NCBI RefSeq assembly: GCF_019448255.1
Contig: NZ_CP080410.1
Location: forward strand, 682,001 to 746,000
Direction of reading: 5' to 3'
Length of the DNA stretch: 64,000 bases
DNA from: Qipengyuania flava
GTDB lineage: Bacteria > Pseudomonadota > Alphaproteobacteria > Sphingomonadales > Sphingomonadaceae
Of this stretch, positions 1 through 64,000 are shown in pieces (the first letter of the stretch is position 1; each line of letters starts with the position of its first letter). The notes beneath the pieces are model-generated. The model was not told where the DNA came from and did not search any database. It was given only the letters and a program-made list of their open reading frames with translations. The position numbers and the translations under genes were made by a program.

Positions 1-1488
1 TTCCCGCCAGCCGCCTCGACCGTGGGCCTGGAAAGCGGCCCGCTGTTCGGTGTCCAGTTCAGCCAGCTGCCCTGCTCGGACCTGTCGGCGCGGATGAGCG
101 ACGGGATGATCGGACCGCAACGCTCGCCGCTTGGCCTTTCGGCCGATCCCGGAGGCTTCCCGCTCTACAAGGACGGGGTGGTCGTCGGCGGCATCGGTGT
201 TGCAGGCGACGGCGTCTACGGTTTCCACCCGGACACGATCAACCGCGACCGGGACGACGAGGAATACGCCGCCCTTGCGGGTACGCAGAATTTCACCCCG
301 CCGCGCTGGATCGAAGCCGACCGGATACCGGTGGACGGCACCAGCCTGCGGTATCGCGACGCCGCCGCCAGCGAGCTCGGGCCTCTTCAGACCAGTTTCG
401 GAGCCGTGAACGGCCCCGCCGGCGGTCTCGTTTCGGTGTTCGGCTACACCAACGGGGCCATCCGCGCGGGCGTGGCTTACGGAACGAATGCCTCGGGTAT
501 CCGGCGCAGCACATCGAGCGAGTTCGCAAATCCGGATGCCTATGTGCTGGTCAACGGGGCAGGGGCACCGCGCTTCCCGATCCGCGGGGGCACGGATGGC
601 GCCAGCATCAGCGCTCCGCTGAGCGCCGCGGAAGTGCGCGCCGTGCTGGAAGAGGCCTTCACCGTACTCAGCCGCGCGCGGGCCCAGATCCGCCGCCCCC
701 TGGACAGCCGGATGCAGGCGACGATCAGCCTCGTCGATACGCACGGCGCGGTGCTCGGCATCGTGCGGTCGCCCGATGGCCCGATCTTCGGGACGGACGT
801 CTCGCTCCAGAAGGCGCGCACAGCCGCGTTCTTCTCCAATTCGGTGGCGGCCGGGGACATGCAGGCTGCGGGGCCCACCATCGCCCGCTACGTAACCCGG
901 GTGCGCGATTTCCTCGGCGATGGGAGCGCCCTGACCGGTACCTTCGCCTTCGCCGACCGGTCGGGTGGCAACCTGTCGCGGCCCTATTTCCCTGATGGCG
1001 AGGTCGGCACCATCGCGGGACCCTTGTCGGTGGAACGGCCGGGCCAGTTCAGCCCCTTCATGACCGGGCTGCAGACCGACCTCATCATCCCGAACCTCTT
1101 CCAGCACCTCGGCTTCGTGATCTCGGGCGGGGGCAGCGCCGACACGCCGCGCGGCTGCACGCAACTGCCCGATGCACCCGGCGGCGGGAAGCGTGTGGGC
1201 AACGGCATCCAGATTTTCCCGGGCTCTGTCCCGATCTACCGCGGCAATGAGCTTGTCGGCGGGATCGGGGTGTCGGGCGACGGGATCGACCAGGACGACA
1301 TGGTCAGCTTCCTCGGTCTTCACAACGCGGGCCAGCGCGTTGGCGGGATCGGCAACGCGCGCGTCGAAATCCGCGCAGACCGGATCGTGGTCAACGTGAA
1401 CGGGCGCGATGTGCGCCTGCGCTACGTGAATTGCCCCTTCGCGCCGTTCCTCGACGATCCGGCGCAGAACGTCTGCGAGGGGCTGTGA
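1..1488 (+). CDS. GlcG/HbpS-like putative heme-binding protein, two-domain, 5' partial
   Basis: The reading frame is open to the left edge, so the N-terminus and any signal peptide lie outside the window. A GTG at 22 is only an internal candidate start. The visible ~495 residues contain the same motif twice, a short strand of the type P-[LI]-Y-[KR] followed by VGGIG[VA][SA]GDG: once near residue 50 and again near residue 410 (counted from base 22). A central stretch (LVDTHGAVLGIVRSPDG, then QKARTAAFFS) resembles the GlcG/HbpS (DUF336) fold, some members of which bind heme. The stop codon overlaps the ATG of the next gene (TGATG), so translation is probably coupled to the barrel and decaheme genes downstream. 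I infer a periplasmic or extracytoplasmic heme- or redox-binding role. Fold assignment is moderately sure; function is not. Confidence 0.7.
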   Translation, partial: FPPAASTVGLESGPLFGVQFSQLPCSDLSARMSDGMIGPQRSPLGLSADPGGFPLYKDGVVVGGIGVAGDGVYGFHPDTINRDRDDEEYAALAGTQNFTPPRWIEADRIPVDGTSLRYRDAAASELGPLQTSFGAVNGPAGGLVSVFGYTNGAIRAGVAYGTNASGIRRSTSSEFANPDAYVLVNGAGAPRFPIRGGTDGASISAPLSAAEVRAVLEEAFTVLSRARAQIRRPLDSRMQATISLVDTHGAVLGIVRSPDGPIFGTDVSLQKARTAAFFSNSVAAGDMQAAGPTIARYVTRVRDFLGDGSALTGTFAFADRSGGNLSRPYFPDGEVGTIAGPLSVERPGQFSPFMTGLQTDLIIPNLFQHLGFVISGGGSADTPRGCTQLPDAPGGGKRVGNGIQIFPGSVPIYRGNELVGGIGVSGDGIDQDDMVSFLGLHNAGQRVGGIGNARVEIRADRIVVNVNGRDVRLRYVNCPFAPFLDDPAQNVCEGL

Positions 1489-3338
1489 TGCTGGCGGGCG
1501 CTTTCATGCCGCTGGCGCTGGTGGTCGCAGCGCAGCAGGAACTGCCGCCGCAGGAAGAACCGGCCAGCGAGTTGCCGACCGTCAATCCCGAACCGGGCGA
1601 GCCGCCTGCCGTCGACAACGAAGTGATCGATGGCCGCCGTCGCCCCGATTACACCGAACCTTTGCCGGACGAGGTCTCGCAGACAAACGAGGGCGCGGTG
1701 CGCGCCCCGCCGCCCGAAGCCTTTCCCGTCGATCAGATCCCGATCCCGGACCGCTGGCGGCTGATCGAAAGCCTTGGCGTGGTCAAGGAACGCTGGTGGG
1801 ACCCCTACAACCAGAACACCTACAAAGGCGACCGGCCGATCAATCCGGACAAGGTCCCCTGGCTGCCGATCACCGGCGACGACTGGTTCTTCATTGCCAA
1901 TGCGGTGAGCGACACGGTGTTCGAACCGCGCACCTTCCCGATCCCCGTCGGCGTGCAGACCACCGAGCGCCCCGACAGCCTCGACGTTTTCGGCAAGGAT
2001 GCGAGCTATGTCCTGTCGCAGACCTTCATTGTCGGCGCGGCGCTGCTCAAGGGGAGCACCGCTTACAAGCCGCCCGATGTCGAATACCGTGTCACGCTGG
2101 CGGCGAACCTCAACTATGTCGACGTGCCCGAGCGGCGCGTTCTGTTCGTCGAACCGAGCAAGCCCTCGCACCGCTTCGACCACTTTGTCGGCGTGCAGGA
2201 AGCCTTCTTCGACTACCACTTCCGCAACGTGTCCGACCGCTACGATTTCGACAGCGTGCGCATCGGGATCCAGCCGTTCCAGGCCGATTTCCGCGGCTTC
2301 CTGTTCAACGACAACCAGCTTGGGGTGCGGTTCTTCGGTACGCGCGACAACAACCGCTTCCAGTACAATTTCGGCGGCTTCTGGCGGCTGGAGAAGGACA
2401 CCAACAGCGGGCTCAACGCGATCCTTCAGACCCCGCGCGACGATTACGTGTTCTACGTCAACGCCTACCGCCAGGACTTCCTGATCCCAGCGCTGACCAG
2501 CCAGCTGACCTTCGTGTGGAACGCCAACCGCGAGAGCGACGACGTCCAGATCGACGACAACGGCTTCCCGGTTCGTCCGGCCTTGCTCGGCTCGCTGCGC
2601 GGGCGCGAGTACGATGCGTTTTACATCGGCTACAACGCTGATGGCCGGATCGGGCGGATCAACCTGACGGGCAGCGCCTATTACGCCTTTGGCGAGGACC
2701 GCAATTCCTTCTTTACCGACCGGCCCGCCGACATCAGCGCCTTCTTCGCCGCGCTCGAGGCGAGCTATGACCGGGACTGGATCCGCTTCCGGATATCGGG
2801 CGCCTACGCCAGCGGCGACGGCGATCCGTATGACGACAAGGAAACCGGCTACGACGCGATTTTCGAGAACCCGGTCTTTGCCGGCGCGGACACCAGCTAC
2901 TGGATACGCCAGACCATTCCCTTTGCCGGTGGCGGCCGCGCGATCAGCGTCAACGGACGCAACGGCATCCTCAATTCGCTGCGCAGCTCCAAGGAACAGG
3001 GGCAGTCGAATTTCAACAATCCGGGCCTGATGCTGCTTGGGGTGGGTGCCGATTTCGACATCACCCCGGAATTCCGCCTTTCGGCCAACGCGAACCATTT
3101 ATGGTTCGAGAATACCGCCACGCTTCAGGCGCTGCGCAACGAGGGCTCGATCCCCAAGGAGATCGGCTGGGACCTTTCGGCCGCGGCGATCTGGCGGCCC
3201 AAGGCGACGCAGAACATCGTGTTCCGCCTGTCCGCCGCCGCGCTCATATCGGGTGACGGCTTCGACGACCTGTTCACCTCCCTCGGCAATCCGGGCGCCT
3301 ATTATTCGGTGCTCGCCAACGCGATCCTGACCTACTGA
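1488..3338 (+). CDS. Outer-membrane beta-barrel protein, candidate porin partner of the decaheme cytochrome
   Basis: The ATG at 1488 overlaps the upstream stop and gives a 616-aa protein with a short hydrophobic N-terminal signal (MLAGAFMPLALVVAAQ), followed by an acidic, proline-rich linker to about residue 60. The rest consists of alternating hydrophobic/polar strands rich in Tyr, Phe, Asp and Asn with short turns, the usual look of an outer-membrane barrel. It ends in ANAILTY, an aromatic-terminated last strand. I recognise no named porin family. Its stop overlaps the start of the decaheme cytochrome (TGATG), so the two are co-translated, as in porin-cytochrome gene pairs. By that analogy it could be the sleeve holding a cytochrome in the outer membrane. 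It could also be an unrelated outer-membrane channel. Confidence 0.72.
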   Translation: MLAGAFMPLALVVAAQQELPPQEEPASELPTVNPEPGEPPAVDNEVIDGRRRPDYTEPLPDEVSQTNEGAVRAPPPEAFPVDQIPIPDRWRLIESLGVVKERWWDPYNQNTYKGDRPINPDKVPWLPITGDDWFFIANAVSDTVFEPRTFPIPVGVQTTERPDSLDVFGKDASYVLSQTFIVGAALLKGSTAYKPPDVEYRVTLAANLNYVDVPERRVLFVEPSKPSHRFDHFVGVQEAFFDYHFRNVSDRYDFDSVRIGIQPFQADFRGFLFNDNQLGVRFFGTRDNNRFQYNFGGFWRLEKDTNSGLNAILQTPRDDYVFYVNAYRQDFLIPALTSQLTFVWNANRESDDVQIDDNGFPVRPALLGSLRGREYDAFYIGYNADGRIGRINLTGSAYYAFGEDRNSFFTDRPADISAFFAALEASYDRDWIRFRISGAYASGDGDPYDDKETGYDAIFENPVFAGADTSYWIRQTIPFAGGGRAISVNGRNGILNSLRSSKEQGQSNFNNPGLMLLGVGADFDITPEFRLSANANHLWFENTATLQALRNEGSIPKEIGWDLSAAAIWRPKATQNIVFRLSAAALISGDGFDDLFTSLGNPGAYYSVLANAILTY

Positions 3339-6300
3339 TGCGCGCGCTCTCCCGCCTCTTCCTCGCGATCGGCCTGATGCTCCTGGCAGGGGCCATGGGC
3401 CTGCGTGCGGCGGAAAAGGAAAAGCCGGTCAAGCGCGACTACAGCCTCGTTACCGCCGCTCCCGCGCCGCGCATCCAGACCGAAGAGCAGATGGCGGCGA
3501 AGTCGGCTGGGTGTTTCTCCTGCCATGTGCGCACCGACGAGCCGACGATGCACGAGACGCCCGCCGTCCGGCTTGGCTGTGTCGACTGCCATGGAGGCAA
3601 TCCCAATGTCTTCGGCGACAGCGAATTGTCGCATGACGATGTGGCCTACATCGCGGCGCGCGATGCGGCCCATGTCCTGCCGACCTATCCCAAGAGCTGG
3701 CACTGGCCGTCCTCGGCCAATCCCAAGCGGTCCTATGCGCTGCTCAACAAGGAAGACCCGGTCTTCATCCGCTTCGTGAACCCCAGCGATTACCGCGTGG
3801 TGCGCGAGGCCTGCGGCGCATGCCATATCGAGACGATCGAGGCGGCCGAGCGTTCGATCATGGCTTCAGGGGCGATGCTGTGGGGCGGGGCGGCCTACAA
3901 TAACGGGATACTGCCTTTCAAAAGGTATATCCTAGGCGAAGCCTATACCCGCGACGGCAAACCGGCGAAGATCGAGAGCCCCGGCGCACCGCCCGCTACG
4001 CTGACCGAAAACCAGAAGGCGCGCGGAGCGATCGAGGCGCTCTACCCCATGCCGACCTGGCATGTGATCCCGCCGGCCGATGTCTTCCGCGTGTTCGAAC
4101 GCGGCGGCCGCAACGTGGCATCGCAATTCCCCGAAGTCGGCATCCCTAACCCGACCGGCCTCATCCAGCGGCTGGAAGAACCGGGCCGGCCCGATCTCAA
4201 GCAATCGAACAGGGGCCCGGGCACGGGGCTCCGCGTCGCGATCCCCGTGCTCAACATCCACAAGACCCGGCTCAACGACCCGTTCATGTGGTTCATGGGC
4301 ACGAACGACCAGCCCGGCGATTATCGCCATTCGGGCTGCGCAGGCTGCCATGTGGTCTACGCCAACGACCGCGAGCCGCGCCATTCGCTGACCTACGCAC
4401 AATACGGACGCGACGGGCAAAGCGCGACCGTGGACCCGACCATCGCTTCGCTGCTCGAGGGCGGCCACGGCGACGGCGAGGGATATGGCAGCGGTCACGG
4501 GGCGGTGAAGAAGCCCGGGCATTCGGACGACGAGCCAGTGAAGGAAAAAGGCCACCCGATCCGGCACAGCTTCACCCGGTCGATCCCGACCGCGCAGTGC
4601 ATGAACTGCCACATGCACCAGCCCAACATCTTCCTCAATTCCTACCTCGGCTACACCATGTGGGATTACGAAAGCGATGCGCCGCACATGTGGCCCAAGG
4701 AGCAGAAGTATCCCACGGCAAAGGAGGTCCGCGCCGTCCTCGATCGTAATCCGGAAGGGGCCGCGCCGAAGGGCAAGTGGGCCGACCTCGATTTCCTGCG
4801 CAACGTCTACGATCTCAATCCCGATCTCAGCGACACGCAGTTTGCCGATTACCACGGGCACGGCTGGAACTTCCGTGCGATCCTGAAGCGCGACCGTGAG
4901 GGGAACCTGCTCGACAAGGACAACAACATCGTCCCGCACGACGATCCGGAGAAGTGGCGGCGCGAGGGTGAGGGCAAGTTCGTCGAGGTCGGGGTGAACC
5001 CGGGCAAGACGGTCCACATGATGGACATCCACGCCGAAAAGGGCCTCCAGTGCGCCGACTGCCACTTCGGCCAGGACAGCCACGGCAACGGCCTCATCTA
5101 CACCGAGGTCGCCAACGCGGTGGAGATCGGCTGCAAGGACTGCCATGGCACGGCGGATGCCTATCCCACCCTGCGGACCAGCGGCCCGGCTGCGCCGCCC
5201 AAGGGCACCAACCTGGCGCTGCTGCGCAATCCCGATGGCAAGCGCCGGTTCGAGTGGGCCTATGGCGAGGATGGCCGGCAAGTGCTCATCCAGCGTTCCA
5301 TTGTCGATCCCGACCTCGAATGGGAAGTCAGCCTGACTCGCGAAAGCGTCGATCCCACAGCGCGCGATTTCAACGCCAAGTCGGCGCGCGCCAAGCTGAT
5401 GAGCCGGACGGGCGCCGAAACCGGCCGGTTCGAATTCGGCACCGGGGTCGCGCCCGAAGACCGCGCGCATGGCACGGAAGAAATGGCCTGCTTCACCTGC
5501 CACCTTTCCTGGACCACCAGCTGCGGCGGGTGCCACCTGCCGATCGAGGCCAACTGGAAGACCAAGTCGCACCACTACGGCAGCGAGGAAACGCGCAATT
5601 TCGCCACCTACAATCCGCAGGTCGCGCGCGACCAGATGTTCCAGCTCGGCCGCCACCAGACGACCAAGGGCAACCAGGTCGCCCCGATCCGTTCAACCAG
5701 CGCGCTGGTGCTGTCTTCGACCAACATCAACCGCGAACGCATCTATGTGCAGCAGCCGCCGGTCGCGGCGAGCGGCTATTCGAGCCAGGCCTTCGCGCCG
5801 CACTTCCCGCACACCGTCCGCTTGACCGAGACCAAGACTTGCAGCGACTGCCATCTCTCGGCCGCGGAAGACAACAATGCGATCATGAGCCAGCTGCTGC
5901 TGCTCGGCACCAATTTCGTGAACTTCGTCGGCCTCAACGCCTGGGTCGGCCTCGACACTGGCTTCGAGGCGGTGCGCGTGACCGAATGGGACGAGCCGCA
6001 GGCGGTGCTGGGCAGCTACCTCCACCGCTACGCCTACCCCGACTACTGGCGCATGCACGTCGAGGACAACGACCGTGAGCTCAAGGACTGGGTGCGTGGC
6101 AAGACCTTCGATGGGGACGTCAGCGGCGAGACCAAGGCCTTCGAACAGTTCGCCAATGTGCACGAGGGCACGCGCGACGGCGTCGGCTGCCTGCAGCTGC
6201 GCGGCGAATACATGTTCGTCGCCGAAGGGAAAGGCGGCTTCCGCGTCTACGATGTGGCATCGATTGCCAACAAGGGCGTCTCCGAACGCATCCTCACCGC

Positions 6301-7456
6301 TCCCTTCAGCGCCATGGGGCACGACACGCGGGTGAAGACGAAGAACGCCACTTGCATGGCGCTCGCCACCAACCAGCCGGTGCGGCCAGACCGCAACAAG
6401 GCCATGGCCGCGACTCCGGTGAACGATGCCGAGGGGAACCCGGTCTTCAACGAAGACGGCACGGCGATGACCCTGCTGCAGGTCAACCAGGAACAGCCGA
6501 TGAAGCCGATCTACGATTACGCGGTGATCACCGATGCAGTCGAAGGCCTCGTGCTGGTCAATGTCGAGACGATGGCCGACGGCGAGTTTCGCAACAACAA
6601 GCTGAAGCGCTCGCGCTTTGCCGATGGCAGCAAGGCGTGGAACCCCGACGGCGTGCTCGATGGCGCGCGGCACATAACGCTTGCCGGCGACATCGCCTAT
6701 GTCACGGCCACGGCCGGTCTCGTCACCATCGACCTTGCCAATCCGCTGGATCCGCAGCTGACGTCGGTGCGCCTGCTGGCCGATGCTCGCGCTTCGACAA
6801 TCCAGTTCCGCTACCTCTGGGTCACCGACGCGGACGGCGTGAAGCTGTTCGATGTCACCGATATGCGAGAGCCCGTTGCCGTGCCTCAGGCGACCGTGCC
6901 GTTGGCCGATGCGCGGCGGGTCTATGTCGCGCGCACCTATGCCTATGTGGCGGCCAAGCAGGACGGGCTGGTGATCCTCGATGTGACCCGCCCGCTGTCT
7001 CCAAAGGTCTACCAGCGCGTGACGCTCGATGGCGCTCTGAACGATGCCGAGGACGTGATCGTCGGCTCAACCAACGCGACGCTCTTCGCCTATGTCGCCG
7101 ATGGACGAAACGGGCTCAAGGTGCTGCAACTGACGACGCCGGACAGCCAGCCCAATTTCTACGGCTTCAGCCCTGCGCCCAAGCCCGAACTCATCGCCTG
7201 GGCCAAGACCAAGGGCGCTGCCCTGTCGCTCAGCAAGGGGCTCGACCGGGATCGCGGGGTGGACGAGACCGGCGGGCAGATGGCTGTGTTCGGCCGGCTC
7301 GGTTCGCGGCCCTTCAACCGCGCCGAAATGGAAAGGCTGTTCCTCACGCGCGCAGGTGTGCCCTGGAAGGTCTCGGACGAGCCGGACATGAGCGCGTGGG
7401 TCGGGGGTAGCGGCCCCTGGCTGGACCGCAGCCGGGCGGCGATGGGCGGTGACTAG
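3338..7456 (+). CDS. Secreted decaheme c-type cytochrome with C-terminal LVIVD repeats
   Basis: The protein has 1372 aa and starts with a signal peptide (LFLAIGLMLLAGAMGLRA, residues 7-24). Ten CXXCH heme-attachment motifs start near residues 59, 81, 159, 334, 421, 572, 599, 718, 729 and 835. From about residue 965 to 1260 come repeats of the LVIVD type (for example GGFRVYDVAS, GLVTIDLANP, GVKLFDVTD, GLVILDVTRP, GLKVLQLTTP), which are predicted beta-propeller-like blades. A His/Gly-rich insert lies near residues 370-410. Multiheme proteins of this kind carry electrons outside the cytoplasm; the propeller could bind a partner or the substrate. I recognise no known reductase subfamily. The gene closes the plus-strand operon and meets the phosphodiesterase gene tail to tail with only 3 bases between the stops. 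Confidence 0.88.
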   Translation: MRALSRLFLAIGLMLLAGAMGLRAAEKEKPVKRDYSLVTAAPAPRIQTEEQMAAKSAGCFSCHVRTDEPTMHETPAVRLGCVDCHGGNPNVFGDSELSHDDVAYIAARDAAHVLPTYPKSWHWPSSANPKRSYALLNKEDPVFIRFVNPSDYRVVREACGACHIETIEAAERSIMASGAMLWGGAAYNNGILPFKRYILGEAYTRDGKPAKIESPGAPPATLTENQKARGAIEALYPMPTWHVIPPADVFRVFERGGRNVASQFPEVGIPNPTGLIQRLEEPGRPDLKQSNRGPGTGLRVAIPVLNIHKTRLNDPFMWFMGTNDQPGDYRHSGCAGCHVVYANDREPRHSLTYAQYGRDGQSATVDPTIASLLEGGHGDGEGYGSGHGAVKKPGHSDDEPVKEKGHPIRHSFTRSIPTAQCMNCHMHQPNIFLNSYLGYTMWDYESDAPHMWPKEQKYPTAKEVRAVLDRNPEGAAPKGKWADLDFLRNVYDLNPDLSDTQFADYHGHGWNFRAILKRDREGNLLDKDNNIVPHDDPEKWRREGEGKFVEVGVNPGKTVHMMDIHAEKGLQCADCHFGQDSHGNGLIYTEVANAVEIGCKDCHGTADAYPTLRTSGPAAPPKGTNLALLRNPDGKRRFEWAYGEDGRQVLIQRSIVDPDLEWEVSLTRESVDPTARDFNAKSARAKLMSRTGAETGRFEFGTGVAPEDRAHGTEEMACFTCHLSWTTSCGGCHLPIEANWKTKSHHYGSEETRNFATYNPQVARDQMFQLGRHQTTKGNQVAPIRSTSALVLSSTNINRERIYVQQPPVAASGYSSQAFAPHFPHTVRLTETKTCSDCHLSAAEDNNAIMSQLLLLGTNFVNFVGLNAWVGLDTGFEAVRVTEWDEPQAVLGSYLHRYAYPDYWRMHVEDNDRELKDWVRGKTFDGDVSGETKAFEQFANVHEGTRDGVGCLQLRGEYMFVAEGKGGFRVYDVASIANKGVSERILTAPFSAMGHDTRVKTKNATCMALATNQPVRPDRNKAMAATPVNDAEGNPVFNEDGTAMTLLQVNQEQPMKPIYDYAVITDAVEGLVLVNVETMADGEFRNNKLKRSRFADGSKAWNPDGVLDGARHITLAGDIAYVTATAGLVTIDLANPLDPQLTSVRLLADARASTIQFRYLWVTDADGVKLFDVTDMREPVAVPQATVPLADARRVYVARTYAYVAAKQDGLVILDVTRPLSPKVYQRVTLDGALNDAEDVIVGSTNATLFAYVADGRNGLKVLQLTTPDSQPNFYGFSPAPKPELIAWAKTKGAALSLSKGLDRDRGVDETGGQMAVFGRLGSRPFNRAEMERLFLTRAGVPWKVSDEPDMSAWVGGSGPWLDRSRAAMGGD

Positions 7457-7459
7457 GCC

Positions 7460-8314
7460 CTAGCGGCGCTCTTGCTTCATTTCCCGGATCATGGGCTTCA
7501 GGTGCTCCCCGTAATAGGCCAGCACGTCCCAATCGCCGCAGCTCTCGTAATGCGTGATCAGGTCCTGCCCGTTCCAGTAATGCAGCGCGTAACTGGGCGG
7601 TTCGGTCGTGATAAGCGCACGGTTGTCGGCCCGGTTCTCATCGACGGGGCGCAGGTCGAGCGCCACCAGCGGTGCGACCGAGGGCGTGATGCCCAGCGGG
7701 ATGCCGCGAAAGCATGCGCTTACCCGCCGGTGCAAGTGCCCGCAGTGGATGCCCCGGATCGCATTCTCGTGACCCTCTACCGCTTCGGCAAAGTGGGTGA
7801 TCCACTGTTCGTCCGCGGCCGGATCCATCCAGTCTATCCCGCTGACAATGGGTGGGTGGTGCATGAAGATAACGCAGGGCCGCCCCTGACCGTCTTCAAG
7901 CTGCGCACGCAGCCAGTCGCGCCGCTGCTCGCAGAAGGCGCCGCCGTGGCGTCCTTCTTCGAAGGTATCGAGGCAGATGATGCGCAGGCCATCGCGCTCG
8001 ATAACGTAGTGGAGGAACCCCGTCCCATCGTCCGGCGTGCCGGGAAAGGCCTTGCGCAGCTCTTCGCGGGTGTCGTGATTCCCGACCAGCGGAAGCACAG
8101 GGCAGGGAAAATCGGAGAGGATGGCGGCGATCTTCTCGAAGCTATCCTGGTCGCCGTGATCGGTAAGGTCACCCGATAGCAGCAGGAAATCGAGCGTGTG
8201 CGGCGCCTTCTCGAAACGGTCGAGAACCTGCCGGAAACGGATCCGGTTGAGCTCTTCCGGACGCGCATCGGGATCAAAGCCGATGTGGATGTCGGTGATC
8301 TGGGCGATCAGCAA
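7460..8314 (-). CDS. Class III cyclic-nucleotide phosphodiesterase-like metallophosphoesterase (CpdA-like)
   Basis: This calcineurin-like metallophosphoesterase has 284 aa and the full set of metal-binding motifs: TDIHIG at the N-terminus, SGDLTD, GNHD, MHHPP and GHLH. The order and spacing match the CpdA/GpdQ class, which hydrolyses cAMP or glycerophosphodiesters. No ATG fits; I chose the TTG at 8314 because it directly precedes the conserved LIAQITDIH strand and has AGGAG six to eight bases upstream. It lies 31 bases downstream of the FHA-decaheme gene on the same strand and is probably the last gene of that operon. The operon also encodes a protein with two cyclic-nucleotide-binding domains, so I infer that it lowers a local cyclic-nucleotide signal. 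Substrate is not proven from sequence. Confidence 0.85.
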   Translation of the reverse strand: MLIAQITDIHIGFDPDARPEELNRIRFRQVLDRFEKAPHTLDFLLLSGDLTDHGDQDSFEKIAAILSDFPCPVLPLVGNHDTREELRKAFPGTPDDGTGFLHYVIERDGLRIICLDTFEEGRHGGAFCEQRRDWLRAQLEDGQGRPCVIFMHHPPIVSGIDWMDPAADEQWITHFAEAVEGHENAIRGIHCGHLHRRVSACFRGIPLGITPSVAPLVALDLRPVDENRADNRALITTEPPSYALHYWNGQDLITHYESCGDWDVLAYYGEHLKPMIREMKQERR

Positions 8315-8345
8315 GGCGGCTCTCCTCTGGGCTCCTGTCGGCCGG

Positions 8346-10109
8346 TCATTCGGTCCCCTTTCGCCGGGACGACAGGCGGACGACGCGCTCGGCCTGTTCT
8401 TCGACCGGGGCGTCCTCACGCCGCTGGAAGGTCGGGGGATGGTAGCTGTGGCACATCGCGCATGTCGAGGGGACGTCGGCCTCGATCGCTTCGGCGCCCT
8501 GATGGCATTCGCGGCAGGTGGCGAGCGTCGGCAAGATGACGTCGCGCGCGCTGCTCGATGTGTCGGCGGCGTGGCAGCTGGTGCAGTCTTCCTGCTCATG
8601 CGCCTCGTGGTCGAAGCGCCCGTTGAGGAAATAGCTGCTGCGCTGGAAGACCGGCATGACCGTGGCCTCCCCGCCAACGGTCGTGGGCACATGGCATTCG
8701 CCGCAAACACCGCCTTCCGACAGTGCGCGGGTAATGCCGATGTAGTTCTGGGTCGGCCTGCCGAACTCGAGGAAATAGCGCCCGCCGCGCTTGAATTCGC
8801 CCGGTCGTCTTAGCCCGCTGGTGATAGGCGAGCGCGGCGCGCGGTCCATGGCGATCAGATCGGCCCGCATGGCGGCAACGTCGCCATGGCGCAGGCTGCG
8901 GAAGGTCGACCCGACCTTGTCGTAGACAAGGCTGTGGCAGCTTTCGCAATCGCTCTCCATCTCAACGGGCAGGAAGCCGTTGCGGTCGTCGGTCGGGCGG
9001 TGGCAGTCGGAACAGACCAGCGCTTCGCCGTAATCGGGAAGGTTACCCGCCATCCGGGCGACTCCGTTGGTCTTGGACAGGTGCATGTCATGGGGGAAGC
9101 GCAGGCCGTGCTCTTCGCGCGCCTTGCCGTCGAGGGTTACTCTCTTCGTCTCGCCTTCGCCAAGCGTGTGATGCACCAGCGCCTGCAGTTCGGGATGGTG
9201 GGTGCCAAAGTCGTGCGCGTTGCCGAGCGCGGTGTCGGTGAGGCGAGTGTCCATGTCGAGATGGCAGCTGGAGCAGAATTGCTGCGCGGCTGGCTCCATG
9301 CGCCCAGCGCCTTCGTGCTCGGTGTGGCAGGTGGTGCAAGCCTCCGGGCCTTCCTTGCCAAAGGCGTCCGCGACTTGCCACAGCAGCGCATCGCCGGTGG
9401 GGAAGGGGCCGCGCGAGATGGCGAGGCGATCACGCCCGGCGTGGTCGCCGATATCCTTGTGGCACGTCAGGCAGGTCTCGTCGCGAACCGACACGAAGGG
9501 CTCGACGTGGCATGCCTCGCAATTCTGTTCGAGAGCGTGATGGGCCTTGCTGAGCTTGCCCGTGCTCCAGCTCGCGTCCCACATGACCTGGTCTGCGTCG
9601 TAGGCACCGGGCTGCTTCTCCTCGCGGGTCAGGTTGGTCCAGATCGGGACCACGAGGAACGCGCCGAGTATGACGAGCACCCCGATCCACGCCGCGACCC
9701 GCTTGCTCGGCATGGCGGAGGCGAGGTCGAAGCCGCGCACGGCATCGCGGTTTCCGAATTCCTTCTCTTCGCGCGTGACGCTTACGAGGACCTGTCCGTC
9801 GCTCTCGCGTGAGAAGGCGAGGGTGTAGACGCCGAGCAGCAGCGCGCCTCCCTTCGCCGGATCGAAGGTGACCGACGTGCGCTTCGACCCATCGAACGTG
9901 AAATCGCGGTTTGACGCAGCGCTCATTTCGAGACGTCCGCGGTCGGTTTCCTCGACTTTGACATGGTGCTGTTCGACCGCGAGATCGGGCACGACGATAT
10001 CGTTGCTGGTGGCCCGGCCGATGGTCAGCGTGTCGCCGTCCACGGACCGTTCGCGCAGGATTTCGCGCCCGGTGGCGGTGTGATCGATCGTGCGGATGAG
10101 GAAGGTCAA
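8346..10109 (-). CDS. FHA domain-transmembrane-decaheme cytochrome fusion protein
   Basis: The protein has 587 aa with three parts. Residues 1-115 form an FHA fold with the GR-x-x-SNDI motif (residues 31-38) and a HH pair at 48-49; the usual Ser before the first of these is replaced (VEQHH). Residues 138-157 are one membrane helix. Residues 190-560 carry ten CXXCH motifs, starting at C197, 213, 258, 279, 366, 388, 469, 509, 532 and 550. The layout places a phosphothreonine-type recognition domain in the cytoplasm and a decaheme domain in the periplasm. The start is TTG at 10109 with GGAG seven bases upstream, ten bases after the cytochrome b stop. I infer a quinone- or cytochrome b-linked periplasmic electron carrier. 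I know of no named protein with this architecture. Confidence 0.88.
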   Translation of the reverse strand: MTFLIRTIDHTATGREILRERSVDGDTLTIGRATSNDIVVPDLAVEQHHVKVEETDRGRLEMSAASNRDFTFDGSKRTSVTFDPAKGGALLLGVYTLAFSRESDGQVLVSVTREEKEFGNRDAVRGFDLASAMPSKRVAAWIGVLVILGAFLVVPIWTNLTREEKQPGAYDADQVMWDASWSTGKLSKAHHALEQNCEACHVEPFVSVRDETCLTCHKDIGDHAGRDRLAISRGPFPTGDALLWQVADAFGKEGPEACTTCHTEHEGAGRMEPAAQQFCSSCHLDMDTRLTDTALGNAHDFGTHHPELQALVHHTLGEGETKRVTLDGKAREEHGLRFPHDMHLSKTNGVARMAGNLPDYGEALVCSDCHRPTDDRNGFLPVEMESDCESCHSLVYDKVGSTFRSLRHGDVAAMRADLIAMDRAPRSPITSGLRRPGEFKRGGRYFLEFGRPTQNYIGITRALSEGGVCGECHVPTTVGGEATVMPVFQRSSYFLNGRFDHEAHEQEDCTSCHAADTSSSARDVILPTLATCRECHQGAEAIEADVPSTCAMCHSYHPPTFQRREDAPVEEQAERVVRLSSRRKGTE

Positions 10110-10119
10110 GTCTTGCTCC

Positions 10120-11016
10120 TCACCAGTAATAGAACACGCTGACGATGTGCGCGGAGAGCGCTGCCAAGAGGGCGATCGTCAAGGGGACGTGGATGTAGAG
10201 CCAGATTTCGAGCATGGCCTTGGTCTGCATCTGGCGGCGGATTTGGTCGATCTGGGCCGCTCGTTTTCCGAGCAGCGAGCGCACCTTCTGCTGGGCGGCG
10301 TCCTCGCCGACTGCGTCATAGGCGCGGCTGGCCGAAATGTGGGCGAGCGCGCGGCGCGTGGCATCGCCCGCGCCGGGACCGCGAAAACGTGCAATCAGCC
10401 CCGTTTTGAAAACGTCCTGCTCCAGCGCGGCAACCACCACATCGGTGTCCTCGCGTGACAGCGGCTGCGCGGCGGTTTCAAGCTGCTTGTCGATCGCCGC
10501 AAGGCTTTCGAGCATCTGCTCTCGGGTCATCTCGCGACGGTTTTCGGACAGGGTCTGCGGCAGGGTGGCATAGACCGTAATGCCATAGGCGCCCGAGATG
10601 ATGACCAGCATCATCAGCACCCAGGCCAGCGTATGGACGTTCCAGCCGAGCTGGAAGCCGGTGTGCATGGTGCCGATGACAGTCAGCGAAAGACCGAGAT
10701 AGACATGCGCGCTGGTCCAGGCCTTCAGGCTCCAGCTGCCTGGAGTGGCGCGGCGTTTGCGAATGCCGAGCCAAGCCAGCCAGACGATCAGACCCGCGCC
10801 GATGGTGCCCAGCGTGTAGCCATACCAGCTCCCGCCATTATGCCGCGGTTCGACATCGACGAGCAGGTAGGTCACCACCACGAACAGGCCGATGACGGCG
10901 GCCGCCTTGGCCCAGTAATAGCTGCGATGCGCAAGGAAGCCTTCATGGTCGGCCGAGCGCCGGGCCTCGATCTCGGCGAAGTCATCGTCCTGATCGTGCG
11001 AGAAGAGCGAGGCCAT
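10120..11016 (-). CDS. Integral membrane diheme cytochrome b-like subunit
   Basis: The protein has 298 aa with about five hydrophobic helices near residues 36-53, 65-84, 103-120, 128-151 and 271-297, split by a polar loop at 155-265. Two helices each carry two histidines exactly 14 residues apart, H104/H118 and H276/H290, with H128 in addition. This spacing is typical of bis-His b-heme ligation in NarI- and cytochrome b561-type proteins. The ATG at 11016 shares its A with the TGA of the upstream flavoprotein/ferredoxin gene (TGATG), so the two are translationally coupled. I infer that it takes electrons from the [4Fe-4S] part of that protein and passes them, directly or through quinone, to the FHA-decaheme protein made from the next gene. 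Confidence 0.82.
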   Translation of the reverse strand: MASLFSHDQDDDFAEIEARRSADHEGFLAHRSYYWAKAAAVIGLFVVVTYLLVDVEPRHNGGSWYGYTLGTIGAGLIVWLAWLGIRKRRATPGSWSLKAWTSAHVYLGLSLTVIGTMHTGFQLGWNVHTLAWVLMMLVIISGAYGITVYATLPQTLSENRREMTREQMLESLAAIDKQLETAAQPLSREDTDVVVAALEQDVFKTGLIARFRGPGAGDATRRALAHISASRAYDAVGEDAAQQKVRSLLGKRAAQIDQIRRQMQTKAMLEIWLYIHVPLTIALLAALSAHIVSVFYYW

Positions 11017-13466
11017 CAGTCGACCTCCTCTTCGAGACGGGCAACGGTAAGGAAGCGCTCGGGACTGACGCGGATGGCGGCGCCCGTAGGGCACGCCCGC
11101 ACGCAGGCCGGTCCGCCGTCGATACCGCTGCACATGTCACACTTGATGGCGAGCTTTGCCGTTTCGCCTGCTTCTGCCGCCTTGCTCTTGCGCCAGGCAT
11201 AGCTCGCTTCGCCCGGCCCCGGTCCGCGGCCGAACAGGAGCCAGCTGAAGAGGCCCGGCTTTTCCGGCGGCTTGGCGTCCATCCGGATGACGCCATAGGG
11301 GCAATTTCTCTGGCAGTTGCCGCAGCCGATGCAGGTCTCGTCGATCACGACCTCGCCGTCTGGGCCGCGCTTGATCGCATTCGGCGGGCAATCGGCCATG
11401 CAATGTGGATGCTCGCAGTGGCGGCAAGAGGTGGGCACGTGGAGATGCGCGTAGGTCTTGCCCGCTTCGCGGTCGAGGCGGCTCAGACCATCGTGGCTGT
11501 CGGCGCAGGCCTTCTCGCAATTGTCGCAGCCTACGCAGAGCTTTTCGTCGATCAGAAGGACATCGGTGGCCTCGCCAAGGCCGTTGTCAACCAGGAACTG
11601 GGCGGTCTGGGAATACATGTCGACCGCGCCGCCAAAGCTCGATTTGCGGCTTTCGACGAAATCGTTGATTTCGCGCCGGGCCGCCATGGCCTTCAGCGCG
11701 TCTTCCCGGATCTCTGGCTTTGAATCGAGCAGCTGATTGAACGCGTCGCCGGGTATCCGGATGACTTCGCTCTTGATGGCGGCGCGCACGCTCGCGGTCC
11801 GTTTCGACCCGTCGATGACGGCCATCTCGCCGAAATAGGAGCCTGCGGGTAGGTAGGACAGGAACACCGGCTTTCCGCCGAGGTTCTTCTCCACCACCAT
11901 CGAACCGACCCGCACGATGAAGATGTCCTTGTCGTCGGCCCCCTCCTCGATGACGACCTCGCCCGCCGGTACCGAGACCACTTCGGAGGATTCAACCAGC
12001 TCCGCGACGTCCTGGGGGACCAGCCCCGAACCGAAAATCTGGAGGATCTGCCGTTCGATCGAGATCCGGTTCACTGCCCGGTTGGCCGATGGCGCCGTCG
12101 CCAGGAGCTTGAGCGCCGCGAGCCGGGAGAATTCGACCGCCACCGTTTTTTCAGCGGCGCGCACGGTCGAGCCGCGCTTGCGGCCGGAGATCAGGCCCAC
12201 TTCGCCGAAGATCGAACCGGTTTCGATCGGCACGGTCACCGAGCTGTCGTGTTCGTCGACCTCGACCAGAACCGATCCCTCGGCAATGGCGAACATCGAG
12301 GAGCCGGGCTCGTTGCGCGCAAAAATCTCCTCGCCGCGGTCGAAGGCGTGCACCGTGCTGTCGAGCATCAGCTCGCGAAGCTGCAGCGGGCTCAACTCGC
12401 GCAGGATCGTGACTTCGCTCGCGAAGGTGTGGAGCCATTCGTCCACCGACCGGTTGCCTGGCAACCCTGCGAATTTTTCCGCCAGGATCGGCTCATCGGC
12501 GGGCTTGAGCTCGGTATTGCCGTCCAGGAATTCGATGACGTCATAGCCCTGGTTCATGCAGTGCTTGATCAGCGGATAACCGGCCAGGGCACCGATCACA
12601 TGGATTCCCGCCTGGGTCGTTTCGAAGCTCGGACTGAGCTTGGGAAAGGCCGCGCGGTCTTCGCTGGAGAACTCGACACCGCATTCCTCGACAAATGCGC
12701 GCGGTGGCTGCGATCCGGTGCGCGCGATGATCCGGTCGCAGCGGATTGTCTCCTGCCCGTCGCGGGTTTCCAGCACAATCTCCCCGTCGCGAATCTCGAC
12801 CGGACTGGTCTCGCGCCGCACCGAAATCCGCCCGTCCGCTTCGGCCTCTTCGAGAAGCTTGACGTTTGCCCCCTTAGCGCGCGCGAAATCGGCGCGGCGG
12901 TTGAGGATGGTGACACGGTTGCCCTGCGCCTCATCGGCCGCGAGCCCGAGGGCGTTCTCGATTCCCGCATCGCCCGAACCGATGACGGTGATGTGCTCGT
13001 CCACATATTCGGTAGGATCGTCGAGCTGGTACTGGACGTGGGGCAGCTCCGCGCCGGGCAGTTTCAGGAGGTTGGGATTGCCCTGCGTGCCGATGGCCAT
13101 AACCACCGATTCGGCCTCGACTGTGGAGCCATCCTTCAAGGTCAGCGTGAAAGACCCGGCCTGCCCCGAAATACCGGTGACTTCGGCGTTGGTCTTTACG
13201 GTGACCTTGCCCTCGGCGACCTGGCGGTCCCAGGTCTCGAGAATCGCCTCGCGCTTGCCGGCGTCGAAATCGAGATCGCTGCGCAGCACCAGGTTGGAGG
13301 GCGTCGCCATGACATGCTTGCCCTTCTGGTACTTGTAGATTGTATCGGAAAGGTGGTCGGTCTTCTCGAGGAGGACATGGCTCATGCCCTTTGCTGCCGC
13401 ATGGGCAGCAGCGCTCAGCCCGGCTGGGCCGGATCCGACAATAGCAACGCGAACTTTCTCCGCCAA
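11016..13466 (-). CDS. Flavoprotein oxidoreductase fused to two cNMP-binding domains and a four-cluster ferredoxin domain
   Basis: One 816-aa chain combines three modules. Residues 1-320 are a two-Rossmann flavoprotein: GSGPAG at 11-16 for FAD, a second GSGDAG for NAD(P)H, and MAIGTQG. Residues ~345-460 and ~480-600 are two cyclic-nucleotide-binding domains, each with a phosphate-cassette-like segment (FGEVGLISGRKRGSTV and FGEMAVIDGSKRTASV). Residues 640-800 are a NrfC/HybA-like ferredoxin domain with CVGCDNCEKAC (C644), CRHCEHPHCMADCP, CIGCGNCQRNCP and CDMC...CVRACP, enough for four [4Fe-4S] clusters. No signal peptide, so cytoplasmic. The start is TTG at 13466, just before the first beta strand. 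It heads the minus-strand operon. I infer NAD(P)H-linked electron input, with activity gated by cyclic nucleotide. Confidence 0.9.
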   Translation of the reverse strand: MAEKVRVAIVGSGPAGLSAAAHAAAKGMSHVLLEKTDHLSDTIYKYQKGKHVMATPSNLVLRSDLDFDAGKREAILETWDRQVAEGKVTVKTNAEVTGISGQAGSFTLTLKDGSTVEAESVVMAIGTQGNPNLLKLPGAELPHVQYQLDDPTEYVDEHITVIGSGDAGIENALGLAADEAQGNRVTILNRRADFARAKGANVKLLEEAEADGRISVRRETSPVEIRDGEIVLETRDGQETIRCDRIIARTGSQPPRAFVEECGVEFSSEDRAAFPKLSPSFETTQAGIHVIGALAGYPLIKHCMNQGYDVIEFLDGNTELKPADEPILAEKFAGLPGNRSVDEWLHTFASEVTILRELSPLQLRELMLDSTVHAFDRGEEIFARNEPGSSMFAIAEGSVLVEVDEHDSSVTVPIETGSIFGEVGLISGRKRGSTVRAAEKTVAVEFSRLAALKLLATAPSANRAVNRISIERQILQIFGSGLVPQDVAELVESSEVVSVPAGEVVIEEGADDKDIFIVRVGSMVVEKNLGGKPVFLSYLPAGSYFGEMAVIDGSKRTASVRAAIKSEVIRIPGDAFNQLLDSKPEIREDALKAMAARREINDFVESRKSSFGGAVDMYSQTAQFLVDNGLGEATDVLLIDEKLCVGCDNCEKACADSHDGLSRLDREAGKTYAHLHVPTSCRHCEHPHCMADCPPNAIKRGPDGEVVIDETCIGCGNCQRNCPYGVIRMDAKPPEKPGLFSWLLFGRGPGPGEASYAWRKSKAAEAGETAKLAIKCDMCSGIDGGPACVRACPTGAAIRVSPERFLTVARLEEEVD

Positions 13467-13601
13467 ACCGCAGTCCCCCCCCGGAGGCTTGCGAACCCAT
13501 TGTTCTTGTTATCGCTAGGGGCATCATAGGCGAAACGCGCCGAGAGGCAATTGCCAGTCCCGATCCGTGCCGATAGCCATGCAGTCAGGGAGGAGAAGGT
13601 G

Positions 13602-14525
13602 ATGGTCGAAGACACGAGCGCGAAGCGACCTGGCGGCGGAAAAATCCTGTTCGGCCTCGGCCTGGCTGCCGTTCTAGCAGCGCTTGGCTACCGCGCGTTC
13701 CAGGATGGCGAGGTGGAGGAAACGGCAGGGGAGACCGCTGATCCCATCGCGGTTCTCGAAGAGCGGGTGGGCGAGCAGCCGGCCGATGTCGCTGCCTGGC
13801 AGGAACTGGCCTTTGCGCGTTTCGAACGCGGCGAGTTCACTGCTGCTGCGGCGGCCTATCGCGAAGCGGCGCGCCTCGACCCGGAGGAAGCCGTCTTGTG
13901 GTCGGCGCTGGGCGAAGCGCTCGTGATGGCCAGCCAGCGCGATCCCTTACCGCCCGACGCCCTCGCTGCGTTTCGCAAGGCCGTGGAGCTCGATCCGGCC
14001 GATCCGCGGGCCCGCTATTTCCTCGCTGTGAAACGCGATCTCGACGGGGATCATGACGGCGCGCTTGGCGCATGGCTCGATCTTATGGAAGACACGCCCC
14101 CCGGCGCGCCGTGGGAGAGCGACCTTGCGCGAACCATCGAACAGGTAGCCACGATAAACGGTATCGATGTGTCATCGCGGCTGGAGCGCGCAATGGCTGC
14201 GCGCAGCGTGCAGGCGCCTGCCGCTCCGGGCGGCGCATTTGGGGCAGGTGACGCCATACCGGGACCATCGGCCGAACAGGTCGCCGCCGCTGCCTCGATG
14301 GCGCCCGGCGAGCAGCGCCAGATGGCCGAAGGCATGGTCGCGAGCCTGGAAAGCAAGCTTGTGGCCGACCCAAGCAATGTCGATGGCTGGGTGATGCTGA
14401 TGCGATCGCGCATGACGCTCGGCCAGCCCGATCGTGCGCGCAAGGCGCTCGCCGATGCGGTCGCCGCGAACCCTGCTGCAGCCCCGCGCCTCAGGATGCA
14501 GGCCGAAGCGCTCGGCATACGCTAG
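13602..14525 (+). CDS. CcmI/CycH-like TPR cytochrome c biogenesis protein
   Basis: The protein has 307 aa with an N-terminal membrane anchor (about residues 12-30, ILFGLGLAAVLAALGYRAF) followed by TPR helices (WQELAFARFERGEFTAAAAAYREAARLDP and similar) and a C-terminal TPR pair. Anchored TPR proteins of this build act as CcmI/CycH, holding apocytochrome c for heme ligation. The ATG at 13602 has GGAGGAG about 7 bases upstream. The gene is divergent from the flavoprotein operon across 135 bases and sits beside 20 c-type heme sites, which fits a maturation job for the cluster. The rest of a ccm operon is absent here, so this may be an extra, dedicated copy. Its stop overlaps the flippase stop on the other strand by four bases. 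Confidence 0.75.
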   Translation: MVEDTSAKRPGGGKILFGLGLAAVLAALGYRAFQDGEVEETAGETADPIAVLEERVGEQPADVAAWQELAFARFERGEFTAAAAAYREAARLDPEEAVLWSALGEALVMASQRDPLPPDALAAFRKAVELDPADPRARYFLAVKRDLDGDHDGALGAWLDLMEDTPPGAPWESDLARTIEQVATINGIDVSSRLERAMAARSVQAPAAPGGAFGAGDAIPGPSAEQVAAAASMAPGEQRQMAEGMVASLESKLVADPSNVDGWVMLMRSRMTLGQPDRARKALADAVAANPAAAPRLRMQAEALGIR

Positions 14526-15790
14526 CTCTTGGGCGGCAGCTCCGGCTTGGGCTTCACCGTGATCGTGATCTGCGAAAGCGAAATGATCGCGACCCAGAAG
14601 CCCACCACCGACAGGGCCGAGGATCCAAGGACGGTGAAGGCGGCACCCTTGGTCCCGTTCCAGCCCATGGCAACGTCGAGCAGGGCAAGGCCAAGGAGGG
14701 TGGGGACGGCACGGATGACAAAGGCGGTTCCGGCGCGGCCGGCGCTGACCAGCAGGCTTTCAAGGCTTGCCCCGACCAGCTCGATCGCGCCGGCAATCGC
14801 GAGGATGACCATGGTCCAGTAGACGCGGAACTCGGGCCCCGCGATCAGCGCGATGGCCGGACGCCCGAAGAACAGGGTCATGAGAACGGCGAGCACGCCG
14901 GCAATAAGCGCGATGTTCGCCATCCGGCGCGCCATGTCGTGGGCTGTGTCCTTCGCGTGGACCAGCTCGGGATAGATGGCTTTCGATACCGTCTGTGCGA
15001 GGCTGACCAGCGCCTGGCCAAGCTGGCTGGCAACGCGGAAACCGCCAGCTGCGGTTTCGCCGCCGATTGCGCCCACCAGCAGGATAAGCACCTGCTTGGC
15101 CCCGACGTTGAGGCTGCCGGTCATGTTCGTCGACCACACGAAGCGCCAGGCGCCGGGATGGGCGCTGGGAATGTGGCGCAGGCTAATTCGCGAGAAGTCG
15201 ATCTTTTCCATCCGCCCGGCCGCAATCCACAGCGAGGCGGCGACAAAGACTTCGGCGGCGGCCCATGCAAGGACGAAGCCGGTGACTGTCGGCATGGCGA
15301 CCGCCGCAATGCCGGCCCCCACTGCGCGTACGATGGGCTGCACCGCCTCCGCCGCCGTTGCGCGGGCATAGGCAAAGCGCAGGCGCAAGAGGCCGGTCGG
15401 CGTCGTGCGGATGGAGATGAGGGTGATTACGCAGTAGCCGAAGGCGACAGGCAGAAGCTCGGGCGGAAGCGGCAGCCAGTAGGGCGCGCTCAGCACGAGG
15501 CCCGCGGCCAGCACCAGCCCCAGCACGACCGACAGCATGTCGAGCGCGATGGCAAAGCCGGTGGCGTCGGCAGGGCCTTCGTCGCCCGCGCCCCAGCGCA
15601 CGACGAACTGCCATGTCTGGAAGTTCGCAAGGCCCGTAACCGTCTGGCCAAGCGCAAGAATGATCGCGAAATAGCCGAAGTTGTCGAGCCCGAGCGTGCG
15701 CGTGGCGAGCGCCAGGTAGACGAGGCTCAGCACCGCGTTGACGCCGCGCCCCGTCAGGAGCCAGCCGATATTGCGCATCAGGCGGTTCAC
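14522..15790 (-). CDS. Polysaccharide/oligosaccharide flippase (Wzx-like, MOP superfamily)
   Basis: The protein has 422 aa with about 12 hydrophobic helices through its whole length. Its N-terminus (NIGWLLTGRGVNAVLSLVYLAL then ATRTLGLDNFGYFAI) is characteristic of the Wzx/RfbX family, which moves lipid-linked oligosaccharides across the inner membrane. The start is GTG at 15790; an ATG at 15778 (MRNIGW) is an alternative. The NTP-transferase gene lies 16 bases upstream on the same strand, so the two are probably one transcription unit that makes and exports a surface glycan or glycolipid. No glycosyltransferase lies nearby. Confidence 0.85.
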   Translation of the reverse strand: MNRLMRNIGWLLTGRGVNAVLSLVYLALATRTLGLDNFGYFAIILALGQTVTGLANFQTWQFVVRWGAGDEGPADATGFAIALDMLSVVLGLVLAAGLVLSAPYWLPLPPELLPVAFGYCVITLISIRTTPTGLLRLRFAYARATAAEAVQPIVRAVGAGIAAVAMPTVTGFVLAWAAAEVFVAASLWIAAGRMEKIDFSRISLRHIPSAHPGAWRFVWSTNMTGSLNVGAKQVLILLVGAIGGETAAGGFRVASQLGQALVSLAQTVSKAIYPELVHAKDTAHDMARRMANIALIAGVLAVLMTLFFGRPAIALIAGPEFRVYWTMVILAIAGAIELVGASLESLLVSAGRAGTAFVIRAVPTLLGLALLDVAMGWNGTKGAAFTVLGSSALSVVGFWVAIISLSQITITVKPKPELPPKS

Positions 15791-15806
15791 GGCATACGCC
15801 CTTGTG

Positions 15807-16616
15807 TCAGGCGGTGGCGAGGCGCTTGGCCAGCAACTTTTCCGTCACCTCGAAGGTGCGTTCGTTGTCGACGTCGATCGCGCAGTATCCATTGCTCATC
15901 ACCAGCGGTTTCAGCTCGAAGCCGAAACGGCGCGAGACCTGAGCGAACAGCTTCTCCTTCGTGCCCCAGCCGAGATAGAAGCGGATGAGGTTCATCACGC
16001 CGAAGGCCTTGGCGATACGGCTCGGGAACTTCACGAACTGGCCGCCACCGCGCATGATTTCAGCCGCCGAAAGCGCCTTGGCATCGCCGATCCAGTAGGC
16101 GTTGCAGTTGGAATAGCCGCCGTCGGAAAACTCGTAGAACTTGGCCTGGCCCTGCGGGTCGGCGGCGATCACGTCTTCCTTTCGGGCAAGGGCCGCGGCA
16201 GCGCCCGCCTTGCTGGCGATGGCGTTGTCGGCAAACTCGGTGAAATCTTCCGGCAGCCACAGGCAGTTGTCGGCCGTGGTGATCATGATGGGATAGCTCG
16301 AACCCTCGGCCCCTGCGAACACGCTGTCGACCAGGTTGAAGGCGCCCGGCTTGAAGACAAGGCGGCCTTCCTCGACCAGTTTCGCAATCGAGGGAATCGC
16401 CGCGATCTCCTCCGGCTCGTGCGCGACGACGCGGATTTCGCCGATACGCGGGCTCTTCGCGACATTCATCACGACACGCTCGATCATGGGCATGCCGCCC
16501 ACGGGAACGACGCATTTCTGCGCCACGCCGGCGCGCTCTGCGAGCGGATCGTGGATGCCCGACCGCTTGCCCGCCATGATGAGGGCCGTCACCTTGCCAT
16601 TGTTTTCGCTGCTCAT
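15807..16616 (-). CDS. NTP-transferase domain protein (GT-A fold nucleotidyltransferase)
   Basis: The protein has 269 aa from ATG 16616. The N-terminal motif LIMAGKRSG ... QKCVVPVGGMPMIERVV matches the MobA/IspD-like NTP-transferase signature (glycine loop, a following Lys and a G-G-x-P-M-I turn). A TTADN motif near residue 115 is the likely metal-binding Asp region. These enzymes attach a nucleotide to a phosphorylated small molecule. The true substrate cannot be read from the sequence. Coupling to a Wzx-like flippase suggests activation of a sugar or polyol phosphate for a surface polymer. It is divergent from the Nmad3-like gene with 65 bases between the starts. Confidence 0.8.
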   Translation of the reverse strand: MSSENNGKVTALIMAGKRSGIHDPLAERAGVAQKCVVPVGGMPMIERVVMNVAKSPRIGEIRVVAHEPEEIAAIPSIAKLVEEGRLVFKPGAFNLVDSVFAGAEGSSYPIMITTADNCLWLPEDFTEFADNAIASKAGAAAALARKEDVIAADPQGQAKFYEFSDGGYSNCNAYWIGDAKALSAAEIMRGGGQFVKFPSRIAKAFGVMNLIRFYLGWGTKEKLFAQVSRRFGFELKPLVMSNGYCAIDVDNERTFEVTEKLLAKRLATA

Positions 16617-16681
16617 GGCCGCGCAGATAGGCGCGATTGGGGCGCTTGTCACGGTTTGGCGTCTCGTGCAGGCGGGCGGTC

Positions 16682-17401
16682 ATGCGGATTATCTTCTCTC
16701 GCAAGGGGTTCGACAGCGCAGCCGGTGGCGGCCCGTCGCCGATTGTCGATGGACGCCCGTTGAGCCTGCCGATCCCGGCCGGTGCTGCCTCGCGCACGAC
16801 CTATGGCGATCTCGGCCTTGGCGACCACGCCGGCCGAGCGAGCCGCGGCAAGCTTGGCGCCAACGACCTGTGCCACCACGACCCCATGTTCCGGGCGGAC
16901 GGCACGTGCCTCTTCGGCCAGTGCGGCGCCGCGCAGACGCATCTTGAGAACCAGGGCGTGGGGATCGGTGATGTCTTCCTGTTCTTCGGGTTGTTCCGCG
17001 AAGAAGGCGAGGCGCCGCACCACCGCATCTTCGGCTATCTGAAGGTCGAGACGATCGCGCATCTGGCCGATAATATCCCTCAGGTGCTGCTCGACGCGGA
17101 TCACCCGCATGCGTTGGCTCTGCATGCAAGCAACGATGCTGTTTACGCAGGCGAAGGACGGCAGGCGGCGCGGGCGAGCGATGCGCTGCGCCTGACCGTC
17201 CCGGAAGGACCGCCATCGCTCTGGAAGAGGCCCGACTGGCTGAAACCCGGCGGCCTCACCTATCACGACCGCGCTGACCGTTGGCTGCGTGGTAGCCGGT
17301 TGCGCAGCGTGGCGCGCGGGCAGGAATTCGTCGCCGACATCGGGAGGCGGCAGGCGCCGCGTGCCTGGCTCGACAGGATTCTCGACGAGATCGGGCAATA
17401 A
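16682..17401 (+). CDS. Nmad3-like protein (putative nucleotide modification associated domain 3)
   Basis: The protein has 239 aa from ATG 16682. Conserved-looking blocks are MRIIFSRKGFDSAAGGGPSP at the N-terminus, GRPLSLPIP, TTYGDL, a HHDPMF centre, FGQCGAAQTHLENQGVG, GDVFLFFGLFR and HHRIFGYLKVE, with a C-terminal segment containing LTYHDRADRW. I recall this set as the Nmad3 family, proposed by comparative genomics to act near DNA- or nucleotide-modification systems; no reaction is established. No methyltransferase, restriction gene or phage gene lies beside it, so its context here is uninformative. No signal peptide or membrane helix is visible. Confidence 0.68.
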   Translation: MRIIFSRKGFDSAAGGGPSPIVDGRPLSLPIPAGAASRTTYGDLGLGDHAGRASRGKLGANDLCHHDPMFRADGTCLFGQCGAAQTHLENQGVGIGDVFLFFGLFREEGEAPHHRIFGYLKVETIAHLADNIPQVLLDADHPHALALHASNDAVYAGEGRQAARASDALRLTVPEGPPSLWKRPDWLKPGGLTYHDRADRWLRGSRLRSVARGQEFVADIGRRQAPRAWLDRILDEIGQ

Positions 17402-17462
17402 TCCCCGAATTATCCAGATTTGGTCAGGCGACGGGTAAGGATTTGCGGGTTACCTAGAACCC

Positions 17463-17524
17463 GGTACCGCGGCACTGCCTCGAGCCTTTCGGCCAGTCGC
17501 CCAATTCGGTAGGGTTGCGGTACC
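17463..17524. repeat. Inverted repeat between convergent genes
   Basis: The arms GGTACCGC (17463-17470) and GCGGTACC (17517-17524) are perfect 8-base complements around a 46-base centre that holds a small GCC-TTTC-GGC hairpin. The element fills part of the 132-base gap between the converging Nmad3-like and mmsB genes. Nothing else is seen in this gap. It may form a bidirectional transcription-end structure, but no clear T-run follows either side. Confidence 0.35.
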
Positions 17525-17533
17525 ACCCTTTTC

Positions 17534-18400
17534 CTACAGACTCTTGATAATCGCCGAGAAATCGAGCCCGCCGTTCTCCTCGGCGAAGGCTTCGTAGAGC
17601 TCGCGCGCGTGGGCGCCGAGCGGGGTCTTGGTGCCGGCGGTTTCCGCCGCTTCCATCGCGAGGCGAAGGTCCTTTAGCATCAGCGCGGTCGCGAAACCGC
17701 CCTTGTAGTCGTTGTCCGCCGGGCTCTGCACGCCGACACCGGGCATGGGCGTATAGGCGTTCAAGGACCAGCAATAGCCCGAGGACTGGCTGGAAATCTC
17801 GTAGAACTTCTGCGGGTCGAGGCCGAGTTTTTCGGCCATGTTCATCGCTTCCGCCGTGCCGATCATGCTGATCGCGAGCAGCATGTTGTTGCAGATCTTG
17901 GCCGTCTGGCCTGCGCCCGCGTCACCTGCGTGGATCACCGCCTTGCCCATCGCCTGCAGCACTTCTTCGGCGCGGGCGAAGGCCTTCTCGGTCCCGCCGA
18001 CCATGAAGGTGAGCGTACCGCCCGTCGCCGCCGCAATGCCGCCGGAAACCGGCGCATCGACCATGTCGTATCCCTTCGCGTTTGCGCTTTGGGCCAGTTC
18101 CTTGGCCGTGGCGACGTCGATTGTCGAACAGTCGAGCAGGATTGCCCCTTCGGGCGCGTGGCCAAACACATCGCCTTCGTAGACCGATTTCACGATGGCG
18201 CCGTTGGGCAGCATGGTGACGACCGCGTCGACGCCCTCGCAGGCGCGCTTGGCGTCGTCATAGGCGTCGCAGCCGCCGCTTTCGGCCGAGCCGCGCGCGT
18301 CGGGCGAGAGGTCGAAGGCGTTCACCTCGTGCCCCGCCTTGACGAGGTTCGCGGCCATCCCGCCGCCCATGTTGCCGAGACCGATGAAGGCGATTTTCAT
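17534..18400 (-). CDS. mmsB: 3-hydroxyisobutyrate dehydrogenase
   Basis: The protein has 288 aa, the usual length. The N-terminal NAD-binding motif is GLGNMGGGMAANLVKAGH. The substrate loop DAPVSGG and the catalytic-lysine segment GAGQTAKICNN are both present. The enzyme oxidises 3-hydroxyisobutyrate to methylmalonate semialdehyde, the step before MmsA in valine breakdown. It is the last gene of the nine-gene minus-strand operon; its ATG overlaps the stop of the small membrane protein gene by four bases. Confidence 0.94.
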   Translation of the reverse strand: MKIAFIGLGNMGGGMAANLVKAGHEVNAFDLSPDARGSAESGGCDAYDDAKRACEGVDAVVTMLPNGAIVKSVYEGDVFGHAPEGAILLDCSTIDVATAKELAQSANAKGYDMVDAPVSGGIAAATGGTLTFMVGGTEKAFARAEEVLQAMGKAVIHAGDAGAGQTAKICNNMLLAISMIGTAEAMNMAEKLGLDPQKFYEISSQSSGYCWSLNAYTPMPGVGVQSPADNDYKGGFATALMLKDLRLAMEAAETAGTKTPLGAHARELYEAFAEENGGLDFSAIIKSL

Positions 18401-18669
18401 GTCTTACTCCGATTCTTCAGGAAGCGAGCAGCTGCGGCTCCGACGAGATAAGTAAGGCCGCAATAGGCGCTGAGCATGGCAGCGAGGATCACGAGGACCC
18501 CGTCCGGCTGTCCGTAAAGGAACGACAGGACGAGGACTCCTACGAACACGAAGACTGTGACGACGCTGGCGGTCAAGATCACTCCTAGCCGCGTTGCGAA
18601 GCCCATCAGGATGCCAAACACAGCAAAGGCGCCCGCAACGCTCTCGAGGAAGAGAGGGGGCAGCTCCAC
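18397..18669 (-). CDS. Small membrane protein in the valine operon
   Basis: The 90-residue hydrophobic protein has three likely membrane helices (about residues 8-28, 32-52 and 55-80) and a basic tail (RFLKNRSKT). It is not a family I recognise. The GTG start at 18669 lies only four bases after the enoyl-CoA hydratase stop, and its own stop overlaps the mmsB start, so it is clearly embedded in the operon. A role in uptake or export, or as an assembly factor, would be a guess. Confidence 0.65.
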   Translation of the reverse strand: MELPPLFLESVAGAFAVFGILMGFATRLGVILTASVVTVFVFVGVLVLSFLYGQPDGVLVILAAMLSAYCGLTYLVGAAAARFLKNRSKT

Positions 18670-18673
18670 GTGA

Positions 18674-19456
18674 TCAGCGCCCCTTCCAGGTCCCTTCGCG
18701 CTTTTCGACGAAGGCGGCCATGCCTTCCTTCTTGTCCTCGCTCGCAGTGAGGATCTGGAAGATGCGGCGTTCGATGATCAGGCCCTGGTCGAGGCTGGTT
18801 TCGAAAGCAGCATTGACCATTTCCTTGTTCGCGATGGCGGCCATCGGAGGCTTGCTCGCGATGGTCGCAGCGGTCTTCATGGCTTCATCGACCAGCGTGT
18901 CATGCGGCACGACGCGTGCGACGAGGTTGGCGCGCTCGGCTTCCTCGGCGCCCATCATGCGGCCGGTCAGGCACATTTCCATGGCCTTCGACTTGCCGAT
19001 AGCCTTCGTGAGGCGCTGGCTGCCGCCCATGCCGGGCGCGACGCCGAGGTTGATTTCGGGCTGGCCGAACTTGGCGTTCTCCGAGGCGATGATGAAGTCT
19101 GCCATCATCGCAAGCTCGCACCCGCCGCCCAGTGCGAAGCCATTCACCGCGGCGATCCACGGCTTGCGGGTCTTTTTGACGATCTCGCTCGTCCACGGGC
19201 TGAAGAAATCATCGAGGTAGAAGTCGGCCGCCGCCTTCTCGCTCATTTCCTTGATGTCGGCACCGGCTGCAAAGGCCTTGTCGCCCGAACCGGTGAGGAC
19301 GGCGCACAGCTGGCTGCTGTCGGCCTGGTAGGCGGCAAAGGCCTCGATCAGCTCCTCCAGCACCTTGCTGTTGAGCGCGTTCAGCGCCTTGGGGCGATTG
19401 AGGGTGATCAGCGTGACGGCATCGCGCTGTTCGACGGTTATCGTTTCGAAGCTCAT
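18674..19456 (-). CDS. Enoyl-CoA hydratase
   Basis: The crotonase-family protein has 260 aa from the ATG at 19456, which overlaps the upstream stop (ATGA). An ATG at 19468 would add four residues. Crotonase motifs include LNRPKALNALN, the oxyanion-hole segment FAAGADIKEM, and GGGCELAMMADFIIAS with the first catalytic Glu; a second Glu is in GQPEINLGVAPGMGG. Length and sequence match short-chain enoyl-CoA hydratases. In this operon it should hydrate methacrylyl-CoA to 3-hydroxyisobutyryl-CoA. Confidence 0.93.
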   Translation of the reverse strand: MSFETITVEQRDAVTLITLNRPKALNALNSKVLEELIEAFAAYQADSSQLCAVLTGSGDKAFAAGADIKEMSEKAAADFYLDDFFSPWTSEIVKKTRKPWIAAVNGFALGGGCELAMMADFIIASENAKFGQPEINLGVAPGMGGSQRLTKAIGKSKAMEMCLTGRMMGAEEAERANLVARVVPHDTLVDEAMKTAATIASKPPMAAIANKEMVNAAFETSLDQGLIIERRIFQILTASEDKKEGMAAFVEKREGTWKGR

Positions 19457-20508
19457 AGGGGTTTCCATTCCTCATCGGCGGGCAGCGGGGCAAAGATCTG
19501 GTCGAGCAGGTCCTCGCTCACGCCCTCGGGGGTGGCCGGATCCCATTTGGGATCGTTCGTCTTGTCCACGATCACCGCGCGCACGCCCTCGGCAAAATCG
19601 GGGCGGGTCAGCACGCGGCTGGCGATGCGGTATTCCATGACCATGTTGTCGGCAAAGCTGTCGAGGCCCTCGCTGGTCGCCAGCTGGCGCAGCGCGACCT
19701 TGCAAGTCTGGGGGCTCTTGGTGCCGAGCGTGTCACGCTCCTTGATCGCCCATTCGTCGCCGTCCTCGGCCGCCTGTTCGAGGCTGGCGAGGATGTCCTC
19801 GTAGCTATCGGAGGCGAAGTGCTTGCGGATCTTGTCCGCATTGCCCTCGATCCGCGCCTTGGGCGGGGTGCCGACCATTTCGGACAGCACGCCGGGGATG
19901 CGGGTGGGCTTTTCGATGATGCGCGCCTTGGCGTCGGCAATCATCTCGCACGGCAGGTAGTGTGTGGCGATCCCGGCCCACAAGCATTCCGCCCCGTCGA
20001 GCCGCGCGCCGGTGAGCGCGAGAAACTGGCCGAGCCGCCCGCCGAGGCGCGAGAGATGCCAGCCGCCGCCCACGTCGGGGAACAGGCCGATGCCGGTTTC
20101 GGGCATGGCAAAACGCGTGTTCTCGGTCGCGACGCGGTACTTACATGGGAGCGCTATGCCCACGCCGCCGCCCATGGTGATGCCGTCCATGAAAGCCACG
20201 ATCGGCTTTTCGTAGGTCATCATCTGGTGGTTGAGCTGGTACTCGTCGTGGAAGAACTTGCGCCCGCTAGTCCCCCCATCGTTCAGGGCCGAATGGCGCA
20301 GCAGATTGATGTCGCCCCCGGCACAGAAACCGCGTCCTTCGGCATGGTCGAGGATGACGGCCTCGATTTCCTCGTCCTCGGCCCATTCGGTGAGCGCCGC
20401 ACTCATCGCGTGGCACATGTCGAGCGTCAGCGCATGCAGCGCCTTGGGACGATTGAGCGAGATATGGCCGACGCGGCCATGGCGGTGGATCAGGATGTCG
20501 TCGGTCAT
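19453..20508 (-). CDS. 3-hydroxyisobutyryl-CoA hydrolase
   Basis: The protein has 351 aa, longer than a plain hydratase and typical of the HIBCH branch of the crotonase family. Motifs are LNRPKALHALT, GRGFCAGGDINLLR, ITMGGGVGIALPCKYRVA and MPETGIGLFPDVGGGW. The enzyme frees 3-hydroxyisobutyrate from CoA, which supplies MmsB. The ATG at 20508 overlaps the acyl-CoA dehydrogenase stop (ATGA), and its stop overlaps the hydratase start, giving a run of three coupled genes. Confidence 0.92.
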   Translation of the reverse strand: MTDDILIHRHGRVGHISLNRPKALHALTLDMCHAMSAALTEWAEDEEIEAVILDHAEGRGFCAGGDINLLRHSALNDGGTSGRKFFHDEYQLNHQMMTYEKPIVAFMDGITMGGGVGIALPCKYRVATENTRFAMPETGIGLFPDVGGGWHLSRLGGRLGQFLALTGARLDGAECLWAGIATHYLPCEMIADAKARIIEKPTRIPGVLSEMVGTPPKARIEGNADKIRKHFASDSYEDILASLEQAAEDGDEWAIKERDTLGTKSPQTCKVALRQLATSEGLDSFADNMVMEYRIASRVLTRPDFAEGVRAVIVDKTNDPKWDPATPEGVSEDLLDQIFAPLPADEEWKPL

Positions 20509-21659
20509 TGGCGGAGCATCTCCCGGCCCACGATCATGCGCATCACCTGGTTGGTCCCTTCGAGGATCGAGTGGACGCGAAGGTCGCGCCAGAAGCGCTC
20601 GATCGGGTATTCCTTCAGATAGCCGTAGCCGCCGAAGAGCTGCAGCGCGTTGTTGACCACATTGCTGCCGCTGTCGGTCGCCAACCGTTTGGCCATGGCA
20701 GAGAACTTGCTCTTGTCGGGCGCGTTGTCGGTGACCTTGGCCGCTGCGAGGTAAAGCAGCGCGCGCGCCGCCTCCAGCTCGGTCGCCATGTCGGCGAGCA
20801 TGAACTGGGTGTTCTGGAAATCGGCGATCGGCTGGCCGAACTGCTGGCGCTCCTTGGTGTACTTCACCGCCTCGTCGAGGCAGCGCTGCGCGCCGCCCAG
20901 CGAACAGGCGCCGATGTTCAGGCGCCCGCCGTCGAGGCCCATCATGGCGTAGCGGAAGCCGTCGCCTTCGGGGCCGACGCGGTTCGATACCGGCACGCGC
21001 GCGTCTTCGAAGATCAGCTGCGCGGTCGGGCTGGCGTTCCAGCCGAGCTTCTTTTCCGGCTTGCCGAAGGAGACGCCGGGGGTGTCCTTGTCGATGACGA
21101 GGCAGGTGATGCCCTTGGTCTTGTGCTCGCCGGTGCGGACCATGGTGACGTAGACGTCGTTGAAGCCACTTCCGGAAATGAACTGCTTGGTGCCGTTCAG
21201 AACATAATGGTCGCCATCTAGCTTGGCAGTGGTCTTGAGGCCCGCCGCGTCCGAACCGCTGCCGGGCTCGGTCAGCGCATAGCTGGCGACCTTTTCCATC
21301 GTCACGAGATCGGGAAGGTATTTCGCCTTCAGCTGCTCGCCGGCGAAGCGGTCGATCATCCATGCGGCCATGTTGTGGATCGAAATGAACGAGCTGGTGG
21401 CCGCGCAGCCATAGGCCATGGCTTCCATGATCAGCGCAGCCTCGAGGCGTCCGAGGCCGATGCCGCCCGATTCTTCGGACACGTAGATCGCGCCGAAGCC
21501 GAGCTCGGCGCTCTGCTTGATCACGTCGATGGGGAAGTGCGATTTTTCGTCCCATTCGCCCGCAAAGGGGGTGATATTGTCGGCGGTGAAGCGCTGCGCC
21601 ATCTCCTGGATCGCGAGCTGTTCTTCAGTGAGCTGGAATTGTCCTGCATTCGTAGTCAT
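20505..21659 (-). CDS. Acyl-CoA dehydrogenase, probable isobutyryl-CoA dehydrogenase
   Basis: The protein has 384 aa from ATG 21659. Acyl-CoA dehydrogenase signatures are YALTEPGSGSDAAGLKT, the FAD-binding region FISGSGF and the C-terminal RDLRVHSILEGTNQVMRMIVGREM, with the catalytic Glu in LEGTN. The operon context (hydratase, 3-hydroxyisobutyryl-CoA hydrolase, mmsA, mmsB) points to isobutyryl-CoA as the substrate and methacrylyl-CoA as the product. 2-methylbutyryl-CoA is a possible second substrate. The 49-base gap to the RidA gene contains nothing notable. Confidence 0.92.
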   Translation of the reverse strand: MTTNAGQFQLTEEQLAIQEMAQRFTADNITPFAGEWDEKSHFPIDVIKQSAELGFGAIYVSEESGGIGLGRLEAALIMEAMAYGCAATSSFISIHNMAAWMIDRFAGEQLKAKYLPDLVTMEKVASYALTEPGSGSDAAGLKTTAKLDGDHYVLNGTKQFISGSGFNDVYVTMVRTGEHKTKGITCLVIDKDTPGVSFGKPEKKLGWNASPTAQLIFEDARVPVSNRVGPEGDGFRYAMMGLDGGRLNIGACSLGGAQRCLDEAVKYTKERQQFGQPIADFQNTQFMLADMATELEAARALLYLAAAKVTDNAPDKSKFSAMAKRLATDSGSNVVNNALQLFGGYGYLKEYPIERFWRDLRVHSILEGTNQVMRMIVGREMLRQ

Positions 21660-21708
21660 GTCGCGCGCTCTAGCCGTGCTGGTGACGCTAGGGAAGGGGC
21701 AGCGAGGG

Positions 21709-22098
21709 TCAGCTGCTAACGATTGCTTCCGCCTCGATCTCGACCTTCCATTCCTTGCGGCAGAGCCAGGCCACGCCTGCCATTGTTGCGGCAGGGCTGG
21801 CCTCGCCGAAAAAGCGCGCATGCACCGCGCCAACCGCGTCCTGGTCCTCGAAGTCTGTCAGCAGCATTCGGGTGCGCACCACGTCCTTCGCGCTGCCGCC
21901 AAGCTCCTCTATGGCGCGCAGGATCAGAACGAAGCAGCGTTCGGCCTGCGCGGCGGCATCGCCCTTGGTTGACGAGCCATCGTCCTCGACCGGACCGGTC
22001 CCGGCGACGACGATACGGTTACCCTCGCGCACCGCGCGGGCAAAGCCGAACTGCTTTTCGTACGGAGAGCCGGTGAAGGCGTGGCGGCGGGTGCTCAC
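21709..22098 (-). CDS. RidA family protein
   Basis: This 129-aa protein of the RidA/YjgF fold shows the family pattern GNRIVVAGTGP, QAERCFVLILRAIEELGGSAKDVVRTRMLLTD and the C-terminal E-x-E-A-I. RidA proteins deaminate reactive enamine/imine intermediates made during amino-acid metabolism, which fits the valine operon. A key Arg (VVRTRM) is present. The start is GTG at 22098, overlapping the preceding stop (GTGA). Confidence 0.85.
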   Translation of the reverse strand: MSTRRHAFTGSPYEKQFGFARAVREGNRIVVAGTGPVEDDGSSTKGDAAAQAERCFVLILRAIEELGGSAKDVVRTRMLLTDFEDQDAVGAVHARFFGEASPAATMAGVAWLCRKEWKVEIEAEAIVSS

Positions 22099-22403
22099 CC
22101 GCAGGTGATCTCGACGATCTTCATTGCCTCGTCATAGCGCACGTTCACGCGGTTGACGCGGTAGTCCATCGTCCAGGCCGAATTGGGCGGACCCCAGCGC
22201 AGGACCTCGGCGCCGCTTTCCTTGAGGATCGCCGCGCCCATCCCCTCGGTCGCGTCGTGGCCGATATGGTATTGCACGGGTGCCGGGTCGCACTGGGCGA
22301 GCGCAGCGTCGGGCGATGCGTTTGCGGCGGTATCCCCCGGTTCGGAATAGCCCGCGCAGGCGGCAAGCGGCAGTACGCTGGCGGCAAGTATCAGGATGCG
22401 CAT
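22095..22403 (-). CDS. I78-family peptidase inhibitor-like lipoprotein
   Basis: The 102-residue protein starts at ATG 22403 with AGGGAGAG just upstream. A signal peptide ends in the lipobox LAAC (Cys16), so it is probably a lipoprotein. The mature part has the I78 inhibitor layout: CDPAPVQYHIG, GMGAAILKESGAEVLRW, WTMDYRVNRVNVRYDEAMKIVEITCG. Members of this family bind serine or other peptidases. Why it sits in the valine operon is unclear; it may simply share the promoter. Confidence 0.78.
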   Translation of the reverse strand: MRILILAASVLPLAACAGYSEPGDTAANASPDAALAQCDPAPVQYHIGHDATEGMGAAILKESGAEVLRWGPPNSAWTMDYRVNRVNVRYDEAMKIVEITCG

Positions 22404-22414
22404 ATTCTCTCTCC

Positions 22415-22891
22415 CTATTCGCACTTCTTGAGCGGCATCGGTTCGAACCGGTCGTCGTCCGGGAACGTGGGCGTCAGCGTCTCTCCATTGTCCGACAGGG
22501 TGAACACACGCTCCATCTCCCAAGTCTCGCCTTCGCCTGCCATCGCGAGCGTCACGGTGATCCGGTCGGGTCCCTCGACTTCGATGGAGGTAACCTCGCC
22601 ATAGCTTTCGTAGAATTGCATCGCCTTGGGCGTGATTTCCACGCGAAGGTCGGATTCGGGCGCGCAGGTGCCTTCGACATAGTCCCACACGCCAAGGAAG
22701 GCTTCGGGGATCGTATCGGCGGTCGCAAACGGGGGCGGGCCGGCGCCATCGCCAATCCCGCCATCCGGTTCGACCGGCATCATCGTAGGTTCGCTTGTCG
22801 GCTCTTCAGCCTCCCCGCCACTCGGCGAGCAGGCGGACAGCCCAAGGCCGGCCAGCAGCGCGAGGGGGAGGAAATGGGTTCTCTTCAGCAT
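22415..22891 (-). CDS. Putative lipoprotein of unknown function
   Basis: The protein has 158 aa. Residues 1-21 form a lipoprotein signal peptide ending in LSAC (Cys21). A Pro/Glu-rich linker follows, then a compact beta-rich domain (residues 65-158) beginning with IPEAFLGVWDYVEG and ending in DRFEPMPLKKCE, with two cysteines that could pair. The domain start resembles small periplasmic proteins of Sphingomonads; I assign no function. It lies between mmsA and the I78-like gene, 11 bases from the latter. Confidence 0.7.
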   Translation of the reverse strand: MLKRTHFLPLALLAGLGLSACSPSGGEAEEPTSEPTMMPVEPDGGIGDGAGPPPFATADTIPEAFLGVWDYVEGTCAPESDLRVEITPKAMQFYESYGEVTSIEVEGPDRITVTLAMAGEGETWEMERVFTLSDNGETLTPTFPDDDRFEPMPLKKCE

Positions 22892-22917
22892 CGCATTCTC
22901 TCCCCTTCCGCTGCGCC

Positions 22918-24414
22918 TTACCCCATCGTCGGGATGACGAAGGCGTTGGAACCGTCGCCGCCGCCATCGGGCCAGCGCTGGGTTACCTTCTTCGCCTTGG
23001 TCCAGAAGCGCAAGCCTTCCATGCCGTACTGGTCGATGTCGCCGAAGCCGGAGCGCTTCCAGCCGCCGAAGCTGTGGTAGCTCACCGGCACGGGGATCGG
23101 CACGTTGATGCCGACCATGCCGACGTTCACGCGGTGCGCGAATTCGCGGGCGGCGTGGCCGTTACGTGTGAAGATGGCGACGCCGTTGCCATACTGGTGC
23201 TCGCTCGGCAGGCGCACGGCCTCCTCGAAGTCTGCGGCGCGCACGATCTGGAGGACCGGGCCGAAAATTTCTTCCTTGTAGCTTTCCATGTCGGTGGTCA
23301 CGCGGTCGAGCAGTGTCGGGCCGACAAAGAAGCCTTTCTCATGGCCCTGCAGGCTGAAGCCGCGCCCGTCGATAACGACTTCGGCGCCTTCCTTTTCCGC
23401 CGTGTCGATCCAGCCTTCGACACGCGCCTTGTGCTCGGGCGTGACGACGGGGCCGTAATGCGCGTCCTTGTCGGTGGAGACGCCCACGCGCAGCGCATTG
23501 ATCGCGGGGATCAGCTTTTCGCGCAGGTCGTCGGCGGTCTTTTCGCCGACAGGCACAACCACGGGAAGCGCCATGCAGCGCTCGCCGGCCGAGCCGAAAG
23601 CGGCGCCGGCAAGATCGTTCACGACCTGGTCGAGGTCGGCATCGGGCATGACTATGCCGTGGTTCTTCGCGCCGCCCATGGCCTGGACGCGCTTACCGGC
23701 GGCAACGCCGCGCTTGTAGACGTAATGCGCGATGTCGGAGGAGCCGACGAAGCTGACAGCGGCGATGTCCTCATGGTCGAGGATCGCATCGACCATTTCC
23801 TTGTCGCCGTGGACGACCTGCAGCAGCCCTTCGGGCGCGCCCGCTTCGAGGAACAGTTCGGCAAGACGCACCGGCACGCTGGGATCGCGTTCCGACGGCT
23901 TGAGGATGAAGGCGTTGCCGGCCGCGATTGCCATGCCGAACATCCACATCGGGATCATGGCCGGGAAGTTGAAGGGCGTAATCCCCGCACCGATGCCGAG
24001 CGGCTGGCGCATCGAATAGACGTCGATGCCGGGGCCTGCGCCCTGCGTGTACTCGCCCTTCAGCGCCTGCGGGATGCCGCAGGCGAACTCGATAACCTCG
24101 AGCCCGCGCTGCACATCGCCATGCGCGTCGTCGACGACCTTGCCGTGCTCGCTGGCGAGCAGCTCGGCCAGCTCCTGCTTGTTCGCTTCGACGAGGCGCT
24201 TGAACTCGAACATCACGCGGGCGCGCTTCTGCGGGTTGGTCGCGGCCCATTCGGGCTGCACCTTCTTGGCTGCGGCAACCGCCTGTTCGAGCAGGGCGGC
24301 ATCGCCAAGGCCGACTTCGGCCTGCACTTCGCCCGTGGACGGGTTCCAGATCTTGTGGGTGCGCGCGGCCGAGCCAGCGGCTCCGCCAACGATGAAATGG
24401 TCAACCTGACGCAT
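22918..24414 (-). CDS. mmsA: Methylmalonate-semialdehyde dehydrogenase (CoA-acylating)
   Basis: The protein has 498 aa, the normal length of the ALDH6 family. The ITPFNFPAMIPMWM segment and the catalytic-cysteine motif GERCMALPVVVP are distinctive of MmsA; FVGSS and GGAKNHGIVMPDAD are also present. It converts methylmalonate semialdehyde to propionyl-CoA, NADH and CO2, closing valine degradation. It is the first gene of the nine-gene operon; the 182 bases upstream to the MBL gene must hold the promoter. Confidence 0.95.
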   Translation of the reverse strand: MRQVDHFIVGGAAGSAARTHKIWNPSTGEVQAEVGLGDAALLEQAVAAAKKVQPEWAATNPQKRARVMFEFKRLVEANKQELAELLASEHGKVVDDAHGDVQRGLEVIEFACGIPQALKGEYTQGAGPGIDVYSMRQPLGIGAGITPFNFPAMIPMWMFGMAIAAGNAFILKPSERDPSVPVRLAELFLEAGAPEGLLQVVHGDKEMVDAILDHEDIAAVSFVGSSDIAHYVYKRGVAAGKRVQAMGGAKNHGIVMPDADLDQVVNDLAGAAFGSAGERCMALPVVVPVGEKTADDLREKLIPAINALRVGVSTDKDAHYGPVVTPEHKARVEGWIDTAEKEGAEVVIDGRGFSLQGHEKGFFVGPTLLDRVTTDMESYKEEIFGPVLQIVRAADFEEAVRLPSEHQYGNGVAIFTRNGHAAREFAHRVNVGMVGINVPIPVPVSYHSFGGWKRSGFGDIDQYGMEGLRFWTKAKKVTQRWPDGGGDGSNAFVIPTMG

Positions 24415-24596
24415 GGAGTATCCTCTCGTTTCCTTGGCAACGGGCCATAGCCGCGCAAGGTCCTAAATCAACCGGTTTCAGGTGAAACCGCCTGCCTGCG
24501 CGGTTGGCCGCAAGGAGGAGCGGCTTTGCCCGATCCGGTCGCTCGCGGTTCCCAAGCGCCGCGCACCATGACACCCTGCATAAGGGGAGGAGTATC

Positions 24597-25664
24597 ATGA
24601 AGCGAGTCGGTCTGGGTGTTCTGATCGTTCTGGGCCTCGGCGCGCTTGCGCTGTTCGCCTTCCAGAAGCCAATCGGAAACGCGCTGTTCGAACGCGCGGT
24701 CGCGCAAGCTGTCGGCGTGGATCGATTGGGCGATTTCGGCGATGGCCTGCACCTCGGGCTATGCGGAACGGGCTCGCCCATGCCGAACCTCGAGCGCGCC
24801 GGGCCCTGCAACATCGTCATCGCGGGCGACCAGGTCTTCGCCGTCGACATTGGCGAGGGCGGAAACGAGGTAATCAACACGATGGGGATCAGCTCGGGAG
24901 ATCTCGACGGGCTGTTCCTCACCCACTTCCATTCCGACCATATCGACGGGCTCGGCCCGCTGATGCTGTTCCACTGGACGCGCGGCACCGCCACCGCGCC
25001 ATTGCCGGTCTATGGTCCGACCGGTGTCGAGGCCATCGTCGAAGGCTTCAACGCGGCCTATGCGACCGACGACACCTATCGCATCGCGCATCACGGAGAG
25101 GGCGTGGTCCCGGCCAGCGGTGGCGGCGGAGAAGCGCAGCCCTTCACGTTCGAGGGGGCGAGCGCAACGGTGTTCGAGAAGGACGGGCTGAGCGTCACCG
25201 CGTTCGCTGTTGACCACGACCCGGTGCGGCCGGCAGTCGGCTACCGCTTCGACTACAAGGGCCGCTCGCTTTGCATCAGCGGGGATGCGGCGAGGTCGGC
25301 CAATCTGGAAGCGGCCTGCAAGGACGTCGACATCCTCGTCCACGACGCGCTCCAGCCGGCCATGGTCGAGGAGATGCGCGCGGCCATGGAGGCACGGGGC
25401 CAGACCAACGCCGCCAAGATTTTCCACGATATCCAGGATTATCACGCCTCGCCCGAAGAGGCGGCCGAGAGCGCCAGCGCTGCGGAGGCGCGGATGCTCG
25501 TCCTCTCGCATCTCGTCCCGCCGCTGCCGATGCGATACCTCTACCCGGCCTTTCTCGGTGATGCGGAAAGCCGCTACAATGGACCGATCGTGGTTGGCGA
25601 GGACGGTATGGTGTTCACGCTCCCTCCCGGTGGCACCGCAATCGAACGCTCGCGGATGATGTAG
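24597..25664 (+). CDS. MBL-fold metallo-hydrolase with N-terminal membrane anchor
   Basis: The protein has 355 aa from ATG 24597, with GGGGAGGAG just upstream. Residues 5-22 form a hydrophobic anchor or signal (GLGVLIVLGLGALALFAF). The metal-binding motif is THFHSDHIDG, with further ligands in CISGDAARS and LSHLVPP. The layout resembles tRNase Z/RNase Z-like and lactonase-type MBL enzymes, but the membrane leader argues for a periplasmic hydrolase. It is seven bases upstream of the GST gene. Confidence 0.83.
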   Translation: MKRVGLGVLIVLGLGALALFAFQKPIGNALFERAVAQAVGVDRLGDFGDGLHLGLCGTGSPMPNLERAGPCNIVIAGDQVFAVDIGEGGNEVINTMGISSGDLDGLFLTHFHSDHIDGLGPLMLFHWTRGTATAPLPVYGPTGVEAIVEGFNAAYATDDTYRIAHHGEGVVPASGGGGEAQPFTFEGASATVFEKDGLSVTAFAVDHDPVRPAVGYRFDYKGRSLCISGDAARSANLEAACKDVDILVHDALQPAMVEEMRAAMEARGQTNAAKIFHDIQDYHASPEEAAESASAAEARMLVLSHLVPPLPMRYLYPAFLGDAESRYNGPIVVGEDGMVFTLPPGGTAIERSRMM

Positions 25665-25671
25665 GAGACGC

Positions 25672-26655
25672 ATGGTGTACACTCTCCACGGGGCGCTGGC
25701 CTCTCCCTATTCGATGAAGATGCGGGCTATCCTGCGGTATCGCCGGATCCCGCATGTCTGGTCGGTCGGCGCCAGCTCGCGCGCGGCACTTGAGCATGTG
25801 AAGGCGCCGGTGATCCCGGTTCTCGAATACCCTGACGGGGCCTTCGCCAACGATTCCACGCCGCTGATCTACGACCTGGAGGAACGGCATGGCGACCGAT
25901 CAATCGTGCCCGCCGACCCCGCGCAGGCCTTCATCGCGCACCTGCTGGAAGATTTCGCCGACGAATGGCTGACGAAGGCCATGTTCGGCTATCGCTGGCT
26001 GGAGGATATCGACCAGGAGCAGATGAGCCGCTGGCTCGCCTTCGACCTGTTCCAGGGTGGGGGGCTGGACGCCATCGACCGCTTTGCCTCCACCTTTCGC
26101 GAACGGCAGGTCGGGCGCATGGCGCTGGTCGGCTGCACGCGCGAAAACTTCGCCCTGATCGAAGCCTCCACGCGGCGCGCCCTCGTAGCGCTCGAACAGC
26201 ATGTGACCACGCGCTACTGGCTGTTCGGCACGCGGCCCTCGCTTGCCGAGTTCGGCATTTTTGGCCAGCTCTCGCAGCTCGGCGTCGATCCGACCGCACA
26301 GGCGATGATGCGTGCGGATTTCCCCTACACCTACCGCTGGCTTTCCCATGTGGACGATTGTTCGGGTGTGGAGGGCGAATGGGAATCGGGCTACCCGCCC
26401 GTAGTCCGCGCGCTGCTGGCAGAAGCGGGGCGGGTCTATGCGCCGTTCCTGCTTGCCAACGCGCGCGCTGCCGAGGCTGGGGAGAAGACCTTCCGCATGG
26501 AGGTGGACGGGCTGCCCTATGAACAGGGTACCTTCGGCTACCAAGTGAAATGCCTGCAGGCCCTGCGCCAGCGGTTCGCCGACTTGTCCGACGATGCGAA
26601 GGCAGAAGTACGCGAGCTCCTGGAGGAGAGCGGGCTGGCCGACCTCGTCGCCTGA
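25672..26655 (+). CDS. Glutathione S-transferase family protein
   Basis: The protein has 327 aa. The N-terminal thioredoxin-like part starts YTLHGALASPYSMKMRAIL and has the glutathione-binding VIPVLEYPDGAFANDSTPLI pattern. The C-terminal helical domain is longer than usual (GSTs are about 200-250 aa), with a 60-70-residue extension containing FRMEVDGLPYEQGTFGYQVKC. TAGGAG precedes the ATG by four bases, overlapping the stop of the MBL gene region, so the two are probably co-expressed. The substrate is unknown. Confidence 0.82.
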   Translation: MVYTLHGALASPYSMKMRAILRYRRIPHVWSVGASSRAALEHVKAPVIPVLEYPDGAFANDSTPLIYDLEERHGDRSIVPADPAQAFIAHLLEDFADEWLTKAMFGYRWLEDIDQEQMSRWLAFDLFQGGGLDAIDRFASTFRERQVGRMALVGCTRENFALIEASTRRALVALEQHVTTRYWLFGTRPSLAEFGIFGQLSQLGVDPTAQAMMRADFPYTYRWLSHVDDCSGVEGEWESGYPPVVRALLAEAGRVYAPFLLANARAAEAGEKTFRMEVDGLPYEQGTFGYQVKCLQALRQRFADLSDDAKAEVRELLEESGLADLVA

Positions 26656-26662
26656 GCGGGCG

Positions 26663-28450
26663 CTACAGGCGGTAGCTGCCCGCGTTGAGGCGCTCCAGCT
26701 GGTTCTTCTCGAGCGGGACGTAGGTCCCGGCCTCGGGATCGAGGAACCACACCGGATCGCTGATCTGGGAAGTATTGAAGCCTTCCTTGACCAGATCGAC
26801 CTTGCGAAACTTCATTGTCCCGGTCGTATCGGCTTCGGACTGGACGCGCAGGAATAGCGGCACAGCGTAAGGCGGCAGATGATCGTGCAGGTGAGTCGCA
26901 AGGCCATCCACCTTGAAGCTGTCGTCCACGGTCAGCGCCACCATGCCGGCGCGCCCGTCGGTGCCCGGGACTTCGACACCGTAGACATTGGCTAGACCCA
27001 CGCCTGCGTATTTGGATACCGCATCGCTGACTTCATTGGTGGCGACGTTCTCGCCCTTCCAGCGGAAGGTGTCGCCGATCCGGTCGACGAAATAGACATA
27101 GCCATCGGAATCGCGCCGCAGCAGGTCGCCAGTGCGGAACCAGCGGTCGCCCTTTTCGAACACGTCGGTGAGGATTTTCGCCTCGGTCGCCTTCTTGTCG
27201 TGATAGCCGGCAAACTCCGATGCGCCGCCATCCTCGATCTTGCCCAGCGCTTCACCCACCTCGTCATCGTCGGTGCGGATGCAGAAGCCGTCCGCACCGC
27301 GGATCGGTTCCTCCTTGTCGACGTCGAACTTCACGAAGGCGATGGGAATGCGCTTCTCCAGCCATTTGGGCATGCGCCCGATCGCGCCGATCGTTCCGTC
27401 GAAATTGAGGAAGGAGACATTGCCTTCGGTCGAGCCGTAAAACTCGTGAATGGCCGGCACGCCGAAGCGTTCGACAAAGGGAACCCACACCTCGCCGCGC
27501 ATGCCGTTGCCAAAGCCCGCTTCCAGCTCGTGCGCACGCTCCTTGGGGTGGGGCTTTGCGTTGAGCAGGTAACGGCACAGCTCGCCGATATAGACGAACT
27601 TGTTGGCCCGGTTGTCCGTTACATCGTCCCAGAAGCCCGAGGCGGAGAACTTGCGGCGCAGGATGGTAGTTGCGCCGAAGATCAGCGCGCCGCCCGCGCC
27701 CAGAAGGCCGCCGGTCGAGTGGTAGAGGGGCAGGGCGTTGTACACCCGGTCCCTGGCCGAGACCTTGCCCAGGAACAGCGCAAAGCGGGCCATGCCGCGA
27801 AGGCGCATCTGGGTGATCCGGGCCGCCTTGGGCAGGCCGGTCGTGCCCGAGGTGTAGACGAACAGCGCCGTAGCCCGCCCGTCCAGACCCGCGCGCACGT
27901 CTGCCGGCGGGCGTGTGTCCGATTGGGCGGCCAGCGCCTCTTCGAGCGCGTGGCCGGTCTTGCCGTCGAAGTCCCACAGAGCAATGTCACCCGTGAGGCC
28001 GGTCAGGACCTCTTCAACCCGCTCGGCCTGCGTCCCGCCGGCAATGATGGCCTTGCTTTCGACGATCGAAAGGCAGTGTGCGAGCCCTTCGCCCTGAAGG
28101 TTTGTGTTGATTAGTGCGCTGACCACGCCGACCTTCGAAAGGCCGAACCAAGTCGCAAGGTAATCAGGGCAGTTTTCCAGCATGAGCGCAACCGTGTCGC
28201 CCGGCTGAAGCCCTTGCGAGAGCGCCCAGTGCGCGATCCGGTTCGCCCGCTTGTCGAAATCGGCGTAGCTGAGGTCCTGCCCTTCGAACACGAAGGCGGG
28301 CTTGGCGCCCTCCCGATCGACGCTGGCCTCGATTTCGTCGGCAATCGTCACGGTGGATTCCGGCGTGAGTTCCTTCAGTGTCTTCAGGACAAGGCGAATG
28401 TCCTTCACGAAGCTGATCTCGCGCCGCGCCTTGCGCAGGAATTCCATCAT
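26663..28450 (-). CDS. Long-chain acyl-CoA synthetase (FadD6/FATP-like)
   Basis: The protein has 595 aa. The AMP-binding motif is FVYTSGTTGLPKAARITQMR, followed by IHEFYGSTEGN and DRWFRTGDLLRRDSDGY, ending with TMKFRKVDLVKEGF around the catalytic lysine. The absence of an N-terminal transporter signal and the HDHLPPYAVPLFLRV end fit the FATP/very-long-chain acyl-CoA synthetase branch. It activates fatty acids for the neighbouring acyl-CoA dehydrogenases, from which it is divergent across 178 bases. An alternative start is the next ATG, at 28447. Confidence 0.9.
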   Translation of the reverse strand: MMEFLRKARREISFVKDIRLVLKTLKELTPESTVTIADEIEASVDREGAKPAFVFEGQDLSYADFDKRANRIAHWALSQGLQPGDTVALMLENCPDYLATWFGLSKVGVVSALINTNLQGEGLAHCLSIVESKAIIAGGTQAERVEEVLTGLTGDIALWDFDGKTGHALEEALAAQSDTRPPADVRAGLDGRATALFVYTSGTTGLPKAARITQMRLRGMARFALFLGKVSARDRVYNALPLYHSTGGLLGAGGALIFGATTILRRKFSASGFWDDVTDNRANKFVYIGELCRYLLNAKPHPKERAHELEAGFGNGMRGEVWVPFVERFGVPAIHEFYGSTEGNVSFLNFDGTIGAIGRMPKWLEKRIPIAFVKFDVDKEEPIRGADGFCIRTDDDEVGEALGKIEDGGASEFAGYHDKKATEAKILTDVFEKGDRWFRTGDLLRRDSDGYVYFVDRIGDTFRWKGENVATNEVSDAVSKYAGVGLANVYGVEVPGTDGRAGMVALTVDDSFKVDGLATHLHDHLPPYAVPLFLRVQSEADTTGTMKFRKVDLVKEGFNTSQISDPVWFLDPEAGTYVPLEKNQLERLNAGSYRL

Positions 28451-28628
28451 GTGCTCGCCTCTCCCGGGGCTATGTCGATTGGCAAACGGTGCAGCTTTGT
28501 GCCGCCCGCTTCTTGTTACCCAACACTAGAGACATTGATCGGGCACCGAGGCAAGTTGCGTTTCGCAATCCGTTTGACCCGCAAGCGGCCGTTTCTATAG
28601 TCGCCCTCCAAGGGAGAGACGACGCACC

Positions 28629-29834
28629 ATGAACATCGATTTCGCACCTGAGCTGGAGGCGTTCCGCGCCGAGGTGGCCGAATTCTTCGCCACGGCTCCG
28701 ACGCCCGCCATCCGCGAAGCCGGCCGCAAGACGACCAGCGTCTTTGCCCCGTTCAAGGAATGCCAGGAATGGCACCGGATCCTGTTTGAGAAAGGCTGGG
28801 TCGCGCCCCACTGGCCGGAAGAATACGGCGGCACCGGTTGGAGCGTGGAGCAGCGCTTCATCTTCGCCGAGGAATACCGCAAGGCGGACCTCCCGCCGCT
28901 GCTGCCGCAGAGCCTTGGCATGGTGGGTCCGCTGCTGATCGATATCGGGACGCAGGAACAGAAGGAACGCTACCTGCCCGGCATCCTCAACGGCGACGAT
29001 TTCTGGGCGCAGGGCTATTCCGAACCCAACTCCGGTTCCGACCTCGCCTCGCTCAGCTGCCGCGCCGTGCCCGATGGCGATGATTACATCATCAACGGGT
29101 CCAAGATCTGGACCACCTACGCGCATCACGCGAACCGCATGTTCTTGCTCGTCCGTACAAGCACCGAGGGCAAGAAGCAGCAGGGCATCACCTTCCTGCT
29201 GCTCGACCGGGTCGATTACCCGGGCATGGAGATTCGCCCGATTATCGGCCTCGATGGCTGCCCCGAGCAGTGCGAGGTCTTCTTCGAGGATTGCCGCGTG
29301 CCGCAATCGGGCCGCGTCGGCGCGGAAAACGATGGCTGGAGCGTTGCCAAGCACCTGCTCAAGCACGAGCGCGGCGGCGGCAACGCGGCCAGCCCCACGC
29401 TAATGCGCTATTGCGAACGCGCGCGGCAGGCGGCAGCGGAAACGCTCTCGCCCTTCGGCGGCACGCTGGCGGACGATCCCGTGTTCCAGCGCGACATGGG
29501 CGAACTGGAAGCCGATATCGCTTCGCTCGCCCATTTCGAAAAGCTTGCGATCAGCGGGCACGAGATCGCCAACGATCCGGCGTTCCCGTCGATGAACAAG
29601 ACGATGAATTCCGAGCTCGTCCAGCGCGCCTCGACCATGATGGCGGAGCTTTCGGGTGTCGACGGCATGGCGCGCCAGCTCGAAGCGCTCAGGGTCGGTT
29701 CGAATGTCGAACCGCTCGGCAGCGAGTTCGACCTCATCTCGATGCCGCTCTACCTCAACAGCCGCGCGACGACGATCTACGCCGGTTCGAACGAAGTGCA
29801 ACGCGACCTGATCGCGCGGACGGTGGGGAGCTAA
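28629..29834 (+). CDS. Acyl-CoA dehydrogenase (first of a pair)
   Basis: The protein has 401 aa. Motifs include GYSEPNSGSDLASLSCRAV, WTTYAHHANRMFLLVRT, KHERGGGN and the C-terminal ATTIYAGSNEVQRDLIARTVG. The missing Glu in the usual catalytic position (GSNEVQ) is like other FadE-type subunits that pair with a second acyl-CoA dehydrogenase. GGGAGAGACGACGCACC precedes the ATG. The next gene starts five bases after its stop. I infer a heteromeric enzyme acting on an acyl-CoA with an unusual side chain. Confidence 0.9.
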   Translation: MNIDFAPELEAFRAEVAEFFATAPTPAIREAGRKTTSVFAPFKECQEWHRILFEKGWVAPHWPEEYGGTGWSVEQRFIFAEEYRKADLPPLLPQSLGMVGPLLIDIGTQEQKERYLPGILNGDDFWAQGYSEPNSGSDLASLSCRAVPDGDDYIINGSKIWTTYAHHANRMFLLVRTSTEGKKQQGITFLLLDRVDYPGMEIRPIIGLDGCPEQCEVFFEDCRVPQSGRVGAENDGWSVAKHLLKHERGGGNAASPTLMRYCERARQAAAETLSPFGGTLADDPVFQRDMGELEADIASLAHFEKLAISGHEIANDPAFPSMNKTMNSELVQRASTMMAELSGVDGMARQLEALRVGSNVEPLGSEFDLISMPLYLNSRATTIYAGSNEVQRDLIARTVGS

Positions 29835-29839
29835 GGCGC

Positions 29840-30931
29840 ATGGATTTCCGGTTTACCGACGAGCAGGAGATGCTCCGCGACGGCGTGGGCAAGTTCCTTG
29901 AGAAGAGCTACGATTTCGATACCCGCCAGAAGCTAGTGCGGTCGGACGATCCATGGTCGGCCAGCGCCTGGGAACAGTTCGCCGAATTCGGCCTTCTGGC
30001 GCTCCCCTTCAGCGAAGAACGCGGCGGGCTGGGCGGATCGGTGACCGATTGCGTCGCCTTTGCCGAACTCTTCGGCAAGCACCTCGTGGTCGAACCCTAC
30101 GCCAGCGCGATCCTTCTGGCCGGAGCCGCCCTGGCCGAGGCCGATGGCGACGCGGCCGCAGCCTGGCTCGAAAAAGCCATGTCGGGCGAGGCCGTGGTCG
30201 CTTTCGCTTATGAAGAGGGTCGCGGCACCGCTGCGCGGGATCTTATCAGCATGGTTGCAACGCCATCGGGCGACGGCTTCACGCTAAGCGGCGAAAAGCG
30301 CCTGGTGCACGCCGGCGCCGAAGCCGCGGCCATCGTCGTGGTCGCGCGCAAGGGCGAGGGCGGGCCGCTCGGTTTCTTCCTCGTCGAAGCGGGCACCAAA
30401 GGGTGCGATACGCGCCAATACACCACGGTCGACGGACGCAGCGCTGCCAATATCCGGTTCGATGGCACGCCTGCCGAAGAGCTTGTCGGCGCAGCCGATG
30501 CGATGGACGCGATACTTGCGAAGGCCGTTATCGTGCAGTGCGCCGAAGCGGTTGGCGCCATGGGCGCGCTGGTTTCGATCACGGCCGACTACGCGATGAC
30601 GCGCAAGCAGTTCGGCGTGCCGATCGCCACCTTCCAGGCCGTCGCGCACCGCCTGGCGGACATGAAGATCGCCTACACGAAGGCGCGCGCCACGCTGATC
30701 TATACAACCGCGCTGGCGGAATCGGGGCAGGCAGGCCCGCGCGACCTGGCGATCCTGAAGGGCCAGACCGGCAAGCTTGGCAAGGCGGTGGGCGAAGCCG
30801 CCATCCAGACGCACGGAGGGGTTGGCATGACCGACGAGCTGAGCGTCAGCCACTACCACAAGCGCCTGCTCGCCTGCGACGCGCAGTTCGGCGATCATTC
30901 CTACCACCTGCGCCGCGTCGGCCAGGGCTGA
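29840..30931 (+). CDS. Acyl-CoA dehydrogenase (second of a pair)
   Basis: The protein has 363 aa from ATG 29840. It starts MDFRFTDEQEMLRDGVGKFL and has YAMTRKQFGVPIATFQAVAHRLADMKI, then QTHGGVGMTDELSVSHYHKRLL at the C-terminus. The middle FAD region is shorter than in a classical enzyme, a mark of the partner subunit in two-gene acyl-CoA dehydrogenases used for steroid and bile-acid side chains. The substrate here is not determined. Convergent with the porin gene, 15 bases apart. Confidence 0.88.
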   Translation: MDFRFTDEQEMLRDGVGKFLEKSYDFDTRQKLVRSDDPWSASAWEQFAEFGLLALPFSEERGGLGGSVTDCVAFAELFGKHLVVEPYASAILLAGAALAEADGDAAAAWLEKAMSGEAVVAFAYEEGRGTAARDLISMVATPSGDGFTLSGEKRLVHAGAEAAAIVVVARKGEGGPLGFFLVEAGTKGCDTRQYTTVDGRSAANIRFDGTPAEELVGAADAMDAILAKAVIVQCAEAVGAMGALVSITADYAMTRKQFGVPIATFQAVAHRLADMKIAYTKARATLIYTTALAESGQAGPRDLAILKGQTGKLGKAVGEAAIQTHGGVGMTDELSVSHYHKRLLACDAQFGDHSYHLRRVGQG

Positions 30932-30946
30932 CGCGGCAACCGGCGG

Positions 30947-32335
30947 CTAGAACGAGTACTTCGCCGAGACCTGTACCTTCTGGAGATTGCCCGAAAGGCC
31001 GTTCTCCAGGATGCGCTTGGCGTACATGTACTCGATCCCGATATCGACCGGACGCACCGGCGAGTAGATCAGGTTTGCAAACACGTTCCAGCTTTCATCC
31101 GTCACGCCGCCGGTCGTGAGCGCGACCGGGTTGTCGGCCTTGAAATAGGAGCCGGCCAGCGTCGAGCGGAACTGGTCCGACCAGATGTGACGGAATGCGG
31201 CAAAGCCCGAATAGGTGAATATCGGATCGAGATTACCGCTCGCATCGAGCGCGGCATCGTTGACAATGTTGAGCCCGATGTAGCGCCCGAGCCCGTCGCC
31301 CACCGTGCCCATGAAACGGAAGTCGTCACGCTCGGATACGGCAATCTTGCCGGACAGGCTGAGGCCATAGCCGAAGGCGCTGTCGTTGCCGGTGCCGAAA
31401 TCATTGTCGGTGATGCGCAGCGTCCGGAAGATGCCGGCGGCGGTCACGCTGCCCCAGTCACCCGACCAGTTGTAGCGGGCCACGAAGTCGGGGACCGTAT
31501 CGTCGCCGCCGAGGACGCGCGCCCCGGTCGGCGTGGTTACAGTGGTTTCGGGCTGCTCGGCGGCCAGCATCAGCCCGTCCTTGGTATAGCGGATCATCGG
31601 CTGGCGCACGAAAACCGTGCCGGGCGTCGTGCCGATGAAGTCCAGGCTGTCGGGCAGCGCGCCGACGTTCTGGAAGGTCGACCAGGCCTGCCCGAACAGC
31701 CAGTTGTCATAGGTGATGAAGGCCTGCCTCAGGCGCGGCTGGTAGCTGTTGGAAATCCGCTCGTCGCCGTTCGGCGTGACCATGAAGTCAAGCTCGATCT
31801 GCGAATTAAGCGTATGCTCGGCGCCGACATCGGTTGCGGTCTTGAAGATCAGGCGCGACTGGCGCGCGTTGAAATCGGTGTCCCAGGCCGAGGCCTGTCC
31901 GCCGACAGGAATGGCGCCGGGAATGAGGAAGTCGCGCACGATGCTGCCGCCTGCGACCTGCCCACCACTGGTCCGCTGCGAGATTGCGTCAAACTTGACG
32001 TAGCCGGCGTAGGAGATCGTGGTGTTGCCGACCCGGAAGCCCTTGTCTTCCTGCTTCTTGGGCTCGTCGATCTGTGCGGCCAATTCGGCCTGACGCGTTT
32101 GCAGCGCGCGGGTTTCGGCCAGCGCCTGCTGCGTCGCGGCGAGCGTTTCGGCCTGCTGCGAGTCCATTTGCCCTTGCTGCGCGTCCATCCGGTCGACCAG
32201 CTGCATGACCAGCGCTTCGAGCCGGTCGAGCCGCTCCTCGACCGTCCCGTCCTGCGCCGATGCCGGTGCTGCGGCAAGGCAGGTGCCTGCCAGAAGCAGG
32301 ACCTTCGCCGTCCGCTTTGCTGCTCGTTGTGCCAT
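30947..32335 (-). CDS. DcaP-like trimeric outer-membrane porin
   Basis: The protein has 462 aa: a signal peptide ending ASAQ (about residue 28), then a coiled-coil (residues 33-90, QQ/E-rich) as in DcaP, then a beta-barrel that starts ISYAGYVKFDAI and ends in VQVSAKYSF, the aromatic C-terminus recognised by the BAM complex. DcaP-type porins pass dicarboxylates and other anions. The gene shares a 143-base divergent promoter region with acs, so joint regulation by CrbR is plausible but unproven. Confidence 0.85.
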   Translation of the reverse strand: MAQRAAKRTAKVLLLAGTCLAAAPASAQDGTVEERLDRLEALVMQLVDRMDAQQGQMDSQQAETLAATQQALAETRALQTRQAELAAQIDEPKKQEDKGFRVGNTTISYAGYVKFDAISQRTSGGQVAGGSIVRDFLIPGAIPVGGQASAWDTDFNARQSRLIFKTATDVGAEHTLNSQIELDFMVTPNGDERISNSYQPRLRQAFITYDNWLFGQAWSTFQNVGALPDSLDFIGTTPGTVFVRQPMIRYTKDGLMLAAEQPETTVTTPTGARVLGGDDTVPDFVARYNWSGDWGSVTAAGIFRTLRITDNDFGTGNDSAFGYGLSLSGKIAVSERDDFRFMGTVGDGLGRYIGLNIVNDAALDASGNLDPIFTYSGFAAFRHIWSDQFRSTLAGSYFKADNPVALTTGGVTDESWNVFANLIYSPVRPVDIGIEYMYAKRILENGLSGNLQKVQVSAKYSF

Positions 32336-32411
32336 TCCAACCTCCCTCGTCGTCCTTTTCCCGGGAGTATGCGTGGCAAGCGCCGGCCTTGGGTATGGGC
32401 GGATGGTCGTA

Positions 32412-32423
32412 AGACCTTGGTCT
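32412..32423. promoter_or_regulatory. AGACC-TT-GGTCT palindrome in the dcaP-acs divergent region
   Basis: A perfect 5-base inverted repeat, AGACC/GGTCT with a two-base centre, lies 56 bases upstream of the acs start and 76 bases from the porin start. It is the only clear short palindrome in this 143-base region, so it is a candidate operator for the neighbouring CrbR regulator. That is an inference; no published CrbR motif is used here. Confidence 0.35.
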
Positions 32424-32478
32424 GAAAGCGCGGACGGGGGTCGCCCTGCTATCTGGAGTCGCGAAAGGGAGACGACCC

Positions 32479-34413
<1,935 letters not shown>

Positions 34414-34417
34414 CGAT

Positions 34418-35053
34418 ATGGCCGAGCGCATTATCATCGCCGACGACCACCCGCTCTTCCGCACGGCGCTGAGCCACGCGGTCGGCAAGGTGTGGCCGGA
34501 TGCCGAGATTGTCGAAGCATCCAGCGCCGCCGAGGCGAGGGCCGAAGTCAAACGCGGCGCCGAGGCGCTGCTGCTCGATCTGCATATGGAGGATTCGCAC
34601 GGTCTCAGCGCGCTAATGGACTTCCGCCAGGATTTCCCGGCGTTGCCGGTCGCCATCGTGTCGGCAAGCGAGGAGCCGCGTGTCTACGATGCGGCCAGCC
34701 AGCTAGGCGCGGCGGCCTTCATACCGAAGTCTGCCAGCCTCGAGCTTATGCGCGAGGCGCTCGCCTGCGTGCGCGAAGGAGACGGCTGGTTTCCCGAGAG
34801 CGACGGCACCACCGATGACGATCTCGCGCGGATCGCAAGCCTGACGCCTGCCCAGCGCCGCATTCTGGGTCAGTTGAGCGAAGGCCTGCTCAACAAGCAG
34901 GTCGCCTACGAGCTCGACATCAGCGAGGCGACCGTGAAGGCGCATATCACGGCGATCTTCCGCAAACTTGGCGTAGTGAACCGCACGCAGGCGGTGTTGC
35001 TGGCCGGAAAGCTCGACGTCGCTCAGGACGTGGCGGACCCCGCAGCGGGCTGA
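34418..35053 (+). CDS. crbR: LuxR-type response regulator of the acetate switch (CrbR-like)
   Basis: The protein has 211 aa. The receiver domain has the acidic pair ADDHP at residues 8-12 and the phospho-accepting Asp54 in LLLDLHMED. The C-terminal LuxR-type HTH (about residues 140-197) reads LTPAQRRILGQLSEGLLNKQVAYELDISEATVKAH and beyond. CrbR-type regulators activate acs in response to the CrbS kinase, which is the next gene on the opposite strand. The last 31 bases of this gene overlap the 3' end of crbS tail to tail. Confidence 0.85.
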   Translation: MAERIIIADDHPLFRTALSHAVGKVWPDAEIVEASSAAEARAEVKRGAEALLLDLHMEDSHGLSALMDFRQDFPALPVAIVSASEEPRVYDAASQLGAAAFIPKSASLELMREALACVREGDGWFPESDGTTDDDLARIASLTPAQRRILGQLSEGLLNKQVAYELDISEATVKAHITAIFRKLGVVNRTQAVLLAGKLDVAQDVADPAAG

Positions 35054-38000
35054 TCCGCTGCAGCGCTGCGCGCCACGCAATCGGAAATGAGTGCGCGCAG
35101 CGCTGCCGGGGACGAGGGTTTGAGCAAGCGGTTCGCGCCCATGCGCGCTGCCGCCTTCTCGGTTTCCTCTCCTGCTTCGGCCGTCAGGAGCAGCGCCGGA
35201 GGACGGGTGCCCCAGGCCTCGCACAACGCTTCGTAAACGCCGTCGCCGCGCTCCTCCCCGTCGAGCCGGAAATCCATGATTGCAACATCGGGCGGTGTGC
35301 CGGTGCGCGCCAGCGCTTCGGCAAGGCTCGCCGCGCAGGTCACGTCGAGGCCCCATTTTTCGAGCAGCACCCGCGTCGCGGTGAGCGCGGCCGGGTCGTT
35401 GTCGACCACCAGGATGCGCGCGTTCTCGATGCTCGAAGCGCGGCGTTGCCGAGTGGGGACCGGCTGCGCCCGCGCGCCCCAGCGAAGCACGGGGAGGTGA
35501 ACGGAAAAGCGGCTGCCACGGCCCAGGATCGATCGCGTGACGACCTCCACCCCCAAAAGCGCGGTGATACGCCGCACGATCGCAAGACCCAGACCCAGGC
35601 CCTCGCGGTCACTGGTCTGGCCGCGCTGGAACTCGCCGAACAGCCGCTCGATCTCGTCCTCGGCGATGCCCGGTCCGGTGTCGAACACGCACAGCTCGAT
35701 CTCGGCGCCCGCGCGGCGCACACCGAGCAACACGCCGCCGCTTTCCGTGTAGCGGATGGCGTTGCTGACGAGATTGCGCACGACACTGGCGAGCATGGCG
35801 CGGTCGGTGCGGATCCACACGCTGGTGTGCACGCGCCGCAGCGCCAGTCCCTTCTGTTCGGCCTGCACCGCAAATTCGCGCATGATCTCGTCGAATATCT
35901 CGTCGAGGGCGACTGGTTCGGGCCGCGGTTCGATTCCACCTCCGTCAAGCTTCGAGATGTCGAGCAAGGCGCGGATCAGCCGGTCCGCCGAAGTGATCGA
36001 GCCGTCGAGATCGTGCACCAGGCGCTCGAGCGGCTCCCGACCGCTCACTTCCTCGCCGAGCGCGGAGGCAAACAGGCGCGCGGCGTTGAGCGGCTGGATC
36101 AGGTCGTGGCTGGCCGCCGCGAGGAAGCGGGTCTTGGAGCGGGTCGCCGCCTCCAGCTTCGCGTTCGCCTCGCTCAACTGCTGCGTGCGCTCGGCAACCT
36201 TCATCTCGAGCGCCTGCTCCGCGCGCCTGTCGGCGGTGATGTCGCTGTAACTCGTCACATAGCCGCCGCCGGGCGCCGGATTGCCGATGATGCGCATGAT
36301 CCGCCCATCATGCTGTTCGCGCTCCATCCGATGCGTGCGGCCAGCGCGCATGTGCTCCAGTCGCCGCTCGACCTGCTCCTCGATCTCGGCCTCGGCTACG
36401 CCGCCCTGTTCCAGATTGTAGCGGATCAGGTCGGCGATCGGGGTGCCGACATTGGCCAGCGTGTCGGGCAGGGCGAACATCTGCTGGTAGGGCGTGTTCC
36501 ACGCAACCAGCTTCATGTCGGCATCGACCAGTGCAACTCCCTGGTCGATGTTCTCGATGGCCAGCTGGAGGAGATCGCCGCTGAAAGTGAGGCGCCGGTT
36601 CGTCTCGTCGAACATGGCGACGACTTCTTCCAGCGGCACCGGATCGCCTTGCGACCAGCTCGACACCAGCATGCGCGCCGAAGAGGTTCCAACGACGCCC
36701 GCAATCAGCCTCTCGGCTTTGGAAAGTACCTGTGGATCGGCAGTCTCGCCGTCACGGTGTTCCGGCCCGATGGCTTCTGCCGCACGGCGCTTGCCGATGA
36801 ACTGGGCGAGCAGCAGGCGGACGTCGGCGATCCGTTTGGCAGTGGCGAAGGCCGGCCGCGCGCCGGGAGCTGGCGTGCCGACGAAAGCCGCCGCCTGCGC
36901 TGCATCAACCAGCGTTTCGCGCCCGAGCGAGGAACCGCCCCAATAGGCAAAGACGTTCGCGCCGAGGCTCAGCAGGACACCAGAGACGAGCGGGTCGGGG
37001 TGGATCGCGAAAATCGGCGGCAGGCCAGTCAGCGGCGGCACGATGAGGAGGGCGAGCCAGCAGGCAAAACCGGCCACCAGCCCGCAGATCATGCCGATGC
37101 GGTTACCGTGTCGCGTGATCATGCCGAGGACCAGCCCGGGTGCGAATTGCGCCATGGCGGCAAAGGCAAGTGTGCCCAGGCCAGCAAGGTTCGCAGTGGC
37201 TCCGAAGCCCAGGTAGAAGAGGTAAGCGGCGAACAGGAGGGCGGCGATGACCAGCCGCCGGATCATCAGCAGCCGCAACCCGAGCCGGGTCCGGTCCGCC
37301 TCGCCGGTGAGCTCGCGGCGGAAGACCAGTGGTGAGACAAGGTCGTTGGTGATCATGGTCGACAATGCGACACTGGCGACAACGATCATGCCGGTCGAAG
37401 CGGCAAATCCGCCGATGAAGACGAACAGCGCCAGCCCCGCGTTGCCCTGGGCGATAGGCAACGCCATCACGATCGTATCGCCGGGCGTGCCTTCCGGCAG
37501 GACGGCGAGGCCGGCGAGCACGATCGGCACGATGACGAGCGAGGTAAGGATCAGATAGCCGGGAAAGACCCACTGCATGGTCGCACTGGCGCGGTCGGTC
37601 TGCGCTTCGACAAAGCTCATGTGGAACTGGCGCGGCAGACACAGCGCGGCACAGGCCGCTATCAGAGTGAGCACGGCAAAGCGGGCATCGAATTGAGCTG
37701 GCGAGAAGGGCGAGACTGCAGCGGTCCCGGAGGAGGGCAGTCCAGCCAGCAGCACGAGTGCAAATGCCGCGACAGCCAGCAGGGCCAGCAGCTTAACGAC
37801 CGATTCGACCGCGATTGTAAGCACGAGCCCGGCGTTCTCGCCCGCCCGGTCGCCGCGGCGGGACCCGAACAGGATCGCAAACAGCGCCATGCTCGCGGCG
37901 ACCAGCAAGACGAGCTCGTCTGCCGACACGCTTGCGCGCAGGTCCGGGTCGAGCGCGAGCAGCGAACTGCCGACCGATTGAAGCTGCAGCGCCATGTAGG

Positions 38001-38391
38001 GCAGCGATCCGATCGTTGCGATAAGGGTAACGAGGGCTGCGACCGAGGCGCTCTTTCCGTACCGCGCAGAAAGGAAGTCGGCGATGGAGGTGGAGTGCTG
38101 CGCTTTTGCCTGCGCGAGGATCCGCCGCACCAGGCCAAAGCCGATCGTGAAAACGAGAACGGGGCCAAGGTAGATCGGCAGGTAATGCCAGCCGGCGCTC
38201 GCTGCCGATCCGACCCCGCCAAAAAACGTCCAGCTGGTGCAATAGACCGCAAGGCTGAGCCCATAGACCCAATCGCGGCGCTGCTTCGACTCGCGGTGCC
38301 CTGCGCCCACGAGGCGATCTTGCCGCGTGGCAATCCAGAACAGCAGCGCCAGGTACAGCGTCGCTGTGACTACGGCTGCGCCGAACAGCAT
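35023..38391 (-). CDS. crbS: Hybrid sensor kinase with sodium/solute-symporter N-terminus (CrbS-like)
   Basis: The protein has 1122 aa from ATG 38391, chosen over the TTG at 38397 because GGGAG lies six bases before the ATG. Residues 1-490 are an SSF-type transporter with about 13 helices. Residues ~600-710 are a PAS domain (ENIDQGVALVDADMKLVAWN). The HisKA motif AASHDLIQPLNAAR places the phospho-accepting His at 762, with the ATPase domain at 860-970 (DTGPGIAEDEIERLFG, GLGLGLAIVRR). A receiver domain ends the protein (phospho-accepting Asp about residue 1040, IMDFRLDG). This is the CrbS architecture, in which the transporter part senses or moves the ligand. Confidence 0.93.
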   Translation of the reverse strand: MLFGAAVVTATLYLALLFWIATRQDRLVGAGHRESKQRRDWVYGLSLAVYCTSWTFFGGVGSAASAGWHYLPIYLGPVLVFTIGFGLVRRILAQAKAQHSTSIADFLSARYGKSASVAALVTLIATIGSLPYMALQLQSVGSSLLALDPDLRASVSADELVLLVAASMALFAILFGSRRGDRAGENAGLVLTIAVESVVKLLALLAVAAFALVLLAGLPSSGTAAVSPFSPAQFDARFAVLTLIAACAALCLPRQFHMSFVEAQTDRASATMQWVFPGYLILTSLVIVPIVLAGLAVLPEGTPGDTIVMALPIAQGNAGLALFVFIGGFAASTGMIVVASVALSTMITNDLVSPLVFRRELTGEADRTRLGLRLLMIRRLVIAALLFAAYLFYLGFGATANLAGLGTLAFAAMAQFAPGLVLGMITRHGNRIGMICGLVAGFACWLALLIVPPLTGLPPIFAIHPDPLVSGVLLSLGANVFAYWGGSSLGRETLVDAAQAAAFVGTPAPGARPAFATAKRIADVRLLLAQFIGKRRAAEAIGPEHRDGETADPQVLSKAERLIAGVVGTSSARMLVSSWSQGDPVPLEEVVAMFDETNRRLTFSGDLLQLAIENIDQGVALVDADMKLVAWNTPYQQMFALPDTLANVGTPIADLIRYNLEQGGVAEAEIEEQVERRLEHMRAGRTHRMEREQHDGRIMRIIGNPAPGGGYVTSYSDITADRRAEQALEMKVAERTQQLSEANAKLEAATRSKTRFLAAASHDLIQPLNAARLFASALGEEVSGREPLERLVHDLDGSITSADRLIRALLDISKLDGGGIEPRPEPVALDEIFDEIMREFAVQAEQKGLALRRVHTSVWIRTDRAMLASVVRNLVSNAIRYTESGGVLLGVRRAGAEIELCVFDTGPGIAEDEIERLFGEFQRGQTSDREGLGLGLAIVRRITALLGVEVVTRSILGRGSRFSVHLPVLRWGARAQPVPTRQRRASSIENARILVVDNDPAALTATRVLLEKWGLDVTCAASLAEALARTGTPPDVAIMDFRLDGEERGDGVYEALCEAWGTRPPALLLTAEAGEETEKAAARMGANRLLKPSSPAALRALISDCVARSAAADQPAAGSATS

Positions 38392-38440
38392 GGCCAACTC
38401 CCTCCGCCTGTCAGCCTATCGCGCGTTTCGCCGCGCGCAA

Positions 38441-38472
38441 GAAAAAGGGCGGCGCACGAATGCGCCGCCCTT
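38441..38472 (-). terminator. Rho-independent terminator after the symporter gene
   Basis: A perfect hairpin, with the 12-base arm 38445-38456 pairing with 38461-38472 around the loop CGAA, is followed on the minus strand by TTTTT. It ends the DUF4212-symporter transcript before crbS, so crbS must have its own promoter within the following ~50 bases. Confidence 0.9.
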
Positions 38473-38495
38473 CCTGGGGTGAACCCTATGCGAGC

Positions 38496-40271
38496 TCAGT
38501 GGGCATGGGCGTCTCCGGCTCCGCGCGGGACGCGGATCGAATCCACCAGCTTCTTGATCTCGACCGGCGGGCTTGCCGTAACCTTCGAGACCGCGATGGC
38601 GACCGCGAAGTTCAGCACCATGCCGACCACGCCGATGCCTTCGGGCGAAACACCGAACAGCCAGTTCTCCGCTACGTTCGCCGCCGGGTTCGCCAGCTTG
38701 AAGTAGAAGATGTAGCCGAAGGTGAAGGCTAGGCCTGAGACCATCCCTGCGATCGCCCCTTCCTTGTTCATGCGCTTCGAGAAGATACCCATGAAGATGG
38801 CGGGGAACAGGCTGGCCGCGGCAAGGCCGAAGGCGAAGGCGACCACCTGCGCCACCCACCCGGGAGGATAGATGCCGAGGTAACCGGCCACCACGATCGC
38901 CGCCGTGGCCGCGACACGCGCTGCCATCAGCTCGCCCTTCTCCGAAATGTCCGGCTTGAAGGTGGACTTGAGCAGATCGTGGCTGACCGAGCTGGAGATC
39001 ACCAGCAACAGGCCCGCCGCCGTGGACAGTGCAGCTGCCAGGCCACCGGCAGCCACCAGCGCGATCACCCAGCCCGGCAGGTTGCCGATCTCCGGATTGG
39101 CGAGGACCATGATGTCGCGGTCGACATAGACCTCGTTCTCGCTGTCGGCGACCGGCGTGTTGGTCACGACACGCTCGCCAGATGCACCGGTCCCTTCGGC
39201 AAACTCGGGCGCGCCTTCGAAGGCGTTCCCGCTGCGGTATTGCATGACGCCGTCGCCGTTCTTGTCCTGGAAGGCGATGAGGTCATTGCGCTCCCAGTTC
39301 TTGAACCAGCCCGGGGCCTCGACGTAGCTCGTCTCGTTCACCGTATCGATGAAGTTGATCCGGGCGAAGGCGCCGACTGCCGGAGCCGTGGTGTAGAGCA
39401 GGGCGATGAACACCAGCGCCCAGCCGGCCGACTTGCGTGCGTCCGACGCCTTGGGAACGGTGAAGAAGCGCACGATCACATGCGGCAGACCCGCCGTGCC
39501 CACCATCAGCGCAAGCGTGATGCAGAACACGTCGATCATGCTTTTCGACCCGTCGGTATATTGCCCGAACCCCAAGTCGCTCAGCACCAGGTTCAGCTTC
39601 TGCAGCACGTAGAGTCCGGATCCGTCGTTGACCTGGCTGCCCAGGCCGATCTGCGGGATCGGGTTGCCGGTGATCATGAAGCTCAGGAAGAAGGCCGGCA
39701 CCATGTAGGCGAAGATCAGCACGCAGTATTGCGCGACCTGCGTGTAGGTGATGCCCTTCATCCCGCCGAGCACGGCGTAGATGAAGACGATGCCCATGCC
39801 GATGATGACGCCCCAGAAGATCGGCACGTCGAGGAAGCGCGAGAACACGATCCCCACGCCGCGCATCTGGCCGGCGATATAGGTGAAGCTGATGAAGATC
39901 AGGCAGATCACCGCCACCACGCGCGCGGCTTTCGAATAGTACCGCGTGCCGATGAAATCGGGCACGGTGAACTGTCCGAACTTGCGCAGATAGGGCGCCA
40001 GAAGCAGTGCCAGCAGCACGTAGCCGCCGGTCCAGCCCATCAGATAGACGGACGCGTCATAGCCGAGGAAGGCGATGAGGCCCGCCATCGAGATGAAGCT
40101 TGCCGCGCTCATCCAGTCGGCCGCGGTCGCCATGCCGTTCACGACCGGGTTAACCCCGCCGCCGGCAACGTAGAACTCCTTCGTCGAACCGGCCCGCGAC
40201 CAGATCGCGATGCCGATATACAGCGCGAAGCTGAGGCCGACGAAAATGTAGATCAGAGTCTGAGTGTCCAT
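38496..40271 (-). CDS. Sodium:solute symporter, probable acetate transporter (ActP-like)
   Basis: The protein has 591 aa with about 13 membrane helices. It begins IYIFVGLSFALYIGIAIWSRAG and contains the SSF signature region GMATAADWMSAASFISMAGLIAFLGYD and FTVPDFIGTRYYSKAARVVAV. The family includes ActP, which imports acetate and other short acids with Na+. An insertion of about 80 residues near 320-400 distinguishes it from classical ActP. Together with the DUF4212 gene ten bases upstream it forms the two-gene symporter type found with CrbSR. Transcription ends at the hairpin 38441-38472. Confidence 0.92.
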   Translation of the reverse strand: MDTQTLIYIFVGLSFALYIGIAIWSRAGSTKEFYVAGGGVNPVVNGMATAADWMSAASFISMAGLIAFLGYDASVYLMGWTGGYVLLALLLAPYLRKFGQFTVPDFIGTRYYSKAARVVAVICLIFISFTYIAGQMRGVGIVFSRFLDVPIFWGVIIGMGIVFIYAVLGGMKGITYTQVAQYCVLIFAYMVPAFFLSFMITGNPIPQIGLGSQVNDGSGLYVLQKLNLVLSDLGFGQYTDGSKSMIDVFCITLALMVGTAGLPHVIVRFFTVPKASDARKSAGWALVFIALLYTTAPAVGAFARINFIDTVNETSYVEAPGWFKNWERNDLIAFQDKNGDGVMQYRSGNAFEGAPEFAEGTGASGERVVTNTPVADSENEVYVDRDIMVLANPEIGNLPGWVIALVAAGGLAAALSTAAGLLLVISSSVSHDLLKSTFKPDISEKGELMAARVAATAAIVVAGYLGIYPPGWVAQVVAFAFGLAAASLFPAIFMGIFSKRMNKEGAIAGMVSGLAFTFGYIFYFKLANPAANVAENWLFGVSPEGIGVVGMVLNFAVAIAVSKVTASPPVEIKKLVDSIRVPRGAGDAHAH

Positions 40272-40281
40272 GATCGCCTCC

Positions 40282-40560
40282 TCAGTCGTCGAGATCGTAC
40301 TTGCGCTCGAGCGTCTTCATACGGACGACGTAGAAGACGATGAGTGCGATGAAGATGTAGATCGAGCCTTGCTGGGCGAACCAGAAACCGAGCGGGTATC
40401 CGCCGAGCATGAACTGGTCGAGCCACTCGCGGAACAGGATCCCAGCCCCGAAGGAGCAGGCGAACCAGATCGCCATCAAGGTCACCAGCAAGCGGATGTT
40501 GTCGCGCCAGTAAGCGCCCTCCGCCTCGCTCGTTTCGTGCGTATCGGTGTCTTCGGTCAT
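40282..40560 (-). CDS. DUF4212 (YjcH-like) small membrane partner of the symporter
   Basis: The protein has 92 aa and two membrane helices (about residues 23-44 and 57-80). The core pattern YWRDNIRLLVTLMAIWFACSFGAGILF ... FWFAQQGSIYIFIALIVFYVVRM is the DUF4212 signature. These proteins are always found next to an SSF symporter and are probably its accessory subunit. It is the first gene of the symporter operon. Confidence 0.92.
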   Translation of the reverse strand: MTEDTDTHETSEAEGAYWRDNIRLLVTLMAIWFACSFGAGILFREWLDQFMLGGYPLGFWFAQQGSIYIFIALIVFYVVRMKTLERKYDLDD

Positions 40561-40591
40561 GGCCTCCCCCTCTTTGGTTTTTTCACGGCGA

Positions 40592-40608
40592 TCCCGGCAA
40601 TTCCGGGA
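40592..40608. promoter_or_regulatory. TCCCGG-N5-CCGGGA inverted repeat upstream of the DUF4212-symporter operon
   Basis: Six-base perfect arms with a five-base centre lie about 32-48 bases upstream of the DUF4212 start, inside a 114-base gap. On the minus strand the bases after it are A-rich rather than T-rich, so it is not a terminator for the exonuclease gene. An operator function is possible but unproven. Confidence 0.3.
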
Positions 40609-40674
40609 GCATCCCTGGAAGGCTATGGGGTTAACGCCGAGGCCGCGAGAGCGACATAAGTCTAATGGGTGTCT

Positions 40675-41346
40675 TCAACACTCCAGCGCGCCGAGGCGGA
40701 CGTCGCCGGGCATGCGGGTGAGCTGGGCGAGCAGGAGCTCGGCGGCGGCCAGCGCGTCGGAGAAGGCATCGTGCTGCTCGTAAGGGGGCAGGTTGTAACG
40801 CTTGCGGCAAGAAGCAAGCCGGTAGGCATCGCTGCCGACGAGGTTCGGGTTCAGTCGCCGTTCGAGCGCCAGTGTGCAGATCGCGCGAACGGGCAGGGCT
40901 TCCCCGTAGAGCGCCTGCGTCGTCCGCTCGATCGCCTCGCGCTCGATCTGGGCGCCGTGGGCCACGAGGATCCTTCCGCCGAGCGTAGGCACCAGTTTGG
41001 CAAGAACGCTCTCCAGGGGCTCGCCGCCGCGCGCGCGTTCTTCGCCAATGCCGTGGACGACCACCGCTTCATCCTTGAGGCGGCGCGCGCTGCGGATGTC
41101 GGCAGCTTCTGCCCTACCTAGCGCGATGCCCGAGCGGTCGAAGGGCACCCATCCTGCCTGCAACAGATGCGCCGTGCGCCCGAGACCATCGAGCTCGAAG
41201 TCGAGCGCCAGCAGCTTCGCTTCATGAAGGGGGGTGCGGGGCGATGGCCAGCGACACGCTGCATAGTCGCGCAGCAACGGGTTATCGCTCGCTGCAAGTG
41301 CAGCGATCCGCCGCCCGAACCGCCAGCTGCGGATGCGCTCACGCAA
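40675..41346 (-). CDS. DEDDh 3'-5' exonuclease (DnaQ epsilon-like)
   Basis: The protein has 223 aa from a TTG at 41346 that overlaps the upstream stop. A TTG at 41391 would add 15 residues. Exonuclease motifs: ExoI LLALDFELDGLG, ExoII VAHGAQIEREAIE, ExoIII YEQHDAFSDALAAAELL, which gives the D-E-D-D-H set. It is often found next to the CBS/DUF294 protein in acetate-symporter loci; its actual substrate and link to acetate are unknown. The start choice is uncertain. Confidence 0.83.
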   Translation of the reverse strand: MRERIRSWRFGRRIAALAASDNPLLRDYAACRWPSPRTPLHEAKLLALDFELDGLGRTAHLLQAGWVPFDRSGIALGRAEAADIRSARRLKDEAVVVHGIGEERARGGEPLESVLAKLVPTLGGRILVAHGAQIEREAIERTTQALYGEALPVRAICTLALERRLNPNLVGSDAYRLASCRKRYNLPPYEQHDAFSDALAAAELLLAQLTRMPGDVRLGALEC

Positions 41347-43201
41347 GGCCGCCCGCCAGATTGCGTTTGAGCGAGTCGAGACCGGCGGCAATCACCTGGA
41401 AGGCGTCCTTCAGATAGTCCCGTTCCAATGGGGAAAGGGCGGAGGGGGCAAGGGCATTATCGGGCTCTTCACCCCGGCGCACCTGCGCCGCATGATGTGC
41501 GATGCGCAGTTCGTTGACGAGCAGGAAGGCGTCCTTGAGACTCTCGGCGTCGCCGCGCGCCATGCGGCCTGCTTCCGCCAGCGCCTCCAGCCGCTCGGTG
41601 GTTCCGATCGCGCCGAGCCCTTCGGACAGCGCGAAGGTACGAGCGATGTCGATGACCGGCAGGATGGCCTGTGCCTTGGCGTCGAACACCTTGCGGCCGC
41701 TCTCCGATTTTTCGAGCACGAGGTTGCGAAAGAAACCCAGCGGGACCTTGCTGCGCTGCGCATCGCGGGCAAGGAAGCTCACGAACAGGCCCGAGGCCTG
41801 CGTGCGTTCGACCACCTCCTTGTGGAGCGTGCCGACCAGCGCGGCGTCGCCATGGAGCGGGCGCATGTCGAAATAGATCGTCGCGCGAAGGACGCGGTCC
41901 TCGTCCGGATTGGCGATCCAGCGCGCATAACGATCGCGCCATTCGCCAAGCGTCAGGCGCTGCTCGGGGTTCTTGGCCATGATCCCGCCCTTGCAATAGA
42001 CGAAGCCGCACTGGTCGAGCAGGTCCGAGATGCGGGTGCCGAGCCGCTCGAAATAGGCCCGTCCTTCGTCATCGACGCTGTCGTCGATGACGAGCCCGTT
42101 ATCCTGATCGGAGCCGACCAGCTGTTCGCCGCGCGCGAGCGAGCCGAAGGCGACCAGCGTGTAGGGGACGGGCGGCGGGCCAAATTCCGTCTCGGCGAGT
42201 TCGGCCGCCCTGCGGTGAACCGCTTCGCCCAGTGCCGAGGTGAACCGCATGACATGTTCGGCATGAAAGCCCCCGGCTTCCATTCGTGCAAGCCCCTCCG
42301 GAATCTGCTGTGCTGCGGCAATCAGCGCTTCGGGCGTCGCGGCCTTGGCGACAAGCATGCCGGTATCGATAGCGCTGTCGCCAAGGTGGGCGAGGATATC
42401 GGTCGCGCTGAGGATGGCCACCAGCTCGCCGGCGCCTCCGCGGACAGGGATATGCCGGAACCCGCCTGCAGCCATCAGCGCCATCGCCTCTGCCGCGGTG
42501 GCCTGCGTGGGAAGGGTGCGCGGGTCGCTCGTCATGACCTCGGCGATTGGCGTGTCGAAGGGACGCTGCGCGGCCACCACTCGCGTGCGCAGGTCCTTAT
42601 CGGTGAAGATGCCCACGAGCCGGCCCTCGTCGCACACCGCCAGCGTGCTCACGTCGCGCGCGCTCATAAGCGCTGCCGCTTCCGCGACGCTGAGGTCGGG
42701 GCCGCAGGACACCGGTTGCTTGTGCGTAAGCAGGGCATCGATGGTGGCGTGCTGCAGCGCGCTCGACCGGTTCGCCCGCAGGTCGCGTACGGCGCTGCGA
42801 ATGCGTTCGTTCTCGCTCTCGTTGAAATAGTCCGCGACCGCCGGGCAGGCTTCGCGCAAGCGATGGAATTCTTCAGCGGGTAGGCAGTACAGCAGTGTGT
42901 CCTCGAGCGCGCGCGTCGTGTTGCGCACTTCGCCGCCGCGCAGCAGCGAGGGATAGGCAAAGCAGCCCCCCTGGCCGAGGCGCATGGTCAGTTCCTCGCC
43001 CGCCAGCCGGAGCTCGACTGCGCCGCTGCGCAGCACGAACAGCTGCTCGTTGCGTGTGCCGGCCTCGAGTATGGTCTCGCCTGCGCGCGCATAGCGCACC
43101 GTCACCTGCCGCGCAGCGCGCGCCACCTCGTCCTCGCCGAGCCGGTCGAAGGGCGCGGAGGCGGCGAGAAAGGCGCGGATCTGGCTGAGTTCATTCGCCA
43201 T
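41339..43201 (-). CDS. cNMP-binding, CBS and DUF294 nucleotidyltransferase fusion protein
   Basis: The protein has 620 aa in four parts. Residues 1-130 are a cNMP-binding-type barrel (ETILEAGTRNEQLFVLRSGAVEL). Residues 155-270 hold two CBS domains (ALMSARDVSTLAVCDEG, ALMAAGGFRHIPV) that usually bind adenine nucleotides. Residues 320-460 are the DUF294 nucleotidyltransferase domain with GSLARGEQLVGSDQDN around the metal-binding acids. The C-terminal 140 residues are the DUF294_C helical domain. Similar proteins co-occur with SSF symporters and CrbS. I infer that it tunes transport to the cell's energy state. Confidence 0.9.
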   Translation of the reverse strand: MANELSQIRAFLAASAPFDRLGEDEVARAARQVTVRYARAGETILEAGTRNEQLFVLRSGAVELRLAGEELTMRLGQGGCFAYPSLLRGGEVRNTTRALEDTLLYCLPAEEFHRLREACPAVADYFNESENERIRSAVRDLRANRSSALQHATIDALLTHKQPVSCGPDLSVAEAAALMSARDVSTLAVCDEGRLVGIFTDKDLRTRVVAAQRPFDTPIAEVMTSDPRTLPTQATAAEAMALMAAGGFRHIPVRGGAGELVAILSATDILAHLGDSAIDTGMLVAKAATPEALIAAAQQIPEGLARMEAGGFHAEHVMRFTSALGEAVHRRAAELAETEFGPPPVPYTLVAFGSLARGEQLVGSDQDNGLVIDDSVDDEGRAYFERLGTRISDLLDQCGFVYCKGGIMAKNPEQRLTLGEWRDRYARWIANPDEDRVLRATIYFDMRPLHGDAALVGTLHKEVVERTQASGLFVSFLARDAQRSKVPLGFFRNLVLEKSESGRKVFDAKAQAILPVIDIARTFALSEGLGAIGTTERLEALAEAGRMARGDAESLKDAFLLVNELRIAHHAAQVRRGEEPDNALAPSALSPLERDYLKDAFQVIAAGLDSLKRNLAGGLA

Positions 43202-43351
43202 ACGGCGAACCTAGCAGCGAAGCGGCGTATTGGCTGCCCGACATTGGTCGCAGGCCCATAGGCCCCATTCTCCCGGTTGACCGCGCAGCCGGACCGCGTA
43301 AGGGACAGCGAAGATCGCCGCGCCGGACAATGGCGCGCGATCGATGTGCAG

Positions 43352-43425
43352 GCGGGTGTAGCTCAATGGTAGAGCAGCAGCTTCCCAAGCTGACGACGAG
43401 GGTTCGATTCCCTTCACCCGCTCCA
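43352..43425 (+). tRNA. tRNA-Gly (anticodon CCC)
   Basis: The 74-base cloverleaf includes an encoded CCA end. Acceptor stem GCGGGTG pairs with CACCCGC, the D arm is GCTC-AATGGTA-GAGC, the anticodon loop TTCCCAA gives CCC, and the T arm contains GGTTCGATTCC. One mismatch (G-A) occurs at the top of the anticodon stem. The sequence closely follows known bacterial tRNA-Gly(CCC). No repeated copy of its 3' end was seen nearby, so there is no sign of an integrated element. Confidence 0.97.
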
Positions 43426-43441
43426 GCCTGTCTTCTTTAAT

Positions 43442-44767
43442 TCAGACCGCCGAACTGAACCGGCGCGCCGATTGCGTGCGGTAGGGATCGAACAGCGCGG
43501 CAATGGTGCGCGCATAGGGCAGGCCTTCTGGCAGGACCGTGAGCCATTCCTCATCGAGCGAGGCCAGCCCCCGTTCGAGGAACGGCGCAAGGCGCGGCTT
43601 CACGCTCGCAAGCAGTTTCCCGCCAACCCGTGCGCGTCCATCGCACAGCAGCCGCTCGATCACCGCGCCGCGGTAGCGATCGTCCGGTGTGCGCGCGATC
43701 CCGCGATTCACGGGGGACAGGCCTTGCGATGCCAGCATGCGGTAGCGGCCCGAGTTCTTCTCGTTTTGTGCAAGGAGGCCGGGAAAGCTGCTGATGGCCG
43801 ATGCCCCAAGGCCCAGCAGGACCGGGCTCTGGTCGTCGGTGAATCCCTGGAAATTGCGTCTTAGCGTGCCGGCGAGCGCGGCCTTGGCCAGCGGGTCGCC
43901 CCCGGGCTTGGCAAAATGGTCGAAACCCACGGGCGCATAGCCATGGGTGACAAGATAGCTGTAGCCGAAGGATGCCATGGCGAAGCGCTCGTCCTGTCCG
44001 GGCAAGGCGCTGTCGTCGATCGCGCGCTGGCGCGGCACGATATGCGGGACATGCGCGTAGCCGAACAGCGCGATCCGGTCCGCGCCCAGCACCCGTGTGC
44101 GCTGCAGCGTGTCGCGCAGGTCGGCTCGCGTTTGACCGGGAAGACCGTACATCAGGTCGAAGTTGAGCGAGGTGACGCCCGAACCGCGCAGCCAATCGAC
44201 CGTCCGGACGATCAGGTCCTCCCCCTGCTCACGCCCGATCGCCTTTTGACAGTGTTCGGCAAAGGTCTGGACGCCGAGGCTGGCGCGGGTGATGCCGACG
44301 GCCGCGATGGCCTGGGCCCAATCCTCGTCCATCGTGCGCGGATCGAGCTCGATGGAGAATTCCGGGTCGACGAGGTCGAAATGGACTGTCAGCGCATCGA
44401 CCAGCCGGACGAAGTCGACTGGCGAAATCGCGTTGGGGCTCCCGCCGCCAAAGGCAATGCGGCGAATGCGCGCGCCTGCTGGCAAGAGGCCGCCGACCAG
44501 TTCGATCTCGCGGTGCAGGGCGGCAAGGTAGGAATCGAGCCGCTGGCGCCGGTTGGCGCGTCCCGTGTTGCAGCCGCAGTAGAAGCAGATCTTCTCGCAG
44601 AACGGAATGTGGAGGTAGAGCGATACGTCGCCCTCCACCGAATCCATCGCCTCGAAATAGCGCGCGGGGGTCAGGTCGCCGAACTCGGCGGCGGTCGGAA
44701 AGCTCGTGTACCGCGGGACCGGGGTTGCGAGCAGGTCGGGATGATAGGGCCACATGGCCAGCGTCAT
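43442..44767 (-). CDS. hemN: Oxygen-independent coproporphyrinogen III oxidase
   Basis: The protein has 441 aa. The radical-SAM cluster motif is CEKICFYCGC (C-x3-C-x2-C). The HemN-type start RYTSFPTAAEF and internal FGGGSPNAI are present. It oxidises coproporphyrinogen III without oxygen in heme synthesis, which fits its place beside the cbb3 oxidase genes. ATG 44767 overlaps the upstream stop (ATGA); an ATG at 44755 (MWPYHP) is a strong alternative. A TTGCG-N4-ATCAA box is centred 43 bases upstream of that second ATG. Confidence 0.93.
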   Translation of the reverse strand: MTLAMWPYHPDLLATPVPRYTSFPTAAEFGDLTPARYFEAMDSVEGDVSLYLHIPFCEKICFYCGCNTGRANRRQRLDSYLAALHREIELVGGLLPAGARIRRIAFGGGSPNAISPVDFVRLVDALTVHFDLVDPEFSIELDPRTMDEDWAQAIAAVGITRASLGVQTFAEHCQKAIGREQGEDLIVRTVDWLRGSGVTSLNFDLMYGLPGQTRADLRDTLQRTRVLGADRIALFGYAHVPHIVPRQRAIDDSALPGQDERFAMASFGYSYLVTHGYAPVGFDHFAKPGGDPLAKAALAGTLRRNFQGFTDDQSPVLLGLGASAISSFPGLLAQNEKNSGRYRMLASQGLSPVNRGIARTPDDRYRGAVIERLLCDGRARVGGKLLASVKPRLAPFLERGLASLDEEWLTVLPEGLPYARTIAALFDPYRTQSARRFSSAV

Positions 44768-45009
44768 GCATCGGCGGGCGAGGGGCGTCCTTGCGCTGGA
44801 TCAAAGCGTTTGCGGCAATTGCCGGCGTGGCAGCCTTTCGTGCGGCAAGGCTCGGCAGGCGCGTCGTCCTTCCGGGGCAGATCGATGGTGATCGTGCGGG
44901 TCACGCCATCCGGCCCGCACAGCAGGGCCGTGACGCTCGTCCCCGCTGTCGGCAGAGGCCCCACGATCATCGGCAGGAGCGCGGCAAGGGCAATGTGTGC
45001 GGCGCTCAT
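44764..45009 (-). CDS. Small Cys-containing protein between ccoS and hemN
   Basis: The 81-residue protein has a hydrophobic N-terminus (AALLPMIVGPLPTAG) and a C-terminal CRTKGCHAGNCRKRFDPAQ segment with three closely spaced cysteines. Its ATG overlaps the ccoS stop and its stop overlaps the hemN start, both by four bases, which argues for a real gene. I recognise no family. The FNR-type box before hemN lies inside its coding sequence. Confidence 0.6.
   Translation of the reverse strand: MSAAHIALAALLPMIVGPLPTAGTSVTALLCGPDGVTRTITIDLPRKDDAPAEPCRTKGCHAGNCRKRFDPAQGRPSPADA
44791..44804 (-). promoter_or_regulatory. FNR-type box before hemN
   Basis: The sequence TTGCGCTGGATCAA is identical (reverse orientation) to the box before ccoN. 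It fits TTGAT-N4-ATCAA at eight of ten positions. Its centre lies 30 bases from the ATG at 44767 and 43 bases from the ATG at 44755, so activation would predict a transcription start near the second ATG. Confidence 0.55.
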
Positions 45010-45161
45010 GCCGGCTCGTCCTCGTCATCGTCGATCAGGATGCGCTGGGCGGCCCCGTCGAGATCCTCGAACTGTCCGCTGCGCATCGCCCAGAAGAACA
45101 CCGCCAGCCCGAAAGCGCCCATGCCGAGCGCGATGGGGATGAGGAAGGCGAGCCCGCTCAT
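45006..45161 (-). CDS. ccoS: cbb3 oxidase maturation protein CcoS
   Basis: The 51-residue protein has one N-terminal membrane helix (LAFLIPIALGMGAFGLAVFFWAM) and an acidic tail (DDDEDEPA). The segment RSGQFEDLDG is typical of CcoS, which helps bring cofactors into the cbb3 oxidase. Both ends overlap the neighbouring genes by four bases (ATGA), between ccoI and the small Cys-containing gene. Confidence 0.93.
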   Translation of the reverse strand: MSGLAFLIPIALGMGAFGLAVFFWAMRSGQFEDLDGAAQRILIDDDEDEPA

Positions 45162-47281
45162 CGCGCAGCCCGGGCAAGGCGCAGCGAATTGGCGACCACC
45201 ACCAGCGAGCTCAGAGACATGGCGACGGCAGCGATCAGCGGCGTGACCATGCCGGCCAGCGCGAGCGGCACGGCGCAGACGTTGTAGATGACCGCGAAAC
45301 CGAAGTTTTGCCGAACAATCGCCATGGTCTTGCGGGCAATGCGAATGGCAAGCGATACGGGGGCAAGCGCCTCGCCCACGAAGACGGCATCGGCCGCCTG
45401 CTGGCTCGCGTCGCTGGCCGTGCCGGGGGCAATCGATGCGTGGGCAGCGGCGAGTGCGGGCCCGTCGTTCAGACCGTCGCCGACCATGAGCGGCTTGTGA
45501 CCGGCGGCCTTCAGTGCTTCGAGCCGGGCCAGTTTTGTCGCCGGGCTTGCATCGCCTTCGCCGGGGATGGCGAGGGTGCGGCAGGCCGCCTCGACCGCCG
45601 GTGCACGGTCGCCCGAAAGCACGCGCGCCGCTACGCCCTGGCCTTCGAGCGCGCGAAGCGTCTCGGCAGCGTCACGGCGCAGGGGGTCCGAAAATCCGAT
45701 GATCCAGGTTTGCGAGCCGATGCGCAGCTGTGTGGCGAGCGTGTCCGTTGCGGTGGCTGCGCGCTCCAGCGCTACGGTGTCACCGTACCACAGGCCGCGC
45801 AGGCCCTCGCCGCTGGTTTCGCGGATGGAATCGACCTGCGCCGGAGTAACACCGGCTCCTGCGAGGCTTGCGGCCAGGCCGCGGCTCAAGGGATGGCGGC
45901 TCGACTGGGCGAGGGCGAGCGCGACAGGGCGGGCATCTTCGGGAAGCCCGTCGATTTCGGCGCGCGGTTCGCCCAGCGTCAGCGTGCCGGTCTTGTCGAA
46001 CAATGCGGTGTCGACTTCGGCAAGGCGTTCCAGCGCGCTGCCATCCTTGACCAGCAGGCCCCGGCGGATGAGCGCACCCGAAGCGACGACCTGGGCGGCG
46101 GGCACGGCTAGCCCGATGGCGCAGGGGCAGGTGATGATCAGCACCGCGATCGCGATGACGAGCGATTGGTGCCAGCCCGCGCCTGCGATCATCCAGCCTG
46201 CAAACGCAAGTGCGGCAAGGCTGTGAACTGCCGGTGCGTAGGCGCGCGAGACACGGTCGGCGATACGGACATAGCTGCTGCGCGATTGGCCCGCCTCGTC
46301 CATCAGACGCGCGATTTCCGCGAGCGCCGTGTCGCCTTCGACTGCGGTCACGCTGACCTGCAGCGGCGATGTGAGATTGATCGCTCCGGCGTGCACCGTG
46401 TCGCCCACACCCACGGCGACTGGCGTGCTCTCACCCGTCAGCATGGCGTTGTCGAGCGCGCCGGTGCCCTCGATCACCTCGCCATCGGCGGCCAGCGCTT
46501 CGCCTGCGGCGACCAGCATGACCATGCCCGGCTCAAGTTCGCTGGCCGCGCGGCGCTCGGTCGTGCCATCGGCCTTCAGAACCTGCGCGCTCTTGCCCAT
46601 GCGGCTCAGCAACGCCCCGATCCCGGCGCGCGTGCGGTTGCGCATGGTCGCATCGAGCGCCCGCCCCGCAAGCAGGAAGAACAGCAGCATGACCGCACTC
46701 TCGAAATAGGCGTGCTCGCCCCCGGTCAGCGTTTCGTAGAAGGACAGGGCGGTCGCCAGCAGCACCCCGATCGATATCGGCACGTCCATGTTTGTGCGGC
46801 GATAGCGCAGGGCCATGGCCGCGCTCGCAAAGAAGGGGCGGCCCGAATAGGCGATAACCGGCAAGGCGATCAGCGCCGAAAGCCAGTGAAACAGTTCGCG
46901 GGTGACGCCGCCCGCGCCCGACCAAACGGCAACCGAGAGCAGCATGATGTTCATCATGCCGAAGCCGGCCACGGCCAGCGCGCGCAGCAGCTGCTTTGCG
47001 TCGCGATCGTCCTGTCCGAGCGGGTTGGCAGCCACTGGCTGCGCTTCGAAGCCGAGCTGGCGCAAGGCGACGACGAGGTCGCCTTCGTCCAGGCTTGCTG
47101 CGTGACGCACCGCGACGCGCTTGGCGGAGAAGTTGACGCGCGCCGTCTCGACACCTTCTATCGCACCGAGCCCGCGTTCGATCTTCGCAATGCAGCCTGC
47201 GCAGCGCATGCCCGGCACGGTCAGCCGGGTGTCGCGTATCTCCTCGCGCTGGGGCGTTTCGATAGCGGTGTGTGCGGTCAT
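45158..47281 (-). CDS. ccoI: Copper-exporting P-type ATPase for cbb3 oxidase assembly
   Basis: The protein has 707 aa. An N-terminal heavy-metal-binding domain carries GMRCAGC. Eight membrane helices surround the transport motif TCPCAIGL (CPC). The phosphorylation motif is DKTGT, and the hinge is MVGDGLNDGPALA. CcoI-type pumps supply copper to the oxidase from the cytoplasmic side. It overlaps ccoS and ccoH at ATGA junctions and is translationally coupled to both. Confidence 0.94.
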   Translation of the reverse strand: MTAHTAIETPQREEIRDTRLTVPGMRCAGCIAKIERGLGAIEGVETARVNFSAKRVAVRHAASLDEGDLVVALRQLGFEAQPVAANPLGQDDRDAKQLLRALAVAGFGMMNIMLLSVAVWSGAGGVTRELFHWLSALIALPVIAYSGRPFFASAAMALRYRRTNMDVPISIGVLLATALSFYETLTGGEHAYFESAVMLLFFLLAGRALDATMRNRTRAGIGALLSRMGKSAQVLKADGTTERRAASELEPGMVMLVAAGEALAADGEVIEGTGALDNAMLTGESTPVAVGVGDTVHAGAINLTSPLQVSVTAVEGDTALAEIARLMDEAGQSRSSYVRIADRVSRAYAPAVHSLAALAFAGWMIAGAGWHQSLVIAIAVLIITCPCAIGLAVPAAQVVASGALIRRGLLVKDGSALERLAEVDTALFDKTGTLTLGEPRAEIDGLPEDARPVALALAQSSRHPLSRGLAASLAGAGVTPAQVDSIRETSGEGLRGLWYGDTVALERAATATDTLATQLRIGSQTWIIGFSDPLRRDAAETLRALEGQGVAARVLSGDRAPAVEAACRTLAIPGEGDASPATKLARLEALKAAGHKPLMVGDGLNDGPALAAAHASIAPGTASDASQQAADAVFVGEALAPVSLAIRIARKTMAIVRQNFGFAVIYNVCAVPLALAGMVTPLIAAVAMSLSSLVVVANSLRLARAAR

Positions 47282-47724
47282 CCCACCGGCCTCTCGATCC
47301 GCATTTCGCGTGCGCCGTCGGTCAGCGTGATCCGGGCAAGCCAGCGGCCTTCGGGAATGCGCTGGGTGCTCAGCAGCCGCCCGCCTTCGTCGAGCACGAT
47401 GGCGAGCGAGACGGTTTCATCGCTGCCAAGGGGGCGGCGTAGCTCAGCCGTGCCCGAGATGTGATCGGGCGTGCCCTGCGTCACAACTTCCAGCCGCCCG
47501 TCGCCGCTGCGACCGACCTCGGCTTTCCAGCCCAGCCGGTTCTGGCGTTCGGCCGCGTCGAGATAGTCGTTGAAACGCTGGCTCTCGACATAGGTGTTCT
47601 CGACCAACACCCCGCCAAAACTGCCGACAGCGCGGCTGGCCATGAAGAAATTGACCGCCGCGACCGTGCCGAAGAAGGCGATCATGAGGGCGGCGAAATG
47701 CCATCCGGTGAAGCGCGTCGTCAT
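47278..47724 (-). CDS. ccoH: cbb3 oxidase maturation protein CcoH/FixH
   Basis: The protein has 148 aa with one N-terminal membrane helix (ALMIAFFGTVAAVNFFMASRAVG) and a periplasmic beta domain. The pattern TGWHFAALMIAFFGTVAAVNF and the VENTYVESQRFNDYL helix are typical of FixH. It is needed for stable assembly of the oxidase. It lies between ccoG and ccoI in the usual gene order. Confidence 0.9.
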   Translation of the reverse strand: MTTRFTGWHFAALMIAFFGTVAAVNFFMASRAVGSFGGVLVENTYVESQRFNDYLDAAERQNRLGWKAEVGRSGDGRLEVVTQGTPDHISGTAELRRPLGSDETVSLAIVLDEGGRLLSTQRIPEGRWLARITLTDGAREMRIERPVG

Positions 47725-47727
47725 GTC

Positions 47728-49326
47728 CTAGTCCTCCGGCGCGTCGAAGCGCGTTTCGCTGCGGTCGGCCTCGGGCTGCCGGTCGCTTGTTGTGAGTGTG
47801 AAGGCGAAGTCCTGCTGGCGCGTCCCCGCAGGGGCGGCGACGTAGGCGCGCACTGTGCGGGTCTCGTCGGCGGGTACTTCGAGCGTATGGCGGCGCGCGG
47901 CTTCGGTGAGGGGGATGGTGTCGGTCCAGATCCGCCCGCCCTCGAGCCCTTCGATGGCCAGCTCCATGGTGCGCGGTGTCTGGGTCATGTTGCGCAGCTT
48001 GAGCGTGTAGGAATTGCGCACCGACCCGTCGCTCAGCAGCATGAAGGGCGGGTTGCGATCGGGCGAGACCGTCAGGTCGAGCCGCGTGCGCGTGCCGAGC
48101 GCAAAGAGCAGGGCGAGGCCGATGGCCGACCACACGCCGAGATAGACCAGCGTGCGCGGCCGCAGCAGTGCCTTCCACGCCGGCCGGGCATGCCCGCCAG
48201 CTGCCTCGCGCTCGCAATCCTCGAGCGTTGCGTAGTCGATCAGGCCGCGCGGTCGGCCGATGTCCTTCATAACCCGGTCGCAGGCGTCGATGCACAGCGC
48301 GCAAGTGATGCAGCCGATCTGCGGCCCTTCGCGAATGTCGATACCCGTCGGGCAGACCTGCACGCATTCGGTGCAGTCGATGCAGTCACCATACCGGCCC
48401 GGGTTTTTCTGCGCCTTCTTCACGCTGCCGCGCGGTTCGCCGCGCCAGTCCTTGTAGGTGACCATCAGCGAATGCTCGTCCATCATCGCTGTCTGGATAC
48501 GCGGCCAGGGGCACATGTAGATGCACACCTGCTCGCGCATGAACCCGCCGAGCGTGAACGTCGTGGCAGTCAAAATGGCCACGGTCGCGTAGGCGATCGG
48601 ATCGGCCTGGAGCGTGAAGAAATCGCGGAAGAGCGTCGGCGCATCGGCGAAATAGAGAATCCACGCGCCGCCGGTTGCAAAGGCGATCAGCAGGTAGATC
48701 AGCCACTTGAACCCGCGCCGGGCGATCTTGGCCGGTCCCCAGGGCGCCTTGTCGAGCCGGGCGCGGGCGTTGCGGTCGCCGTCGATCAGGCGGTCGATGT
48801 GCTGGTAGAGATCGGTCCACACCGTCTGTGGGCAGGCGTAGCCGCACCACGCACGGCCGACCGCGCTGGTGACGAGGAACAGGCCGATCCCCGCCATAAT
48901 GAGCAGGCCCGCTACGAAGTAGAACTCGTGCGGCCAGATCTCGATGCCGAACATGAAGAAGCGGCGGTTGGCAAGGTCGACCAGCACCGCCTGGTCGGGT
49001 GCATAGGGCCCTCGGTCCCAGCGGATCCAGGGGGTCAGGTAGTAGATCCCCAGCGTGACCAGCATGACCAGCCACTTGAAGCGCCGGAAAGGCCCGTCGA
49101 TGCGCTTGTTGTGGACCTGCTTGCGCTTCTCGTAGAGCTTCTCGGGCAGATGCGTGCGAGGCGGCTCGTGCGGCTCGTGGCGCCGGGTTGCGGCACCCGG
49201 CGATGCCACCGCGCTCGACACGGGCGCGTTGGTCTTGGCGATGCCATCCTCGACGACGACCGACCAGTCGCGGCCGTCGCCGGGCTTGCCGCCAGGTCCG
49301 GGGCCGGGGGCGTCAGGGTTGCTCAT
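47728..49326 (-). CDS. ccoG: cbb3 oxidase maturation ferredoxin CcoG/FixG
   Basis: The protein has 532 aa from ATG 49326, whose start overlaps the ccoP stop by 14 bases. About five membrane helices. Conserved cysteine sets are CGYACPQTVW, CIYMCPWPR, CIDCTECVQVCPTGIDIR and CITCALCIDACD, the last two forming [4Fe-4S] clusters. A C-terminal Ig-like domain follows (FTLTTS). CcoG is a copper-reducing ferredoxin that hands Cu(I) to the oxidase. Confidence 0.94.
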   Translation of the reverse strand: MSNPDAPGPGPGGKPGDGRDWSVVVEDGIAKTNAPVSSAVASPGAATRRHEPHEPPRTHLPEKLYEKRKQVHNKRIDGPFRRFKWLVMLVTLGIYYLTPWIRWDRGPYAPDQAVLVDLANRRFFMFGIEIWPHEFYFVAGLLIMAGIGLFLVTSAVGRAWCGYACPQTVWTDLYQHIDRLIDGDRNARARLDKAPWGPAKIARRGFKWLIYLLIAFATGGAWILYFADAPTLFRDFFTLQADPIAYATVAILTATTFTLGGFMREQVCIYMCPWPRIQTAMMDEHSLMVTYKDWRGEPRGSVKKAQKNPGRYGDCIDCTECVQVCPTGIDIREGPQIGCITCALCIDACDRVMKDIGRPRGLIDYATLEDCEREAAGGHARPAWKALLRPRTLVYLGVWSAIGLALLFALGTRTRLDLTVSPDRNPPFMLLSDGSVRNSYTLKLRNMTQTPRTMELAIEGLEGGRIWTDTIPLTEAARRHTLEVPADETRTVRAYVAAPAGTRQQDFAFTLTTSDRQPEADRSETRFDAPED

Positions 49327-50224
49327 CGACTTCGGCGGCCGGCTCTTCTTCCGGCAGCTCCACGAAGTCTTCCCCGCCCCCCAGCGAGTGGACATAGACG
49401 GTCAGCATCTTGATCGTCACCGGATCGAGGCGGTCCTTCCACCCGGGCATCGCGCCCATCTTGGGGTTCAGGATCTGCGCCCGGATCGCGTCTGCGCTGC
49501 CGCCACGCAGCCAGATCGCATCGTTAAGGCGCGGGGCGCCCAGCGTCCGGTCGCCTTCACCCACCGGTCCGTGGCAGATGGCGCAATTGTCGGCATAGGC
49601 CTGCGCGCCAATCGGGTCGGGATCGGCCCGGCCGCTCAGCGACTGGACGTGCTGGACGAGGCTGGCGAGCTGATCGCGGTCGAACATGCCTTCGAAAGCG
49701 GGCATGGCGCCCTGGCGTTCGTCTGCATCGGGCTGGCGGATACCGTGCGTGACCGTGTATTCGATCGCGGTCAAATCGCCGCCCCAGATCCAGTCGTCGT
49801 CATTGAGGTTGGGATAGCCCAGCTCCTGGTTACCGGCCGCGCCCGAGCCGTGGCACTGCACGCAGTTCACCTTGAAGGCCGCCGCCCCTCCGCCGAGCGC
49901 GCTCTGCAGCAGTTCGGGATCGGCCGAGAGCTTTTCGATATCGGTAACCGCGATCCGCTCGTTCACCGACAGGCGCGCCTGGTCGGCAAGGCTGATCTCC
50001 TCGGCCAGCTGGCCGCGGCTCGACCAGCCGAGCAGGCCTTCGGTGGCCTTGCTGATCATCGGCAGGGCAGGATAGGCGATCACGTAGCCGATGGCCCATA
50101 CGACCGTCGCGTAGAAGGTCCACAGCCACCAGCGCGGCAGCGGCGTGTTGAGCTCTTCGATACCGTCCCACTCGTGGCCGACATATTCCGTGCCGGTCGG
50201 TTCATCGATGCGCTTATTCGCCAT
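49313..50224 (-). CDS. ccoP: cbb3 oxidase diheme cytochrome c subunit III
   Basis: The protein has 303 aa from ATG 50224, which overlaps the ccoQ stop by 11 bases. An N-terminal membrane helix is followed by two class I cytochrome c domains, with CVQCH and CAICH heme sites and Met ligands in the GAMPAFEG and MGAMPGW segments. CcoP passes electrons from the donor cytochrome to CcoO. The start with TGTEYVGHEWDGIEELNTPLPRWW is typical. Confidence 0.95.
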   Translation of the reverse strand: MANKRIDEPTGTEYVGHEWDGIEELNTPLPRWWLWTFYATVVWAIGYVIAYPALPMISKATEGLLGWSSRGQLAEEISLADQARLSVNERIAVTDIEKLSADPELLQSALGGGAAAFKVNCVQCHGSGAAGNQELGYPNLNDDDWIWGGDLTAIEYTVTHGIRQPDADERQGAMPAFEGMFDRDQLASLVQHVQSLSGRADPDPIGAQAYADNCAICHGPVGEGDRTLGAPRLNDAIWLRGGSADAIRAQILNPKMGAMPGWKDRLDPVTIKMLTVYVHSLGGGEDFVELPEEEPAAEVDEQP

Positions 50225-50378
50225 CGTCTTGCCCCTCGAAAATGGAGTTGGCCGCGGTTTCGTTGCGGCTCTTGGCACCGGGCCGGAAGGGCCAGGCGCA
50301 CAGGATCAGGAACAGCACCACCATGATGGCGAGGCCGTAGCTGTCGGCGAAATGGCGCAGGGTTTCGTAGTCGCTCAC
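50214..50378 (-). CDS. ccoQ: cbb3 oxidase subunit CcoQ
   Basis: The 54-residue protein has one membrane helix ([18 protein letters not shown]) and the short end [10 protein letters not shown], as in CcoQ. The start is GTG at 50378, overlapping the ccoO stop by four bases (GTGA), and the stop overlaps ccoP. It stabilises the oxidase and is very small, so it is easily missed. Confidence 0.92.
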
Positions 50379-51184
50379 CGGCCCGTCTCCGTCGCAAGGG
50401 TTTCCTGCGCCGCGGCGCTGTCGACATCGACCAGCGTGCCGAGCATCTGGAGATAGGCGACCAGCGCATCCATCTCGGTCAAGCGGCCCGGGTTGCCGTC
50501 GAAATCACGGATCTGCGCCTTGGGATAGCGGGTCTCCAGATCGCCGGGGTCAAGGTCCGGATTGCCCTGGGCGGCAAGATCGGCATCGGCGCTCGCGATG
50601 TCTTCGTCACTGTAGGGCACACCGACCGTCCTCAGCGCAGCGAGATTGTCGCCCGCATCGGGAAATTTGAGCTCGGTTTTGCTGAGGAAGGCGTAGGACG
50701 GCATCACGCTTTCCGGCACCATCGCCTGCGGGTTTTCGAGGTGCTGGACGTGCCATTCGTCCGAGTAGCGTCCGCCCACACGCGCCAGGTCCGGCCCGGT
50801 ACGCTTCGAGCCCCACTGGAAGGGGTGGTCGTACATGCTTTCCGCGGCGAGGCTGTAGTGTCCGTAGCGCTCCACCTCGTCGCGGAAAGGGCGGATCATC
50901 TGGCTGTGGCAGGTGTAGCACCCTTCACGGATGTAGATGTCCCGTCCCGCCAGCTCGAGCGGGGTATAGGGCCGCATGCCGTCCACTTCCTCGATCGTGT
51001 TGTCGATCCAGAACAGCGGCGCGATCTCGACAATGCCGCCGATGGTCACGGTCAGCAGGGTCGCCACCGCCATCAGCGTGACATTGCGTTCGAGGCGCTT
51101 GTGGCCCTTCACGGTCGCTTCCACATCGGGCGGTTCCTGCGAGAGGGGACGGGCCGCGATCGCGTCTTCGGGTTTATCGGTCAT
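50375..51184 (-). CDS. ccoO: cbb3 oxidase monoheme cytochrome c subunit II
   Basis: The protein has 269 aa. One N-terminal membrane helix (about residues 36-59) precedes a single cytochrome c domain with heme site CYTCH at residue 89 and the Met ligand in [11 protein letters not shown]. The sequence [19 protein letters not shown]-type (here [20 protein letters not shown]) is diagnostic for CcoO. It is located between ccoN and ccoQ. Confidence 0.95.
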
Positions 51185-51199
51185 GGTCTCCTGGCTCCC

Positions 51200-52864
51200 T
51201 TATTCGGCCGGTACGGCGGTGGGAGGAATGGGGCGGTCGGCCTCTTCGTCATGCGGCGTCTCGGTCATCGGCGCTTCGTCGCGCACCCGGCCGGCCAGCG
51301 TCTGCCAGACGTTGAACAGCATGATCAGGAAGCCCGAGAGGTAGAGCAGGCCGCCGAAGGCACGCAGCAGGTACATGGGGTGCAGCGCGGCGACCGTGTC
51401 GGCAAAGCTGTTCACGAGGTAGCCGTCGGCACCGTATTCGCGCCACATCAGGCCCTGGGTGATGCCTGCCACCCACATGCTGGCGGCGTAGAAGACGATC
51501 CCCAGCGTCGCGAGCCAGAAGTGCCAGTTGATCATGCGCAGGCTGTAGAGCCGCTCACGCTTCCACAGGCGCGGCGCGAGGTAATAAACGCAGGCGAAGG
51601 TGATCATCCCGTTCCATCCCAGCGCGCCGGAATGGACGTGGCCAATGGTCCAGTCGGTGTAGTGCGACAGGCTGTTCACCGCCTTGATGCTCATCATCGG
51701 GCCTTCGAAGGTGCTCATGCCGTAGAAGGCGAGCGCCATCACCATCATGCGGATGATCGGGTCGGTGCGGACCTTGTCCCAGGCGCCGTTCAGCGTCATC
51801 AGGCCGTTGATCATGCCGCCCCAGCTGGGCATCCACAGCATCACCGAGAACACCATGCCCAGCGTCTGCGCCCAGTCGGGCAGCGCCGTGTAGTGAAGGT
51901 GGTGCGGACCTGCCCAGATGTAGAGGAAGATCAGCGACCAGAAGTGGATGATCGACAGGCGGTAGGAATAGACCGGGCGTTCGGCCTGCTTGGGCACGAA
52001 GTAGTACATCATCGCGAGGAAGCCTGCGGTCAGGAAGAAGCCGACCGCGTTATGGCCGTACCACCACTGGGTCAGCGCATCCTGCACGCCGGCAAAGGCG
52101 CTGTAGCTGCGCGAGCCGAGGAAGCTGACCGGCACCGCGAGGTTGTTGACCACGTGGAGCATGGCCACGGTGATGATGAAGGCGAGGAAGAACCAGTTCG
52201 CCACGTAGATGTGGGGTTCCTTGCGCTTCACGATCGTGGCGACGAAGACGATCAGGTAGCAGACCCAGACGATCGTCAGCCACAGGTCGACGTACCATTC
52301 GGGCTCGGCGTATTCCTTCGACTGGGTGACCCCCAGCAGGTAGCCGGTCGCGGCCAGCACGATGAACAGCTGGTATCCCCAGAAGACGAAGCGGGCCATG
52401 CCGGGCAGCGCCAGGCGCGCGCGACACGTGCGCTGGACGACATAGAGGCTCGTGGCCAGCAGCGCGTTGCCGCCAAAGGCGAAGATCACCGCGCTCGTGT
52501 GCAGCGGCCTGACGCGCCCGAAATTCAGATAGGGCTCGAAGTTGAGCTGCGGGAAGGCCAGCTGGAGCGCGATGAAGAGGCCCGCAAGGAAGCCCGCTAG
52601 GCCCCAGAACAGGGTTGCCAGCGTCGCCCAGCGTACCACGTCATCGTCATAGGTCGATTGCGCATTTGGCGCAGCGAGGATGCCGAGCTTGGCCGACGGG
52701 TCGAAGCCCGAGGCCGAAACCCAGATCATCACGAACGCCACAATGGCAATAATCGTCGCGTGCGCGGCAAAGCCCGCGTCGCGCGCCGCCACGATGGCCG
52801 CCAGGGCAAGGAGCATTACTCCGAACCACAGGCCTATCCGGCCCAGGGCTTTCTCCGCATGCAT
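51200..52864 (-). CDS. ccoN: cbb3-type cytochrome c oxidase catalytic subunit I
   Basis: The protein has 554 aa from ATG 52864. It has 12-14 membrane helices. Heme and copper ligands appear as [45 protein letters not shown] and [15 protein letters not shown]. CcoN reduces oxygen to water with high affinity. An FNR-type box is centred 60 bases upstream of the start, which indicates low-oxygen induction by the regulator gene 83 bases upstream. Confidence 0.96.
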
Positions 52865-52917
52865 GTCAGTCTCCGTCCATTTCCCGTCCGCCCTAGGCCG
52901 CGCCCGGCCGGCGAACA

Positions 52918-52931
52918 TTGATCCAGCGCAA
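52918..52931 (-). promoter_or_regulatory. FNR-type box upstream of ccoN
   Basis: TTGCG-N4-ATCAA on the minus strand matches the FNR/FixK palindrome at eight of ten positions. It is centred 60 bases upstream of ccoN, leaving room for a start site 40 bases downstream of it, the usual activating distance. It is identical in sequence to the hemN box. Confidence 0.8.
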
Positions 52932-52946
52932 AATTGGCAAAGGTCC

Positions 52947-53648
52947 TCAGCGACCCACTTCAAGAAAGCCCGCTCGGGCGGCGAGAGCGGCGGGATCGCG
53001 CAGTGTCACGCCCGATCGTCCCGTGGTCTCCACCAGCCCTTCCTCGCGCAGCAGAGTGAACTGCCGGCTGACCGTTTCGATGGTCAGGCCGAGGCTTTCG
53101 GCAATGTCCCGCCGCGACATGGGCAGGTCGAGCGCGACGCCGTCCTCCGTGTGCCGGCCGATCCGCTCGGCAATCGACAAGAGGTAGCTGGCAAGGCGTT
53201 CCGGCGCGCTCTTGCGCCCAAGGCCAATGGATTTCTCGCGGCAGCGCGCCAGCGAGAGGCGAGCCGCGCTCAGAAGGTTGCCCATCACCGCTGCGTTGCC
53301 TTGGCAAATCCCGATGAGCGCCTCGTAGCCGATGGCCTCGATCCGGCACGGCTCAAGCGCCACCAGCGAATAGGCGTGGGCCGAACGCGCGGGCACGCAG
53401 ACCAGGTCACCCGCAAACTGAAAGGCGACGATCTGATCGCGTGCATCCGACGCATGGGCGACGAGCTTCATTGACCCCTTGGCGATGAAGACAAGCCGGT
53501 CGCCGCGCTCGCCCAAGGATGCGCGCTCGTCTTTCTCCACGCAAAGGCCGTCGGTTTCGGCCAATAGGGCCAGGTGGAGGCCGTCGCGCCGATCATCGGC
53601 GCCAAGCCGCGCCATCAGGGATTCGGGTCTGTCGAGGGTTTGAACCAT
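52947..53648 (-). CDS. Crp/Fnr-family transcription regulator (FixK/FNR-like DNA specificity)
   Basis: The protein has 233 aa: an N-terminal cNMP-fold barrel and a C-terminal HTH with [20 protein letters not shown] (about residues 178-197). The recognition helix has E191, S194 and R195, the ExxSR set that reads TTGAT half-sites. Cysteines are at 36, 84, 101, 115 and 136, but the N-terminal FNR cysteine cluster is missing. So it binds FNR sites but probably does not sense oxygen through a [4Fe-4S] cluster. It should regulate ccoN, ompW and perhaps itself. Confidence 0.9.
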
Positions 53649-53683
53649 GCGCCGCTGGTTGGCGCACGCCTTCGCGCCATTCC

Positions 53684-53697
53684 TTGATCTCCGTCAA
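53684..53697. promoter_or_regulatory. FNR-type box between the regulator and ompW
   Basis: TTGAT-CTCC-GTCAA matches the consensus at nine of ten positions. It lies in the 146-base divergent region, centred about 43 bases from the regulator start and 104 bases from the ompW start. It can serve ompW activation and autoregulation of the Crp/Fnr gene. Confidence 0.82.
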
Positions 53698-53794
53698 AGA
53701 CCGGGCCGGGGGCTTCGGCAAGAGAGCGGCCAGGGCGAAGCAAACATCCTGGACCGCACGGGGCGGTCGCTGCTTCGCAAGGATGGACAATTCC

Positions 53795-54463
53795 ATGAAG
53801 ACCAAGACCGCTGCCCTGATCGGTGCGCTGGCCTGCCTCGCATCGCCTTCTGTCGCGCTGGCCGAAGCCGGCGACGTACAGGTCAAACTGCTCGGCACCT
53901 ATGTCGCGCCCGATGGCAAGATCACCGATGTGAATGTCGATCTCGTCGGCCTGCCCGCGACCACGCAGACCGAAGCCAACGACAATGTCGTGCCGACGGT
54001 GGCCATCGAATACTTCTTCACCGACAATTTCTCTGTGGAGACGATCTGTTGCTTCACGCAGCACGATGTGGACGCCGTGTCCGGCCTGCCGGGTGCCGAG
54101 CTGGTTTCGAACGCGCGCCTTATCCCGGCGACGTTCACGGCCAAGTACCACATCCCCGCTGGCGGCGTGACGCCCTATGTCGGTGCAGGCGTCACCTACT
54201 TCCTCTGGATCAGCGACAAGCCGGGCGCGGCGACCGTGCCGCTGGGCGTGACCGACACGGACCTGTCGGACGAGTTCGGATTCGTGCTGCAGGCCGGCTT
54301 CGACATCCCGGTCGGCGACAGCGGGTTCGGCGTCTCGCTCGACGCGAAGAAGTACTTCGTCGACACCACGGCGCGTTGGTACGCGGGCAACACGCTGGCG
54401 ATCGAAACCGAACACAAGCTCGACCCCTGGGTGCTGAGCGCCGGGGTGTCCTACCGCTTCTAG
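53795..54463 (+). CDS. ompW: OmpW-family outer-membrane protein
   Basis: The protein has 222 aa from ATG 53795, with an alternative ATG at 53783. A signal peptide (ALIGALACLASPSVALA) is followed by an 8-stranded barrel starting VQVKLLGTYVAPDGK and ending SAGVSYRF. The pattern PTVAIEYFFTDNFSVETICCF is the OmpW signature. OmpW proteins let small hydrophobic molecules pass and respond to oxygen in other bacteria, matching the FNR box upstream. Confidence 0.93.
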   Translation: MKTKTAALIGALACLASPSVALAEAGDVQVKLLGTYVAPDGKITDVNVDLVGLPATTQTEANDNVVPTVAIEYFFTDNFSVETICCFTQHDVDAVSGLPGAELVSNARLIPATFTAKYHIPAGGVTPYVGAGVTYFLWISDKPGAATVPLGVTDTDLSDEFGFVLQAGFDIPVGDSGFGVSLDAKKYFVDTTARWYAGNTLAIETEHKLDPWVLSAGVSYRF

Positions 54464-54483
54464 GGCGGCGCCTTCGCAGTTGG

Positions 54484-54540
54484 GAAACCGCGATTCCGGG
54501 ATTTACACCACCTCCCACCCCGGGATTGCGGTTTCTCTTT
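54484..54540 (+). terminator. Probable terminator after ompW
   Basis: A 17-base stem (54484-54500 with 54519-54535, two G-T wobbles) with an 18-base loop is followed by TCTTTCTCC. It lies 20 bases after the ompW stop. The loop is long for an intrinsic terminator, but the stem is strong and the tail is T-rich. Confidence 0.7.
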
Positions 54541-54606
54541 CTCCTGTTGCGCGGCTGCGGTAAGGGCGGCCGACGGCGAAAGCCGCACGGGGGATAAGGC
54601 GCGGGC

Positions 54607-55656
54607 ATGAAGTCGACCGACAGTTTCTACATGGCCGATCTCTACGGGGAGCTTCAGCTTGCCCCGTCCGACGAGAAGCGCAACTGGCGCGCGCCGATCC
54701 CCGGCCTGCTGCTGGTCACGACCGCGGCGCTCGCCGCGCTCTGGCTGAGCGAACATTACGGCGCGCCGCAGATCCTGCTCGGCCTCCTGATCGGCTTTGC
54801 ACTCAATTTCACCAGCGCGGATGCGCGCCTGCGCCCGGGGCTCGACATGGCCTCGCAAACGCTGCTGCGAGTGGGGATCGTGCTGCTGGGCCTGCGCGTG
54901 ACCTTCGGCGAAATAGCCGCGCTCGGACTGCTGCCTTTCCTTGGCCTTGCCGCGATCATGGCCGGCGTGATCGGCGTCGGGGTGCTGGCCGCCCGGCTGA
55001 CGAGCCAGGACCTGCGGTTTGGCCTGCTCGCTGGCGGCGCGACGGCCATTTGCGGGGTCTCGGCAGCGCTCGCGCTGTGGAGCATCATCGGCTCCAAGCG
55101 GGTCAGCCAGGAAGGCTTCGCCATCACGGTGCTGGGCGTCACGCTTGCAAGCGCCCTGGCGCTGGCAACCTATCCGGCGCTTGCCGCCATGCTGGAGCTT
55201 TCGGACACGCAGGCGGGATTCCTGGTCGGCGCTTCGATCCACGATGTGGCGCAGGCCATCGGCGGCGGCTTTGCCGTGTCGGAAAAGGCGGGCGAAGTCG
55301 CGACCGTGGTCAAGCTTTCGCGCGTCACGCTGCTCGTGCCGCTCCTGCTGCTGGTCGCGCTGGTGCTGGGCCAGAAGGGCGAGGGCAAGCGCTTCTCGCT
55401 GCGCCAGGGCGTGCCTTGGTTCATCGCCGGCTTCGTCGCGGTGGTGGCGCTCAACAGCCTTGTGGCCGTGCCTGCCGCGCTTGCCGGATACGGCGCCTCG
55501 GCTGCCAGCTTTTTCCTCCTGCTCGCCGTGACCGCCGCCGCGATCAAGGCGGACCTTTCCGGCATCCTGGCGCATGGCTGGAAAGCCTTCGTGCCCGTAG
55601 CCGCTGCAACCTTGACCGCTTTCGCTCTCGCGCTCAGCGTGGCGTGGGCGCTTTGA
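54607..55656 (+). CDS. YeiH-family putative sulfate/thiosulfate exporter
   Basis: The protein has 349 aa with about ten membrane helices. The signature LLRVGIVLLGLRVTFGEIAALG and SIHDVAQAIGGGFAVSEKAGEVATVVKLSRV identify the YeiH/UPF0324 family. These are proposed to export sulfate or related anions, although direct proof is thin. The gene lies downstream of the ompW terminator; a DUF6356-like gene follows 23 bases after its stop. Confidence 0.88.
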   Translation: MKSTDSFYMADLYGELQLAPSDEKRNWRAPIPGLLLVTTAALAALWLSEHYGAPQILLGLLIGFALNFTSADARLRPGLDMASQTLLRVGIVLLGLRVTFGEIAALGLLPFLGLAAIMAGVIGVGVLAARLTSQDLRFGLLAGGATAICGVSAALALWSIIGSKRVSQEGFAITVLGVTLASALALATYPALAAMLELSDTQAGFLVGASIHDVAQAIGGGFAVSEKAGEVATVVKLSRVTLLVPLLLLVALVLGQKGEGKRFSLRQGVPWFIAGFVAVVALNSLVAVPAALAGYGASAASFFLLLAVTAAAIKADLSGILAHGWKAFVPVAAATLTAFALALSVAWAL

Positions 55657-55679
55657 TCACCCCCTGAGGATTCGCTGCC

Positions 55680-55931
55680 ATGTCCATTTTCACCGACCAC
55701 CCGCATTCGATCGGCGAGAGCTATTTCGAGCATCTCGCCAGCGCCTCGCGCTTTGGCCGGCGGCTGATCGTGGCGGGCCTTGCCTGCATCGTGCACGGGA
55801 TCTTCCCGTTCTGGTGCAAGGCCACGGGCAGCAAGGCGGTGCACAAGCTCTCGGCCGAGATGATTCACGGACGCGAAAAGTTCGGCCCCGGCGACCGGCG
55901 CCAGGGCGAACAGAAGGACTGGTGCATCTAG
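55680..55931 (+). CDS. DUF6356-like small protein
   Basis: The 83-residue protein starts IFTDHPHSIGESYFEHLASASRFG and has one hydrophobic segment, IVAGLACIVHGIFPFWC. I recall this as the DUF6356 family, common in Sphingomonadales, with no assigned function. It probably sits at the inner membrane. It follows the YeiH-like gene closely and may be co-transcribed. Confidence 0.75.
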   Translation: MSIFTDHPHSIGESYFEHLASASRFGRRLIVAGLACIVHGIFPFWCKATGSKAVHKLSAEMIHGREKFGPGDRRQGEQKDWCI

Positions 55932-55965
55932 GTTTTCTAGACACGCTCCCTGAGCGTGGAGGTTT

Positions 55966-56760
55966 CTACTTCGGCGGCATCCGGATCGCTCCGTCGAGGC
56001 GAAACTGGTGGCCGTTGATGTAACTGTTGCGCGCGATCTCGCAAATGAGCGAGGCAAACTCCTCCGGATGGCCGAGCCGCTTGGGAAAGGGCACCGAGGC
56101 GTTCAATTGCGCCCACATCGCCGGGTTGCGGTCCTTCATGCCCAGCATCAGCGGCGTCGCGAAGATGCCCGGCATGACCGAGTTCACGCGGATGCCGATG
56201 TCCATCAGGTCGCGCGCCATAGGCAGCACCAGCCCGTTCACGCCGGCCTTGCAGCTGCCGTAGATGACCTGACCGATCTGGCCATCCTGCGCCGCGACGC
56301 TGGCGGTCAAAGTGATGCAGCCACGCTCGCCATCTTCGTTGAGCGGTTCGGAGTTGGCCATGCCGAGCGCGGAATGGCTGGCGATGCGGTAGGACGAAAC
56401 AAGGATGCCCTCGGCCCCGAAAGCGTAGTCTTCGGTCTCGAGCCGCTTGTAGCGCCCGTTTTCCTTGTCCCAACCCAGCGTCTTCCCGCGACGGCTGGTC
56501 ATCGCGCAGTGGACCGTGACCCGTTCCTGCCCGTGCGCGGCACGCGCCGCTTCAAAGCCGTCGACCACCGATTGCTCGTCGGTGATATCGACCCGCGCAA
56601 ACGTGCCGCCGATGGCCTTGGCATGGGCCTCGCCCGCCTCTTCGTTGACGTCGAAAATCGTGACCTTGAGCCCTGCGTCCGCCAGCGCCTGCGCGCTCGC
56701 CTTGCCAAGCCCCGATGCGCCGCCCGTGACGACGGCGGCCATGCCCGCTGTGAGTTCCAA
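55966..56760 (-). CDS. Short-chain dehydrogenase/reductase
   Basis: The protein has 264 aa. The NAD(P)-binding motif VVTGGASGLGKASAQALADAG and the catalytic YGSCKAGVNGL (Y-x3-K) are present, with a Ser in LTASVAAQ. The segment GCITLTASVAAQDGQIGQVIY is like 3-hydroxyacyl-CoA dehydrogenase type II (HSD17B10-like) SDRs. The substrate cannot be fixed. The start is TTG at 56760, preceded by GGGAGAGAGAG; an ATG seven codons in is an alternative. Confidence 0.87.
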   Translation of the reverse strand: MELTAGMAAVVTGGASGLGKASAQALADAGLKVTIFDVNEEAGEAHAKAIGGTFARVDITDEQSVVDGFEAARAAHGQERVTVHCAMTSRRGKTLGWDKENGRYKRLETEDYAFGAEGILVSSYRIASHSALGMANSEPLNEDGERGCITLTASVAAQDGQIGQVIYGSCKAGVNGLVLPMARDLMDIGIRVNSVMPGIFATPLMLGMKDRNPAMWAQLNASVPFPKRLGHPEEFASLICEIARNSYINGHQFRLDGAIRMPPK

Positions 56761-56839
56761 ACTCTCTCTCCCTAGGTTTCCTCTCCCTGCGTGCTATCGC
56801 ATGGGAACCGGCATAGGAAGGGGAGGCGAAAGGGCCGCC

Positions 56840-57403
56840 ATGACATCGCTGCTGTTTGCCATGGTCGCCAGCTTCCTTGCCGCCACCGGCGCGCGCGACC
56901 AAGTGCTGGTCGCCCGGCTCTCGGGCACGCTTGGGCCTTCGAACGGGCTGCTTGCCGTTGCGCTTGCCAGCTCGGCCGCCACGGCGGCGATAGCGGCCTG
57001 GTTCGGGGACCGGCTGGCGCAGACCATGTCCGAGAACGCCTCGATCATGTTCGTCGCGATCGCGTTGCTGCTTGCCGCCTTCGAATGCGCCTGGCCCAAT
57101 CGGGAGAAGACGCCCGCCGAGCCCACTCGCTCGCTGGGCGCTATCGCAATCGTGCTGTTTGCCCGCCAACTGACCGACGCTTCGCGCTTCCTGGTCGCGG
57201 CTATGGCGGTTGTCTTTTCATCCTGGCCGCTCGCCGGGCTGGGCGGGGCACTAGGCGGCGGGGCAGCGGTGGCTGCGGGCTGGGCACTGGGCCACGCACT
57301 GGAGGAGAGGGCGCCCTTGCGCACCCTGCGGATCGGCCTTGCGGTCATCCTCTTCACCCTGGCGATCATCACGGGCCTGACTGCGCGTGGAATCATCGGA
57401 TAA
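56840..57403 (+). CDS. Membrane protein, possibly distant TMEM165/GDT1 (UPF0016)-like
   Basis: The protein has 187 aa from ATG 56840, with five to six hydrophobic helices arranged as two similar halves. Each half starts with a helix carrying an acidic/basic polar patch (ATGARDQVLVARLSG and LFARQLTDASRFLVAA), where UPF0016 proteins carry E-x-G-D-K-[ST]. Those signature residues are not conserved here, so it is either a degenerate member or unrelated. No function is assigned. Confidence 0.6.
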   Translation: MTSLLFAMVASFLAATGARDQVLVARLSGTLGPSNGLLAVALASSAATAAIAAWFGDRLAQTMSENASIMFVAIALLLAAFECAWPNREKTPAEPTRSLGAIAIVLFARQLTDASRFLVAAMAVVFSSWPLAGLGGALGGGAAVAAGWALGHALEERAPLRTLRIGLAVILFTLAIITGLTARGIIG

Positions 57404-57494
57404 ACCGATCACTGCGAATTCCTTTAATCGAGAAACCCTTTGAGGGATGGGCCGTTGGTGAGGCAAAGGTCAAATCAGACAAAGGGGAATTCCC

Positions 57495-57956
57495 ATGGCC
57501 GAACTCGGCAACAATTCGAAAGCTGGTCTCGTAAACGCTCTCAACGGTGCGCTGGCAGACACCACCGCGCTCTATTTCAAGACCAAGAACTTCCACTGGC
57601 ATGTTGCGGGCCCGCGTTTCCGCGACCTTCACGTGCTGTTCGACGAACAGGCCGCCCAGCTGGTCGGCACGATCGACGACCTTGGCGAGCGCGTGCGCAA
57701 GAACGACGAATACACGCTGACCTCGATCGGTAGTGTCGCCAAGCACACGCGCGTCAAAGACCAGGACGATGTCACGCTGACCGCCGATGCGATGGTGGTC
57801 GAACTGCGCGACGACAACAAGGTGCTCCACGACCGCCTGCTCGAAGTGAAGGAAGCGGCCGAGGAGGTGGGCGACAACGCCACCAGCGGGATCGTCGATG
57901 ACTGGATCGACCAGACCGAAGAACGCATCTGGTTCCTCAACCAGACGAGCAAGTAA
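57495..57956 (+). CDS. dps: Dps-family DNA-protecting ferritin-like protein
   Basis: The protein has 153 aa, a typical Dps length. The ferroxidase-site residues appear in YFKTKNFHWHVAGPRFRDLHVLFDEQAAQLVGTIDDLGER (H, D and E ligands). Dps shells store iron and shield DNA in starvation and oxidative stress. A hairpin terminator follows about 30 bases after its stop. Confidence 0.93.
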   Translation: MAELGNNSKAGLVNALNGALADTTALYFKTKNFHWHVAGPRFRDLHVLFDEQAAQLVGTIDDLGERVRKNDEYTLTSIGSVAKHTRVKDQDDVTLTADAMVVELRDDNKVLHDRLLEVKEAAEEVGDNATSGIVDDWIDQTEERIWFLNQTSK

Positions 57957-57983
57957 GCGAATAGCTATGCGAACGCTCAGCCG

Positions 57984-58013
57984 GGCCGCCTTTCCCCTTG
58001 GGGACGGGCGGCC
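57984..58013 (+). terminator. Probable terminator after dps
   Basis: Arms GGCCGCC (57984-57990) and GGCGGCC (58007-58013) enclose an inner CCCC-TT-GGGG hairpin. It lies 28 bases after the dps stop and just before the 6-phosphogluconolactonase gene; the following bases are only moderately T-rich. Confidence 0.55.
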
Positions 58014-58031
58014 TTGGTGTATCTAGGGCCC

Positions 58032-58652
58032 ATGGAAAACGCGAAAATCATCGAAGGCGCGAGCGATGCCACCATTGCCGACTGGCTCGCTGCGCGCCTT
58101 GGCGAGGCCATGGGTGACGGCGAGGGGCCGGTCACGATAACGGTCCCGGGCGGTTCGACTCCCTTCCCGATTATGGAGCTGCTGCTCCACCACGACCTCG
58201 ACTGGACGCGACTGGTCGTGTGGCCGGGCGATGACCGCGTCGTCCCCGAAGATCACCCCGCGTCGAACACCGGTAAGCTGCGCGATCTGTTCGAACCGGC
58301 AGGCGCAGAGGTGGTGACGCTGTCCGAAATGGAAGCGGTCCCCCACTTCGCGATCGCCTGGCTCGGGATGGGCGCCGACGGGCACATCGCCTCGCTGTTT
58401 CCCAACACCGATCCGCAGGTCGATGCGCGCGAGGCGGTCGTGCGCCTGACGCCCGATCCCCTGCCGCCCGAGGCCCCGTTCGATCGGATCAGCCTGACCA
58501 TGCCTTCGCTGCTCGCCAGCGACGTGCTGGTCTTCGTGATCCGGGGCGAGGAAAAGCGCGAAGTTCTCGACCAAGCCCTTGCGAAAAAACACGATCTTCC
58601 GGTTGCGCGGCTGCTCGCCGCGGCTAAACAACCGGTGACATGCTTCACCTGA
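58032..58652 (+). CDS. pgl: 6-phosphogluconolactonase
   Basis: The protein has 206 aa from ATG 58032 (no clear ribosome site is visible). The family motifs VPGGSTPFPIMELLL, VWPGDDRVVPEDHPASN and WLGMGADGHIASLFPNT are present. It opens 6-phosphogluconolactone in the pentose-phosphate or Entner-Doudoroff route. Its stop overlaps the Nudix gene start by 13 bases. Confidence 0.93.
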   Translation: MENAKIIEGASDATIADWLAARLGEAMGDGEGPVTITVPGGSTPFPIMELLLHHDLDWTRLVVWPGDDRVVPEDHPASNTGKLRDLFEPAGAEVVTLSEMEAVPHFAIAWLGMGADGHIASLFPNTDPQVDAREAVVRLTPDPLPPEAPFDRISLTMPSLLASDVLVFVIRGEEKREVLDQALAKKHDLPVARLLAAAKQPVTCFT

Positions 58653-59110
58653 TACCCAAGCCGCTGCACCAGCTGGTGCTCAAGATTGGTCACCGCGTCC
58701 GCCATCATTGGCGGCAGGTTCGTGGTACGACCGGCGAAGGCGTAAGCGTGATCGGACGGGACCTGCAGGGACAAATCCTGCTGGTGCGCCACAGCTACGG
58801 ACCGGACGGCTGGTATTTCCCGGGCGGCGGCGTCGGCCGCAAGGAAACCCCCGAAAGCGCAGCGCACCGCGAAATCCGCGAGGAAGTCGGCTGCCGGGTC
58901 GACGGCATGCGCCTTGTCGGCGTGATTGAGGAAACCCTTTCCGGCGCGCCGCACCGTGCGCACATCTTCGACGGCGTAATCGACGCCATGCCCCAGCCCG
59001 ACGGGCGCGAAATCATCGAAGCGCGCTTCTTTCCTACCCACTCACTGCCCGAGCCGCTGAGCCCGCGTACCAAGGCGCGCCTCGAGCTTTGGGAAGCGCG
59101 CAGGAGCTAA
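58640..59110 (+). CDS. Nudix hydrolase
   Basis: The protein has 156 aa. The Nudix box GGGVGRKETPESAAHREIREEVG matches G-x5-E-x7-RE-U-x-EE-x-G. Nudix enzymes hydrolyse nucleoside diphosphate derivatives; the substrate is unknown. The start overlaps the end of pgl, so it is co-translated. It ends four bases into the dinB stop on the opposite strand. Confidence 0.92.
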   Translation: MLHLIPKPLHQLVLKIGHRVRHHWRQVRGTTGEGVSVIGRDLQGQILLVRHSYGPDGWYFPGGGVGRKETPESAAHREIREEVGCRVDGMRLVGVIEETLSGAPHRAHIFDGVIDAMPQPDGREIIEARFFPTHSLPEPLSPRTKARLELWEARRS

Positions 59111-60225
59111 AGCAGGGAAAGCTGCGCGTCGGGGCGCGGCGCCTCATCCTCGCCATCGCGCTCCAGTTTCGACAGCGTCAGGCCCATCAGCCGTATCGGC
59201 ATGGGCAGCGGAAGCACCTCTTCGAGCAGCGCGCGGCCGATGGCGGCGAATTCCTCCTTGCTTGTGATCGCGCGGTCGACCGTCTTCGCGCGGCTGAAAA
59301 TCTGGAAGTCGGTGTATTTCATCTTCAGCGTCACCGTACGCCCGCGCGCCTCAGCGCGTTCGATATAGCCCCACACGATGTCGATAATGTCCTCCATCGT
59401 CTCGCGCAGCTCGCTGCCGGAGGACAGGTCGCGGCTGAAGGTCCGCTCCCCGCCGACCGACTTGCGAATCCGGCTGGATCGCACGGGTCTTAAATCGATG
59501 CCGCGCGCGGCGCGGTAGAGATAGTCGGCGAAGCTGCCGAAATGCGCGCGCAGCCATTCGATGTCCTTGGTAGCAAGGTCGCCGCCGGTTTCGATCCCGA
59601 GGCGCGCCATCTTCTCCGCTCCCTTGGGGCCGACGCCGTGGAACCGGCGGATCGGCAGGCCGGCGACGAACTGCGCACCTTCGCCCGGGCGGATGACGCA
59701 CATCCCGTCGGGCTTGTTCTGGTCGCTGGCGATCTTGGCGAGAAACTTGTTGTAGGACACGCCGGCGCTCGCGGTCAGCTTCGTCTTGGCGCGGATTTCC
59801 TGCCGGATCAGCTCGGCGATACGGGTCGCGCTGCCAATGCCGAGCTTGTCTTCGGTCACATCGAGATAGGCCTCGTCGAGGCTCAAGGGTTCGACGAGGT
59901 CGGTGTGGTGGCGAAAGATTGCGCGGATCTGCTGGCTCACCTCGCGGTACACATCGAAGCGGCTCTTGCAGAAGATGAGGTCCGGGCATTTGCGTTTGGC
60001 GGTGACGCTGGGCATCGCGCTGCGCACGCCGAACTTGCGCGCCTCGTAGCTCGCTGCCGCCACCACGCCGCGCCCGCTCGATCCGCCAACCGCGACCGGC
60101 TTGCCGCGCAGTTCGGGATTGTCGCGCTGCTCGACGCTGGCGAAGAAGGCGTCCATGTCGACATGGATAATCTTGCGCAGGCCATCCGCCTCGCCGTCCT
60201 CATCCGTGTCTTTCGCGTCACTCAT
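59107..60225 (-). CDS. dinB: DNA polymerase IV
   Basis: The protein has 372 aa from ATG 60225, with AAGGA six bases before. Catalytic motifs: IIHVDMDAFFASVEQRD and EPLSLDEAYLDVTED with the metal-binding acidic residues. SAGVSYNKFLAKIASD and the little-finger region follow, and the protein ends in QLSLL, a match to the beta-clamp-binding motif. It performs translesion synthesis. No LexA box was seen directly before the start. Confidence 0.95.
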   Translation of the reverse strand: MSDAKDTDEDGEADGLRKIIHVDMDAFFASVEQRDNPELRGKPVAVGGSSGRGVVAAASYEARKFGVRSAMPSVTAKRKCPDLIFCKSRFDVYREVSQQIRAIFRHHTDLVEPLSLDEAYLDVTEDKLGIGSATRIAELIRQEIRAKTKLTASAGVSYNKFLAKIASDQNKPDGMCVIRPGEGAQFVAGLPIRRFHGVGPKGAEKMARLGIETGGDLATKDIEWLRAHFGSFADYLYRAARGIDLRPVRSSRIRKSVGGERTFSRDLSSGSELRETMEDIIDIVWGYIERAEARGRTVTLKMKYTDFQIFSRAKTVDRAITSKEEFAAIGRALLEEVLPLPMPIRLMGLTLSKLERDGEDEAPRPDAQLSLL

Positions 60226-60292
60226 TATTCCTTCTAGATAGGCGCATGGGTTGCAAAGCGGAACCTTGTCCGTCACCTGCCATTTTGTGCAA

Positions 60293-61558
60293 ATGCGAAG
60301 CGATCCTCTGAGCGGCGGAGAACGCCCTGCGGCCGAAACGGCCCGGCGCCCCCTGATCGGGGAGCGCGAGCTTATCTGGATGATGGCGTTGCTGATGGCC
60401 TGCAACGCCTTTGGCATCGACGCCATCCTCCCCGCGCTCGACGAATTGGCGAGCACTCTGGGCGCCGAGGGCAACGACCGCCAGTTCGTGGTCGGCGTCT
60501 ACCTGCTCGCCGCAGGCATCGGCACGCTGATCCCGGGCGCCTTTGCCGACCGCTATGGGCGAAGGCCGGTGCTGTTCACCGCGCTTGCTTTCTACATCGT
60601 GCTCTCACTTGCTTGCGCGGCGGTAACGACCTTTGAGCAGCTGATCGTGCTGCGCGCGCTGCAAGGCTTCTTCGCCGCCGGCATCATCGCGCTTCCGCCC
60701 GCGATCATTCGCGACCGCGTGGGCGGCGACAAGATGGCGCGCATGATGAGCCTCATCTTCGTGATCTTTCTGCTGGTTCCGGCAGTCGCCCCCAGCATCG
60801 GGCAAGGGGTCATGCTGCTGCTTGGCGACTGGCGCTGGATTTTCGTCTCGATGGCCGTCCTGGGTCTCGCGATGACCGCCTGGGTCTATGTCCGCCTGCC
60901 GGAAACGCTGCACGAGGAGGACAAGCAGGAGATCAACATCTCCGTCATTGCGTCCAATATGCGCAGCGCCGTGACGATGCGCTCGACAATCGGCTACACG
61001 CTGGCTAGCGCGCTGGTGTTCGGGGCGCTGTTCGGCTTCATCAATTCGAGCCAGCAGCTGATCGGCGAGGCCTTTGGCGCTGGCGACATGTTCCCGCTGC
61101 TCTTTGCGATCTGCGCCGGCTGCATGGCGCTTGCCAACTGGTCCAACAGCCGCATCGTCGAACGCTTCGGCGCGCGCCGGGTGAGCCACACCGCGCTGTT
61201 CGTCTTCATTGCAGTGGCCGCCGCGCAGCTTTGGTTTGCGACCCAGCCCGACGAAGATTTGTGGACCTTCATCCCGCTGATGGCCGCGAACATGAGCCTG
61301 CTCGGCTTCATCGGTGCGAACTTCGGGTCGATTGCAATGCAGCCCTTCCGCCATATCGCCGGCGCTGCGTCGAGCGCGCAGAGCTTCCTGCGCATGACCA
61401 CCGGCGCACTGCTGGGCGCAGCCATCGGCTACGCCTACGACGGCACCGCACGCCCCCTTGCGCTGGCGTTGCTGGTCTCGGCGAGTGTGAGCCTGATCTT
61501 CGTGCTGTATTCGGAACGCGGCAGCCTGTTCGGCCCGCCCGAACCGGATATGGATTAG
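60293..61558 (+). CDS. MFS transporter, Bcr/CflA-like
   Basis: The protein has 421 aa from ATG 60293, with 12 helices. The first half contains the MFS motif GAFADRYGRRPVLF and the Bcr/CflA-type LQGFFAAGIIALPPAIIRDRVGGDKMARMMSLIFVIF. This family exports drugs such as bicyclomycin or other small molecules. The start is separated by 67 bases from dinB on the opposite strand. The inverted repeat at 61601 follows its stop. Confidence 0.9.
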   Translation: MRSDPLSGGERPAAETARRPLIGERELIWMMALLMACNAFGIDAILPALDELASTLGAEGNDRQFVVGVYLLAAGIGTLIPGAFADRYGRRPVLFTALAFYIVLSLACAAVTTFEQLIVLRALQGFFAAGIIALPPAIIRDRVGGDKMARMMSLIFVIFLLVPAVAPSIGQGVMLLLGDWRWIFVSMAVLGLAMTAWVYVRLPETLHEEDKQEINISVIASNMRSAVTMRSTIGYTLASALVFGALFGFINSSQQLIGEAFGAGDMFPLLFAICAGCMALANWSNSRIVERFGARRVSHTALFVFIAVAAAQLWFATQPDEDLWTFIPLMAANMSLLGFIGANFGSIAMQPFRHIAGAASSAQSFLRMTTGALLGAAIGYAYDGTARPLALALLVSASVSLIFVLYSERGSLFGPPEPDMD

Positions 61559-61600
61559 GTTTGTTGGGGTGCGGTCAGGACATGCGTCCCGACCTTGCGG

Positions 61601-61680
61601 CGGCACCGGCCCTCACCCCCACCCGGCCACCCATCAGTATAGTGCCGTGGGTGGCCGGGTGGGGGTGAGGGCCGGTGCCG
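61601..61680. repeat. 33-bp perfect inverted repeat between convergent genes
   Basis: Arms 61601-61633 and 61648-61680 are perfect reverse complements around the 14-base loop. Outside, CCTT/AAGG and GTC/GAC segments extend the helix with small bulges. It lies between the MFS gene (+) and the acyl-CoA carboxylase beta gene (-), 43 bases from each stop or less. The arm is a C/G-rich CCTCACCCCCACCCGGCC-type sequence resembling the palindromic intergenic repeats seen in alphaproteobacteria. It could be a bidirectional terminator, a REP-like element or both. Confidence 0.85.
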
Positions 61681-61724
61681 AAGGGACGGATGGATGTCCG
61701 TCCCGCACCCGACAAGAAACTCCC

Positions 61725-63272
61725 CTACTCGCTCTTCAGCCTGCGCCAGGCGAGCCCTGCAAATTCGCACAGCAGCGGGCGCGTGTCGCGCGGGTCGATG
61801 ATGTCCTCGACATTGAAGCGCTCGGCGCTGCGGAAGGGTGAGGTGACCTTGTCCAGCCGGGCACGAATAGCCTCCAGCTCGGCTGCCGGGTCTTCGGCGG
61901 CTTCCAGCTCGGACTTGTAGGCAACTTCCAGCCCGCCCGCGATCGGCAAGGACCCCCAATCGCCCGAGGGCCAGCAGTAGCGGTACTGGTAAGTCTCAGC
62001 GTTGCTCATGGCGCTGCCGGCAATGCCATAGGCGCGGCGCAGCACGATGGAGGCGAGGGGCACAGTCGCCTTGTACACCGCGTTCATCGCCTGCACGCCG
62101 TAGCGGATCGTGCCTGCCATCTCTGCCTCGCGTCCGATCATGAAGCCCGGGTTGTCGACCAGGTGGACGATCGGCAGGCGGAACTGGTCGGCGAGCTTCA
62201 CGAAGCGTTCGACCTTCTCGCTCGATTTCGCATCCCACGATCCGCCGAGGTAGCTGGGATCGGATGCGAGCACCATCACCGGCCAGCCGTCCAACCGGGC
62301 AAGCGCAGTGATGCAGGCGCGGCCCCACATACGGCCGATCTCGAACACCGTGCCGCGGTCGAACACCGCATCCATGCAGCGGCGCATCGAATAGACCTGC
62401 TTCTCCTCGCGCGGGACGAGGTCGATGAGGAAGTCCTCGCGCCGGTCGGCGGGGTCTTCGCATTCTGCGCGGCGGGCGAGCTGGCCGACATGCTCGGGCA
62501 TGAAGGAGAGGAAATGGCGCGCGCGGGCGAAGGCCTCGGCTTCGCTTGCGACCTCGTCATCGACCACGCCGTTGCGCGTATGGATGCCGCTGCCGCCCAA
62601 ATCTTCCTTGGCCTGCTGGTGATCGGCGGAGCCCTTGTAGCTTTCGCCAAGGCCATCGACCACGGCCGGGCCTGCGGCGAAGATCTGGCTCAGGCCCTTG
62701 ACCATGATCGAATAATGGCTGGCGACCGTGCGCGCCGCGCCTAGGCCTGCTGTCGGGCCGAGAGCCAAGGCGACAACGGGCACGGTGTCGAGGTTCTTGA
62801 CCACGTCCGACCAGCCCGGGACGGCCGGAATGTAGGTCGCACCGATCTGTTCGAGTGTCTTTACGCTGCCGCCGCCGCCCGTGCCGTCGATCATGCGGAT
62901 AAGCGGTATCTTGAGCTCATGCGCCATCTTTTCGGCCTGCACCATCTTGCGGGAAATTCCCGCATCGGCCGCGCCGCCGCGAATGGTGAAATCGTCGGCC
63001 GTGGCGACGACGGGACGCCCGCCGATCAGCGCCTTGCCGAAGAGAAAAGGGGCGGGGAGGACGCTCTCGAGATTGCCGTCCTCGTCATAGCTGCCCTTGC
63101 CCGCGATCTTGCCGATCTCGCGGAAACTGCCGTCGTCGACCAGCGCGGCGAGCCGGGCGCGGGCATCCATCTTTCCCCGGCCATGCTGGCGCGCGACCTT
63201 CTCCTCGCCGCCCATCTGCTCGGCGAGCGCCTCGCGTGCGCGCAGTTCATCGAGTTCTTTCTGCCAGCTCAT
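61725..63272 (-). CDS. Acyl-CoA carboxylase, carboxyltransferase (beta) subunit
   Basis: The protein has 515 aa from ATG 63272. The two crotonase-like halves each show an oxyanion-hole region: GGGGSVKTLEQ, GPTAGLGAARTVASHY and IVHLVDNPGFMIGREAE, YGIAGSAMSN. The architecture matches propionyl-/methylcrotonyl-CoA carboxylase beta chains, which transfer carboxyl from biotin to acyl-CoA. It could serve propionyl-CoA made by the valine operon, but that pairing is only inferred. The alpha subunit gene lies 55 bases upstream. Confidence 0.9.
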   Translation of the reverse strand: MSWQKELDELRAREALAEQMGGEEKVARQHGRGKMDARARLAALVDDGSFREIGKIAGKGSYDEDGNLESVLPAPFLFGKALIGGRPVVATADDFTIRGGAADAGISRKMVQAEKMAHELKIPLIRMIDGTGGGGSVKTLEQIGATYIPAVPGWSDVVKNLDTVPVVALALGPTAGLGAARTVASHYSIMVKGLSQIFAAGPAVVDGLGESYKGSADHQQAKEDLGGSGIHTRNGVVDDEVASEAEAFARARHFLSFMPEHVGQLARRAECEDPADRREDFLIDLVPREEKQVYSMRRCMDAVFDRGTVFEIGRMWGRACITALARLDGWPVMVLASDPSYLGGSWDAKSSEKVERFVKLADQFRLPIVHLVDNPGFMIGREAEMAGTIRYGVQAMNAVYKATVPLASIVLRRAYGIAGSAMSNAETYQYRYCWPSGDWGSLPIAGGLEVAYKSELEAAEDPAAELEAIRARLDKVTSPFRSAERFNVEDIIDPRDTRPLLCEFAGLAWRRLKSE

Positions 63273-63327
63273 GCGTGCCCTCTCTCCTCGGGGGCACGCT
63301 TGCAAGGGATGGGCGGAAAGGAAAGCC

Positions 63328-64000
63328 TTATTCTTCTTTCGGCTCCACAACCGCGAGCACCGCCTCGACCTGCACCTGCCCGCCCGTCGCAGCCGAAAGC
63401 TCGGTGACGGTTCCGTCGAAGGGCGCGGTGAGCGCGTGTTCCATCTTCATCGCCTCGAGCACCATCAGCCGCTGGCCAGCGGTGACCGCATCGCCCTCGG
63501 CCACATCGACCGCGATGACCTTGCCCGGCATCGGGGCGAGGATGGCGCCGTCGGCGGCGGAGGCGGCGCCCGAACCGCGCGACTGGCGTTCGAAGACGAA
63601 GCTCTGGCCGTCTGCAAAGACCACGGCGCGTGCCGGATCGACAAAACCGGTCGCAAAGGCTTCGATGTTCGACGTCGCCGCCGCGACGGTCCGCGTCTCG
63701 CCTTTATGCGTGAGAGTGGTGCTCAACACGCCTGGAGCGTTCAGGCGAAGGCCGATCGGAAGGTCATCGAAGGGCTCGGTTTCCGCCAGCGCTACGAAGT
63801 CTGCGGCGCTTTGCCAGATGTCCTCATCGGCTTCGTCCGAAGAAATGAGCGTTTCGAGCTTGGCTTCGATGAAGCCCGTGTCCAGGCGCGCATCCGCAAA
63901 ATCCTCATCGCGCAAGCAGTTAGCAATGAACGCCGCGTTGGTCTTCACCGGCCAGATTTCGACATCCTCGGCTATGTCCGCGAGCTGTTCGATGGCTTCT
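63328..64000 (-). CDS. Acyl-CoA carboxylase, biotin carboxylase/biotin carrier (alpha) subunit, 5' partial
   Basis: Only the last ~224 residues are in the window; the frame is open through the right edge. It begins with the end of the biotin carboxylase domain (EIWPVKTNAAFIANCLRD), then a linker and the biotinyl domain APMPGKVIAVDVAEGDAVTAGQ followed by the biotinylation site EAMKMEH. The remainder of the gene lies to the right. Together with the beta gene it forms a heteromeric acyl-CoA carboxylase operon. Substrate is undetermined (propionyl-, methylcrotonyl- or geranyl-CoA types are alike at this end). Confidence 0.92.
   Translation of the reverse strand, partial: EAIEQLADIAEDVEIWPVKTNAAFIANCLRDEDFADARLDTGFIEAKLETLISSDEADEDIWQSAADFVALAETEPFDDLPIGLRLNAPGVLSTTLTHKGETRTVAAATSNIEAFATGFVDPARAVVFADGQSFVFERQSRGSGAASAADGAILAPMPGKVIAVDVAEGDAVTAGQRLMVLEAMKMEHALTAPFDGTVTELSAATGGQVQVEAVLAVVEPKEE

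Follow-up and report, generated by a model that had tools for sequence, protein, structure and literature searches.

A flavoprotein, cyclic-nucleotide-binding and ferredoxin fusion in a multiheme cytochrome cluster of Qipengyuania flava

What is known of cAMP in bacteria concerns mainly transcription factors. A gene of Qipengyuania flava raises the question of whether a cyclic nucleotide could instead act directly on an electron carrier. In the window, by which we mean the whole 64,000-nucleotide stretch of DNA analysed (contig NZ_CP080410.1, positions 682,001 to 746,000), the minus strand at 11016..13466 encodes, from a TTG start, a protein of 816 amino acids (aa) in which a flavoprotein, two cyclic-nucleotide-binding domains (CNB1 and CNB2) and a ferredoxin with four [4Fe-4S] clusters follow one another. 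If the answer is yes, a messenger receptor covalently joined to flavin and clusters would let the cell adjust electron flow without making new protein. No paper with this architecture was recognised among the matches listed in a search of the open-access literature. We consider it fairly probable that electrons enter a trans-envelope conduit through the fusion as its cytoplasmic subunit, and that binding of cAMP (or, less likely, cGMP) to the CNB domains switches the fusion. The proposal draws on the architecture, the invariant residues, the gene order, a fusion with cytochrome b and the co-occurrence with an outer cytochrome and a cyclase, from which we infer an operon, the ligand, the switching, the direction of electron flow and the acceptor.

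Architecture of the fusion protein

Pfam places Pyr_redox_3 at aa 9-292 (6e-34), two cNMP_binding stretches (1e-31) and Fer4 families at the C terminus, which, together with full-length relatives, confirms the single chain of flavoprotein, two CNB domains and ferredoxin put forward in a preliminary description of this DNA. Near-full-length matches (E < 1e-200) occur in 26 of the 289 genomes of a class sample (G007 in fragments) and in 15 of the 398 genomes of a phylum sample, the own genome being included in both. Thus, the fusion is neither a chance open reading frame nor a sequencing or frameshift artefact, both of which are also ruled out by its invariant residues. A phage origin was considered as well: the ferredoxin or the flavoprotein part has matches in 20 phage records, none of which covers more than 80% of the query. 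Conservation was assessed in two alignments: A1 comprises the window sequence and 35 of 38 others (42-89% identity; L019, L031 and the truncated L034 left out), and A2, a closer set of 75 rows, comprises the window sequence and 74 of 80 loci (L054, L071, L089, L108, L111 and L120 left out). In the structure model of the fusion, the ferredoxin part is mostly below pLDDT 50, too poor for interdomain geometry.

The FAD/NAD(P)H two-dinucleotide-binding domain (aa 4-318; 12513..13457, minus strand) contains the motifs GSGPAG and GSGDAG. Its fold (aa ~2-319) is common to YpdA, a bacillithiol disulfide reductase (Z 31; 7a76_D, Z 31.1, 308 aligned, rmsd 3.1), to thioredoxin reductase (TrxR; Z 28) and to the TrxR-type ferredoxin-NADP reductase FNR2 (Z 26). 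We take the redox-active cysteine positions to be the CxxC of TrxR and the single Cys of YpdA. Unlike these enzymes, the domain is joined to CNB domains and a ferredoxin, lacks CxxC in the aligned region and has Ala15 at the position of the YpdA cysteine; three of the 36 aligned sequences have Cys there. A role as thiol reductase is thereby ruled out. The domain also missed the cut-off of NCBIfam TIGR04018 (137.9 versus 339.9 bits). The earlier term 'thioredoxin-reductase-like' is therefore apt for the two-dinucleotide-binding-domain fold but not for thiol reduction, as the redox cysteines are absent.

The NrfC/HydN-type ferredoxin domain (aa 637-806; 11049..11558, minus strand) belongs to Fer4_11 (pfam13247; 44.8 bits against a cut-off of 26.2), and its matches among solved structures include 7z0s, 7qv7 and 2vpw (NrfC). 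The 16 cysteines for four [4Fe-4S] clusters (644, 647, 650, 654, 681, 684, 689, 693, 712, 715, 718, 722, 776, 779, 788 and 792) are invariant in 36/36 sequences of A1 and 75/75 of A2, window included. They are common to the four-cluster ferredoxin subunits HydN, HycB, DmsB and NrfC, from which the fusion differs in that its ferredoxin shares one polypeptide with an NAD(P)H flavoprotein and scores below every NCBIfam equivalog cut-off among those listed (for example NrfC, 41.8 versus 377.6; HydN, 61.8 versus 260).

Cyclic-nucleotide-binding domains

CNB1 (aa 360-458; 12093..12389) and CNB2 (aa 484-582; 11721..12017), both on the minus strand, exceed the curated PF00027 cut-off of 27.5 bits (67.0 and 51.9, respectively). 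Their best match among solved structures is the multi-CNB protein PCR12, followed by PKA and PKG chains, channels and CAP. The phosphate cassettes read FGEVGLISGRKRGSTVRA (12156-12209) in CNB1 and FGEMAVIDGSKRTASVRA (11781-11834) in CNB2. Both domains had been said to retain the cassette arginine, and they do: R431 and R556, together with G421/E422 and G546/E547, are invariant in all 36 sequences of A1 and all 75 of A2, the window included, and the loss of cassette residues in homologues, named beforehand as a refuting observation, is not seen in these alignments. Ligand-binding CNB domains have a small residue and Ala after this arginine (R-[STAQ]-A). CNB2, with R-T-A, fits the pattern; CNB1 of the window reads R-G-S, and R-x-A is found, by eye, in 34 of the 36 CNB1 sequences. 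Among the nine CNB hits of the own genome, six lack Gly-Glu, Arg or both (by eye), and only CNB1, CNB2 and a CRP-type regulator (L003) keep Gly-Glu and Arg. Degeneration of the fusion's CNB domains is thus ruled out, their cassettes being invariant while most of the genome's other hits lack one or both of these elements.

The cassette residues are shared with the regulatory tandem CNB domains of PKA and PKG and with CAP; those proteins act on a kinase or on DNA binding, whereas the CNB domains of the fusion would act on a flavin/iron-sulfur chain. A CNB fold can have a structural role, and the two domains might accordingly hold a cyclic nucleotide permanently or form a scaffold, for dimerisation or for docking to a membrane subunit, without dynamic control. 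We regard this as quite unlikely, because a pure scaffold predicts neither ligand residues that are invariant in both copies nor the distribution of cyclases reported below.

Neighbouring genes and a putative extracellular conduit

The fusion heads a tight series of four genes on the minus strand, probably an operon. The start of the second overlaps the stop of the fusion (TGATG) and begins a b-type cytochrome, or IMP, of 298 aa (10120..11016) with two WX3HX13H motifs and one SGXXG. The others encode an FHA-like domain followed by one TM segment and a ten-heme cytochrome c with 10 CxxCH (8346..10109), and a calcineurin-like (class III) phosphodiesterase (PDE; 7460..8314) with the motifs DIH, GD, GNH and GHLH. 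In named loci with room for the gene, the cytochrome b lies directly downstream of the fusion in 76/76, the FHA-cytochrome is present in 71/71 and the PDE in 65/67. The corresponding counts for more distant regions with room are 18/20, 18/20 and 0/19; in these 19 regions, outside the window's order, no PDE was found within 5.5 kb of the fusion, and one of them, L150, has a PDE homologue about 7.5 kb away.

The four heme-ligand histidines are invariant in 94/94 aligned cytochromes b, 93 of which have two WX3HX13H and 80 SGXXG; alignment A3 comprises the window protein and 51 of the cytochrome b sequences. Two genomes, L049 and L050, both from a single other genus, carry the cytochrome b as a C-terminal extension of the fusion. 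An adjoining and, in that genus, fused cytochrome b argues for the 'electron input module' of the preliminary description, with the direction of electron flow putative. Hydropathy analysis gave three strong segments and the model is mostly helical (mean pLDDT 73), against five TM helices in the IMP of PCC4, a cluster discussed below. For the fold of this cytochrome, a sequence search gave no credible match and Foldseek none at E up to 0.001; the best structure comparison (VIA; Z 10) was to helical bundles and uninformative.

The plus strand encodes a presumed outer-membrane beta-barrel (porin) of 635 aa (1431..3338), suggested by context and a C-terminal aromatic residue and without a Pfam match, and a large multiheme cytochrome c (3338..7456) with an N-terminal hydrophobic segment, 10 CxxCH and C-terminal LVIVD repeats. 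To their left lie the 3' part of a gene for an HbpS-like protein (22..1488), which begins left of the window, and then, on the same strand, genes for a tetraheme c554-like cytochrome, a 247-aa protein and a CHASE2-class III cyclase. The outer cytochrome is found within 10 kb downstream of the fusion in only 50 of the 64 named loci. In a sample of 197 genomes of the window's order, fusion and outer cytochrome share one and the same set of 49 carriers; in 23 of these, the two genes are separated by over 15 kb or sit on separate contigs.

By gene content and motifs, the cluster resembles PCC4, a putative porin-cytochrome cluster and predicted extracellular electron conduit (He et al. 2017, PMC5566968). 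As described in the main text of that paper, PCC4 has 4-heme and 10-heme cytochromes and a porin, an IMP with two WX3HX13H and SGXXG, and a pfam13247 Fe-S gene upstream of the IMP; the window cluster has the same, its porin being presumed and its fusion adjoining the cytochrome b. The Fe-S gene and IMP are annotated there as one gene in one species, as in L049 and L050. The MHCs of PCC4 have 4, 5 and 10 hemes, whereas those of the own cluster have 4, 10 and 10, with no 5-heme gene seen; the L141 cluster has 4-, 5- and 10-heme cytochromes. The outer cytochrome of the window, with 10 hemes and LVIVD repeats, is also unlike that of PCC4. A term search of the main text of PMC5566968 returned no instance of 'cyclic nucleotide', 'FAD', 'crp' or 'adenylate'.

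In the proposed chain, electrons would pass from NAD(P)H through FAD and the four [4Fe-4S] clusters to two b hemes in the inner membrane (10120-11016), from these to the ten-heme cytochrome (8346-10109) and the presumed porin and outer cytochrome (1431-7456), and finally to an extracellular or periplasmic acceptor. The fusion would thereby give a cytoplasmic end to a predicted, uncharacterised extracellular conduit, so that the conduit's electron donor and on-state become testable; the presence of fusion genes in named, cultured strains of Novosphingobium, Sphingobium and Erythrobacter brings such experiments within reach. Alternatively, the cytochrome b may exchange electrons with quinone (He et al. 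2017, PMC5566968).

The same conduit could also run in reverse under its cyclic-nucleotide switch, from an extracellular donor such as a metal or an electrode through the cytochromes and the fusion to NAD(P)+, or through the cytochrome b to quinone. Ferredoxin-NADP reductases of the TrxR fold, which are among the structural neighbours of the fusion, work both ways; however, the usual extracellular donors can reduce NAD(P)+ only with an energy input, and nothing seen here would supply it. Inward flow to the quinone pool has been proposed for PCC3 and PCC4 (He et al. 2017, PMC5566968), and we regard reversal as unlikely.

Cyclases and cyclic-nucleotide control

Switching of the electron-entry subunit would call on a source of cyclic nucleotide. 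The CHASE2-class III cyclase gene (G000 C1:677187-679280), left of the window and on the same strand (+) as the HbpS-like gene, exceeds the cut-offs for PF00211 (46.6 versus 21.9 bits) and CHASE2 (90.7 versus 26.3 bits). Another gene on this strand ends 109 bases before it, so that the cyclase may belong to a different transcript. In the sample of 197 genomes, a class III cyclase is present in 49/49 genomes with the fusion and 26/148 without, and in the own genus in 5/5 and 2/15, respectively. It lies less than 30 kb from the fusion or the outer cytochrome in 40 of the 49 genomes and not in the other nine; measured from the fusion, 20 of the 49 have no cyclase within 30 kb. Among 48 named genomes, 29 have a cyclase within this distance of the fusion (random placement predicts 1.6; the search covered 48 of 49, L089 being left out), as do 9 of 22 other genomes (1.7 expected). 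These 22 were drawn from 34, the 12 left out being mostly cyclase-rich, which could raise the near-fusion proportion; one fragmentary second match of G226 was also left out. The samples behind the cyclase, gene-order and co-occurrence counts overlap, and the genomes are related, which random-placement expectations and Fisher tests ignore, so that p-values overstate the association.

The closest solved relative of the PDE is Rv0805. The protein scores higher with SpdA (142.2 versus a cut-off of 400), a 2',3'-cNMP enzyme according to NCBIfam, than with CpdA (77.5 versus 225), both far below cut-off. We take SpdA, which the window PDE resembles, to be the PDE of the Sinorhizobium CHASE2 cyclase-Clr network. 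That cAMP network has CHASE2 cyclases like that near the window cluster, but its receptor is the transcription factor Clr, whereas the candidate receptor in the window is an electron carrier.

The conserved cassettes, the co-occurring cyclase and, in the window's order, the PDE-like neighbour lend partial support to the claim that cyclic nucleotides may control the electron module. The membrane-bound cyclase, whose gene is often in or close to the cluster, would make cAMP once its sensor is triggered. The cAMP would fill the tandem CNB domains, placed in the chain between the flavin and iron-sulfur domains, and thereby change the docking of the latter two so that electrons pass; the product of the PDE-like gene would reset the signal. 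On a fuller reading, which we find about as likely as not, these genes form a stand-alone unit, in some cases carried on a plasmid: its own cyclase writes, the fusion reads and the PDE erases a cyclic-nucleotide signal that directly gates a trans-envelope conduit. If true, a second messenger would control, at the post-translational level, the passage of electrons to the cell exterior.

The adjacent PDE-like gene would also suit a fusion that is a redox sensor, in which the state of the flavin or clusters alters cyclic-nucleotide binding and the free cAMP pool, electron transfer being the signal. By the cassette criterion, the CRP-type regulator is the only other PF00027 protein of the genome that looks like a cAMP receptor, which is consistent with such a role. 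However, an electron carrier fits better with the redox chain that follows the fusion, including a cytochrome b fused to it in one genus, and with the restriction of fusion and outer cytochrome to the same genomes, and we consider a sensor highly improbable. Gating of an electron carrier would be a general design if it extended to a sister family, in which CNB domains and a ferredoxin occur without the flavoprotein and with their own HX13H cytochrome b.

Architecture and conserved residues of the fusion protein

The reverse-strand ORF at 11016-13466 encodes 816 amino acids, in which Pfam identifies an N-terminal two-dinucleotide flavoprotein (residues 9-292), two cNMP-binding domains (CNBs) and a C-terminal Fer4 region. 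The preliminary description of a flavoprotein, two CNBs and a four-[4Fe-4S] ferredoxin in a single chain is confirmed by the ORF and Pfam and strengthened by conservation in relatives; the closest named ones belong to the Erythrobacteraceae and other Sphingomonadales (identity up to 80%). In the predicted model (mean pLDDT 76, but mostly below 50 over the ferredoxin), residues ~2-319 match YpdA best (Z 31), followed by thioredoxin reductases (TrxR; Z 28) and FNR2 (Z 26). The tandem CNBs match first the multi-CNB protein PCR12, then PKA and PKG regulatory regions, nucleotide-gated channels and CAP, and the ferredoxin part matches formate-hydrogenlyase subunit 2, HycB and NrfC chains. The proposed likeness to thioredoxin reductase thus holds for the fold but not for the redox cysteines of TrxR or YpdA, which are absent. 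Because these cysteines are lacking, electrons should pass from the flavin directly to the iron-sulfur clusters, the route taken in ferredoxin-NADP reductases of the TrxR type.

The 16 cluster cysteines, the glycines of the FAD and NAD motifs and both phosphate cassettes (G421-E422-R431 and G546-E547-R556) are invariant in this protein and 35 relatives (42-89% identity) from its own class and other classes of the phylum; cluster cysteines and cassette residues are again invariant in a second set of 75 closer sequences. The NrfC-type assignment of the ferredoxin agrees with these cysteines and with the NrfC matches. A cassette arginine had been noted in both CNBs, and a check for its loss in homologues found none. 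Among nine CNB hits in the Q. flava genome, Gly-Glu and Arg are both kept, as judged by eye, only in the two CNBs of the fusion and in a CRP-type regulator (L003). An intact cassette is therefore not the default for CNBs of this cell. The same genome encodes a second CNB-flavoprotein fusion of 557 amino acids (L005:220-1890, near 1071289 of contig C1), a CNB followed by a TrxR-like part, which lacks the cassette arginine.

A putative trans-envelope conduit

The stop codon of the fusion overlaps the start of a cytochrome b gene (TGATG). This 298-amino-acid protein has four histidines (104, 118, 276 and 290), conserved without exception across 94 aligned sequences and spaced as two WX3HX13H motifs, as well as an SGXXG motif. 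It is followed by an FHA-TM-ten-heme cytochrome and an Rv0805-like phosphodiesterase (7460-8314, reverse strand). Convergent to these genes on the forward strand are those for an HbpS-like protein, a presumed porin (1431-3338) and a large outer cytochrome (3338-7456) with ten CxxCH motifs and LVIVD repeats. A tetraheme cytochrome, a 247-amino-acid protein and a CHASE2-class III cyclase are encoded on that strand to the left of the window. The closest solved relatives of the cyclase are a bacteriophytochrome-adenylate cyclase chimera and CyaB; together with general motif rules, these suggest cAMP rather than cGMP as its product. Another same-strand gene ends 109 bases upstream of the cyclase, so the transcript carrying it may start further left.

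Among 80 loci that match nearly the whole fusion, and counting only those with enough sequence, cytochrome b directly follows the fusion in 76 of 76, the FHA-cytochrome is present in 71 of 71 and the phosphodiesterase in 65 of 67, while the outer cytochrome and the presumed porin lie within the locus in 50 and 47 of 64. In 20 more distant regions, cytochrome b and the FHA-cytochrome each occur in 18 (L140 and L148 lack cytochrome b), the phosphodiesterase in none of 19, and HbpS-like, porin-like and outer cytochrome genes in 12, 11 and 10 of the 20, many of these matches lying where the stretch ends. In L049 and L050, from two genomes of one genus, the fusion and cytochrome b form one polypeptide, with cytochrome b at its C-terminus (29% identity, E 1e-40, and 27%, E 4e-43). 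Of all observations, this natural fusion speaks most strongly for electron transfer from one to the other of the ferredoxin domain and the b hemes.

The simplest reading, to which we give moderate preference, is that the fusion would be the subunit through which electrons from NAD(P)H enter a trans-envelope conduit, with cyclic nucleotides controlling it directly; the control of electron input proposed in the preliminary description is plausible and has strong genomic support. Outward electron flow would be the downhill default. Inward flow to quinone is proposed for the related PCC3 and PCC4 clusters in the text of He et al. 2017 (PMC5566968).

At 8346-10109, one TM segment joins the FHA-like domain to the ten-heme cytochrome c, which may give the conduit a phospho-dependent input as well. 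A divergent CcmH/CycH-type TPR gene (13551-14525) adjoins the fusion; it has a homologue at the same position in most of the named loci listed and perhaps acts in cytochrome c maturation. In three genomes (G565, G608 and G800), the part of the outer cytochrome gene that matched is interrupted by a single in-frame stop, which could reflect sequencing error or decay.

Relation to PCC4

As described in the main text of He et al. 2017 (PMC5566968), PCC4 comprises a porin, 4-, 5- and 10-heme cytochromes and an inner-membrane protein (IMP) with two WX3HX13H motifs and SGXXG; in subgroup II a pfam13247 gene lies upstream of the IMP, and in one species the two are annotated as one gene. This gene set, the motifs and the gene position suggest that the PCC4 iron-sulfur gene is probably the fusion or a relative. 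The stretch L141 likewise has 4-, 5- and 10-heme genes, whereas the Q. flava cluster has 4, 10 and 10 hemes. The terms searched for flavin and CNB parts do not occur in that main text. The fusion cluster would be a variation on a kind of system that has itself only been predicted.

Distribution and association with the cyclase

Scanning GTDB genomes for two peptide patterns of the flavoprotein yields at least 525 stretches similar to the fusion at E 1e-3, not all of which need be the full fusion. The record titles of the 80 near-full-length loci give Sphingomonadales genera or only higher-rank names. Twelve Sphingobium plasmids carry the fusion. One of them, Sphingobium herbicidovorans pMSHV (L157), is typed as conjugative and has the neighbouring cytochrome genes too; on it, the cluster is annotated as 'cyclic nucleotide-binding domain-containing protein', 'hypothetical protein', cytochromes and metallophosphoesterase, and no cyclase is named among the annotated genes listed up to 16 kb away from the fusion. 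A sister family of about 575 amino acids (L036:655-2382 and L038:1306-3021) combines CNBs with a four-cluster ferredoxin and lacks the flavoprotein; its first CNB keeps G-E and R-T-A, its own short cytochrome b with two WX3HX13H motifs follows, and both stretches also hold CxxCH proteins.

Of 197 genomes of the order (completeness at least 95), 49 encode the fusion, and exactly these 49 also have the outer cytochrome; in 23 of them the two genes are separated by over 15 kb or sit on different contigs. A class III cyclase is found in 75 genomes: 49/49 with the fusion versus 26/148 without, numbers inflated by relatedness. Within the genus, the counts are 5/5 versus 2/15; smaller counts give 47/48 and 34/34 carriers and 1/14 relatives without the fusion. 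Of the 49 carriers, 29 have a cyclase no more than 30 kb from the fusion and 34 have one no more than 30 kb from the outer cytochrome; 40 have one that close to at least one of the two, and 9 have none near either. With random placement, a cyclase at most 30 kb from the fusion would be expected in 1.6 of 48 named genomes (observed, 29) and 1.7 of 22 others (observed, 9). These counts are not independent of the 49, since at least 10 of the 48 share their fusion coordinates with members of that set and 7 of the 22 belong to it. Four genomes (G677, G680, G681 and G699) have just one cyclase, encoded 1.3-3.5 kb away from the fusion, and in the matching loci (L090, L097, L098 and L129) it is more similar to the other cyclase of the Q. 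flava genome (53-55% identity) than to the linked one. The contrast within the genus, and the fact that the linked cyclases differ, speak for a repeated association of cyclase and fusion, despite relatedness.
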